NCBI GenBank assembly: GCA_027365415.1
Contig: DAHXNK010000006.1
Coordinates: 1-43,860 of the forward strand
From: Acidobacteriaceae bacterium
GTDB lineage: Bacteria; Acidobacteriota; Terriglobia; Terriglobales; Acidobacteriaceae
Length of the DNA stretch: 43,860 nucleotides
Reading direction: 5' to 3'
The notes beneath the pieces are model-generated. The model saw only the letters and a program-made list of their open reading frames with translations. It did not search any database and had not been told where the DNA came from. Shown here one piece after another: positions 1 through 43,860 of the stretch; within the stretch, counting starts at the first letter, position 1; every line of letters begins with the position of its first letter. A program made the translations under genes and the position numbers.

Positions 1-234
1 TGCGGCGCGAATACCCGGAAAGAGAAATCCGAGCAGGCCAACGGTGACAGCAATGTGCATGAAGAGCATCCGACGCTTGCCGTCTTCGGTGCGGGCCAAC
101 ATCCCCAACGCTCCAAGAACGATGCCGAAGAATGCCGGGATCAGCGCCGTTGGCGCATGGCTACCCGTCGCGATAAAGACCGCAACACCCAGCACGATCA
201 GAAGGACTGCAAAAAATACTGTTGTTTTCGCCAT
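1..234 (-). CDS. small membrane protein, partial (C-terminus beyond window edge)
   Basis: Seventy-eight codons are visible, reading leftward from an ATG at 234 and open to base 1, so the C-terminus is missing. The visible part has a hydrophobic helix at about residues 5-22, a Pro/Gly-rich turn (APTALIPAFFG), a second helix, a basic loop (ARTEDGKRRM) and the start of a third helix. It resembles small uncharacterised integral membrane proteins; no catalytic motif is seen. It lies 86 bp downstream of the SCO1 gene on the same strand and may be the last or a later gene of the copper-linked cluster. The function is unknown and the cluster membership is inferred from position only. Confidence 0.6.
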   Translation of the reverse strand, partial: MAKTTVFFAVLLIVLGVAVFIATGSHAPTALIPAFFGIVLGALGMLARTEDGKRRMLFMHIAVTVGLLGFLFPGIRAA

Positions 235-320
235 GATGTTTCTTCTCCTATGGTTCCCTTGTCCTTCAGAATAGCCTGTCCCGCCAAGTCCGGGAGAAAA
301 ATATTCCGCCCAATCATGCG

Positions 321-1262
321 CTATTTGCGCTGCTTCTTTTCTGCCATCGGCAGCAATGCGCGTTGCGCGTCGTGGAATACCTGCTCCGGAGTCCATTCGT
401 TGGTTGGATACCAGGCGCGCACCTTGCCATCCGGCCCAATCACCGCCGTCGATAGCGAATGCGCCAGCGTCTTTCCCGGCCCCGGCGTAAGGCCCACATC
501 AAACCACTGCAATAGGGCTGCAAGCTCCTTGGGATTGGGCGCGGCAAACTCCCAGTGTTGAAATTTCTCCTGGGTAAAGCGCTCGGTGTATGCCTCGCCG
601 TAGCCACGCAGCACGGCAGGCGTGTCATAGCTGGGGTCGAAACTGATGCTGAGCAGATGCGTCTTCGCGTAGAGCCTAGGATCAGCGGCCAGCATCTTGT
701 CCACGGCGGCAAAGTTGCGACTCATGCGCGGACAGTAATCCGACAACGGGCAGCGCGTGTAGATGAACGTGATCAGCAGCGCCTTACCGCGATATTGATC
801 GAGATGAATGCGATGCCCGCTCTGATTGGTCAAAGTAAAATCTGGAACCGGATCGCCAGCCTGCGGAGTGTGATATTGCGTGGTGGGTTTGTAGTCCAAT
901 TGGGACTGCTGCAAAATGTCGATCTGGCTAAGTATCGGGGAGGCATCGTTGACCGTAAGCTGCGCGCGAATCTTGTCCCCGGCGTGTAACTCGGAGACCT
1001 CCATCGGATTGGCCAGCGCATAGGTCATCGTCATCGGTTCCATGAAGCCGGGGATATTTTCATTCGTTAATTGAACCTTCCCATTGGCTGCATCGACGGA
1101 AACAATCACGCCACGCAGGTCATAAATCTTGCCAGACAAAGGATTGACGGCCACGGAAGATTTTTCTTGCAAAGAGGTATGCCCGCAGCCACAACACAGC
1201 GCAGCAACAGCCAGGATGAGCGGAAAAAGAATAGCTTTCATTGCGTTTGCATCTCGGTTCAC
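321..1262 (-). CDS. CusF-like domain fused to SCO1/SenC copper chaperone lipoprotein
   Basis: The 313-residue product has a signal peptide ending in a Cys cluster (C23, C24, C26), so it is probably a lipoprotein. Residues about 45-115 resemble the CusF-type copper-binding fold, including the Met-rich stretch PGFMEPMTMTY. Residues about 135-300 form a thioredoxin-like SCO1/SenC domain. Its metal motif is C171-x5-C177 (CPLSDYC), rather than the usual CxxxC, with the partner His at 268 (LAHSLS). SCO1 proteins deliver copper to the CuA site of cytochrome c oxidase or act as thiol-disulfide reductants outside the membrane. The GTG start at 1262 overlaps the receptor gene's stop by 4 bp (GTGA); an internal ATG at 1241, just before the hydrophobic core, is an alternative start. 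The overlap implies co-translation with the upstream receptor. Confidence 0.88.
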   Translation of the reverse strand: MNRDANAMKAILFPLILAVAALCCGCGHTSLQEKSSVAVNPLSGKIYDLRGVIVSVDAANGKVQLTNENIPGFMEPMTMTYALANPMEVSELHAGDKIRAQLTVNDASPILSQIDILQQSQLDYKPTTQYHTPQAGDPVPDFTLTNQSGHRIHLDQYRGKALLITFIYTRCPLSDYCPRMSRNFAAVDKMLAADPRLYAKTHLLSISFDPSYDTPAVLRGYGEAYTERFTQEKFQHWEFAAPNPKELAALLQWFDVGLTPGPGKTLAHSLSTAVIGPDGKVRAWYPTNEWTPEQVFHDAQRALLPMAEKKQRK

Positions 1263-3598
1263 GGCTTACTTCCTCTATGGAACAGCCTATCGTAGTGGAA
1301 GCGATAGCGAACTTCTCCATAGATTTCAAATGGAGCGTTGTAGTGAAAACCACCAAAGGTCAGGCTGTTATCCAGCAAGACGCGATGGTTGGTTACATTG
1401 GTCGCATCCACGGAAATGGTAGTGCTCTTGCGAAAGGTCTTTCCCGCCGAAAAATTAAGACTGGTGTCGTGCGGAAGATACTCCCCCGGATACTCCGCAT
1501 TTGGATCGCCATTATCGAAACCTGATCCATAGTAGAGATTGGTCGAAGCGTAAAACTGCGCGGGAAGCGAGGCATCGAAGCCAACATTGAGTGTGTTCCG
1601 CTGGTCGTGATCGAGCGGCGTGTAGTTGAAGCCCGTATTGCATTGCGGAGCCGTGAAAGGATAGCAAACGAGTCCGCCGGTAATCGCGCCTCGCTCCTCC
1701 GCAAGCTGGTTGGAGTAGGCCAGATGCGCCTGACCAAATCGCCACAAGGTTGGCGAATGAATCGTCAGTTCCCATCCCTGGATCAATGCTCCGTCGAAGG
1801 TGATTGGGAAAAAGATGTTGGACTCGCCTACATTCGAGTGATCGAGAAAATTGTTTGCGCGTGTCTCGAAGTTATCCGCGTCCAGCAACCATCCATGCAA
1901 AGGAATCTGCACCCCAAACTGATGCTCTTCATCCCTCTCCCCATGCAAGGGAAGAAACGCCGTGTTGGTGCTGTTGGCATATCCGATGAGTGGGCCGGAG
2001 GCTGTTACCAGCGGCGGCGGCTGATAGTAGCGCCCATAAAAAGCTCGGAAGACCCAGTTAATTTTTGGCACCTGCACGGCAATTCCAAATCGAGGATCGT
2101 TTTCAATTTCGGTAAAGTTAGCTACAAACTGAGAGGAGCGAAATCCGGCAATCGCCGTCAGCCATCGCGTCACTTTGTAGTTGTCGGAAATATATTCTTC
2201 GGTCAATCCTCCCGCAGCTCCAGTGTGGAGAAGAAAATTTTGATAACTTCCATTGTTAAAGATCGCGCCAAAAACATCGCTGTCATGCTGCCCAAAGGAA
2301 TAAAATCCTGCCTCCAGGGTATGGCTGGCAACCTGCGTGGTCAGCGATGCCTGTAAACCTGCATAGTTCGAGGCGCGATCCGAAGTTGTGGCAACAGGGA
2401 AATCCGCTGCGCTCGGCTCATAGTTCGCGCTGTTGTAGTGATAGTACGGCGACACCTGTAGAAATGTCGTGGGGTTAAATGTATGCACCCAAGAGAACGC
2501 CGAGAACCCATCCACCTCATGCTGGCCATCGCGCAGCCCGCTGGAATTATATTGCTGATTCTCGTAATCATTCGGATTAGGATCATAAGGAATCTGAAAA
2601 TAATCCGCGCGCAATTGTGACACGAGCCGAAACTGATCCTTCGGGGTGCGGTTATACACAAATGATGAAAATCCTCCGTATCCATTGGCCGCATCGTGAT
2701 ATGGCTTCGCAATGGGCGGCATCAATCCATAGTTCGTTCGGTTCCCATTCGCGCTGGCGTAGTAGGCAAATTTTTCTGTATGGCTACCAAAGTTGATCTG
2801 GTCGTTGGTCTGGTCATAGTTACCGAAGCTCGTAATCAACTCCGCCTGATTGTCGCGTTCAAACCCCGTGCGCGGCGAAACATCGAACACACCATAGGTG
2901 CGGTCGCCAACATCAGCGTTGTAACTGCCGCGCTGAACTTCTAAGTAATCAATATCCTTCGGATCGATCTGCGGGCCGAGATTGCTCGCGATATTCGTGT
3001 TGGGAATCTCCACGCCATCAATCTCCCAGCTCACCTGATGCCCACCGCGCACATGTAACATGTCATGCACCATGTATGCGCCGGGAACATACTCCGTAAT
3101 CATCGCCATGCTATCGGTTCGATCTGCTCCTGGCGTTCGCGCAATATCCATTCGATTGACCAAGGTTGTAGGTGTCACGGAATCAACATTGGCCACCGTC
3201 GTCTGGGATGTTACTTTCACCGACTGCTGCACGCTGCCCACCTGCAAGAGGAAATGGAGGATCGAAGAATTGTCCGAAAACACCGTGACCGTCTGCTTCA
3301 ATACATCAAAACCATTGCTGGTGATGGTGACCGTGTAATCTCCTAGCGGAATGGTGAGGAAAGAAAAATATCCATCCTGGTTGGTACGCGCTGTCTGGCT
3401 GAAGACAGAGTGTGCAGCATGGATCGTGACCGTTGCATCTTGGATAGGCCGATGTTGCGGATCATGTACGATCCCTTGCACCTCTCCAAACACCGTGGCC
3501 CGCGCCGGATTTACGCACAGCATACATAGCAGAACGATAGAAAATACAGCCTTACATGACGTACACAAAACCGCCTCCGCCGCCACATCTGTGGCCAT
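1259..3598 (-). CDS. TonB-dependent outer-membrane receptor with carboxypeptidase-regulatory-like N-terminus
   Basis: After a signal peptide ending near NPARA, about 80 residues form a CarboxypepD_reg-like beta-sandwich (EVQGIVHDPQ, TNQDGYFSFLTIPLGDYTV). A plug domain follows (HVRGGHQVSWEIDGVEIP, IDYLEVQRGSYNADVGDRT) and then a long beta-barrel rich in aromatic residues. Such receptors import substrates across the outer membrane using TonB energy. The ligand cannot be read from sequence, but the neighbours (Cys/His/Met peptide upstream, CusF-SCO1 downstream) suggest copper or a copper complex. I chose the ATG at 3598; a GTG at 3637 would add 13 residues. The 3' end overlaps the SCO1 start. 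The barrel end is reached and no frameshift was seen. Confidence 0.85.
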   Translation of the reverse strand: MATDVAAEAVLCTSCKAVFSIVLLCMLCVNPARATVFGEVQGIVHDPQHRPIQDATVTIHAAHSVFSQTARTNQDGYFSFLTIPLGDYTVTITSNGFDVLKQTVTVFSDNSSILHFLLQVGSVQQSVKVTSQTTVANVDSVTPTTLVNRMDIARTPGADRTDSMAMITEYVPGAYMVHDMLHVRGGHQVSWEIDGVEIPNTNIASNLGPQIDPKDIDYLEVQRGSYNADVGDRTYGVFDVSPRTGFERDNQAELITSFGNYDQTNDQINFGSHTEKFAYYASANGNRTNYGLMPPIAKPYHDAANGYGGFSSFVYNRTPKDQFRLVSQLRADYFQIPYDPNPNDYENQQYNSSGLRDGQHEVDGFSAFSWVHTFNPTTFLQVSPYYHYNSANYEPSAADFPVATTSDRASNYAGLQASLTTQVASHTLEAGFYSFGQHDSDVFGAIFNNGSYQNFLLHTGAAGGLTEEYISDNYKVTRWLTAIAGFRSSQFVANFTEIENDPRFGIAVQVPKINWVFRAFYGRYYQPPPLVTASGPLIGYANSTNTAFLPLHGERDEEHQFGVQIPLHGWLLDADNFETRANNFLDHSNVGESNIFFPITFDGALIQGWELTIHSPTLWRFGQAHLAYSNQLAEERGAITGGLVCYPFTAPQCNTGFNYTPLDHDQRNTLNVGFDASLPAQFYASTNLYYGSGFDNGDPNAEYPGEYLPHDTSLNFSAGKTFRKSTTISVDATNVTNHRVLLDNSLTFGGFHYNAPFEIYGEVRYRFHYDRLFHRGSKP

Positions 3599-3672
3599 GT
3601 AATGATTCCACTTCCCAATCGACACACAGGCCGACACGGCACCCCAAAGAGCGCAACAAAATGGCTAAGAAG

Positions 3673-4038
3673 TTACAGGAGGAAAGCAGGTGGGCCGCGA
3701 GGAGCGTACAACGAAGAATGCTGCGTGTCTGGAGTCGGACGCGCAGAAAGGGAATCCAGCATGGAAACCGGACGATACGCTGAGATACCGACCGCAGCAT
3801 GTAAAAACGACGATGTCGTGGTCACTGCATGGCGCAGACGCGCATACGGACAGGGTTGTGCCATCCAGGAGATGGGCGCATCCATGCCAAGGGCCATTTG
3901 CATCATCATGCAATGATGCGCGCCATGTGCGCGGCAACAGACGGGAATGTTGGCCTGCGCTTCGGCCTGCGCGACGAGCGGCTGTATCGGCAGAATACCG
4001 GTCAGCAACAGCAGGAACGTAGCCGCAAGCCGTCTCAT
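3673..4038 (-). CDS. small secreted Cys/His/Met-rich protein, putative metal binder
   Basis: This 121-residue protein has a clean signal peptide (two Arg, a Leu-rich core, cleavage near VAQAEA). A compact motif follows at residues 33-48: VCCRAHGAHHCMMMQM, with C34, C35, H38, H41, H42, C43 and four Met, plus C63 in QPCPYA. Such a cluster of soft ligands is typical of copper-binding peptides. The rest is low complexity, with Ser, Thr and Pro. It is the first gene of the leftward receptor-SCO1 cluster, 74 bp before the receptor start. I recall similar short CC-x2-HG-x-HHC proteins in acidobacteria but cannot check this here. Function in copper binding or sensing is inference; the motif itself is plain. 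Confidence 0.68.
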   Translation of the reverse strand: MRRLAATFLLLLTGILPIQPLVAQAEAQANIPVCCRAHGAHHCMMMQMALGMDAPISWMAQPCPYARLRHAVTTTSSFLHAAVGISAYRPVSMLDSLSARPTPDTQHSSLYAPRGPPAFLL

Positions 4039-4096
4039 CGTTCAAGTTTAACAGGCATCTCCAGAACGCAAGTTCGTTTCTATGCGCAGGTTCGCG

Positions 4097-4102
4097 TATA
4101 AA
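4097..4102 (+). promoter_or_regulatory. candidate -10 box (TATAAA) for a leaderless addB-like mRNA
   Basis: TATAAA lies 6 nt upstream of the ATG at 4109, and no Shine-Dalgarno sequence precedes that ATG. With a -10 box this close, transcription would begin at or next to the start codon. The geometry matches the starts of ligA and the mog-like gene in this window. No convincing -35 was found. Confidence 0.4.
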
Positions 4103-4108
4103 GTTTCC

Positions 4109-6967
4109 ATGCCATGCAACACGCATATCTCCGAGCGAATGACCGAGCGAGCGCTCTTTTCCCGCTTGGAGGACACGGCACATGCCCCTCTGGTTATCAC
4201 CAGCAATCCGCGAGCGGCACGCACACTACGCAGCGGCCACAGCCTTTGGCAGCAGAAAAATAAAAAAGCGGCTTGGCGCACTCCGCGCATCCTTACGTGG
4301 GATGCATGGCTGGCCGAAATGTGGGATGCACTTTGTGTCTCTGGCGCAACGCAGCAAGTGCTTGTGACCCTGACGCAGGAGCGTCTCTTGTGGCAGAGCA
4401 TCCTTCGCGCAGAAGACGATCTAGCGGCTGGCCCAATTCTCCACTCCGATTCACTGGCGGCGCTGGCGCAGGAATCGCACCATCTGCTTGAGGAATACTG
4501 CATCTCGACTTCGCGCTTGGAGCAAGCTGCCGAGGGCAAAGATGCGCTCGCTTTTCTGCAATGGCTACGCGCCTTTCAACGTCAATGCAAGGGGCGTGGC
4601 CTTCTTTCTCCGGCGGCGCTGGCACACGCGCTGGCCGCCAGTCCAGATCAGACAGGCACGATCCTTCCCCGCGAAATCCTTCTTGTCGGCTTTGACCGCG
4701 TCACGCCGCAACAGCAAATGCTGCTGCAAAAATTGCAACAGCAAGGATGTGAGCATACTTTTCTGTGGCTGACTCCAGAACAGGCCGCCGACGCAGAACC
4801 TGTCCTGATTGCAGCCGACACAATGGAAGAAGAATTGCGCGCTGCGGCCTGTTGGATTCGCAAGCGGCTTCAGAACCATCCGCGTGAACGCATTGGCGTG
4901 TTCGCGCCTTCCATCCCAGAATTGCGCGACGAAATCGACCGCATCTTTCGTCGCGTGCTAGCCCCTTCCACGCTCAATGTTCACGCATCCGCGCAGCGAC
5001 TGCCCTACGAATTCACCCTGGGCGTTCCTCTCGACACGTTGCCACAGATACGCGCAGCGCTGCTTCTGCTGCGTTGGCTCACCCAGCCCATCACCTTTGA
5101 CGATGCCTCTTTTTTGCTGGTTACAAGGCATCTGGGAGGCGGATCGCAGGATGCGCGCGCGCGTCTGGATACCGCGCTTCGAGCAGACCCACAACTCCTC
5201 GGCGGGGAACCGGAGTTCTTCTGGCTGCTGCGTCGGCTGCGAGAAAACGACACACCTGCAATTGCTCCCTTGCAGCAGAGCATGTACCGCGTCGCCGCGC
5301 TTGCAAAGGACGCTGCCATCTTCTCGGACACTGCTTCTACAGGCAAACGACGCGCGCACGCGGAGTGGCGCGAGATCATCGACCCCATCTTGCGCGCTGC
5401 GGAGTGGACGCTCTTGCAGGCACAAACCAGCGCGGAGTTTCAACTGCTGGGGCGCTGGAATCGAATGCTGGACGAACTCTCAACGCTGGATGCCGTCGAA
5501 GATGCCGTCTCCTTTGCCGCCATGCTGAATACCCTTGAAAACGCCGCATCCCGCACGCTCTTCACCCTAGAAACGCAGGATGCTCCCGTACAAATCATGG
5601 GCATTGCGGAGTCGGCTGGAATGATCTTCGATGCAATTTGGTTTTTGAACGCATCCGCCAGCACATGGCCGCCGCGCGGTCAGGCGCAACCGTGGATTCC
5701 CTGGATATTGCAGCGACAGGCTTCCCTGCCTTATGCCGACGCGCAGGCGGATGCTGACCACGCATATCATGTCACCCAGCGCGTGCTGTCCTCCTGTAAA
5801 GAGGCCGTGTTCAGCTTTGCAATGGAAGATCCGACAGAAGAAATCGGCGCGGCCCACGCGCCAGCGATGGAGACTCGCATCTCTCCGCTGATTCTTGATT
5901 TATTTCCTGAGAGTCTTCCCGCCCAGGCGCGGCAATGGCTCCCGGAAATCGCGTTCAGCGCAGAATTGCGCGCAACGGACGAGACCCTTGCCGCAGATAG
6001 TGAGTTGCCGGTTCCATTCACAAACATCAAGGTGCGACGAGGCATCCGTTTTCTGAAAAAGCAGGCGGCGTGTCCGTTTCAGGCATTTGCGGAGCTGCGC
6101 CTGGACGCGGCGGCCATCGAAGAACCCTCCCTCGGTATCGCGGCTCGTGTGCAGGGCAGCGCCGTGCATGAGGTGCTGCGCGATTTCTGGACGCAAGTAA
6201 AAACCCAATCAGCCCTGCGTTCTCTTTCGACAGAACAACGCCGCGCCATTCTCGACGCGTGCATCCAACAAGCGCTGAACAAGTTTCCGGCACATAGTCC
6301 GCTGGAGAAAGCCCTGCTCGCCACGGAAGCGGAGCGGCTTTGCGAGCGCCTGCTTGCGTGGCTGCAAGTGGAGGAGCAGCGTCCTGATTTTTCCGTGGAG
6401 GCATGTGAGAAAAGCATTTTGAATGCTGCCATCGGGGGTGTGCAGTTTGATTGCCGCATCGACCGAATCGACAAAGTGGGCAACGGTCTTGCGCTGATGG
6501 ATTACAAAACGGGCGCGATTCATGCCTCGGCCTGCGATGGCGATCGCCCCGATGAACCGCAGCTTCCCGCCTATGCGGTGCTGATGCGCGACGCCCTCGC
6601 GCCCGATGTATCTTTGCGCGGAGTAGCCTTTGCCAGCCTCCAGGCCAAACAGCTTGACTTCAAAATCATCCATTCCCTGTCGCAAACATTTTCGACCGCA
6701 GACCCGAAGAATCGAAAATCGCGTGCGCCGATTCTGGCGACAGAAGAAGATTTTTTGTCCAAGATCGAGCAGTGGAATCACACGCTCACGCAGCTTGCCG
6801 ATCATTTTCGCGCCGGAGATGCTTCCGTCGATCCTAAAATCCCTGGAGTGACCTGCACCTACTGCGCGCAGGGAATTTTCTGTCGCATCAAGGAGACCCA
6901 GCTTGCTCCCGAAGATGGGAACGACGAAGACGCAGAGGAAGACGATGGCGCAGAATCGGAATCCTGA
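4109..6967 (+). CDS. AddB-like DNA repair nuclease with iron-sulfur staple
   Basis: The product (about 952 residues from the ATG at 4109; an in-frame ATG at 4082 adds 9) resembles the 'probable DNA repair protein' AddB-like family. Using numbering from 4082, the C-terminal RecB-type nuclease has the motif CRIDRID, then D807-YKTG, then Q827-LPAY831. Four cysteines, C664 and C925-x2-C928-x5-C934, match the order and spacing of the AddB 4Fe-4S staple. The N-terminal half is helicase-like in layout but I see no Walker A motif, so any ATPase activity should come from the partner. The downstream gene is the UvrD/AddA-type helicase, overlapping or nearly so. The pair is expected to process DNA double-strand ends for recombination. 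It is transcribed divergently from the copper cluster. Confidence 0.85.
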   Translation: MPCNTHISERMTERALFSRLEDTAHAPLVITSNPRAARTLRSGHSLWQQKNKKAAWRTPRILTWDAWLAEMWDALCVSGATQQVLVTLTQERLLWQSILRAEDDLAAGPILHSDSLAALAQESHHLLEEYCISTSRLEQAAEGKDALAFLQWLRAFQRQCKGRGLLSPAALAHALAASPDQTGTILPREILLVGFDRVTPQQQMLLQKLQQQGCEHTFLWLTPEQAADAEPVLIAADTMEEELRAAACWIRKRLQNHPRERIGVFAPSIPELRDEIDRIFRRVLAPSTLNVHASAQRLPYEFTLGVPLDTLPQIRAALLLLRWLTQPITFDDASFLLVTRHLGGGSQDARARLDTALRADPQLLGGEPEFFWLLRRLRENDTPAIAPLQQSMYRVAALAKDAAIFSDTASTGKRRAHAEWREIIDPILRAAEWTLLQAQTSAEFQLLGRWNRMLDELSTLDAVEDAVSFAAMLNTLENAASRTLFTLETQDAPVQIMGIAESAGMIFDAIWFLNASASTWPPRGQAQPWIPWILQRQASLPYADAQADADHAYHVTQRVLSSCKEAVFSFAMEDPTEEIGAAHAPAMETRISPLILDLFPESLPAQARQWLPEIAFSAELRATDETLAADSELPVPFTNIKVRRGIRFLKKQAACPFQAFAELRLDAAAIEEPSLGIAARVQGSAVHEVLRDFWTQVKTQSALRSLSTEQRRAILDACIQQALNKFPAHSPLEKALLATEAERLCERLLAWLQVEEQRPDFSVEACEKSILNAAIGGVQFDCRIDRIDKVGNGLALMDYKTGAIHASACDGDRPDEPQLPAYAVLMRDALAPDVSLRGVAFASLQAKQLDFKIIHSLSQTFSTADPKNRKSRAPILATEEDFLSKIEQWNHTLTQLADHFRAGDASVDPKIPGVTCTYCAQGIFCRIKETQLAPEDGNDEDAEEDDGAESES

Positions 6968-9900
6968 ATTGAGCGAAATGAATATCCCGCCACACATCGC
7001 GCCGGACGCGCAGCCGGACGACACGACCCAGCGCATTATGGCGCTGGATACCGAGCGCTCGTTTCTTGTCGAGGCATCGGCTGGTTCCGGCAAAACGGAA
7101 TTGCTGATTCAGCGCTATCTGAAACTGCTGGCGCAGGTGGAGGAGCCGGAAGAAATTCTCGCCATCACCTTTACGCGCAAGGCCGCTGCCGAGATGCGCG
7201 ACCGCATCTTGCGGGAGTTACGAACGGCAGAAAAAACGGACGCGAGCAACGAACCTTCACCCCACAAACAACAAACGCGCGCGCTGGCAGCGGCGGCGCT
7301 GGAGAACGGACAGCGACGCAACTGGAATGTAACACGCCAGCCGCACCGTATGCAGGTGCGTACCATCGACTCCCTGTGCAAAGACATCACCTCACGCTTG
7401 CCCATGTTGGCGCAGATGAAAGCGGGCACGCAGCCGATCACAGATGCCTCGGAGTTGTATTCCACCGCCGCGCAAAATGTATTAAAGCAACTGGGCGGCG
7501 ATGACGGAAAATTAAATGAAGCCATTCGCGTGCTGGTGCTGCATCTGGACAATCGTCTGGAACGCGCTGTGCAATTATTAGCCAACTTGCTGGCCACGCG
7601 CGACCAGTGGGGACATGTTCTGCCCATTGACAAAGAATCCCACGATGCGGGATTGGAACAAATCGTCCACGAGAAATTTGAGCTGCCCTTAAAGGAAATC
7701 CATGCGTTCGCGTGTCGGTCGCTCGAAAAATCTCTAGGCCATGCGACCGCAATGCATATCTTCTCGTTGATGCAAGATGCTTCCGGTTATCTGAAAAGAG
7801 AAAACAAGAAGAATCCCTTTGCCGCCTGCCTTGCATGGACGGAGCCTCCCTCGTACCACGCGGAAGATGCGGAGCATTGGGCCGTCGTTGCGGATTTCCT
7901 GCTGACCCGCGAGGGAGAGTTTCGCAAGAGGGTCGATGTCGCGCTTGGCTTTCCGCCGAAAAGCCCGCGCAAGCCGGAGATGCAAGCGCTGCTCGCATCC
8001 CTCGCTGAAAACACCGCGCTCCTTCAGGCATTGCGCGGTCTGCAAACGCTGCCTCCCATGCAGTACACCGTGCAACAGCGCAAGGTGCTGTGCGCCAGTT
8101 TTCTGCTGCTGCGTCACGCTCTTGTTCAATTGAAGCTCGTATTCGCGCAGGAAGGAAAAACGGATTTTACAGAGTTACTTCTGGCTGCACAGCAAGCCCT
8201 CGCGGACGACACCAACAGTATTGCGCTGGCGTTGGGAACAAAAATCCAGCATCTTCTCGTGGACGAGATGCAGGACACCTCCGTGACGCAGTTTCATCTG
8301 CTTCGGCATCTGGTGCAAAGCTGGGATGGTTTCAGCCAGACAGTCTTTCTTGTCGGCGATCCGAAGCAGTCCATCTATCGTTTTCGCCAAGCGGAAGTGG
8401 CGTTGTTTGCGCTCGCGCGCGATTTTGGGCTGGGAGATGTGCAGTTCGAAACGATTTCTTTAACCAGTAATTTCCGTTCGCAACAACGACTGGTGGAAAC
8501 AACCAATCAGTATTTTGCACAGGTCTTTCTGGAAACCACCGACACCGACAACATCCACTTTCACCCTTCCCTGGCCGCAAATCTGGAAGTGTCCTCCGAC
8601 GCATCTTGGGATCGGGTTCATTGGCATCCGCTAATCAATGCAAAGCAAAAATCAGAACCCGATGCGATGAACCCTTCCCTTGTTGAAGCGCAGACACTCT
8701 GCGACGTGATCGAAGGGTATCGCTCCGAGGATCAGGCAAACGACTGCCCGCGCAGCATTGCCATTCTTGTCAGCAACAAGCGCCACGTATGGCCCATCCT
8801 GAAAGAAATGCAGCGGCGCAAGATTTCCTACCGCGCCATTGAAATGGATACACTGACAGATCGGCAGCCTCTGCTCGATCTGCTGGCCATCACACGCTGC
8901 CTGCTGCACGCTGCGGATCGGATCGCGTGGCTGGCCGTGCTGCGCGCGCCGTGGTGCGGATTGACGCTGGCCGACCTGCACATGCTCTGCGGAACCGAGG
9001 ATGCGCGGTGGCAATCCTGCACAGTTCCAGAACTGCTGCGCGAACGACTCTCTCTGCTGTCGGGCGATGGCCAGCAACGCGCCGAGCGTGTTTGGAGAGC
9101 GCTGGAGCAAGCCCGTTCGCTGTTGCCGCAGGAGCGTTTATCTTCGCTTGTCGAACGCATCTGGCACACGCTGGGAGGACAGGCTTGCGTTTCCGCCAGC
9201 GAGCTGCTCGCCATCGAGCAATTTTTCACGATGCTGAGTGATCTGGAAATGGAGGGCGTTCGTCTTACAGCTACACGCATCGAAGAACGGATGCAGAAGC
9301 TCTACGCGCCAACGCCTGCGCAGGAAAAAGGCTCCGTGGAAGTGTTGACGATGCACAAAGCGAAGGGGCTGGAGTGGGATATTGTTCTGCTTCCAGGCCT
9401 GCATAATAAACCCCGGAACGATGATCCCAAGCTTTTGGCGTGGGCAGAAGATATCCAGCCGACACCAGAGGGAGCATTGGAATCCAGATTTTTTCTGGCT
9501 CCGATCCGTCATGCGTCGGAAGAGAAGGAGCCAATCGGAGCATACATTCACCAGCGGATTGCCAAGCGAGAGAAGGAGGAACGCAAGCGCTTGCTGTACG
9601 TTGCCTGCACGCGCGCGCGCCGGGAATTGCATCTGTTCGCAACGCTTGCGCGAAATGAAAACGGGGAGCTTGCCCGCCCCAATGCGCGGTCTTTGCTGCA
9701 CATTGCGTGGCCGTTTGCAAAAGAGATGTTTACGCAGCAACCGGAGCAGTCCGATGCCGCCAACAATATTCTGACGATGCCCGCGCCACGCCTGCAACCT
9801 CGCTCCGGTATTGCAGCAAGCCTGGTGGCAGAGGCCCAACCCGGAGAGGCTCCACGCCTTCCTCTGTCCAATTTTCGTCGCTTGCCTTCTGGATGGACGC

Positions 9901-10586
9901 CCACTTCCCTTCCGCCGGATGTAGGTCAACCCGCTGCTTGGGAACCCGAGGAGACCGCGACCGAAGATACAGCCTCTGCGATTCTGCGTCCAGAAGGTTC
10001 CTGGAAGGCGCGACTCTTCGGCACTGTCGTCCATGCGCTGATGCAGCCTCTGGCTCGAATCCTTCGCGCCCAAAAAGACGAAGAGCATATTCACGACGCA
10101 GTACAACAGCTGCGCCAGCCTGCGCTGTTGCGCATGATGCAAGGGGGGTACGCGCCAAACGATGCACAGGTTGCCGCCGACCGCATCGCGCGCGTGCTGC
10201 TGGAAGTCGCGCTAGACCCGGTGGCGCAATGGCTACTCGCAGCGCATCCCAGCGTCGATCCCTTGCTGCCGGAGTTTGAGGTTCCCCTGACGGCTCTGCT
10301 GCAAAAAACCGTTCGCAATGTGCGGCTCGACCGCATGTTTCTCGCTGGGCCAGAACCTTTGACTGCCGGGAACCAGCAGCTTTGGATTGTGGATTTCAAA
10401 ACCGCCACGCATGGCGAACGTGATCTGGAGCCATTCCTCGCCGAGCAAAAAAATCTCTACACCCGACAAATGCAGGTGTATGCCGAGGTAGCGCGCGCAG
10501 CCTATCCACAGCCAACGGCAATCCACCTTGGCCTGTACTATCCGCTGCTTCAGAAATTGATCTGGTGGATCGAAGGCGTGTTTTAA
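6945..10586 (+). CDS. AddA-like UvrD-family helicase/nuclease
   Basis: The approximately 1213-residue protein carries the full superfamily 1 helicase set: Walker A (ASAGSGKTELL), a Walker B variant VDEMQDT, GDPKQSIYRF, LTSNFRS, the VEVLTMHKAKGLEWD motif and LLYVACTRARRELHLF. The C-terminus has a RecB-type nuclease core (IVDFKT ... RQMQVYAE). It is the motor and second nuclease of an AddAB-like end-processing complex, with the gene just upstream as partner. Several starts are possible. I chose the ATG at 6945, preceded by GAGGAAG and overlapping the upstream stop by 23 bp; an ATG at 6978, 10 bp after that stop, is almost as good. The stop overlaps the convergent phoU stop by 4 bp. Confidence 0.88.
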   Translation: MAQNRNPELSEMNIPPHIAPDAQPDDTTQRIMALDTERSFLVEASAGSGKTELLIQRYLKLLAQVEEPEEILAITFTRKAAAEMRDRILRELRTAEKTDASNEPSPHKQQTRALAAAALENGQRRNWNVTRQPHRMQVRTIDSLCKDITSRLPMLAQMKAGTQPITDASELYSTAAQNVLKQLGGDDGKLNEAIRVLVLHLDNRLERAVQLLANLLATRDQWGHVLPIDKESHDAGLEQIVHEKFELPLKEIHAFACRSLEKSLGHATAMHIFSLMQDASGYLKRENKKNPFAACLAWTEPPSYHAEDAEHWAVVADFLLTREGEFRKRVDVALGFPPKSPRKPEMQALLASLAENTALLQALRGLQTLPPMQYTVQQRKVLCASFLLLRHALVQLKLVFAQEGKTDFTELLLAAQQALADDTNSIALALGTKIQHLLVDEMQDTSVTQFHLLRHLVQSWDGFSQTVFLVGDPKQSIYRFRQAEVALFALARDFGLGDVQFETISLTSNFRSQQRLVETTNQYFAQVFLETTDTDNIHFHPSLAANLEVSSDASWDRVHWHPLINAKQKSEPDAMNPSLVEAQTLCDVIEGYRSEDQANDCPRSIAILVSNKRHVWPILKEMQRRKISYRAIEMDTLTDRQPLLDLLAITRCLLHAADRIAWLAVLRAPWCGLTLADLHMLCGTEDARWQSCTVPELLRERLSLLSGDGQQRAERVWRALEQARSLLPQERLSSLVERIWHTLGGQACVSASELLAIEQFFTMLSDLEMEGVRLTATRIEERMQKLYAPTPAQEKGSVEVLTMHKAKGLEWDIVLLPGLHNKPRNDDPKLLAWAEDIQPTPEGALESRFFLAPIRHASEEKEPIGAYIHQRIAKREKEERKRLLYVACTRARRELHLFATLARNENGELARPNARSLLHIAWPFAKEMFTQQPEQSDAANNILTMPAPRLQPRSGIAASLVAEAQPGEAPRLPLSNFRRLPSGWTPTSLPPDVGQPAAWEPEETATEDTASAILRPEGSWKARLFGTVVHALMQPLARILRAQKDEEHIHDAVQQLRQPALLRMMQGGYAPNDAQVAADRIARVLLEVALDPVAQWLLAAHPSVDPLLPEFEVPLTALLQKTVRNVRLDRMFLAGPEPLTAGNQQLWIVDFKTATHGERDLEPFLAEQKNLYTRQMQVYAEVARAAYPQPTAIHLGLYYPLLQKLIWWIEGVF

Positions 10587-11251
10587 CTGCCGGTTCGCCA
10601 ATGGCGACGAACATCGGCGCCGCTTACCCAGAAGATGACATCCTCGGCAATGTTGGTGGCATGGTCGCCCACGCGCTCCAGATTGCGCGCGATCAGCAAA
10701 ACATTCAGGGCCTGCGGTGTCTGGCTCGGCTCGTCATGGATCAGCTTGCTCAACGTCCGATAGATCGCGTTATTCATCTGATCGACCTGGTCGTCCATCG
10801 TCAGGACAGATTCGGCAAGGTCGGCGTCCGCATCAATAAAGGCTTGCAGCGCGCGCCGCACCATTGAGGCCGACATCGAGGCCAGCTTGGGAATATCCAC
10901 GGGAAGCTCGACCGGAGGCATGGCTTGCAGATCCCGCACGCGTCCGGCAATGTTGACGGCCTGATCGCCAACGCGCTCGATATCGGCATTGATTTTGATG
11001 ACGGCAAGAATGAAGCGCAGATCAATGGCCATCGGCTGCTCCATCGCCAACAGGTCGAGCGCCATCTGGTCAATCTCGCGCTCCTGGCGATTGATGGCAG
11101 GCTCGGAGCGCTGCACCAGATCGCAGATGGAAAGATCGCGGACGCGATAGGCCTCAATGGAGCGCTGAATGGCCTGCTCCGCTATGCCCGCCATCACCAG
11201 CAGCTTTTCCTTCAGATCGTCGAGGTTTTGATGGAACCGTATCCGCGTCAT
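10583..11251 (-). CDS. phoU: phosphate transport/signalling regulator PhoU
   Basis: This 222-residue all-helical protein has two tandem PhoU repeats, each with the metal-binding signature: [16 protein letters not shown] at about residue 90 and [18 protein letters not shown] at about residue 190. PhoU links the Pst transporter to the phosphate-sensing kinase and lowers Pst activity when phosphate is plentiful. The ATG overlaps the pstB stop as ATGA, and its ribosome site GGGAGG lies inside the last codons of pstB, so translation is probably coupled. It is the last gene of pstCAB-phoU and converges on the helicase gene with a 4 bp overlap. Confidence 0.96.
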
Positions 11252-12006
11252 CCAAACCTCCCGGTGATGTAATCTTCCGTCCGCTTGTCGCTGGGATTAG
11301 TAAAGATTTTGGTGGTCGCGTCAAACTCCACCAACTGGCCGTTCAGAAAAAATCCCGTCTTCTCCGCAACGCGCGCCGCCTGCTGCATGTTGTGCGTCAC
11401 GATAACGATGGTATATTCCGACTTCAACTGAAAGATGAGATCCTCAATCTTCGCCGTGGAGATGGGATCGAGCGCCGAGGCAGGCTCATCCATCAGCAGT
11501 ACCTCCGGGTCAACGGCCAGCGTGCGCGCAATGCAGAGCCGTTGCTGCTGGCCACCAGAAATGCTGGCTCCCGACTTGCGCTTCAGGTCGTCTTTCACTT
11601 CGTCCCACAGCGCTGCGCGACGCAGAGAGCGCTCGACGATCTCATCCAGCGCCTGACGATTGCGAAAGCCGTTGAGCCGCAGACCGCTGGCCACGTTGTC
11701 ATAAATCGACATCGTAGGAAAGGGATTGGGTCGCTGAAACACCATGCCAATGCGCCTGCGAATCACCACAGGAGAGACATCGTTATAAATATCCAGATCG
11801 CCAATTTTTACGGTTCCCGTGACGCGCGCGATCGGATTGGTCTCATGCATCCGATTCAGGCAGCGGACAAAAGTGGACTTGCCGCACCCAGAGGGGCCGA
11901 TGAGCGCCGTTGCGTGGTTGGCTGGAATGTTGAGATGGATATCCCGCAGCGTGTGCGTACTGCCATACCAGGCATTCAGGTCTTTTACTTCAATGCCAAC
12001 ACCCAC
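11248..12006 (-). CDS. pstB: phosphate ABC transporter ATP-binding protein PstB
   Basis: From a GTG start the protein is 252 residues, the usual PstB size. It shows Walker A (GPSGCGKST), the Q-loop region (VFQRPNPFP, the typical PstB form), the ABC signature [14 protein letters not shown], Walker B (VLLMDEP) and the switch His (IVTHNM). It hydrolyses ATP to drive phosphate import through PstA and PstC. The reading frame stays open further upstream, but that extension has no family resemblance. The GTG at 12006 shares one base with the pstA stop (TAGTG), which fits coupled translation. It has SALDPIS after the Walker B, as in this subfamily. Confidence 0.95.
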
Positions 12007-12875
12007 TAGCTTGCCCCCTTGAGCACACCGCGCGAAGTTACATACCGAACCAGTGAAACCGAAACAACAATCAGAAAGATCAATACTAACGAACCGGCCC
12101 AAGCCAGCCGATGCCAATCGTTGTAGGGAGAGACGGCGTAGACGAAAATTTGCAGCGGCAACGCCGCGATGGGCTGGTTGAGCGCCAAACTCTTGTCGTC
12201 ATTTCCAAAGGCCGTGAATAACAGTGGGGCCGTTTCTCCAGCCACGCGAGCAAAGGCCAACATGCAGCCGGTAATAATGCCAGCGGAGGCGGTTCGCAGC
12301 GTAATGGAAACCGTGGAACGCCAATTGGGAACGCCCAGCCCCAGCGCGGCCTCGCGGACGGCATGGGGAACCAGCAGGAGCATCTCTTCCGTGGTTCGCG
12401 TGACCGTGGGAATCATCATAATGCCCAGGGCAACGCCGCCGGAAAAGGCCGAGAAATGCCGCTGCGTCACCACGATCAGCGAGTAGACGGCAATGCCCAC
12501 CACAATCGACGGCACGCCATTGAGCACATCCGCAGTAAAGCGCACCAGATTCGAGAGCAGGCGTTTTCGTCCAAACTCCGCTAGGTAGACCCCGGCGGCA
12601 ATGCCGATGGGGATGCCAATCAAACTCGCCACGGTCAGCAGCACGCCGGAGCCGACGATGGCATTTTCCATGCCGCCGCCAATCTCGCCAACCGGCTTGG
12701 GAACCTTGGTGAAAAAGGCCCAGTTCAGAGAACTTGCGCCTTTGTAAATGAGATAAGCAAAGATGGCCAACAGCGGCGCTACCACCACCAGCGCGCCAAG
12801 AACAGCCGTTCCCGTCGCCAGATGGTTCTTCCATCTACGCCAAGTCTGCCCGCTTTGTTGTATTCTCTGCTGCAT
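12006..12875 (-). CDS. pstA: phosphate ABC transporter permease PstA
   Basis: The 289-residue membrane protein has about six transmembrane helices and the permease EAA loop that contacts the ATPase ([20 protein letters not shown]). The family pattern [12 protein letters not shown] and the C-terminal [14 protein letters not shown] are both present. It forms the membrane channel of the phosphate importer with PstC. The ATG lies 4 bp after the pstC stop. The stop shares one base with the pstB GTG. No anomalies were seen. Confidence 0.95.
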
Positions 12876-12879
12876 TCTT

Positions 12880-13959
12880 TTATGCCATGCGCGATGATGC
12901 GCCGCGCGTTACCGACCAGATCAACAGCCGCGCCAGCGCATTCACCACAATCGTAACCAGGAAAAGCACCAGGCCAATCTCAATCAACGCACTCAAATAC
13001 AGACTCGTTGTAGCCTCGGTAAATTCATTGGCCAACACACTAGCCATCGTATAGCCGGGAGCCAGCAGGGAGCGCGCAATTTCTGGGCGATTGCCAATCA
13101 CCATCGTGACCGCCATCGTCTCTCCCAGCGCGCGGCCCAAACCCAGAATGATGCCTCCTGCAATGCCCAGCCGCGCATTGGGCAGTACGCTGATGCGGAT
13201 CATTTCCCAGCGCGTTGCGCCCAACGCCAGAGCCGCTTCGCGCTGACTCTGCGGCACGGTGCTCATCACCTCCCGCGTGATGGAGGAGATGATGGGCAGA
13301 ATCATAATCGCCAGAATAACCCCCGCCGCCAACATGCTGACCCCGTAATCCGGCCCCTCAAAAAATCCAGTCCAGCCCAGCGTCCGCATCAGAAAGGGAT
13401 TGATCTCTGTACGCAGCAACGGCACCAGCACCACCAAGGCCCACAGACCGTAGACCACACTGGGAATGGCAGCCAATAATTCCGTAAGAAAGGAAAGCGA
13501 GCGCCGCAGAGGAATGGGGCACATTTCGGTAATAAAGACCGCCGTGCTGACGGAGAGCGGAACGGCGATCAACAACGCAAGCAACGAAGACACCAGCGTG
13601 CCATAGATGAAGGGCCGCGCTCCAAAGTCCTCGCTGACCGGATTCCAGGCGGAACGATACAGGAAGGAGATTCCAAAGTGGGCAATGGCCATGCGAGACT
13701 GCCATGCCAACTCTAAAAAGATGAAGAGGACGATGACAAAAATCGTCAATGCGCTGGCCAGCATCAGCGTCTTGAAAAATCCGTCCGAGAAGGCAGAGTC
13801 GCTCTGCGCGTTCAGATATCGCCGTGCGGCAGAAGGTCGCGCCACTGCAAGCCCCGAAGCACTGGGAGACTCTCTGCCGTTCACGACATCTCTTTCAGCC
13901 AATTTGCCGCTCACAGACCCGTCCCCGTGTCCCCGCTTTTCCCTCTTCAGGGTACCCAA
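12880..13959 (-). CDS. pstC: phosphate ABC transporter permease PstC
   Basis: The protein (up to 359 residues) has a charged N-terminal tail of about 60 residues, then about six helices. Family motifs include AAIPSVVYGLWAL, the EAA loop QREAALALGATRWEMIRISV and LGRALGETMAVTMVIGN. It is the second permease subunit of the phosphate importer. The listed start at 13959 is a TTG with no good ribosome site; GTG codons at 13914 or 13884 would still precede the first helix and may be the true start. It is the first gene of pstCAB-phoU. No pstS (periplasmic phosphate-binding protein) precedes it; the next gene upstream is unrelated. I saw no convincing Pho box before it. Confidence 0.92.
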   Translation of the reverse strand: MGTLKREKRGHGDGSVSGKLAERDVVNGRESPSASGLAVARPSAARRYLNAQSDSAFSDGFFKTLMLASALTIFVIVLFIFLELAWQSRMAIAHFGISFLYRSAWNPVSEDFGARPFIYGTLVSSLLALLIAVPLSVSTAVFITEMCPIPLRRSLSFLTELLAAIPSVVYGLWALVVLVPLLRTEINPFLMRTLGWTGFFEGPDYGVSMLAAGVILAIMILPIISSITREVMSTVPQSQREAALALGATRWEMIRISVLPNARLGIAGGIILGLGRALGETMAVTMVIGNRPEIARSLLAPGYTMASVLANEFTEATTSLYLSALIEIGLVLFLVTIVVNALARLLIWSVTRGASSRMA

Positions 13960-14002
13960 CCCATGTAAATATCTGATGAATTTTACAAAAAGAAGCGCCC
14001 CA

Positions 14003-14962
14003 CTACGAGATGGACCGTGCTGCCTTTTCCTCCAAATCCATCAGCGGATAGCCGAGGTGCTTCCACTCATCAAAGCCACCGCGCAGCGGACGTATCCGCT
14101 CAATTCCCAGCCGCCGCAAGGTCAGAGCCATCTTGGCGCTGGTCTCTTCGCTGGGGCAGGTGCAATAGAGGATGATGTCGCGATCCCGTGGAAGGTCGGC
14201 GTTCCGCTGCATCAATTCATTAGGCATCATCCGGATGGCTCCGGGAAGCACTCGCGGATCAGGAAGATAATCCAGCGGATACCGCAGATCCACGATGAAG
14301 ACCTCTTCGCCGCGATCCAGCATGGCCTTCAGATCGTCTGGATTCACGCGCATAGCGCGAACCTTGCGCAGAAACATCTGCTGTCGGAAAATCTTCCCCA
14401 CCAGCAGCGCCACAACGACAAGGAGAAAGACAGCCAGAGCAAAACGGCTCATCCAGTGCAGCGCATCCTGATTTCGGCGAAGAGCATCGCCAAAGAAGCG
14501 TCCTAACAGAACAAACGAACTCCCCCAGAGCAGCGTTCCCGCCGCATCGTAAAGCAGAAAAAAACGATATTCCATCTGGCTTTGGCCCGCCAGAGGCGCC
14601 GCCATCAAATTGAGGCCAGGAATAAATTTTGCAATCACCAGAGCGCCCGGCCCACGCGCCGCAATCATGTCCTCCGTCCTGCGAAGACAGGAGGCGGCCT
14701 CCAGGGAAAACTTGCATATCCATCGCGTGACCGTGTCGCCATATCGCCTGCCCAGAGAAAACCAGACGGAATCGGCCAGCAGGCTGCCTGCCAGCACCGT
14801 CACCAAAATTCCCGCCAGGCCCAAAACATGCGTCGCGCTCAGTGTGCCCGCCGTCAGCAGCACCGGCGTGCTGGGCAAGGGCATGCCCAACTGTTCCAGC
14901 AAGACCCAGAAAAATAGCACCCAGTAGCCGTAGTGAAGGAAAAAATGGAGAATCATCGTCAT
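14003..14962 (-). CDS. DedA-family membrane protein fused to a rhodanese domain
   Basis: From the ATG at 14962 the product is 319 residues. Residues about 1-195 are a DedA/VTT membrane domain (EQLGMPLPSTPVLLTAGTL, GRRYGD, AKFIPGLNLMAAPLAG). Residues about 205-310 are a rhodanese domain with the cysteine loop YC267TCPSEETSA and typical flanks (VDLRYPLDY, LPGAIRMMP, LRGGFDEW). DedA proteins are linked to lipid scrambling and membrane homeostasis; rhodanese domains carry a persulfide on the active-site Cys. The fusion places a sulfur-carrying or redox-sensing domain on a membrane transporter-like protein. The frame is open further upstream to 15106, but that part overlaps the neighbouring gene and has no family character. 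Confidence 0.88.
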   Translation of the reverse strand: MTMILHFFLHYGYWVLFFWVLLEQLGMPLPSTPVLLTAGTLSATHVLGLAGILVTVLAGSLLADSVWFSLGRRYGDTVTRWICKFSLEAASCLRRTEDMIAARGPGALVIAKFIPGLNLMAAPLAGQSQMEYRFFLLYDAAGTLLWGSSFVLLGRFFGDALRRNQDALHWMSRFALAVFLLVVVALLVGKIFRQQMFLRKVRAMRVNPDDLKAMLDRGEEVFIVDLRYPLDYLPDPRVLPGAIRMMPNELMQRNADLPRDRDIILYCTCPSEETSAKMALTLRRLGIERIRPLRGGFDEWKHLGYPLMDLEEKAARSIS

Positions 14963-15011
14963 CCTGGCTCCTGCATTCCTGACACACGCGCAAGGGGTGA
15001 TGTCGCGAAGT

Positions 15012-16073
15012 TCATGGCCGCGCTCCCACTGCAGAAGGAGCATTTGCCGATGCACCCTCCGGCTTCTCTGCCCAGTAGTTTGTCCGCGCCAGCACGGTCG
15101 CTCCAATATCCTGCCGCCGCAGGCTCACGCTCAGTAGATGCAGGCCGGGAGCAGGATGATCGGGCTGAAAGCTGAGCATGTATCGGTTATGCACCTGATT
15201 CGCCAACATGCCGATCTTGCCATCCAGTCCCTTGGCATCATTAAACCGCAGATACTCCCCACCCGTCATCCGTGGAATCTCCGCCGCCGCGTTCTTGCGC
15301 AGCGCTTGCGCGGCCATTATGAATGGCTCCAGCAGGCTCCCGCCGCCGCCATGTTTCAGATCGTTCAAAAACTCTGTCCGCGCCGGGGCAAAGGTCAGCG
15401 TGTAGACGATGGTGCTGCTGGAGCCAATCTTTTGAATCACAGCCTTCGCCGGAGTGCGACTGCCATGATCGCGTGTCTCGCTGATAAGCAAAATGGCGCG
15501 CTGGTTCTGCTTTGGCTCATCCTGCAACATGTCGGCGGCGTACCAGACTGCGTCGAGAATCGCCGCGCCATCATCACCGGGCTGAATGGATTGGAATGCC
15601 CGATCCAGCGTTTGCGAATTTGAGGTGAAATCCTGCAACAGGCTCGGCTGGCTGTCAAAGGCGATGATGGCGATGCGATGTTGCGCGCTCCCGGTCAGAG
15701 CGTGCAGCATGGTGGGCAGGCCCTGCATCTTGTAGAACTCCTCCACCGCAGCCCGGCCCGTCTGCACCAGAACCACCAGCGACAGTGGCGCGTTGTCGGT
15801 GTCGGTGTCCAGATGCACGTTCTTCTGCTCCACGCCATTGTCTTCCACAATGAAGTCCTTTGCCGTCAGACCAAAGATCGGCTCGCCGGATTTTGATTCC
15901 ACCAACGTAGGGACAGGCACAAGATTGGTGCGAGCATGGAGCATAAGCGTCTGGCTGGATGTCTGGCTAAGCGTCTGCGCCCCACTCCACCCGGCATAGA
16001 GACATATCGGCAAACAAAGGACAGCGCAATACCGAAAGATCAACCCCAACCTCTGCATATTCCTTTTGTACAC
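15012..16073 (-). CDS. VWFA-related Acidobacterial domain protein with degenerate metal site
   Basis: This 353-residue secreted protein (signal peptide to about GAQT) follows the acidobacterial VWFA layout: an N-terminal segment (VPVPTLVESKSGEPIFGLTA, DFIVEDNGVEQ) and then a von Willebrand A domain. The metal-ion-dependent adhesion site is lost. The usual DxSxS is VQ104TGR, the threonine loop reads GAAILDA, and the SDG loop reads ISETRD. It therefore probably does not bind Mg2+ as standard domains do. The C-terminus keeps the family ending (NRYMLSFQPDHPAPGLHLLSV). The GTG at 16073 or the ATG at 16058 (after AAAAGGAA) may be the start. The paralogue at 32941-34062 keeps the site intact. Confidence 0.85.
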   Translation of the reverse strand: MYKRNMQRLGLIFRYCAVLCLPICLYAGWSGAQTLSQTSSQTLMLHARTNLVPVPTLVESKSGEPIFGLTAKDFIVEDNGVEQKNVHLDTDTDNAPLSLVVLVQTGRAAVEEFYKMQGLPTMLHALTGSAQHRIAIIAFDSQPSLLQDFTSNSQTLDRAFQSIQPGDDGAAILDAVWYAADMLQDEPKQNQRAILLISETRDHGSRTPAKAVIQKIGSSSTIVYTLTFAPARTEFLNDLKHGGGGSLLEPFIMAAQALRKNAAAEIPRMTGGEYLRFNDAKGLDGKIGMLANQVHNRYMLSFQPDHPAPGLHLLSVSLRRQDIGATVLARTNYWAEKPEGASANAPSAVGARP

Positions 16074-16231
16074 TCACGGCGCACCCAATGGACGAAAAAG
16101 CAAAGACCGGGGAAGCGGATCCTTTGCAATTTTTCGGGGTCGATAGAGGACATTCGGTTGGAGAAGCGCTGCACAAGTTCTTTCCATAAAGCAACACTCC
16201 CCCCTCAGGGAATGACTCCCGCTGTAGGTAC

Positions 16232-16251
16232 GGCGCGGCTGAAGCCGCGCC
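16232..16251. repeat. REP-like perfect GC-rich palindrome
   Basis: Bases 16232-16251 form a perfect inverted repeat: GGCGCGGC, loop TGAA, GCCGCGCC (the stem can extend by one T-A pair). It sits between the dps stop and the start of the VWFA gene. Neither side is followed by a T tract in the direction of transcription, so it is not a standard intrinsic terminator. A closely similar hairpin core occurs at 41833-41854. The element looks like a dispersed palindromic repeat; copy number in the genome cannot be known here. Confidence 0.5.
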
Positions 16252-16288
16252 CCTTCAAAAAATCCACTTATTCAGTGTTGCCTTCGCT

Positions 16289-16945
16289 TTACTTCGCAAA
16301 AACCAGCGGCATCTCGACTAGGTGCTCGCTAACGAACCAGACCTGCAATTCATTGGCGCGCACCACATCGCTGACCAGCATGTCATTGGTGCCATCATCA
16401 CCCAACTCCGCCGCGCGACGCGCCACGCTTCGCGCATCCTTGATAATCAGTTCGTGCGCCTCCAACAGACGCGAAATCTGTACCGGAACCTCTTCTCGAC
16501 CCTTCGGCGGGCGCGGAATGCGCGTCATCTCGGCCACGTCATGGGCCATCGCGACGCTGATTCCGCCCAAGGTCTGGATGCGCTCCGCAACGGTGTCCAC
16601 CATCTCCGCCTGCTCCCCGTAATGTTTGTCGAAGAGAAGATGAAGCTGATAGAACGTGGGGCCGGAGACTTGCCAATGACTTTTCTTGTATAAATCGCGC
16701 AGGGTGATGGTGTCGGCCAGCAACTGGTTCAGCTTGTCGGCCATCTCCTCGCGGACATCCGCGCCAAGGCCAACTGAAAGCCGTGGAATGACATTGCCAA
16801 ATTTTTGAATTTCCTTTGTATGTTGGCGCGCATGCGGCGTCATCATGTCCGTTCCCTTGTGGCTGGTTCCTTTGTCGTCGGCTCCGGTGTCGCCCATTGC
16901 CTTGGCAGAGTTCTTTGTCGGGGATGTTGCCGTTGCTGTACCCAT
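16289..16945 (-). CDS. dps: Dps-family DNA-binding ferritin-like protein
   Basis: The 218-residue protein has a flexible, Lys/Thr-rich N-terminal tail of about 50 residues and a four-helix Dps core. The ferroxidase residues H90, H102, D106, D117 and E121 match the spacing of the E. coli set (51, 63, 67, 78, 82), in the stretch KKSHWQVSGPTFYQLHLLFD. Dps stores iron as ferric oxide using H2O2 and shields DNA in stress. The charged tail could bind DNA; the length is above the usual 160-170 because of it. A strong ribosome site (AGGAGGGAA) precedes the ATG. It appears to be a single-gene unit. Confidence 0.92.
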   Translation of the reverse strand: MGTATATSPTKNSAKAMGDTGADDKGTSHKGTDMMTPHARQHTKEIQKFGNVIPRLSVGLGADVREEMADKLNQLLADTITLRDLYKKSHWQVSGPTFYQLHLLFDKHYGEQAEMVDTVAERIQTLGGISVAMAHDVAEMTRIPRPPKGREEVPVQISRLLEAHELIIKDARSVARRAAELGDDGTNDMLVSDVVRANELQVWFVSEHLVEMPLVFAK

Positions 16946-17032
16946 GAAGATTCCCTCCTGTATGGTTTTGTTAGATGCCCAAAACCCGTTCCGGGATGAA
17001 AAATTTGCGCGAATTCCTCCTGCGAATAGCGC

Positions 17033-18214
17033 CTATCCCGTTGGCGAGGAATGGCGCATCCGGCCACCGGGTTCTAAAACATAGACTTCGCCGCGCCACA
17101 GAATTGAGCGACTGCCATAGCTGGCCAGCCAGAAGAAAAATCCCATCCCGTCGCGCAGCGGGTACAACCAGATACTCTGCCACGGACTTGGTTCGCGCAG
17201 TACCCATTGGCTGACCGCTGCGGCCATCGCCATGCGCGAGCCAATACTCCAGGCCAGAATCGCCGCTGCCATCTCTGGGCAATGCAAGGCCCACGCCGAC
17301 GACGCGGCCAGCACCCCAAAAGGCAGGCAGAAGGTGAGTACCGTGCCAAAATGTCCCTTGGGACGCGAAAAGCGTGTGCTCTTCATCCAGCGCGCCTGAT
17401 GCCGCATGGAGGGCCAAAAATCCGCGTGCAACACGATATGGTCAATACTGTGGCGCGACAGAACCACCTGGCTGCCTTGCTCCGCGACCCAGTTCCCCAG
17501 CAAAAAATCGTCGGCGCAATAGTCGCCCATCGGCAAAAATCCGCCCATCTTCTCGACACACGAGCGGCGCGTAGCCATCGTTGGCCCCAGCGTGAACTTC
17601 ATGCCTTCCAGCATCTCCGCCACCAACACGCCAGCAGTCATCTCAATCGACATGCCCGTGGCTTCCAATCGCGCCCACAGGCCGCCCTCCGCAGCCACGC
17701 CACGGTACAGACAGGTCACTGCGCCCACGCTGGCGTCGGCAAAGGGAGCCACGACAGCGCGAATATACTCCGACGTCACACGCACATCGCTGTCGCTGAT
17801 GATGAAAATATCGTGCTGCGCGGCTTGAAACATTCGCTCCAGCGAAAGAATTTTCGCGTTGGGCATGGTCGGCTCCCCGGTGGTCAAAAACTGTACGGGG
17901 ATATGCGGATATCGCGCCGCCACGCGCCGCGCCGTGGCCAGACCAGCATCGTCGGCATGGCGGGCGCAAAAAAGAATCTCATACGCGGGATACTCCTGCG
18001 TAAAAAATGTGGCCAGATGGGAGGCAAGTCCCGGCTCGGCCCCATGCAGCGGCTTCAGCAAGCTCACCGGCGGCGTGAAGCTGGAGGGTAGCGCGCATCG
18101 ACCCTGGCGACGAAACCTCCAGGCCGCAACCAGCACCATCGCTCCATACACGCCCGATGTGAGCAGAACGAAGAGTCCGACAGCCAGACCACTATCAATG
18201 AGCAATTTCAACAT
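17033..18214 (-). CDS. membrane glycosyltransferase, ceramide-glucosyltransferase/HpnI-like
   Basis: The 393-residue protein has an N-terminal membrane anchor, a GT2 catalytic domain and two or three C-terminal helices. It shows PPVSLLKPLHGAEPGL at the start of the domain, the DSD metal motif (IISDSDVRV), the acceptor-side CADDFLLG and the closing RHQARW, which matches Q/RxxRW. This D,D,D,Q/RxxRW layout is that of UDP-glucose:ceramide glucosyltransferase and of HpnI, which adds N-acetylglucosamine to bacteriohopanetetrol. HpnI is the more likely role in an acidobacterium, but no other hopanoid gene is nearby, so the substrate is inference. The ATG at 18214 has no obvious ribosome site. The gene is 40 bp downstream of the MerR regulator. 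Confidence 0.78.
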   Translation of the reverse strand: MLKLLIDSGLAVGLFVLLTSGVYGAMVLVAAWRFRRQGRCALPSSFTPPVSLLKPLHGAEPGLASHLATFFTQEYPAYEILFCARHADDAGLATARRVAARYPHIPVQFLTTGEPTMPNAKILSLERMFQAAQHDIFIISDSDVRVTSEYIRAVVAPFADASVGAVTCLYRGVAAEGGLWARLEATGMSIEMTAGVLVAEMLEGMKFTLGPTMATRRSCVEKMGGFLPMGDYCADDFLLGNWVAEQGSQVVLSRHSIDHIVLHADFWPSMRHQARWMKSTRFSRPKGHFGTVLTFCLPFGVLAASSAWALHCPEMAAAILAWSIGSRMAMAAAVSQWVLREPSPWQSIWLYPLRDGMGFFFWLASYGSRSILWRGEVYVLEPGGRMRHSSPTG

Positions 18215-18254
18215 GGGATGCGAGTGAAAGAATCAGAATACTGCAAGCGAGCGC

Positions 18255-18665
18255 CTAACGCTTTTTTCCCGGCTCCCGCTGCGCGACCGGAACCATCGCC
18301 GGACGACGCAACGGCACCAGTCCCGGCACCGGAGACTGCGCCGCCTGCTGCACACGCGTCAACATCTCGGTGCGCACATAATCGACAAAACTCTGCATCT
18401 GGCGGTTCATCTCCTCCATGCGTTCGCGCATTTGCAGGATGATGCCGATCCCGGCAATGTTCACGCCCAGATCGCGCGCCAGATTCAAGATAAACTCCAG
18501 CCGTTCGAGATCTTCATCGGTGTAGAGCCGCGTGTTGCCATCGGAACGCGATGGCTTCAGCAGGCCTTCGCGCTCATACATGCGCAACGTCTGCGGGTGA
18601 ATCTCATACATCTCCGCCACCGACGAAATCATGTATGCGCCCTTTGATTTCCGTTTTGTCGGCAT
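18255..18665 (-). CDS. MerR-family transcriptional regulator, HspR-like
   Basis: The 136-residue protein has a winged helix-turn-helix (SSVAEMYEIHPQTLRMYERE, GLLKPSRSDGNTRLYTDEDL) followed by a dimerising helix (LGVNIAGIGIILQMRERMEEM) and a Pro/Arg-rich tail. The HPQTLRMYEREGLL pattern is that of HspR, the repressor of dnaK operons, rather than of metal-sensing MerR proteins; the tail has no cysteines. No dnaK, dnaJ or clpB gene is nearby, so its targets must be elsewhere or it regulates the glycosyltransferase immediately downstream. No HAIR-type inverted repeat was found upstream. Confidence 0.82.
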   Translation of the reverse strand: MPTKRKSKGAYMISSVAEMYEIHPQTLRMYEREGLLKPSRSDGNTRLYTDEDLERLEFILNLARDLGVNIAGIGIILQMRERMEEMNRQMQSFVDYVRTEMLTRVQQAAQSPVPGLVPLRRPAMVPVAQREPGKKR

Positions 18666-19154
18666 AGTCGTTTTGCCCCCTAGATATGAAGTCTCAAAAT
18701 AGGTTGTTCCGATCCAGGCCCGATCTACTCATTGGAGGAGCTTGGCTCAGACTAGCATGAGGTAAGCTCCAGGGGTAGAGATGCAGCTATGGCCTGTTAC
18801 CCCTGCGCGGATACGCAGCGCTACATATTTCCTCCCTCCTCGAACTCCAAAAATCCCCGACTGTGACGCACGGTCAAAATGCTCTGCTTTCTGATTGTGG
18901 TCGGCCACCGTTTTACGGGCTTCGGGCGTTTGCTGTCGTCTACCTTGACCATAAAATTGCGCTACAACCATTCGATTACTCCGCGTCGGGTTGGCTGGCT
19001 CGACAACGGAAGTTTGCTACATGGTATCCTGCCATGTCGTCGGTGTAGCAGTGGAAGCGTAGCGTAAAAAATCTGCGCTCCCGCAGAGTGTGCGCCTCAG
19101 GCGCGGATTCCGGCTGCAACGAATGATTCTGGATCACAAGGAGGCACCTCCGCT
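18666..19154. other. 489 bp gene-free region with several inverted repeats
   Basis: No reading frame here looks coding on either strand. Structure is visible instead. A perfect 8 bp inverted repeat CAGGGGTA/TACCCCTG lies at 18770-18777 and 18798-18805. A 6 bp repeat ACATGG-N7-CCATGT lies at 19019-19037. Two tandem hairpins lie at 19073-19086 (CTGCG/CGCAG) and 19092-19104 (GCGCC/GGCGC), and a short repeat GGAGG-CA-CCTCC at 19140-19151 covers the ribosome site of the receiver gene. The region must also contain the divergent promoters. The role of the repeats is not known. Confidence 0.45.
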
Positions 19155-19634
19155 ATGAAACGCCGCATTTTATTAGTTGATGATGAAGTGGCCATTTTGC
19201 TTGCGCTGAAGGCCGTTCTGGAGATCAATGGCTTTGCAGTGGAGACAGCGGCCTCTGTGCGCGAGGCCAAGGCCAAGCTGCGCACCTCAACCTTCCAGAT
19301 GGTCATCACCGATCTGCGCATGGAGGCGGACGAATCCGGATTGGAGGTGTTGCGCGCAGCAAAAAAGGCGGCCTATCAACCTGCCGTCGCCCTACTTACG
19401 GCTTTTCCTGAAGCGGATGACGGCTGGCGCGACGAAGGCGCAGATCAGGTACTGGTGAAGCCGATGAATACTCGCGAGATGCTGCGCCAAATCGAGGCGC
19501 TGCTGGCGAGCCATGAAGATAAAAAGCAGCGTGCTGCTGCTGTCGTGCCCGCGCTGGTTGCCAACGCCGCATCCACGCGCAAAGGCCAAGGCCGTGTCCA
19601 CCCACGCAAGATTTCCACGGCGCAGGCCCAATAG
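19155..19634 (+). CDS. stand-alone response-regulator receiver protein
   Basis: Residues 1-118 are a CheY-like receiver: acidic pocket D9-D10-E11, phospho-acceptor D53 (MVITDLRM), T82 (LLTAF) and K102 (VLVKPMN). The remaining 40 residues are basic and low complexity (Arg, Lys, Gln, Ala) with no DNA-binding or enzymatic output domain. Such proteins pass a phosphoryl signal by protein contact. No histidine kinase is adjacent, so the partner is unknown. The ribosome site AAGGAGG lies 10 bp before the ATG but is within a small inverted repeat, which could modulate access. Confidence 0.88.
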   Translation: MKRRILLVDDEVAILLALKAVLEINGFAVETAASVREAKAKLRTSTFQMVITDLRMEADESGLEVLRAAKKAAYQPAVALLTAFPEADDGWRDEGADQVLVKPMNTREMLRQIEALLASHEDKKQRAAAVVPALVANAASTRKGQGRVHPRKISTAQAQ

Positions 19635-19719
19635 CACACTCCTACTCCCACCGCCGAGACTCCCCGTGGAGCTTGCGGCCTTGCGCCTGTGTATGGATAT
19701 ACGAGGAAGAGATCAACCC

Positions 19720-20340
19720 GTGCTCAAATGGTTTACTTTTTCCGCGCTCTCCGCACTCCTGCTCAGTACCACGGCTTGCGTTACCCAGAGCAAGAAGGGC
19801 GGCGGAGAAGAGACGATGCATATTCACATGCCGATGGGTGGGCTGGAAGTCCATACCAACAGCTTGAGTCCTGCAAATCTTGGGTTGTCCGCCTATCCGG
19901 GAGCAATCCTGACGCATCTTCCACATAACAGTGACAACTCCGCCGATGTAGACATGCGCTTTGCGGGATGGCGCCTGCGGGTGCAGGTTTTGAATTACCA
20001 GAGCAGCGATTCGCGCAACACGATTGTCGCGTTCTACAAACAAGCACTGGCGCGTTATGGGGATGTCGTCACCTGTCAGAACAATAAGGCCATCGGGGAG
20101 CCGAGCAAAACCAAAGATGGACTGACCTGCAATAACGATTACAACTACAACATCAACCTCGATGCGAACTCCCGCGCCAGCAAGGACGCGCTCAAAAACA
20201 TGGCGGAAGCATCAAATACTGCAAGTCTGGAACTGCGCGCCGGTTCGCCCAACAATCAATACCTGGTTGTCTTTGACCCGTCCCTCCCTAAAACCGTAAC
20301 AACGTTTGTGCTGATGCATGTACAAGTGCCACACACATAA
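19720..20340 (+). CDS. hypothetical lipoprotein
   Basis: A GTG start at 19720, 8-9 bp after GAGGAAGAG, gives about 206 residues: a short hydrophobic signal (FSALSALLLSTTAC) with a clear lipobox ending at the Cys of TTAC. The mature part begins with a Lys/Gly linker and His/Met-containing segment (MHIHMPMG), then a region with the pattern LSAYPGA and a folded C-terminal domain. I do not recognise an enzyme. It resembles uncharacterised acidobacterial lipoproteins with a 'YPGA' motif, which I cannot verify here. An ATG at 19693 is in frame but lies before the ribosome site. It is 85 bp after the receiver gene and may share its transcript. Confidence 0.7.
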   Translation: MLKWFTFSALSALLLSTTACVTQSKKGGGEETMHIHMPMGGLEVHTNSLSPANLGLSAYPGAILTHLPHNSDNSADVDMRFAGWRLRVQVLNYQSSDSRNTIVAFYKQALARYGDVVTCQNNKAIGEPSKTKDGLTCNNDYNYNINLDANSRASKDALKNMAEASNTASLELRAGSPNNQYLVVFDPSLPKTVTTFVLMHVQVPHT

Positions 20341-20423
20341 GAAGCTCCCAAAGAAGAAGCCCCCGGAAGGCTGCGCTCCTTGCCGGGTTGCTCGCACTGT
20401 ACGCGCTGAGGTAGCTTCAAGGT

Positions 20424-21119
20424 ATGAAGATGCTCTGTCATCGCTGCGAAAACACGCTGGAGAACGACGCCAGTTTTTGTTCCCAGTGCGGAGCGCCGCA
20501 GCTACGCTTTACCCCACAGACAACCGACGCATTGCAGGAGTCGGGAACAGAAAATGGACACGACCACGTTTCCACGGGGAACGACAGAGGGGGCATCCAC
20601 GACAGAGAGAGCATCCAGTGGAAATCCGCCATTCAGATTGCCGCTCTGGTTTCGCTGGTTGTAGGACTGCTTTCGTCGATTTTGGCCGTGGGCAGTCTGT
20701 TGTGGGTGTTAAGCGGGGCGGTATTGGTGATTGCTCTCTATCATCGGCGCGTTCCCTACACCGTGCTCCAGCCGAGCCTAGGCGCGCGCATCGGCGTGGT
20801 CACAGGAACGATGACAGCCGCTATTGCAGTTGCTGGCAATACCCTGTTGCTTCTGGTGCAGCGCTACGGCCTGCACCAAGGGAAACTGCTCGATGCCACA
20901 CTGACCCGCACCTTTCAGCAGGCCATGAGCCGCGCCTCCGTAAGCGCAGAGGCGCAAACGCAAATGAATTCTGCCATCACGTTCATACTTTCTCCCGAAG
21001 GTCGAGCCGGAATGGTGCTGCTGGGGATGGCCTTCATTGCGTTCATCATTCTCATTCTCTCCATCGCCGGCGGCGTGCTGGGCGCGCGGTTTTACCGCAA
21101 ACTTCCTGTGCCGCGATGA
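20424..21119 (+). CDS. zinc-ribbon membrane protein of unknown function
   Basis: The 231-residue protein starts with a zinc ribbon, C5-x2-C8-x10-C19-x2-C22 (LCHRCEN, FCSQCGAP), followed by a polar linker of about 45 residues and then helices at about 70-110, 125-145 and 195-220. Zinc-ribbon membrane proteins of this kind are common and mostly uncharacterised. The segment between the second and last helices is polar and could face either side. It is 83 bp after the lipoprotein gene on the same strand and converges on rmuC. No catalytic motif is seen. Confidence 0.75.
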   Translation: MKMLCHRCENTLENDASFCSQCGAPQLRFTPQTTDALQESGTENGHDHVSTGNDRGGIHDRESIQWKSAIQIAALVSLVVGLLSSILAVGSLLWVLSGAVLVIALYHRRVPYTVLQPSLGARIGVVTGTMTAAIAVAGNTLLLLVQRYGLHQGKLLDATLTRTFQQAMSRASVSAEAQTQMNSAITFILSPEGRAGMVLLGMAFIAFIILILSIAGGVLGARFYRKLPVPR

Positions 21120-21218
21120 ATCTGTGCCGCGATGAGCGCGGCCACGCGGCGCTGGATGATTGCCACAGGACGGTGGATATTCCCCCACGCGTACCATTTG
21201 GTGCCCCAACACCAGACC

Positions 21219-22577
21219 CTATATCTTCGATGCAGGGTCATCTTCCGCGCCCGCGGCGAGGGCAAGCCCCTCGGAAGCGTCCTGCGTCTGCCAATCCTTC
21301 GCTTTTAGTTGACGCGTTGTCTCATGGAGCGGCTTCATTGGTTGCAGTTCGCTGCCACTCATTCCAAGTTTTTTCATATCGCGCGCCGCCGGAAAGACAC
21401 TCCGCTCCAATGAGCCAATCAGAGCGTCATAGCTTTCCACGCTTTTACTAATATTTTTTCCCAGCCCCGTCAGATGCCCCGTCGCAGTTACCAGCCGATC
21501 ATATATATCCTGCGCCTGCTTCACAATTTCTTTTGCCTTGCTACCACTCAAATCCTGTTGCCAGCCAAAGGCGGCAGCCTTCAGTAAAGCAATCAATGTT
21601 GTCGGTGTCGCAAAAATAATATTTTTATCCGCAGCATCTTCAAATAGCTTTGGATCGGCCTGTAGCGCGGCAAAATAATAAATGTCTCCGGGAATAAAGC
21701 AGACCGTTAAATCAATGAAATTTTCAGAGCCTTTTTCGTAGCGTCGTTTGGCCAGCCCCAGCGCGTGTGCGCGGATATTTTTTGCGTGTTCTTTCATCTT
21801 TTGCTGACGCAGACTTTCATCCGACGTTTCGGCTGCATCCAGAAAGCTGGTGACGGATGTTTTTGCGTCTACGATAATTTCGCGTCCGTTCGGCAAATGC
21901 ACAATCAGATCGGGACGGCTATCGTCCTGCGTGTGCTGCTCGGTAAAATCGCAGTGCTCGGTCATACCAGCCAGCTCGACCACGCGGCGCAGCACGATCT
22001 CTCCCCACTTTCCGGTAGTGCGCGTGTTCCGCAGCGCAGAGGACAGGGTCGTCGCCGCCTGTTGCAGGCTGGCCTGATCTTCGCCCAATTTCGCGAGTTG
22101 CTGTCCGAGTTGCGCGTAGGCTCCCTCTCGCTTTACCTCCAACTGCTGCGTCTGATCATTCAGCTTGTCCAGCGTTTCTTTGACGGGTTTCAACAACGTG
22201 TCGATGGCCTGTTGTTTGGCATCGAACTTTTCGGTGGCTTGGCCAAGAAATTGTTCGTTCGCGTTTTTTAGCGCCTTAGCGGCCAGTGCGTCGAAAGTAT
22301 CGGTGAGCTTCTTTTGTGCATCGTCCAGCATCTTTCGTTCATTGGCCAGCGATTGCTGCGCGGCCTTCAACTGCTCCTCGGAGCGCGTTTTTTCCATCTC
22401 CAGCGCGGACTTTTCCTTGCCCAGAGACTCCAGGGCTTTTTCCTGTTGCAGGTTCTTCTCGGCCAAATCTCTGGTGCGCTGCTGGCTGGCCGCCAGCGCT
22501 GCCCCCACGGAGGCTTTGCCCAGCCACCAGCCCACTCCAGCCGCTACCACCGCCATCACCACCGCAATTATGCTCAT
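21219..22577 (-). CDS. rmuC: DNA recombination protein RmuC
   Basis: From the ATG at 22577 the protein is 452 residues: one N-terminal membrane helix, a long coiled coil to about residue 130, then the RmuC core. Core motifs include TRTTGKWGEIVLRRVVELAG, PDLIVHLPNGREIIVDAKTS and CFIPGDIYYFAAL. RmuC is predicted to be a PD-(D/E)xK-like nuclease that limits recombination at inverted repeats; the GEI and DAK residues fit that fold. The open frame upstream to 22664 is Cys/Arg-rich and not family-like. The gene is divergent from acpP with about 250 bp between. Confidence 0.93.
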   Translation of the reverse strand: MSIIAVVMAVVAAGVGWWLGKASVGAALAASQQRTRDLAEKNLQQEKALESLGKEKSALEMEKTRSEEQLKAAQQSLANERKMLDDAQKKLTDTFDALAAKALKNANEQFLGQATEKFDAKQQAIDTLLKPVKETLDKLNDQTQQLEVKREGAYAQLGQQLAKLGEDQASLQQAATTLSSALRNTRTTGKWGEIVLRRVVELAGMTEHCDFTEQHTQDDSRPDLIVHLPNGREIIVDAKTSVTSFLDAAETSDESLRQQKMKEHAKNIRAHALGLAKRRYEKGSENFIDLTVCFIPGDIYYFAALQADPKLFEDAADKNIIFATPTTLIALLKAAAFGWQQDLSGSKAKEIVKQAQDIYDRLVTATGHLTGLGKNISKSVESYDALIGSLERSVFPAARDMKKLGMSGSELQPMKPLHETTRQLKAKDWQTQDASEGLALAAGAEDDPASKI

Positions 22578-22826
22578 CGAACCCCACTCCCCCCGCGAAA
22601 TATGCCCTTTGCACCACTCTAAGCCGATGCAACAATTTCGGCACCTCCACAGACAATCGCACATCTTCCGCCCACTTGCTTTACACTACCTAGAGGCGTC
22701 AGTACACTTGGAGTTTCGAGCAGCAGGAATGGCGATTGGAAGATTCATCGGCTGAATTGACTTTGGCTTCCATCCCTTCGGCTTTCATGATTTCAAAAAG
22801 ACCCAAAAGAAATTCAGGAGAGAGAA

Positions 22827-23069
22827 ATGGCAACGGACGAAAAAGTAAAACAGATTATCGTGGAGCAACTGCAAGTGGATGAGGCCGAAGTCACCCCCGG
22901 CGCGTCGTTTCAGGAAGACTTGGGCGCGGACTCGCTCGACGTGGTCGAGCTGGTGATGCAGTTCGAAGAGGCCTTCGACATCGAGATTCCCGACGAAGAC
23001 GCCGAGAAGATCAAGACCGTGCAGGATGCGATCACCTACATCAACGCGCACGCGAAGGGCGGCAAGTAG
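22827..23069 (+). CDS. acpP: acyl carrier protein
   Basis: The 80-residue acidic protein has the standard ACP fold and the phosphopantetheine site S36 in GADSLD. It carries growing acyl chains on the pantetheine arm in fatty-acid synthesis. The ribosome site GGAGAGAG precedes the ATG. It is followed, 2 bp after the stop, by fabF, the classical pair. A TTGACT at about 22756 in the 250 bp leader could be a -35 element, but no strong -10 is at the right distance. Confidence 0.97.
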
Positions 23070-23071
23070 AC

Positions 23072-24319
23072 TTGAAGCGGCGTGTCGTCGTTACCGGACT
23101 GGGCCTCATCTGCGGCGTGGGCAATACGGCGCCGGAGATCTGGCGTAATTTGTTGGCGGGCCAAAGTGGCATGGCCCCCATCACGGCCTTTGATACGACT
23201 GGCTTCTCTGTCACCTTTGCGGCGGAAGTAAAAAACTTCGATCCTTATAGTTTCATTGACAAAAAAGAAGCGCGCAAAATGGGGCGCTTCATCCACTTTG
23301 CCGTGGCCGCCGCGCAGGAAGCAATGGATTCCTGCGGCTTGAAGATCACGCCAGAAAACTGTGAGCGCGTGGGCGTCCATATCGGCTCCGGTATTGGCGG
23401 CTTTGACGTAATTGAGCGAGAACACAGCGCCATGCTGGCGGGTGGCCCGCGCAAGATTTCCCCATTTTTTATTCCTGGAGCCATCGTCAATCTGGCCGCC
23501 GGACAAGTCAGCATCCGCTACGGAGCCAAGGGGCCGAATGAGGCCACGGCAACAGCCTGCACCACCAGCGCGCACTCCATCGGCAACGCCTACCGCACCA
23601 TTGAACGCGACGATGCCGACGTGATGATTGCCGGCGGCGCGGAGGCTGCCATCACTCCAATGGGCATTGGTGGATTTGCCGCCATGCGCGCGCTTTCCAC
23701 GCGCAATGACGACCCCACACATGCCTGCCGTCCCTTCGACAAAGACCGCGATGGCTTTGTCGTTGGCGAGGGAGCGGGCATTCTAATCCTGGAAGAACTG
23801 GAGCACGCCAAGGCGCGCGGCGCAAAGATTCTGGCCGAGATCATCGGCTATGGCATGAGTTCCGATGCCTACCACATCACCGGCATGGCCCCAGAGGGCG
23901 AGGGCTGCGCCCGCGCCATGAGCAGTGCCATTCGCAGCGCGGCAATTTTGCCAGAGCAGATCGACTACGTTAACGCCCATGCCACATCCACGCCGCTGGG
24001 GGACGCAATGGAGTCCAAAGCGATGGAAACGGTTTTTGGCGAACATGCCAGCAGTCACCGTCTCAAGATCAGCTCGACGAAATCTATGACCGGGCATCTG
24101 CTGGGCGGCGCGGGCGGTCTGGAGGCAGGCATCACCGTAATGGCGCTGCAAAATCAGATGCTACCCCCCACGGCCAACTTGGATCATCTGGATCCGGCCT
24201 GCCGCTTGGAATATATTGCCAAGAAGCCCCTCCCGGCCAAGGTGGAGATGGCGCTGTCAAACTCCTTCGGCTTCGGCGGCACCAACGGCTCTCTGGTCTT
24301 CCGTCGCTGGACGGAATAA
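23072..24319 (+). CDS. fabF: beta-ketoacyl-ACP synthase II
   Basis: The 415-residue protein shows the full thiolase-fold catalytic triad: C163 in TACTTSAHSIG, H303 in NAHATSTPLGD and H342 in KSMTGHLLGGAGG. It condenses malonyl-ACP with the growing acyl chain. The start is TTG at 23072, only 2 bp after the acpP stop; the start of the conserved sequence (KRRVVVTGLGL) leaves no room for another. Translation is probably coupled to acpP. The gene converges on miaA. Confidence 0.96.
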   Translation: MKRRVVVTGLGLICGVGNTAPEIWRNLLAGQSGMAPITAFDTTGFSVTFAAEVKNFDPYSFIDKKEARKMGRFIHFAVAAAQEAMDSCGLKITPENCERVGVHIGSGIGGFDVIEREHSAMLAGGPRKISPFFIPGAIVNLAAGQVSIRYGAKGPNEATATACTTSAHSIGNAYRTIERDDADVMIAGGAEAAITPMGIGGFAAMRALSTRNDDPTHACRPFDKDRDGFVVGEGAGILILEELEHAKARGAKILAEIIGYGMSSDAYHITGMAPEGEGCARAMSSAIRSAAILPEQIDYVNAHATSTPLGDAMESKAMETVFGEHASSHRLKISSTKSMTGHLLGGAGGLEAGITVMALQNQMLPPTANLDHLDPACRLEYIAKKPLPAKVEMALSNSFGFGGTNGSLVFRRWTE

Positions 24320-24358
24320 GCAACGACGGCCTCCACGCAACCGACTCCGCGAAGAAAA

Positions 24359-25384
24359 CTATGGTATCCCACGCACCGAATTTGCAATCAGAGCAAGCAT
24401 TGCGGCTTCGATAGCTGCGTCCTCGCCGAAGCCGCGCAGCCAATGCACCTCCGGCTCGCGACGAAACCACGTTGCCTGACGCTTGGCGTAGTTGCGATGG
24501 CCCTGCTGCGTGGCGGCGATGGCCACCTCGCGAGAGATTTCTCCACGCAGCAAGGCAGCGGCCTGTTTATATCCCAGCGAGGCCAGCGGCCAGCACTCCG
24601 GGCCGTAGCGATGCAGCAGCGCCTGGGTCTCTTCCACCAGGCCACGCGCAAACATGGCCGCAGCGCGATAATTGATGCGCGCATACAACTCCTCGCGGGA
24701 TGGATCGAGGCCGAGGCGCAGTACGCGAAAGCCGAGCAACGGCTCCCTGCCCGCGCTCCACACCTGGGAGATGGGCTGTCGCGCTGTTACGCAGACCTCC
24801 AGCGCTCGTGTCAGTTTGGGGGTGTCGTTGGGATGGATGCCTGCGGCGGAGCGTGGATCAAGACGCGCCAGCAGGCGATGCAAATAGGCGCTGCCTCGAT
24901 CTGCGGCGCGCTGGCGTAGACAATCTCGCAAGGCCTCCGAACGCGGCGGCGCTGCGGAAAGACCCTCCAGTAGTGCGCGAAGATAGAGTCCCGTGCCGCC
25001 GACCACAATCGGCAAACGTTGCCGCGCTGCAATCTGCCGCAACGCATCGCGAGCATCGCGGCTGTAATCGCCCGCCGTATACGGCGTTTCTGGAGAAACA
25101 ATGTCCAGCATGTGATGCGGGACGCGGGCGCGTTCCTCCAGCGTAGGCTTGGCCGCGCCGATCTCCAGATCGCGATAGACCGCGACGGAATCACAACTGA
25201 CAATTTCTCCGCGCAAGACCTCGGCAAGGCGTAAGGAGAGCGCCGTTTTTCCGCTGGCAGTCGCGCCCAGAAGAACGACGAGCAGTGGGAGCGATTCCAC
25301 AGGTGGATTCGCTTGCCCGGAATCAGCCTGCGGATTTTCCTCGGCTACCACAGCCTCCACCAGCGGGGAAGCAAGATGGCGCAT
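24359..25384 (-). CDS. miaA: tRNA dimethylallyltransferase MiaA
   Basis: MiaA adds the dimethylallyl group to A37 of tRNAs reading UNN codons. The protein has the P-loop GATASGKT, the following CDSVAVYRDLEIG and AKPT, the GGTGLYLRALLEG loop and the C-terminal HRNYAKRQATWFRR, all hallmarks. Starts are unclear. The ATG at 25384 gives 341 residues and overlaps the small upstream ORF; a GTG at 25351 overlaps that ORF's stop, and a GTG at 25300 would place the P-loop about 9 residues in, as usual for MiaA. It is the last gene of a tonB-small ORF-miaA run. Confidence 0.93.
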   Translation of the reverse strand: MRHLASPLVEAVVAEENPQADSGQANPPVESLPLLVVLLGATASGKTALSLRLAEVLRGEIVSCDSVAVYRDLEIGAAKPTLEERARVPHHMLDIVSPETPYTAGDYSRDARDALRQIAARQRLPIVVGGTGLYLRALLEGLSAAPPRSEALRDCLRQRAADRGSAYLHRLLARLDPRSAAGIHPNDTPKLTRALEVCVTARQPISQVWSAGREPLLGFRVLRLGLDPSREELYARINYRAAAMFARGLVEETQALLHRYGPECWPLASLGYKQAAALLRGEISREVAIAATQQGHRNYAKRQATWFRREPEVHWLRGFGEDAAIEAAMLALIANSVRGIP

Positions 25385-25485
25385 GCGCCTGCTCGCCACG
25401 CGCTGAACAGAAGAACCAGCAGCGCCAGCCAAAGCAATCCGATGGCCTGTCGGCGACGCAACTCCCGCTCGCCCTGCGTCCTCAT
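25345..25485 (-). CDS. 46-residue membrane peptide between tonB and miaA
   Basis: An ATG at 25485 overlaps the tonB stop (ATGA) and opens a 46-codon frame to TAG at 25345. The peptide has a basic N-terminus (ERELRRRQAIG), one hydrophobic helix (LLWLALLVLLFSAW) and an aromatic, basic tail (PRWWRLW). The positive-inside pattern and the exact ATGA overlap argue that it is a real gene. The same bases would also encode the N-terminus of a long-start MiaA in another frame, which favours a later miaA start. I have a recollection of similar short proteins ending in WWRLW in acidobacteria, unchecked. Function unknown. Confidence 0.55.
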   Translation of the reverse strand: MRTQGERELRRRQAIGLLWLALLVLLFSAWRAGACAILLPRWWRLW

Positions 25486-26609
25486 TGCGATCCGCCACCG
25501 TTAGGCTGCTCGTTGTAAAGAAAATAAAAACGCAGTGCGAGATACGGGCCTTTGAACGCTTTAGGCAGGGGCGGGAACGGCGCAGCCCCTGTGATGCCGC
25601 CCCAAGCAGCACGATCCAAAGATACGTCGCCGGAAGGCCCAATCAGTTGCATCTGCTTCACGCTGCCATCAGGTGTGATGATGAACTGAATGGCGACTTT
25701 GCCTTTTTTGAGCAGAGGCGCGCGCGCGGCCTCTGGAATCAAAATGTCCCAGCTTGATTGCGTGGCCTGGATCACCTGACGTAGATAGGGGCCAAAATCC
25801 ACGCCCAGCGTGTCACTCAGGATTTCGACACCGGAACCCAGGCCGGGGTGCGCAATCGGCGCGCCAGCGCCGTTGTTGCCCGATTGACCATTACTCTGAC
25901 TGCGGGCAGCATCCTTCTCTGCCTGACGAATCATCTCTCCCACGGACATGGGAGGACTGGCCTTTCGCAGAGCATTCTGGCTCCGCTGCACATTCGGCTT
26001 GGGCGCGGAGGGGGCATTCATCCGCGCCTGCTCTTGTGGCTTGGGGGCCGCAGGCAGCGCCTGCTGCTGTTGCTGTAAAGCCTGTTGCTGCGCGGGAGTC
26101 TGCTGCTGGGGCTGCTGGGGTTGGGGCGCTGCCTGCGTCGGCTGTGGAGCGGGCGCAGGTGGTGGCGCAGGATTCCCTGCGCGCTGCATGGCCTGCAACT
26201 CCGCCAGCGTCTTCTTGTCCAGCGTCGGATGCGCGGTCTGCGCGACCCGATCCTTGTCGGAAATGATGTTGGTCGACTTGGGCTTCTGCGCCTTCAAGCG
26301 GTCTGGAGGCAGGTTCAGATATGTAATCTGCTTGTCCCGCTTCGCAAGTACATCCGCCGGATTGACCACATACGGGCGATGAAAGAGGACATGCGGCCCG
26401 TAAGAGATAAACCAAAAGATAAAAATATGTAGAAGGATCGAGAGCCAGATGCCTTCGCGCACGCGAGCGCGGGAGCGATCATCCTCCAGATCGTCAATCA
26501 GGCTGATGAGTTCATGCTGCTCGTAGGAAGTGTAACGAGAGACGGCTCCGTCAAGCCGTGGATTCGTCGGGCGTTCGGGGGAACTCGGTGGTGTTTGTGT
26601 CGCAGCCAT
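25482..26609 (-). CDS. TonB-family energy-transducing protein
   Basis: From the ATG at 26609 the protein is about 375 residues. It has a charged cytoplasmic N-terminus, a single helix at about residues 55-75 (IWLSILLHIFIFWFISYG) and a long Pro/Gln/Ala-rich linker (runs of Q and PAP repeats). The C-terminal TonB-type domain follows, with VAIQFIITPDGSVKQMQLI then LDRAAWGGI and APFPPLP. TonB proteins pass proton-motive energy from ExbB/ExbD to outer-membrane receptors. No exbB or exbD is in the window, so it must use a distant pair. It may serve receptors such as the one at 1259-3598. Its stop overlaps the 46-residue ORF. Confidence 0.85.
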   Translation of the reverse strand: MAATQTPPSSPERPTNPRLDGAVSRYTSYEQHELISLIDDLEDDRSRARVREGIWLSILLHIFIFWFISYGPHVLFHRPYVVNPADVLAKRDKQITYLNLPPDRLKAQKPKSTNIISDKDRVAQTAHPTLDKKTLAELQAMQRAGNPAPPPAPAPQPTQAAPQPQQPQQQTPAQQQALQQQQQALPAAPKPQEQARMNAPSAPKPNVQRSQNALRKASPPMSVGEMIRQAEKDAARSQSNGQSGNNGAGAPIAHPGLGSGVEILSDTLGVDFGPYLRQVIQATQSSWDILIPEAARAPLLKKGKVAIQFIITPDGSVKQMQLIGPSGDVSLDRAAWGGITGAAPFPPLPKAFKGPYLALRFYFLYNEQPNGGGSQ

Positions 26610-26734
26610 ACACGAAAAATAGATAGACGAGCAGCTACGACCCACTGTATCTAGCAGGCCAGCGTTTCATCCCGTTTATATCTCTCATTGTCTCATCCTG
26701 CCGAGAAACCGGCATGTCCAAGAAAAAGAAACGG

Positions 26735-26740
26735 TAGAAT
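26735..26740 (+). promoter_or_regulatory. candidate -10 box (TAGAAT) for a leaderless mog-like mRNA
   Basis: TAGAAT (5 of 6 to consensus) ends 7 nt before the GTG at 26748, with no Shine-Dalgarno sequence in between. The spacing equals that at ligA. No clear -35 element is present. Confidence 0.4.
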
Positions 26741-26747
26741 CGACAGT

Positions 26748-27266
26748 GTGCATGCCATTGTCGTGACCGTGAGCGATTCCTGCTTTGCCAGGCAGCGCGA
26801 AGATATCTCCGGCCCCGCCGTTGGCCGCCAGCTTCAGCAGGCGGGGTTTACAGTCGCGCAAATTTTGATTGTCCCCGACGAAAAAGAACGCATTTGCGAG
26901 ACCCTTTGCCACGCTGCGAAACAGGCACGCCTGGTCGTTACCACTGGCGGCACGGGCATTGGCTCACGCGATGTAACTCCAGAGGCCACGCGCATGGTCT
27001 GCAACCGCATCCTTGATGGCGTTGCCGAGCGAATGCGCGCCATCGGCCAGAAAGATACGCCACTGGCCGCGCTGAGTCGCGCAGTCTGCGGCACCCGTGG
27101 CAGCGCGTTGATTCTGAACCTGCCGGGCAGTCCGCGTGGAGCCGTACACTCACTGGAGGCCGTTCTTCCGCTGCTTCCGCACGCGCTGGCGCTGTTGACT
27201 GGCAACACGGAGCATGATGCGAACGACGCAGACCACTCCACCCCGGCAATGCTGCCGGAAAAATGA
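26748..27266 (+). CDS. mog: molybdopterin adenylyltransferase-like protein (MogA/MoaB family)
   Basis: The protein (172 residues from the GTG at 26748; a TTG at 26688 adds 20 non-family residues) has the MoCF fold: VVTVSDSCF near the N-terminus, the pterin/nucleotide motif [17 protein letters not shown], and [23 protein letters not shown] near the end, split across its two usual segments. MogA adenylylates molybdopterin before metal insertion. No other molybdenum-cofactor gene is adjacent. The gene is divergent from tonB and followed 20 bp later by the VTT-domain gene. Confidence 0.85.
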
Positions 27267-27286
27267 AGGCGAACCAATAGAACAAA

Positions 27287-27916
27287 ATGAAACAAAAGCT
27301 CCTACTGCTGTTGGCCCACGGGAAAATTGTTTTGCTCGGAGTGCTGAAGCCGCTCGGCTTCTGGGGTGTCGCTGCGCTGGCTGCGCTCGATTCCTCCTCC
27401 ATCGCCATTCCGATGGACATCATCGTCGCGGGCTACATCTGGGCCGACCGCAAACATTTCTGGCTCTACGCGCTGATGGTGGGGCTGGGATCAGCGGTAG
27501 GCAGCTTGGTTCCATTTTTTATTGGCCGCGCCGGGGGAGAATTGGTACTGCTGCGCCGCGTCAACCACGCAAAATTCGAGCAGATGCGCGCCCGCTTTGC
27601 GCGGCAGAGCTTCTGGGCCGTGCTGATCCCCGCCACGATGCCGCCGCCTACGCCTTTTAAGCTCTTCGCCTTTGGCGCGGGCGTTTTTGAGATGGGCATC
27701 CTGCCCTATATGGCTGCGGTCTTCTGCGGACGAACGCTGCATTATCTTGTGCTGGGGATTTTGACTGTGCGCTACGGCCCGCAGATCGTCGAGATGGTGC
27801 TGCATCAAACCAGCCGCCACGCCGGAGCCATGCTGCTGGTCGCGGGGTCACTGCTGGCGGCGCTGCTGTTCTTCCTCTGGCAAAAGCATAGACAGAAACA
27901 CGGTGCCGCAGAATAA
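27287..27916 (+). CDS. VTT/DedA-type membrane protein (YqaA-like)
   Basis: The 209-residue protein has about five hydrophobic segments and the VTT signature region: LAALDSSSIAIPMDII, then IPATMPPPTPFKLFAFGAGV, then MAAVFCGRTLHYLVLGIL. VTT proteins include lipid scramblases. It lacks the rhodanese domain found on the DedA protein at 14003-14962. The ATG has only a weak ribosome site and lies 20 bp after the mog-like stop, so the two may share a transcript. The function here is not known. Confidence 0.8.
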   Translation: MKQKLLLLLAHGKIVLLGVLKPLGFWGVAALAALDSSSIAIPMDIIVAGYIWADRKHFWLYALMVGLGSAVGSLVPFFIGRAGGELVLLRRVNHAKFEQMRARFARQSFWAVLIPATMPPPTPFKLFAFGAGVFEMGILPYMAAVFCGRTLHYLVLGILTVRYGPQIVEMVLHQTSRHAGAMLLVAGSLLAALLFFLWQKHRQKHGAAE

Positions 27917-27923
27917 AAATTCC

Positions 27924-28463
27924 CTACCCGATTATTGCTCCGTGCTGGCGCTGCTGCCAGGCCTCCGCCGTGCGCCGCGCCAGAACCGGAATGCCAAAGA
28001 CTGCGCTGGTCAGCAATGTCGTCGAGAGCACGTCGTTGCGATAGAAGGGCAGGCCCGCGATGTAGCAGGCCGTCAGACCGCCCAGCGTGTGCGGGTACAA
28101 GCCAAAGCCCATCCAAGCAGCAAAATTGCTAAGCACAAAAAATGAGGTGGAAGAGGTCAGCGCGGCTCCCACCACGCGATCTGCCGTTACCTGCCCGCGC
28201 AGCATCGCCCAGCCCAGAAAGCACGCGCCCAGATACCAGGCCCATGTAACCAGATACTCCTGCAGATGGAAGGGGTATCTATAGACAAATACGGTCAGGT
28301 AGTAATCCGTGGCCGCCAGCACAACCACGGGCAGAAAGAACTGCCGTGGGCTGCGGCGCGCTCCAAAATAGAGCAAAGAAGCGCCGACGGCGGTGAAGTT
28401 CCACCACGGGTGCGGAAGAATGCGGCTGAAAACAGCCCCCAGCAAAAACAAATATCCTGACAT
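27924..28463 (-). CDS. integral membrane protein, DUF6580-like
   Basis: The 179-residue protein has about five helices and the pattern RILPHPWWNFTAVGAS followed by DYYLTVFVY, a layout I associate with DUF6580. A well-placed ribosome site (GGAGGAGAT) precedes the ATG. The family assignment is by recall. DUF6580 proteins are similar in size to small substrate-binding membrane subunits of vitamin transporters, but no partner ATPase is seen. It ends 8 bp from the end of the convergent VTT gene. Confidence 0.75.
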   Translation of the reverse strand: MSGYLFLLGAVFSRILPHPWWNFTAVGASLLYFGARRSPRQFFLPVVVLAATDYYLTVFVYRYPFHLQEYLVTWAWYLGACFLGWAMLRGQVTADRVVGAALTSSTSFFVLSNFAAWMGFGLYPHTLGGLTACYIAGLPFYRNDVLSTTLLTSAVFGIPVLARRTAEAWQQRQHGAIIG

Positions 28464-28590
28464 ACATCTCCTCCGCAGCCCCGCGCAAGAAATTCAGCCT
28501 TGCGTGGCCCGCACCTTCATTCTCTGGGCAAAAGCGAAGATGGTCAAGCGAACATGGCGGCATCAACGCTTCAGTATTGGATGCGAGGCT

Positions 28591-29661
28591 TCAGCGCTGC
28601 ACGTGGCCATCGAGTTCCATAGTGTCGATCTGGCCATTGGGCGCGACCGTCACCGATCCGCTGAGAGGCGGGTGGCTGCGGCCATGCCAGAAAAGCACGT
28701 CGTAGGTAAAGCGCAAATCGCGAAAAAAAATCCGCGTGTAGTGCCCGCCGCCGGGTTGCTCGCCAAAGGTGCCATCCTCTTCCACCAGCGGAAATTTCGA
28801 CCAATCGAGGTACGCGTGGCCCAGCCAGGAGCGCTCAGCGGCCAGAATCGCGGGCGTTACCGGCGGCTTGTAATACGTAGCTTCTGAAGCGCGCTCAATC
28901 CCCTCCCCGGTATGCAGATTCAAAATGGCCGTGCGGTAGGCATCCTTGGTCTCCACCACCATGTACCAGCGAAGGGGATCAACCGGGTAGGGATTGGCGG
29001 AGATTCGCGTCGCGGCTTCCGTCGTGATGGGCTGATTTTCCAGCAAATGAATGGCGACCCGATGCTCGGCCCAGCGCCAGCTCCACAGCATGACTGCTGC
29101 GCTGAGCGCAAAGATGGCCCATCGCTGGCCGCGAAAGCGTGGACACCGAAAACCAATCTCGCGATCCGCCATCCCGAAAATAGCTGGAGCCACCACCCCC
29201 AGCAGGAGTGCGGCGAAGAGAATCGGGTCAAAAAGAAAAACGAAACTGCCAGCATACCAGTGCGCGTTGAAAGGAAAAAATGGACGCACCCCATAGCTAG
29301 TCGTCCAATCCAGAAAGATATGGCTCAGATCGGCCAGCAGCGCAAAGAACCAGATCAGCCCCCAGCGAATTGGGGGACTGCCCTCGCGCTGGAAGTGATA
29401 GCCGCGCATCCGCTGCCGCCAATAATGCCACAACCAGACCACTCCCGTTACGGCCAGCGCCATGATCGGCGCGCCCAGTAGGGAGTGCGTGATGCCACGA
29501 TGATGCTGGAGCGCGGCGACCGGACCGCGAAATCCCCAGAGCATGTCGATATCTGGAGCCTCTGCGGCCAGCGTCATCGCCAGCGTGGCGTATGCGGTTT
29601 TCCGGTTGAAACCAGAGCGTCCCAAACACGCGCCCGTAAGAAAATGTGTGACAGGTTCCAT
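28591..29661 (-). CDS. membrane-bound metal-dependent hydrolase (DUF457/YdjM-like)
   Basis: The 356-residue protein opens with the family signature MEPVTHFLTGACLGR and has the His/Asp-rich pieces EAPDIDML, HHRGITHSLLG and LLADLSHIFLDWTTSYG typical of this putative metal-dependent membrane hydrolase family. Five hydrophobic segments occupy the first 210 residues; about 140 residues of soluble domain follow, an extension seen in longer members. No substrate is known for the family. It stands alone on the minus strand, 127 bp from the DUF6580-like gene. Confidence 0.85.
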   Translation of the reverse strand: MEPVTHFLTGACLGRSGFNRKTAYATLAMTLAAEAPDIDMLWGFRGPVAALQHHRGITHSLLGAPIMALAVTGVVWLWHYWRQRMRGYHFQREGSPPIRWGLIWFFALLADLSHIFLDWTTSYGVRPFFPFNAHWYAGSFVFLFDPILFAALLLGVVAPAIFGMADREIGFRCPRFRGQRWAIFALSAAVMLWSWRWAEHRVAIHLLENQPITTEAATRISANPYPVDPLRWYMVVETKDAYRTAILNLHTGEGIERASEATYYKPPVTPAILAAERSWLGHAYLDWSKFPLVEEDGTFGEQPGGGHYTRIFFRDLRFTYDVLFWHGRSHPPLSGSVTVAPNGQIDTMELDGHVQR

Positions 29662-29752
29662 CTACTGTTGAGCATACATTGGAACAGACAAATTTCCCCG
29701 CGTGAATTTTGTCTATTCTCGCAGGGAGAAATCTGAAATCTTCAGTGATATC

Positions 29753-29956
29753 CTACTTGTCGGTGTTGCACCGGGAACAAGTACGAATACCGAGCAGGCT
29801 GTACATGGGGCAAGCCCCCGTCAGTCCGGTAAGCAGTGGAACCAGACCAATAAAGCCAAACCAGCGTACTGGCCCATGTAGAACGAACAACAGGCTCAAT
29901 ACTCCAATCCCCATGACGATACGAATCAGGCGATCTAAACTTCCTTCATTTTTCAT
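29753..29956 (-). CDS. DUF2892 small membrane protein
   Basis: From the ATG at 29956, preceded by GAGGAG, the protein is 67 residues: a short charged start (NEGSLDRLIRIVMG), two helices and a Cys-containing end (TGACPMYSLLGIRTCSRCN), with the usual DUF2892 GPVRWFGFIGLVPLLTG. DUF2892 domains are also found in YgaP-type rhodanese proteins and often sit near sulfur or redox genes. A Crp-type palindrome and a possible promoter lie upstream (30037-30100), so it is probably under the adjacent Crp/Fnr regulator. Confidence 0.88.
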   Translation of the reverse strand: MKNEGSLDRLIRIVMGIGVLSLLFVLHGPVRWFGFIGLVPLLTGLTGACPMYSLLGIRTCSRCNTDK

Positions 29957-30036
29957 TGCATATCTCCTCAAAGTAACAGGGGATTTACGGGTTGCGTTCG
30001 TTCCCCCTGTCCCCATTGTTTTCTGCAGGCAGCATC

Positions 30037-30042
30037 ATTATC
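30037..30042 (-). promoter_or_regulatory. candidate -10 box (GATAAT) for the DUF2892 gene
   Basis: On the minus strand GATAAT (5 of 6 to consensus) would place transcription start near 30030, giving a leader of about 74 nt. No clear -35 is at 17 bp, as expected for an activator-dependent promoter. The centre of the palindrome at 30083-30100 would then be at about -61.5. Confidence 0.35.
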
Positions 30043-30082
30043 CACCCACGGGTTGAAGATAGGCTTTGTGGAACATGCGGGT

Positions 30083-30100
30083 CTGTAACTTTAGTTACAG
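30083..30100. promoter_or_regulatory. Crp/Fnr-type palindromic operator
   Basis: CTGTAACT-TT-AGTTACAG is an 8 bp perfect inverted repeat with a 2 bp centre. Read as TGTAA-N6-TTACA it has the 5-6-5 architecture of Crp sites (TGTGA-N6-TCACA). It lies between the crp/fnr stop (30116) and the DUF2892 gene. No T tract follows on the minus strand, so it is not a terminator. The adjacent regulator is the likely binder. Confidence 0.65.
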
Positions 30101-30115
30101 AGTGGAGCGAGAAAC

Positions 30116-30781
30116 TCAAATGTCGCTGGCCGCATGCTGCAGCAACTCGCGATTCACAACGGTAACGTGTTCCCGACCCAGGCGAACGATCCCTTGCACT
30201 TCAAAATTGCGCAGCAAGCGGCTAATAACTTCTCGCACGCTACCCAATTCTTCGGCAATTTGCTGATGCGACATCGCCAGATCACCGCGTTCCAACAGCA
30301 GTCGCGCCAGCCTTTGATCGGTTTTGGCAAACGCTATAGCCTCCACCAGTTGCATCAATTCACTCAGACGCTTGCCCATCTCAGCAAAGACCATGCGTCG
30401 AAATGCCCCCTGAGCAGTCATCAGCGATTCAAATAGCGGCGCAGGCAGTCCAACCAAGGACAACTCTGTTTCCGCCTGGCCGCGAACGGCATACGGCACA
30501 TTGCCCAGCAGACAACTGCTGCTGATTGGACAAATTTCTCCCGGCTCCTTGCGATACAGCACAATCTCGCGTCCCGATGCCGACGCTTTCACCACTTTCA
30601 TGGATCCGGACATGAGCAGGGGAAAAATGCGGCACGGCATGCCATCATTGAAAAGAATCGCACCGGCAGGCATGGTGCTCTGCATGGCGTTTGCGGCAAA
30701 TTCAAGATTCAATGGCTCCGGCATGTTGCGAAGAGATGGGAAAAGCTCCAAAATGCGTTGATGGGCTATGTGCGAAAGCAT
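30116..30781 (-). CDS. Crp/Fnr-family transcriptional regulator with cysteine pair in the sensor domain
   Basis: The 221-residue protein has an N-terminal cNMP-binding-like beta-roll and a C-terminal HTH (SHQQIAEELGSVREVISRLL). The DNA-recognition helix carries SVREVISR, compatible with a TGTAA-type half-site. The sensor has C84-PISSS-C90, in GEICPISSSCLL, and C50. No N-terminal Fnr-type iron-sulfur cysteines are present, so the sensing would be by the C84/C90 pair, perhaps redox or metal. It is divergent from ligA and upstream of the DUF2892 gene, its likely target. Confidence 0.88.
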   Translation of the reverse strand: MLSHIAHQRILELFPSLRNMPEPLNLEFAANAMQSTMPAGAILFNDGMPCRIFPLLMSGSMKVVKASASGREIVLYRKEPGEICPISSSCLLGNVPYAVRGQAETELSLVGLPAPLFESLMTAQGAFRRMVFAEMGKRLSELMQLVEAIAFAKTDQRLARLLLERGDLAMSHQQIAEELGSVREVISRLLRNFEVQGIVRLGREHVTVVNRELLQHAASDI

Positions 30782-30803
30782 AAAGATATTCGTTTAGAAA
30801 TAG

Positions 30804-32891
<2,088 letters not shown>

Positions 32892-32940
32892 ACCGCCGAT
32901 ATTCCCTGGTTTAACAACCGAGACCCGGTGCACACTGCGA

Positions 32941-34062
32941 TTACTTCGGCGCGAAGTATCCCTTGCGCACGCGCACCTTGTAGCGGCGATCCATCGCGAC
33001 CAGATAGATGGGGCGAAATGCGCCGTTGGCCTTGAAGTCTGCCGGTTTATAGATCAGCGAATACTGGCTGCGCAATTCCTCCTGAATAGAGAGAAACGCG
33101 GAGGCAACATTTTCCATGCGCGGAGGATAAATAGCGCGTCCGCCGGTGGCCTCGGCCATCGCCTTCAACACATCATCGCCGCGATCGCGGCTGGGACTAT
33201 TGTCGGTGCTGATGGCATACAGAATCGTATCAGCGCGCTGACACATTCTAACGGCATCGTCGAGGTCGGCATGGCTCTGATTGTCGTCTCCATCCGAAAC
33301 CAGAATGATGGCCTTGCGCACGTTCGTGGGGCCGTGCAGCGGCAGCATCTTGTCGCGACAGGCCGTGTAAACAGCATCGTAGAGCGCGGTACCACCGCCC
33401 GGTTCCAGTTTACGGATGCCCGTCTCCAACAGATCGTCGTTGTTGGTGAAGTCCTGCGTCAGATCCGGCACAACATCGAAGCCCATGACAAAGGCCTGAT
33501 CCACTTGCGGACGCAGAATGTCGAGAAGAAATTCCACGGCGGCATTCTGCTCAAAGTGAAAGCGCGAGCGAATGGAGTTGCTGGCATCAATCAACAGGCC
33601 CACGCGCAGCGGCAGATCGGTCTGCTGGGTAAAGCTGTAGACCTCATCCGGGCGCAGGTGGTTGTCCAGCAGTGCAAAATCGCTCTCTTGTAGATTGCGG
33701 ACAAAGTGCCCATGCTTATCGACCACGGTGAAGAGCAGATCGACTTCATTGACCGTGGCGCGGATGCTATATTCCCCGTTCTGCTGGGCAACAGCTCCGC
33801 TGCCCGCCGCTGCCCCTGCGCTTGGAGCGGGCGAACTGCTCTGCGCTGGCGGCGGCGATGCCGATTGCCCCAGTTTGGACTGGGGCAGCGTATCGAGTGG
33901 CACGGCGGCGGCATCCTTCAACGGCTTGGCGGGGATGCCCGCAGGCGCGGAGGTGTTTTGCGCCGAAATCCGGACGACAAAAAAGAACAACCATGCCATA
34001 CAAAAAAAGCACTGCGAAACCCGCCATGCGCTACGCCGAAATATAAAATTCCGTTCCATCAT
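32941..34062 (-). CDS. VWFA-related Acidobacterial domain protein with intact metal site
   Basis: The 373-residue secreted protein has a signal peptide, a Pro/Ser/Ala-rich spacer to about residue 95, and a von Willebrand A domain. The metal site is complete: D159-A-S161-N-S163, the Thr loop (GGTALYDA) and SDGDDN. The ending SQYSLIYKPADFKANG then VRVRKGYFAPK is the family's typical close. It is a probable adhesion or scaffold protein outside the membrane; no partner is known. It contrasts with the 15012-16073 paralogue, which has lost these residues. Confidence 0.88.
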   Translation of the reverse strand: MMERNFIFRRSAWRVSQCFFCMAWLFFFVVRISAQNTSAPAGIPAKPLKDAAAVPLDTLPQSKLGQSASPPPAQSSSPAPSAGAAAGSGAVAQQNGEYSIRATVNEVDLLFTVVDKHGHFVRNLQESDFALLDNHLRPDEVYSFTQQTDLPLRVGLLIDASNSIRSRFHFEQNAAVEFLLDILRPQVDQAFVMGFDVVPDLTQDFTNNDDLLETGIRKLEPGGGTALYDAVYTACRDKMLPLHGPTNVRKAIILVSDGDDNQSHADLDDAVRMCQRADTILYAISTDNSPSRDRGDDVLKAMAEATGGRAIYPPRMENVASAFLSIQEELRSQYSLIYKPADFKANGAFRPIYLVAMDRRYKVRVRKGYFAPK

Positions 34063-34085
34063 TTGCCTAGAATCCCACCAGTTCC

Positions 34086-35183
34086 CTAAATGGTATCAGT
34101 GATCCCCAATGGAGTTGAAGCTCGAATGTGCTGGAGCGTCGCTGCCAGATCCGCTGGGAGTGGAACCCGGAACTCCATCTGCTTTCCGGTCTCTGGATGG
34201 AGGAAACGCAATTGAGCTGCGTGGAGAAAATTTCGGTTCAGCGTAAAGCTTTCTGGCGAATGCGCGGGTTGGCGACGAGCGCGCGGCGTGGCTGCCTTCC
34301 CCGACTTGGGCGCAAGGGTCGCAACGGGAGAAACATGCTCCGGCGCTCCGTAGAGCGTGTCGCCCACCACCGGATGCCCGATGGAAGAGAGATGTACGCG
34401 AATCTGGTGCGTGCGTCCCGTCTCAATCCGCACCTCCAGCAGCGTGAATTTCCCAAACGCGCCGGTGATGCGCTCCTGCACGCGATAATGCGAGATGGCG
34501 CTACGGCCTCCGCTGCGCCGCGTGGTCATGCGCGTGCGATGCACGCGGTCGCGACGGATCGACGCATCAATGGTTCCCTTCTCGCGCTCAACGTGCCCAT
34601 GCACCAGCGCGATGTAGGTCTTCTCAATATGGCGATCGGCGAACATGGCCGCCAGATGACGATGCGCGTTGTCATGTTTTGCGACCAGAATCAGGCCGCT
34701 GGTTTGCTTGTCCAGGCGATGCACGATACCAGGGCGAATTGGCCCGGAGATGCTGGAAAGCGCGTCGAGATTGCCAAAATAATGCAGCAGCGCGTTGACC
34801 AGAGTGCCGCGACTGCGCGCATCTTCCGTTGCGCCGGAGCCAGCATGAACCATCATGCCAGCCGGCTTGTGAATGACCGCCAGATGCTCGTCCTCATACA
34901 CAATGTCGAGAGGAATGTCTTCAGCCACAGCACGCAAGGGTTCAGGGGATAGATCGCCCACCACGCTAACCTGCTCGCCCACCCGCACCTTCCACGAAGC
35001 CTTCACGCTTGCGCCATTCACCTGAACCTGGCCGCGCTCAATCCACTGCTGCACCCGCGAGCGGCTGACATCGGGCAAGTGCTGCACGAGAAATTGATCC
35101 AACCGCTGCCCAACCGCGTCGGCATCTACAGATATTTCGCGGGCAGTTGCTGGATCGAAAAATTCTGGAGATTCAGAGGCCAT
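34086..35183 (-). CDS. RluD-like 23S rRNA pseudouridine synthase
   Basis: From the ATG at 35183 the protein is 365 residues: an S4 RNA-binding domain (RLDQFLVQHL, SRSRVQQWIERGQVQVNG), then the pseudouridine synthase core with the catalytic Asp in HRLDKQTSGL, followed by TYIALVHG and ETGRTHQIRVHLSSIGHPVVGD. RluD makes pseudouridine in helix 69 of 23S rRNA. A linker with Arg/Pro (about 30 residues) sits before the last strand, FLHAAQLRF. The start overlaps the lgt end by 11 bp. Confidence 0.93.
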   Translation of the reverse strand: MASESPEFFDPATAREISVDADAVGQRLDQFLVQHLPDVSRSRVQQWIERGQVQVNGASVKASWKVRVGEQVSVVGDLSPEPLRAVAEDIPLDIVYEDEHLAVIHKPAGMMVHAGSGATEDARSRGTLVNALLHYFGNLDALSSISGPIRPGIVHRLDKQTSGLILVAKHDNAHRHLAAMFADRHIEKTYIALVHGHVEREKGTIDASIRRDRVHRTRMTTRRSGGRSAISHYRVQERITGAFGKFTLLEVRIETGRTHQIRVHLSSIGHPVVGDTLYGAPEHVSPVATLAPKSGKAATPRARRQPAHSPESFTLNRNFLHAAQLRFLHPETGKQMEFRVPLPADLAATLQHIRASTPLGITDTI

Positions 35184-35988
35184 CGGGTTCCTGTCGATGC
35201 AGTGCTTCCTGTTGATGCGGTGCGCTGCGTTCCAGCCACAGCAGCGCTCCTGCAATCACCATGACAATGGCGATGCCTTGCTGCATGGAAAGCATTCCGT
35301 GGAAAAATGTGGAATCAACATCGCCGCGAAAAAATTCAATTCCGAAGCGAACCAGTCCGTAGAAAAACAACCATGCGCCGATTGCTTCGCCCTCCTGCCG
35401 CTGCCGGGGCAGCAGCCACAGCAGAAACGCGCACAAGAAAAGCTCCGCCAGACACGCATAGAGCTGCGTGGGATGCAGGCGAATGCCCAAAGGCGTACCC
35501 GACCAATAGGTGGCCCAGGGATTGCGATAGACCACGCCCCACGGCAACGCCGTCGGCGCGCCGTAGTTGGAGCCAGCAGCAAAGGCACCGAGATTCGCAA
35601 AAACATCTGCCAGAGCCAGCGCCGGAGCCGCAGCGTCGAGGGTACGCAGCAATGGCATTTTTTTTGCGCGGAGATAAAACAATCCCGCCAACAGCGCCAG
35701 AACAAATCCGTCCAGCAGCGTGCTGCGCGACTGCGGAATGGACAGGCTGAGCATCAGCAGGGGATACCGAAGAAAATCCCGCCAGTTCTCAACCATCAGC
35801 AGCATTTTGGAACCAAGCAGCGCGCTAAAGACCACCAGCATACTTAGATTCCACATAGATTCTGGATCGATTCGCAGCCGCCGTGCCGTGTGCAAAGCTA
35901 GAAACAGCGCCGCGACCATCCCAATCGCAAGACATGCGCCATAGGTGGGCAGCGTAAAGGGGCCGAACTGAAAGAGGCGTGGATACAC
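35173..35988 (-). CDS. lgt: prolipoprotein diacylglyceryl transferase
   Basis: The 271-residue membrane protein has about seven helices and matches Lgt: LFQFGPFTLPTYGACLA at the start, and HPTQLYACLAELFL. The stretch between (FANLGAFAAGSNYG) is a shortened or altered form of the usual GRxGNFxNxE motif. It transfers diacylglycerol to the lipobox Cys of prolipoproteins. The start is GTG at 35988. Its 3' end overlaps the rluD-like start. The 6S RNA gene lies just upstream on the same strand. Confidence 0.9.
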   Translation of the reverse strand: MYPRLFQFGPFTLPTYGACLAIGMVAALFLALHTARRLRIDPESMWNLSMLVVFSALLGSKMLLMVENWRDFLRYPLLMLSLSIPQSRSTLLDGFVLALLAGLFYLRAKKMPLLRTLDAAAPALALADVFANLGAFAAGSNYGAPTALPWGVVYRNPWATYWSGTPLGIRLHPTQLYACLAELFLCAFLLWLLPRQRQEGEAIGAWLFFYGLVRFGIEFFRGDVDSTFFHGMLSMQQGIAIVMVIAGALLWLERSAPHQQEALHRQEPDGL

Positions 35989-36040
35989 AGCGGAGGTAAA
36001 TGAAAATCAATCATCAATCCAGAAAATAAAATCTGGATCA

Positions 36041-36241
36041 GGAAATAAAACCGACCCGCTGGGCCGTGCAGGAGTGCGCCGGTGAACCCGTCCTAAGACG
36101 GCGGGAACCCGCCGAGGCTCTTTAGGCGTTCCGAACTGGCGGACAGCACACCAAGCCTGTATATCGAGTCAAGTCCCCTGTTCAATGAATGTTGGTTCAA
36201 CCAGCGTGAACTCCCATACCTGCTTTGCAGGCCGGTTTCTA
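36041..36241 (-). ncRNA. ssrS: 6S RNA
   Basis: Minus-strand RNA of about 195-200 nt with the 6S fold. The closing stem pairs 36227-36238 with 36048-36059 (12 consecutive pairs, two G-U). The next arm pairs 36210-36214 with 36071-36075, 36201-36205 with 36078-36082, and 36194-36199 with 36083-36088 (one-base bulge at 36200). A large central bubble follows, with the small hairpin CGGCGGG-TT-CCCGCCG at 36099-36114 on its 3' side. The U-rich end (GGTTTTATTTCC) fits a terminator. 6S RNA binds sigma-70 RNA polymerase as an open-promoter mimic. The location just after zapA matches the zapA-ssrS order of other bacteria. Confidence 0.85.
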
Positions 36242-36247
36242 CCTTGG

Positions 36248-36276
36248 ATGCTACGGATGCACAGCGCAATTAGCAA
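36248..36276 (-). promoter_or_regulatory. promoter of the 6S RNA gene
   Basis: On the minus strand -35 TTGCTA (36271-36276) and -10 TAGCAT (36248-36253) are separated by exactly 17 bp. Transcription would start near 36241, just outside the closing stem of the 6S RNA. The match to consensus is 4 of 6 for each element. Confidence 0.5.
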
Positions 36277-36318
36277 GTGGAATCGAGCGCAGACTGCGCA
36301 TTTCTGGAATCACAGGAA

Positions 36319-36666
36319 TTATCCGGCCTTGCGCGTGCCGTCCAGCACGGCATCGAGCATTTCGGCCAGCGTCTCGGCGCGGGTCTTGATAGCCTGCTGC
36401 ATCTGGCCACTGTGCGCGTCATTTTTTTGCTGCAAAATGACCAGTTCATCAGCAATGTTCAACGCGGCTAGCACAGCGACGCGCAGGGAATCCACTGTGG
36501 TGCCCTGCTGCGCGACGGCGCGCATTTTGGCATCGACCAACGCGGCCAACTGTTGCAGATACTTTGGATCGGGGCCACGCAGATGATAGGACTGATCGTA
36601 GATATCGACGACGATGCTTTCGGCAACGATGTTCTCGCCTAAGGGGGCCTTCAAGTCTTGATCCAT
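36319..36666 (-). CDS. zapA: cell division protein ZapA
   Basis: From the ATG at 36666 (ribosome site AGGAGGAG) the protein is 115 residues. It has the ZapA fold: VVDIYDQSYHLRGPDPKYLQ, LAALVDAKMRAVAQ, and a helical C-terminus with VLAALNIADELV. ZapA cross-links FtsZ filaments at the division site. It is 25 bp downstream of the zapB-like gene and 80 bp upstream of the 6S RNA. Confidence 0.92.
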   Translation of the reverse strand: MDQDLKAPLGENIVAESIVVDIYDQSYHLRGPDPKYLQQLAALVDAKMRAVAQQGTTVDSLRVAVLAALNIADELVILQQKNDAHSGQMQQAIKTRAETLAEMLDAVLDGTRKAG

Positions 36667-36691
36667 ACGAAGCTCCTCCTGATCCGAAAAT

Positions 36692-36976
36692 TCACGAAGC
36701 GGCAATGGCATCGAGATTTTCCAGCAGTCGCTCCACGCGCTGACGCACGGCATCCCGTTCCTTGTTCAACTCGGCCAGCTCGCGGCGCAGGTCGGCCATT
36801 TCCATGCCATGCAGCTCCAGTTCTTCCTGGGCACTCGCCAGTTGCTTCTCCACCGTGGCGCGTTGTTCACGCTCCGCGCGCAGCAGATCAATGGTACGCA
36901 CCACGCGCTGTTCCAGAGCGGAAAACGTGTCCGACGTAAGGGCCAATTCTTGTTCTTTTACCGCCGTCATATTCAT
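36692..36976 (-). CDS. small coiled-coil protein, ZapB-like
   Basis: The 94-residue protein (ATG at 36976) is almost entirely heptad-repeat helix, with alternating Leu and charged residues (LEQRVVRTIDLLRAEREQRA, then ELAELNKERDAVRQRVERLL). It resembles the short coiled coils of ZapB and precedes zapA. No enzymatic motif is seen. The start is uncertain: ATG at 36970 is also in frame and neither has a good ribosome site. Confidence 0.7.
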   Translation of the reverse strand: MNMTAVKEQELALTSDTFSALEQRVVRTIDLLRAEREQRATVEKQLASAQEELELHGMEMADLRRELAELNKERDAVRQRVERLLENLDAIAAS

Positions 36977-37003
36977 AGGAGTTCGGGAAACGCTCTTGGC
37001 GCA

Positions 37004-37009
37004 AGTATA
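37004..37009 (-). promoter_or_regulatory. candidate -10 box (TATACT) for zapB-zapA
   Basis: TATACT (5 of 6 to consensus) on the minus strand would give a transcript starting near 36997, about 20 nt before the zapB-like ATG. The -35 region (around 37027-37033) is T-rich and weak. The remainder of 36977-37174 shows no gene. Confidence 0.35.
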
Positions 37010-37174
37010 GCGCGGGTATAAAAAAATAAACAGAAAGTATTTGTTCAAAACGTTTGAGGGAATCTCTTCCGCTCGTAGATTGTCTGGATTCTTCGCAACG
37101 CCTGCCCGGAACAAAGCCGAAGGGCGCAGAATGACTCTGTTGTTATTGGGAGGGAACGGAGGGTGCGAGGCGAG

Positions 37175-39298
37175 CTATCCCGGCGCAGTCGCTCCGTCGC
37201 GCAAAACTCCACCAAGTTGAGCGAGTGCGGCCATTACCTGCTCGGCCCATCCTTGAATCTCTTCGTCGCGCAGCGTGCGCTCCTGCGATTGGAAGACTGT
37301 CCGCACCAACAGCGAATAGCTGCCCTGCGGAACGGTCTTTCCTTTGGCATCGCGAAAGATTTCCAGCGCTTCAAGCGGGCGCATCGCCGTAATACCCAAC
37401 GCGGTGAGTGAGGCCGCAATCTGCTCCCACCGAACCGCATCGGAAAAAATGAAGGAGAAATCGCGCGTCACCGCAGGGAAGCGCGAGAGCGGCTGGATCG
37501 CGGGTAGACGCAGCACGTGGCGAAAGAGCAGCGCCAGATCAAGCTCACCGACAAAAACCGGCTGCTTCAGCTTGCGCTGCGTGGACTCCGCTTCCGCGAG
37601 CTGGCCGAAGTAGCCAAGCGTATGACCATCCAGAACAATGCGCGCCGCGCGGCCCGGATGCAGCCACGCAGCAGCGTTTTCTATGGGCGCAAAGGCGAGC
37701 GAGGCGAATGAGAAGCCAGCCAGCAGTTCTTCGACAATGCCTTTGATGTCATAAAAACTATATCCCCGCGCTGCTGTGTGGGCGCTGGCCAAGATATTTC
37801 CTGTCGCGCCGATGGCGAGCGATGGCCGCTCCTGTACACGGTCGGTATTGCCGTGGAATACCGTTCCCATCTCAAAGAGGCGGACGTTATCGACGCCATG
37901 ATTCAGATTGTGCGCCAGCATGGCCAGCATTCCCGGAAGCAGGGATGGCCGTAGATGGCCGGCCTCCTCGCTGAGCGGATTGCCGAGCGGAACAGAACTG
38001 TGTCCCTGCGGCGCGAAGGTCGCCGCGTCGTCTGCCGAGCAAAATGTACTGAAAACCGTCTCGGTATATCCAGCGGCCAGCAGCTTGCGGCGAACGGTGC
38101 GCTCTTGGCTGGCGTGCGGCAGCTCAACCACACTGCCAGAAAATGCAGGCAGCGTATTTGCAAAGCGATTGTAGCCATGCAGCCGCGCAATCTCTTCAAT
38201 CAGGTCAATGTCGCGCTCCAGATCAAGCCGCCAACTGGGCAACTCGACGGAGAGCGTGCCCGCGTCAGAAGATTTTTTCATGCGGCAACCCAGCGCCGTC
38301 AGATAGCGCTCGATAGTCGCCGCGTCGAGTGGATGAGCTTCTTCTGTGCGGCCAAGAATGCGCGTGACATCATGCAGAGCAAGCTGTACCACAGGCCGAT
38401 GCAACGTGCGCGCCGCTTGCTCCGGCACGATCACGTCGAGCATCTCGCCTTCCAGTTCACCGCCAGCAGCCAGAATCAAACGGCAGACCATTGCTGAGGC
38501 GATGGGTGGCGCGGCAAAATCCGCTCCGCGCTCAAAGCGATGCGAGGCGTCGGTATGCAGGCCATGTCGCCGCGACGACCGACGCACACTAGCTGGATCA
38601 AACCATGCCGCCTCGACCAAAATGTTTTTTGTTTCGGGAGTAATCATCGTCTCCCAGCCGCCCATCACGCCTGCCAGAGCCAGTGCTTTGCGCTCGTCGG
38701 CAACAACCAGATCGTCGGCGACCAAGGTGCGCTCGGTTCCATCGAGCAGCTTCAGTCGCTCGCCATCGCGAGCGCGACGGACGACGATGGCTCCTTCCAC
38801 TTTGTCCAGATCGAAGGCGTGCGTGGGATGACCCATCGCTTGCACAACAAAATTCGTCGCGTCCACGGCGTTGCTGATCTGCTTCTGTTCCAGCAGCGCA
38901 AAGCGGCCCGCGACTTCCGCAGCCGAGGGCGCAATCGTCACCTTCCGCAACACCCGCGCAGTAAAGCGTCCGCAGAGATCGGGAGCTTCGATGCGAATCG
39001 CAATGCGCGGTGCTGATGTTGGCTTAGCTTGCGGCAGCGACTCATCCAGCGGCAACAGCGGAACGTTATAGATCGCCGCTGCCTCTCGCGCAATGCCGTA
39101 ATGGTTCATGGCATCGACGCGGTTGGTGGTAATGTCCATGTCGAAGAGGGAGCCGTGCGTCGCGCCGAGATCACTCGCAGGAAGATCGAAAACACCTTCG
39201 ACAGCGATGCCGCGCAGCGTCAGGTCATCGGCCAACTGACGGTCGGAGACAGCGAGGGTAGGCATATAAGCGCGCAGCCATTGGGAGAGTATTCTCAC
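37175..39298 (-). CDS. pheT: phenylalanyl-tRNA synthetase beta subunit, lacking the EMAP-type tRNA-binding domain
   Basis: At 707 residues this is about 90 shorter than the usual bacterial PheT. The N-terminal start (RILSQWLRAYMP, DDLTLRGIAVEGV) runs through a linker of about 16 residues straight into MDITTNRVDAMNHYGIAREA, the segment at about residue 150 of E. coli PheT. The OB-fold tRNA-binding domain between them is missing. The rest is normal: B3/B4 editing domain, B5, and the C-terminal anticodon-binding FDX-ACB domain (LSRFPAVTRDFSFIF). The GTG start overlaps the pheS stop by 4 bp (GTGA). Confidence 0.95.
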   Translation of the reverse strand: MRILSQWLRAYMPTLAVSDRQLADDLTLRGIAVEGVFDLPASDLGATHGSLFDMDITTNRVDAMNHYGIAREAAAIYNVPLLPLDESLPQAKPTSAPRIAIRIEAPDLCGRFTARVLRKVTIAPSAAEVAGRFALLEQKQISNAVDATNFVVQAMGHPTHAFDLDKVEGAIVVRRARDGERLKLLDGTERTLVADDLVVADERKALALAGVMGGWETMITPETKNILVEAAWFDPASVRRSSRRHGLHTDASHRFERGADFAAPPIASAMVCRLILAAGGELEGEMLDVIVPEQAARTLHRPVVQLALHDVTRILGRTEEAHPLDAATIERYLTALGCRMKKSSDAGTLSVELPSWRLDLERDIDLIEEIARLHGYNRFANTLPAFSGSVVELPHASQERTVRRKLLAAGYTETVFSTFCSADDAATFAPQGHSSVPLGNPLSEEAGHLRPSLLPGMLAMLAHNLNHGVDNVRLFEMGTVFHGNTDRVQERPSLAIGATGNILASAHTAARGYSFYDIKGIVEELLAGFSFASLAFAPIENAAAWLHPGRAARIVLDGHTLGYFGQLAEAESTQRKLKQPVFVGELDLALLFRHVLRLPAIQPLSRFPAVTRDFSFIFSDAVRWEQIAASLTALGITAMRPLEALEIFRDAKGKTVPQGSYSLLVRTVFQSQERTLRDEEIQGWAEQVMAALAQLGGVLRDGATAPG

Positions 39299-40416
39299 GC
39301 GAACTGCTCCAGAAAGCGCATGTCGCCAGAGTAGAGCAGGCCGATGTCGCTGATGCCGTACTTCATCATCGCAATGCGGTCGATGCCCATGCCAAAGGCG
39401 AAGCCAGAGATTTTCTTCGGATCGTAGGCCGATTGCTTCTCGCGCACAAATCCAAAAACCGCCGGATCGACCATGCCGCAGCCCAGCAACTCAATCCAGC
39501 CAGAGTGTTTGCATTTGCGGCAGCCCTTGCCACTACAGAAGATGCAACTGATCTGCACGTCGGCGCTGGGTTCAGTAAATGGAAAGAAGGACGGAAAGAA
39601 GCGCGTCTTGACGCTCGATCCGAAAAGCTCCTTCATCGCGTGGTCGAGCGTGCCCTTCAGATCGCTGAAGGTGATGTTGGTATCCACACACAATCCTTCA
39701 ACCTGATGAAAGATCGGCGAGTGGGTTGCGTCCGCAGCATCGTTGCGGTGCACCTTGCCGGGGATGACGATGCGCAAAGGCGGCGGTTGCTGCTCCATCG
39801 TGCGAATCTGCACGGGAGAGGTGTGCGTGCGCAGCAGCAGACGCTCGCGCAGCGGCTTCTTTTCTTGCCCGGCAACGACCAGCGTATCCTGGGTATCCCG
39901 CGCGGGATGGTTCGGCGGAAAATTCAGGCTTTCAAAATTGTAGTAATCCGTCTCCACCTCCGGGCCGATGCCGACGGAGTAACCCATGCGCTCGAAGATG
40001 CCAACGACCTCATGCAGTGTCTTGATGAGCGGATGCTCCGCGCCCAGGCCGGGACGAATACCGGGCAGCGTAATGTCGAGCGCATCGGAAATTGGGCCAG
40101 CGCTTCGGCCTGCGGCACGCGCGGCAACAGATGGAGAGCCTGCATCGAGCGCCTGCTCAATCTGCTCTTTCAGTTGATTGAAACGCTGTCCGATGGCTTT
40201 TTTTGCCTCGACAGGTGCGGTCTTCAGCCACGCCTCGCCAATACTTTTCAGCCGACCCTGCTTGCGGCCCAGCCAGTACAGGCGAAACTTCTCGCGGTCG
40301 TCGGCAGAAACCATGCGTGCGGCTTCCTGCTGCACGGAGCGCAGAAGCTCGCCAAAGGAGCGGTCAAGAGCTGCCACGTCAAAGGCGGTGAGCTGCGGAA
40401 TAGTTTCTTGCGACAT
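39295..40416 (-). CDS. pheS: phenylalanyl-tRNA synthetase alpha subunit
   Basis: From the ATG at 40416 the protein is 373 residues, with a coiled-coil N-terminus, class II motifs 2 (GKVHRNDAADATHSPIFHQV) and 3 (FAFGMGIDRIAMM), and the cysteine-rich insert CIFCSGKGCRKCKHSGW seen in many bacterial PheS. It forms the catalytic half of the alpha2-beta2 enzyme that charges tRNA-Phe. It is immediately upstream of, and overlaps, pheT. An upstream in-frame start at 40443 is not family-like. Confidence 0.95.
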   Translation of the reverse strand: MSQETIPQLTAFDVAALDRSFGELLRSVQQEAARMVSADDREKFRLYWLGRKQGRLKSIGEAWLKTAPVEAKKAIGQRFNQLKEQIEQALDAGSPSVAARAAGRSAGPISDALDITLPGIRPGLGAEHPLIKTLHEVVGIFERMGYSVGIGPEVETDYYNFESLNFPPNHPARDTQDTLVVAGQEKKPLRERLLLRTHTSPVQIRTMEQQPPPLRIVIPGKVHRNDAADATHSPIFHQVEGLCVDTNITFSDLKGTLDHAMKELFGSSVKTRFFPSFFPFTEPSADVQISCIFCSGKGCRKCKHSGWIELLGCGMVDPAVFGFVREKQSAYDPKKISGFAFGMGIDRIAMMKYGISDIGLLYSGDMRFLEQFA

Positions 40417-40470
40417 AAACGGTTGTCTATAAGGATAAATCACTCCTGCAAGTTGGAGTGGTTGGAGTAC

Positions 40471-41334
40471 TTAAACTGCATTGCTATTGCTGGCCAATGC
40501 CTGGAACGCGGTGGAGAGTCGGGGGGGAACCAGAAAGAGCATCTTGGTAGGAAGGTTTGTACTGGCAGTGATGGCTTGAAGTTGGAAGGCGTGGCCGGGG
40601 AAGGATCGGGTAAAGGCGAAAACGCGATAGTCATGCGGCTGCAAAAATTCAAACAGGCGAGCATCAGGTGAGGTCTCGGCTAACACAAGTGGTGAATGAG
40701 TCGCGAGTGTGTTCCGGGCACCTTCGAGGACCTGAAAATCCGCACCCTCGACATCAATTTTTATACCGGTGACGATTTGTGGCTGAGGAATCGTAAGGAA
40801 ATCAGCAACGAATTGGTCAATCGTCGTAATAGGGACTTGCTGAGTTGGGCTAGCACCATCCGATGCAGATTGAACAAGGTGAGAGATTTCAGAATCGGAG
40901 TGCGTGACGAAGCTGGCAATTCCATTCATCTTGCCCACGGCAACTGCATGTGCGGTTGCGCGCGGGGTATAAAGAGCAAGATTTTTTCGAAGCTTGGCAT
41001 GCGCCGCAAGGTCTGGCTCGAAAGCATGGATCGTCGCGACAAGGGGAAGCATGTAAAGAGAGTAGTAGCCGATGTTGGCGCCTACATCAAGAAATACCCC
41101 TGCAGAGTTCAGGTGGCGAGCAAAAAGCGCTTCGCTGCCCCAGTCAACATGACAACGGGTAATAAAAACTTCGCTTGCAAATTTGCTGGTGCGCGGCAAA
41201 ACCATGCGCGCACCGGTCGGCAGCGTAATGTGATTGTCTCGACGCAAGATGCGCTTTGAAGATTGGCGGAGAAGTGTGCGCCAAAGCCAGCGGATGGCAC
41301 CGACTTCACGGATAAATTCCCAGTTGATTTTCAT
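40471..41334 (-). CDS. FkbM-family methyltransferase
   Basis: The 287-residue protein has the SAM-binding motif FLDVGANIGYYSL and the family's post-motif AFEPD, with IKIDVEGADFQVLEGA near residue 190. FkbM-type enzymes O-methylate sugars or secondary metabolites; the substrate is not predictable. It lies 54 bp upstream of pheS on the same strand. The N-terminal 45 residues are basic and helical (WLWRTLLRQSSKRILRR). Confidence 0.82.
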   Translation of the reverse strand: MKINWEFIREVGAIRWLWRTLLRQSSKRILRRDNHITLPTGARMVLPRTSKFASEVFITRCHVDWGSEALFARHLNSAGVFLDVGANIGYYSLYMLPLVATIHAFEPDLAAHAKLRKNLALYTPRATAHAVAVGKMNGIASFVTHSDSEISHLVQSASDGASPTQQVPITTIDQFVADFLTIPQPQIVTGIKIDVEGADFQVLEGARNTLATHSPLVLAETSPDARLFEFLQPHDYRVFAFTRSFPGHAFQLQAITASTNLPTKMLFLVPPRLSTAFQALASNSNAV

Positions 41335-41449
41335 GACAGATCAAGCCTATCGCATTGGTACGAGATCAAAAAGCGTAGAGGTTGAGCGACCGGGGAGAAT
41401 AATCTTCGAGCTTGGGAATTTCAGAATTTGGCATTGGGGAACTGTTGGA

Positions 41450-41662
41450 TCACGCTGGAATTCTGATGTATTCGACTTCCGTGGTGGGTGGGGGTACGGC
41501 TTCACCGTCAAGGCGCATTCCATCAATGTGAAATGCAATGGCTTCCCGGATGAGCTTCTCCGTTTCTGATTTTGTTTTTCCTGTCGCGATGCAGCCGGGC
41601 AGGTCTGGAACGTATGCGCTCCAGTTGGCGTCAGAGTGTTCAAACAGCACAACGTATTTCAT
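41450..41662 (-). CDS. hicB: HicB-family antitoxin
   Basis: The 70-residue protein has the degenerate RNase H-like fold of HicB (MKYVVLFEHSD, SAYVPDLPGCIATGKTK, EAIAFHIDGMRLDGEAVPPP). It lacks a C-terminal DNA-binding domain, as in the short HicB type. Its ATG overlaps the stop of the hicA remnant (ATGA), the classical hicAB arrangement. The upstream toxin frame is interrupted, so it may be a leftover antitoxin. Confidence 0.85.
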   Translation of the reverse strand: MKYVVLFEHSDANWSAYVPDLPGCIATGKTKSETEKLIREAIAFHIDGMRLDGEAVPPPTTEVEYIRIPA

Positions 41663-41826
41663 CGTAGACCTGCCTGTTTCAAGGCGCTTTGCAGCGTCTT
41701 GGGATGTACTTCGTCGGAAGGATGCCCCGCAAGGTCACAGCTCCATTTTTTTTGCGAGTTCTTGTACTGCCGATGGCTGCCGCGAACCTTCACCCTGCTC
41801 TAGCAGCAAGTTTACACTGACTCCAT
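41659..41826 (-). pseudogene. hicA: hicA toxin remnant with in-frame stops
   Basis: The 3' two-thirds encode a clear HicA: VKVRGSHRQYKNSQ, LAGHPSDEVHPKTLQSALKQ and the AGLR ending before a TGA that overlaps hicB. The catalytic His (GSH) is present. The 5' part, from an ATG at 41826 in the same frame, contains TAA and TAG. The +1 frame reads NLLLEQGEG, which resembles the missing N-terminal helix, so a frameshift is the best reading. A GTG at 41793 could start a 44-residue truncated toxin. The remnant begins right at the terminator after rplT. Confidence 0.75.
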
Positions 41827-41854
41827 AGAAAACGGCGCAGCCGAAGCCGCGCCG
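41827..41854 (-). terminator. intrinsic terminator after rplT, UUCG tetraloop
   Basis: On the minus strand CGGCGCGGC-TTCG-GCTGCGCCG forms a 9 bp stem (one G-T pair) with a UUCG tetraloop, followed by TTTTCT. It lies 25 bp after the rplT stop and directly before the hicA ATG. It is the clearest terminator in the window, and its core resembles the palindrome at 16232-16251. Confidence 0.8.
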
Positions 41855-41878
41855 CATCTTTGTGAATCCTGCGCCGCG

Positions 41879-42265
41879 TTACGCTGCGACAGGCTTTGCG
41901 TCTTTTGCTGTTTGGAGCGCTGCCTTGGCCTGGGAGACCAGGCTAACGAAGCCAGCCTCATCGCGCACGGCGATGTCGGCCAGAATCTTGCGATCCAGCT
42001 CGATGCCAGCCAGTTTCAGGCCGTGCATGAACTGCGAATAGCTCAGACCACTCAGCTTGGTAGCTGCGCCGATGCGCACAATCCAGATGGAGCGATACTG
42101 GCGCTTCTTCTCTTTGCGTCCGCGATAGGCGAACTTCAATCCACGCTCAACGGCCTCTTCTGCAGCCTGGTAGAGCTTGGATTTGGTAAGGAAGTAGCCA
42201 CTGGCTCGCTTCAGGATTTTCTTGCGATAATTTTTGCGTTTATTGCCACGTTTTACGCGGGGCAT
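41879..42265 (-). CDS. rplT: 50S ribosomal protein L20
   Basis: From the ATG at 42265 the protein is 128 residues and matches L20: [57 protein letters not shown] and [21 protein letters not shown]20 binds 23S rRNA early in assembly. It follows rpmI with a 174 bp spacer in which no gene is seen. The upstream open frame to 42319 is not part of the protein. Confidence 0.97.
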
Positions 42266-42439
42266 GGTGGTTCTCCTTTTTGCGTTGCTTCGTGATGCGG
42301 CTGGAGGCAGGAGGCGCATCCCTTGCAGGAGTCGCTGGTTTACCTCTTCACACGCTTACTGGCTCTGGATCGTCTGCGGAACCCCATACCGGGCGTTCCG
42401 GGGGCCACGAACGCTTGCGGCCCAGCTTGTTAAGCCCGA

Positions 42440-42637
42440 TCAGGCATACGGAATCATGCGGGAAATCTTCGCGTGATCCGCTTTGGACACCAGGGCAGAG
42501 CTGGCCAGATGGCGCTTTACCTTGGTGGTCTTGGCGGTCAGAAGATGCCGCATGGTGGCTTGGCCGCGCTTGATCTTGCCGGTTCCGGTCTTCTTGAACC
42601 GCTTGGCAGCGCCACTATGTGTTTTTAACTTCGGCAT
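42440..42637 (-). CDS. rpmI: 50S ribosomal protein L35
   Basis: The 65-residue basic protein matches L35 ([45 protein letters not shown]). It precedes rplT, as usual. infC, which normally precedes rpmI, is absent; a small membrane-protein gene lies 110 bp upstream instead. Confidence 0.97.
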
Positions 42638-42747
42638 TCGTATCCTGCTTGCAAAAACAGTGTTTACAGCATCTCCGAGTATACGGGAATCCTGCCCAGA
42701 TCGCCAAGTGCCCCGCCCTAGAGACTGCTTACGCCTATTTACATCTA

Positions 42748-42990
42748 CTACAATTTCTTTCTCAAATACTCAAACCCTAGATAGCCGATCAGCGCGCAAA
42801 AGATGGCAATGCCGAAATTTGTCGGCGTAACGATATCCCGCAGGGCAAAGGCTAGGCTCTTGGCATGTCGAGTGGATGTGAACTCCCCCATCAGGAGATT
42901 GGAGTAAAAGAGAAAGACGATAAACGCCACCTCTACCACCGCTCTCCAGAGAACGACGCGCCACCGGGGATCGCTGGGACTGCGTGACAT
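42748..42990 (-). CDS. small two-helix membrane protein
   Basis: The 80-residue protein has a charged start ([17 protein letters not shown]), a helix ([16 protein letters not shown]), a polar middle, a second helix ([18 protein letters not shown]) and a basic tail RKKL. I recall a similar protein ending FEYLRKKL in acidobacteria, unverified. The start could also be TTG at 43005. TACGAT lies 6 nt before the ATG at 42990, a weak -10, so a leaderless transcript is possible. Function unknown. Confidence 0.68.
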
Positions 42991-43104
42991 GAATTGATCG
43001 TACAAGAATCAAGCGATAGAAATCGAAATCCAGAATCGAAAGCAGGACACTTCCGACTGCAAAGGCAGCTTCCTCATCAACACAAGCGGAGATTACGCGC
43101 TCCT

Positions 43105-43509
43105 CTATCGGGCAATCGCCTCCATCTCCACCAACACATCTTTGGGCAGCCGCGCCACCTCCACGGTCGAGCGAGCCGGAGGCACCGCGCCTGCCGCGAC
43201 AAAATACTCCGCGTAGACCGCATTCATCCCGGAGAAATCCTGCATGTCCTTTAGGAAAACTGTGGTCTTGACCACTCGCGTCAGATCGCTGTTTGCCGCC
43301 AGGAGAACAGCCTTCAGGCTGTCCAGCACACGGATCGTCTGCTCGCGAATGCCGCCGGGAACGACCTGTCCGGTTGCCGGATCGAGCGGAATCTGGCCGG
43401 AGGTAAACACGAAATCTCCGGTTCGGATGGCCTGCGTGTACGGCCCCAGAGCGGCTGGAGCGTCGGAGGTCTGCACAGCAATTTTCATTTTGTTTCCGTC
43501 TAAATCCAT
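43105..43509 (-). CDS. ridA: RidA-family enamine/imine deaminase
   Basis: The 134-residue protein matches RidA: TSDAPAALGPYTQAIRTGDF, TSGQIPLDPATGQVV, KTTVFLKDMQDFSGMNAVYA and the arginine-containing PPARSTVEVARLP. RidA destroys reactive enamine intermediates made by PLP enzymes. The ATG at 43509 has AGAGGA 8 nt upstream; an ATG at 43488 gives the more usual N-terminus (MKIAVQTSDAP). The gene is divergent from the secreted protein to the right. Confidence 0.92.
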   Translation of the reverse strand: MDLDGNKMKIAVQTSDAPAALGPYTQAIRTGDFVFTSGQIPLDPATGQVVPGGIREQTIRVLDSLKAVLLAANSDLTRVVKTTVFLKDMQDFSGMNAVYAEYFVAAGAVPPARSTVEVARLPKDVLVEMEAIAR

Positions 43510-43605
43510 GTAGGGTTCCTCTTGGATATTATGCAGGGAAACGCATTGCCTTTGTCTGCATAGAACGAGCCATGCCGAAACGGGCTATAACGGAACAGGA
43601 CACCC

Positions 43606-43860
43606 ATGCTGCGCTCTCCGCAACGCAATATCGCTATCGCTGCCATTTTGCTGGCCTCCTGCTGCGCTCCTGCCCGCGCTCTGGCGCAGGGCATCTCTCC
43701 TTCCGCAGCCAGCCCACATCGCGCCGCCAGACCGGGATCGACCGCGCCGCAAACCCGTGCTGCAAGCGCCTCTGCCCCGATGCCAAATGCCGCCGCCCTA
43801 AAGCAGCGCGTTCTGGACAATCTGAAAACCATGCAGGCGGAGCAGGAGCGGTATCTCTGC
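43606..43860 (+). CDS. secreted protein of unknown function, partial
   Basis: Eighty-five codons run from an ATG at 43606 to the window edge. A signal peptide (NIAIAAILLASCCAPARALA) is followed by an Ala/Pro/Ser-rich spacer and the start of a helical domain (LKQRVLDNLKTMQAEQERYL). A possible -10 (TATAAC, 43586-43591) precedes it. The rest is not visible. Confidence 0.6.
   Translation, partial: MLRSPQRNIAIAAILLASCCAPARALAQGISPSAASPHRAARPGSTAPQTRAASASAPMPNAAALKQRVLDNLKTMQAEQERYLC

Follow-up and report, generated by a model that had tools for sequence, protein, structure and literature searches.

Surveys of 6S RNA across bacterial phyla exist. According to PMC8876501 and PMC8414754, the studied 6S RNAs bind the housekeeping RNA polymerase via a bubble in their structure and are freed when the polymerase copies this bubble into a product RNA (pRNA). 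PMC8414754 describes a conserved A that flanks the pRNA start, together with a GG at pRNA positions 4/5 or 5/6. The gene order zapB-zapA-ssrS is known in beta- and gamma-proteobacteria, as described in the available part of PMC7641849. Among the titles listed by searches of the open-licence literature, none concerned acidobacterial 6S RNA (including Koribacter), and prior publication elsewhere is possible.

The window (the complete stretch of 43,860 nucleotides analysed here) showed a match to the Rfam family RF00013 (6S/SsrS) on the minus strand at positions 36049-36236 in a whole-window Rfam search, with 51.8 bits against a gathering score of 46.4 and an E-value of 1.3e-7. The alignment covered the full model (positions 1-187). 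No other Rfam family reached its gathering score in the window, and RF00013 was again the only family up to E 10 when 35900-36400 (501 bases) was searched with permissive filters. This full-length match above the gathering score bore out the minus-strand 6S RNA gene proposed by a sequence-only reading of the window, which had suggested this covariance-model search on the minus strand. The score was just 5 bits above the cut-off and lower than those of the relatives L001 (94 bits) and L002 (76.9 bits). A covariance model of the window's own family (R1), with the window sequence in its training set, gave 182.3 bits at 36041-36244. Searches with RF00013 and R1 found one 6S match in the organism's own genome and no second copy. 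The best explanation, at a probability of roughly 97%, is that the locus is the organism's 6S RNA gene, with its own predicted promoter in the gap between zapA and lgt, and encodes a rod-like RNA, about 200 nt long, which by analogy would mimic an open promoter. Family match, covarying structure, promoter conservation and the one copy found in the own genome are the established part of this reading. The features concerned are as follows.

36041 to 36241, minus strand: 6S RNA (ssrS) transcript, predicted limits (RF00013, R1 and fold; both ends predicted)
36319 to 36663, minus strand: zapA, upstream neighbour (PF05164, 70.2 bits, E 1.9e-19)
35173 to 35988, minus strand: lgt, downstream neighbour (PF01790, 139.1 bits, E 2e-40)
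36271 to 36276, minus strand: -35 element TTGCTA (TTGC or TTGT 17-18 bp from TAGCAT in 28/32 family loci)
36248 to 36253, minus strand: -10 element TAGCAT (exact in 28/32 family loci)
36227 to 36239, minus strand: 5' strand of the closing stem (fold; helix 1, with 98% of cells paired and double changes in 6/11 pairs)
about 36179 to 36193, minus strand: 5' side of the central bubble, with the predicted pRNA start at template base 36191 (unpaired in the fold; conserved GAACC, then CAACA-type bases)
36103 to 36178, minus strand: apical arm with terminal loop (fold; helices 5-7 of the covariation analysis)
36089 to 36100, minus strand: short 3'-bubble hairpin, CGUC/GACG (fold; double changes in 4/4 pairs, 83.9% of cells paired)
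36047 to 36059, minus strand: 3' strand of the closing stem, continuing into the U-rich end (fold, terminator scan)
36191 to 36205, plus strand: predicted pRNA GUUGGUUCAACCAGC, antisense to the 6S RNA (GG at positions 4/5, A next to the start)

The predicted RNA had a free energy of -87 kcal/mol (z = -3.97), with 1 of 200 shuffles at least as stable, and its fold showed every part of the 6S rod: the closing stem, the central bubble and the apical arm. It resembled the RNAs of RF00013 in its length and rod shape, and also in having a closing stem, a central bubble and a conserved helix by the bubble. The closing stem had been described with 12 pairs; the stem itself was recovered, with 13 pairs (36239-36227 with 36059-36047), and was followed by further helices, including 36216-36210/36075-36069, 36206-36200/36083-36077 and, beside the bubble, 36198-36194/36088-36084. 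A second arm was likewise present, with pair runs of 9, 1, 3, 5, 5, 3 and 1 instead of the proposed 5+5+6. The central bubble with a GC hairpin on its 3' side appeared in the fold as claimed, the hairpin consisting of the 4 pairs 36100-36097/36092-36089. A small 3'-bubble hairpin is shared with B. subtilis 6S-1, in which it is predicted already in the free RNA (available part of PMC8876501). The U-rich end was also found as described, with GGUUUUAUUU directly 3' of the closing stem; a terminator scan reported two overlapping terminator-like sites, both on the 6S strand, against 0.7 expected in the region. Between the end of the 6S RNA and lgt, an AT-rich hairpin (GAUCCAGA/UCUGGAUU) was observed on the minus strand at 36016-36039, a stretch that is identical in the same-genus genome G001.

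Covariation was analyzed in an alignment of 32 sequences from the window's own family. A first consensus comprised 47 pairs, 22 of them with kept double changes; dropping one isolated pair and adding the bubble hairpin yielded a revised structure of 50 pairs, in which 96.0% of pair cells were standard pairs. Changes on both sides occurred in 25 of the 50 pairs and in 102 cells, compared with shuffled means of 11.2 and 29.1; none of 500 shuffles reached either value. When the partners were shifted by 1-3 columns, paired cells fell to 31-47%; both controls favour the 50-pair structure, since it was derived from the same 32 sequences. Helix 4, beside the bubble, was nearly invariant, so that covariation is uninformative for this helix. 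Covariation in homologous loci, which the sequence-only reading had named as a check, was thus strong. Four open reading frames of at least 20 amino acids touch 36041-36250, encoding 58 and 35 amino acids on the minus strand and 133 and 54 on the plus strand. As to the statement that no protein explains these bases, a protein-coding explanation through these overlapping frames of 35-133 amino acids is considered unlikely, while the pairing is conserved as RNA.

In the window, TTGCTA and TAGCAT are separated by a spacer of 17 bp. In 28 of 32 family loci, TAGCAT was located 10-14 nt ahead of the model start and was always accompanied by TTGC or TTGT, with a spacer of 17 bp in 22 and 18 bp in 6 of these loci; the remaining four lacked an exact TAGCAT. 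When the upstream sequences were shuffled 500 times by mononucleotide, TAGCAT occurred with a mean of 0.12 and a maximum of 1. A plain sigma-70 consensus scan of the window region reported no promoter, and support for the promoter therefore comes from conservation and not from consensus. The proposed promoter with 17-bp spacing is thus putative, with conserved elements and spacing on one side and no report by the plain scan on the other. From the positions of the two elements (36276-36271 and 36253-36248), a transcription start near 36241 is predicted.

At the predicted pRNA start, a flanking A was present in 29/32 family loci. GG at pRNA positions 4/5 was present in 32/32, although this GG belongs to the motif that anchors the count. 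The bases of the window fit a GG at positions 4/5 and a probable plus-strand start at 36191. In PMC8414754, the 6S RNAs with GG at 4/5, the arrangement of the window, include those from E. coli, A. aeolicus and R. sphaeroides; the lactic acid bacteria group, near which B. subtilis 6S-1 is placed, has GG at 5/6. By analogy with the studied 6S RNAs, from which expression, polymerase binding, pRNA start and release are predicted for the window 6S RNA, its central bubble would imitate an open promoter and bind the housekeeping RNA polymerase holoenzyme. Under nutrient shortage, the bound 6S RNA would lower transcription; upon nutrient resupply, the polymerase may start at about 36191 and copy the bubble into a short pRNA, which would unwind the adjoining helix (GAACC/GGUUC) and so release the enzyme.

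The location between zapA and lgt was confirmed by the PF05164 and PF01790 matches, both on the minus strand. On the same strand, pheT, a coiled-coil gene and zapA precede the 6S RNA, which is followed by lgt and a pseudouridine synthase with PF00849 and PF01479, presumably RluD-like. The Lgt protein of the window was 87% identical to that of the Acidobacteria bacterium isolate LSA3.bin29 (contig JAJZIJ010000003.1), the nearest among the named contigs listed in one contig scan. The coiled-coil gene (36692-37045, minus strand) gave a weak ZapB match (23.2 bits against a cut-off of 31.5), and a relative of it adjoins zapA in many family loci; it is possibly a ZapB-like partner. The zapA neighbourhood had been called the classic 6S position, and zapA indeed lies upstream here, as it does for beta- and gamma-proteobacterial ssrS (available part of PMC7641849). 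Unlike RF00013 6S/SsrS RNAs with fau/ygfA or an EVE gene, the window RNA has lgt directly downstream.

The count of gene order on the 6S strand took a single locus from each of 35 family genomes and left out L042, L067 and L069-L071, which are further copies of these loci. As some of these loci end at a contig end, neighbours can be missed in the counts, which gave zapA at most 400 nt upstream in 23/35, lgt at most 200 nt downstream in 27/35 and both in 18/35. In other family loci, one or both neighbours were farther off or outside the fetched stretch; in G027, the 6S RNA is on contig C11 and zapA on C1. In class relatives outside the family, a metallophosphoesterase gene (TIGR00282, named after the L054 protein, which scored 255.6 bits with the cut-off at 254.15) followed the 6S RNA in 5/7 loci (L002, L008, L035, L039, L040), three of which (L002, L008, L035) showed the order zapA-6S-TIGR00282. 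In the other two (L004, L013), no query gene was found after the 6S RNA.

These gene orders bear on whether the RNA could instead be another structured RNA, or the leader of the lgt mRNA, with a chance resemblance to 6S RNA. On the strand of the RNA, the lgt reading frame (35988) starts about 52 nt past its predicted 3' end, so that read-through of the RNA into lgt is possible. Against this reading, RF00013 aligns over its full length with no further Rfam family, and outside the family the gene after the RNA is of the TIGR00282 type rather than lgt in five of seven loci, which indicates that the RNA is not tied to lgt; the probability of such a chance resemblance is therefore very low. A 6S pseudogene or non-working remnant, as a score close to the cut-off might suggest, is still less probable, with promoter, closing stem, bubble and hairpin intact, TTGC, TAGCAT and pairing kept in G001, and no second copy found in the own genome. 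The 6S RNA of the window is a regular, ordinary member of its family in an Acidobacteriota genome.

Among 61 genomes (the own genome and 60 relatives), RF00013 matched 38 at E ≤ 0.001, 33 of them over the cut-off. At the same threshold, 197/248 genomes of an order sample were matched (174 over the cut-off), and RF00013 matched 203/299 genomes of a class sample (142 over the cut-off); both samples were searched with strict filters at a completeness of at least 90%, and some members were missed. One of these was G034, matched in the 61-genome search and missed in the order sample. The matched genomes listed in the order sample were all in the window's family (f1), in which RF00013 and R1 combined detected 6S RNA in 35/37 genomes. 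The other two (G022, G036) showed neither a credible 6S match nor a zapA match in searches with RF00013, R1, the class-wide covariance model R2 and zapA, an absence that fits assembly gaps. G019 and G027 were missed by the RF00013 genome searches and found with R1; the zapA locus of G019 scored 51.5 bits in a direct Rfam scan. R1, trained on f1 only, detected 7/7 tested loci that lie outside f1, each with an E-value of at most 2.4e-8. In the order sample, G163 and G259 each carried two RF00013 matches. In G163 the two scored equally (C45:115634-115825 and C67:3-194, one at a contig end), which points either to duplication of the 6S gene or to a duplicate made in assembly.

In the sister family f2, genome-wide searches did not detect 6S RNA in any of 14 genomes, with best E-values of 0.97 (RF00013), 0.16 (R1) and 0.46 (R2). 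The neighbouring genes were found: zapA in 14/14 genomes (loci L051-L059, L061-L064 and L066) and lgt in 12/14 (14 loci, L084-L097). None of the 14 zapA loci showed 6S RNA by R1, Rfam (E up to 1) or R2. With R1 filters off, a search of 13 of 21 zapA loci, including 9 of the 14 from f2, produced no score above 9.0 bits for f2 or above 12.4 bits overall. At the 14 lgt loci, the best results were 11.6 bits (E 0.08) with R1 and 5.9 bits (E 2.4) with R2, and Rfam reported no 6S RNA. In 10/14 genomes, a TIGR00282 gene on the zapA strand began no more than 215 nt after zapA, with gaps of 3, 8, 13, 14, 63, 65, 123, 152, 192 and 215 nt; the six gaps of at most 65 nt leave no room for a 6S RNA. Of the remaining genomes, one had the TIGR00282 gene 701 nt off, and in three the fetched flank yielded no such gene. 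Since class relatives have the order zapA-6S-TIGR00282, a deletion explains these loci most simply. G051 (f3) and G053 (f5), which have no 6S match, showed gaps of 16 and 93 nt; little weight should be given to an absence from single genomes beyond f2, because another f5 genome, G324, carries a 6S match in the class sample.

These results favour, with moderate confidence, loss of 6S RNA from the whole of f2, in several members visibly by a deletion between zapA and the TIGR00282 gene. A moved and strongly diverged f2 gene is a less probable alternative: a first genome-wide look can miss real members, as for G019, candidates scored per genome with R1/R2 numbered at most about 93-102, completeness is below 90% in 7 of the 14 f2 genomes, and even in the window's family, 6S RNA is not always beside zapA (G027). 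Loss of 6S RNA from f2, if confirmed, would provide a natural comparison between relatives that have and that lack 6S control of RNA polymerase, from which the need for this RNA could be judged. For a little-studied lineage of Acidobacteriota, the window 6S RNA supplies the expected global regulator, together with its predicted promoter, likely pRNA and gene order.
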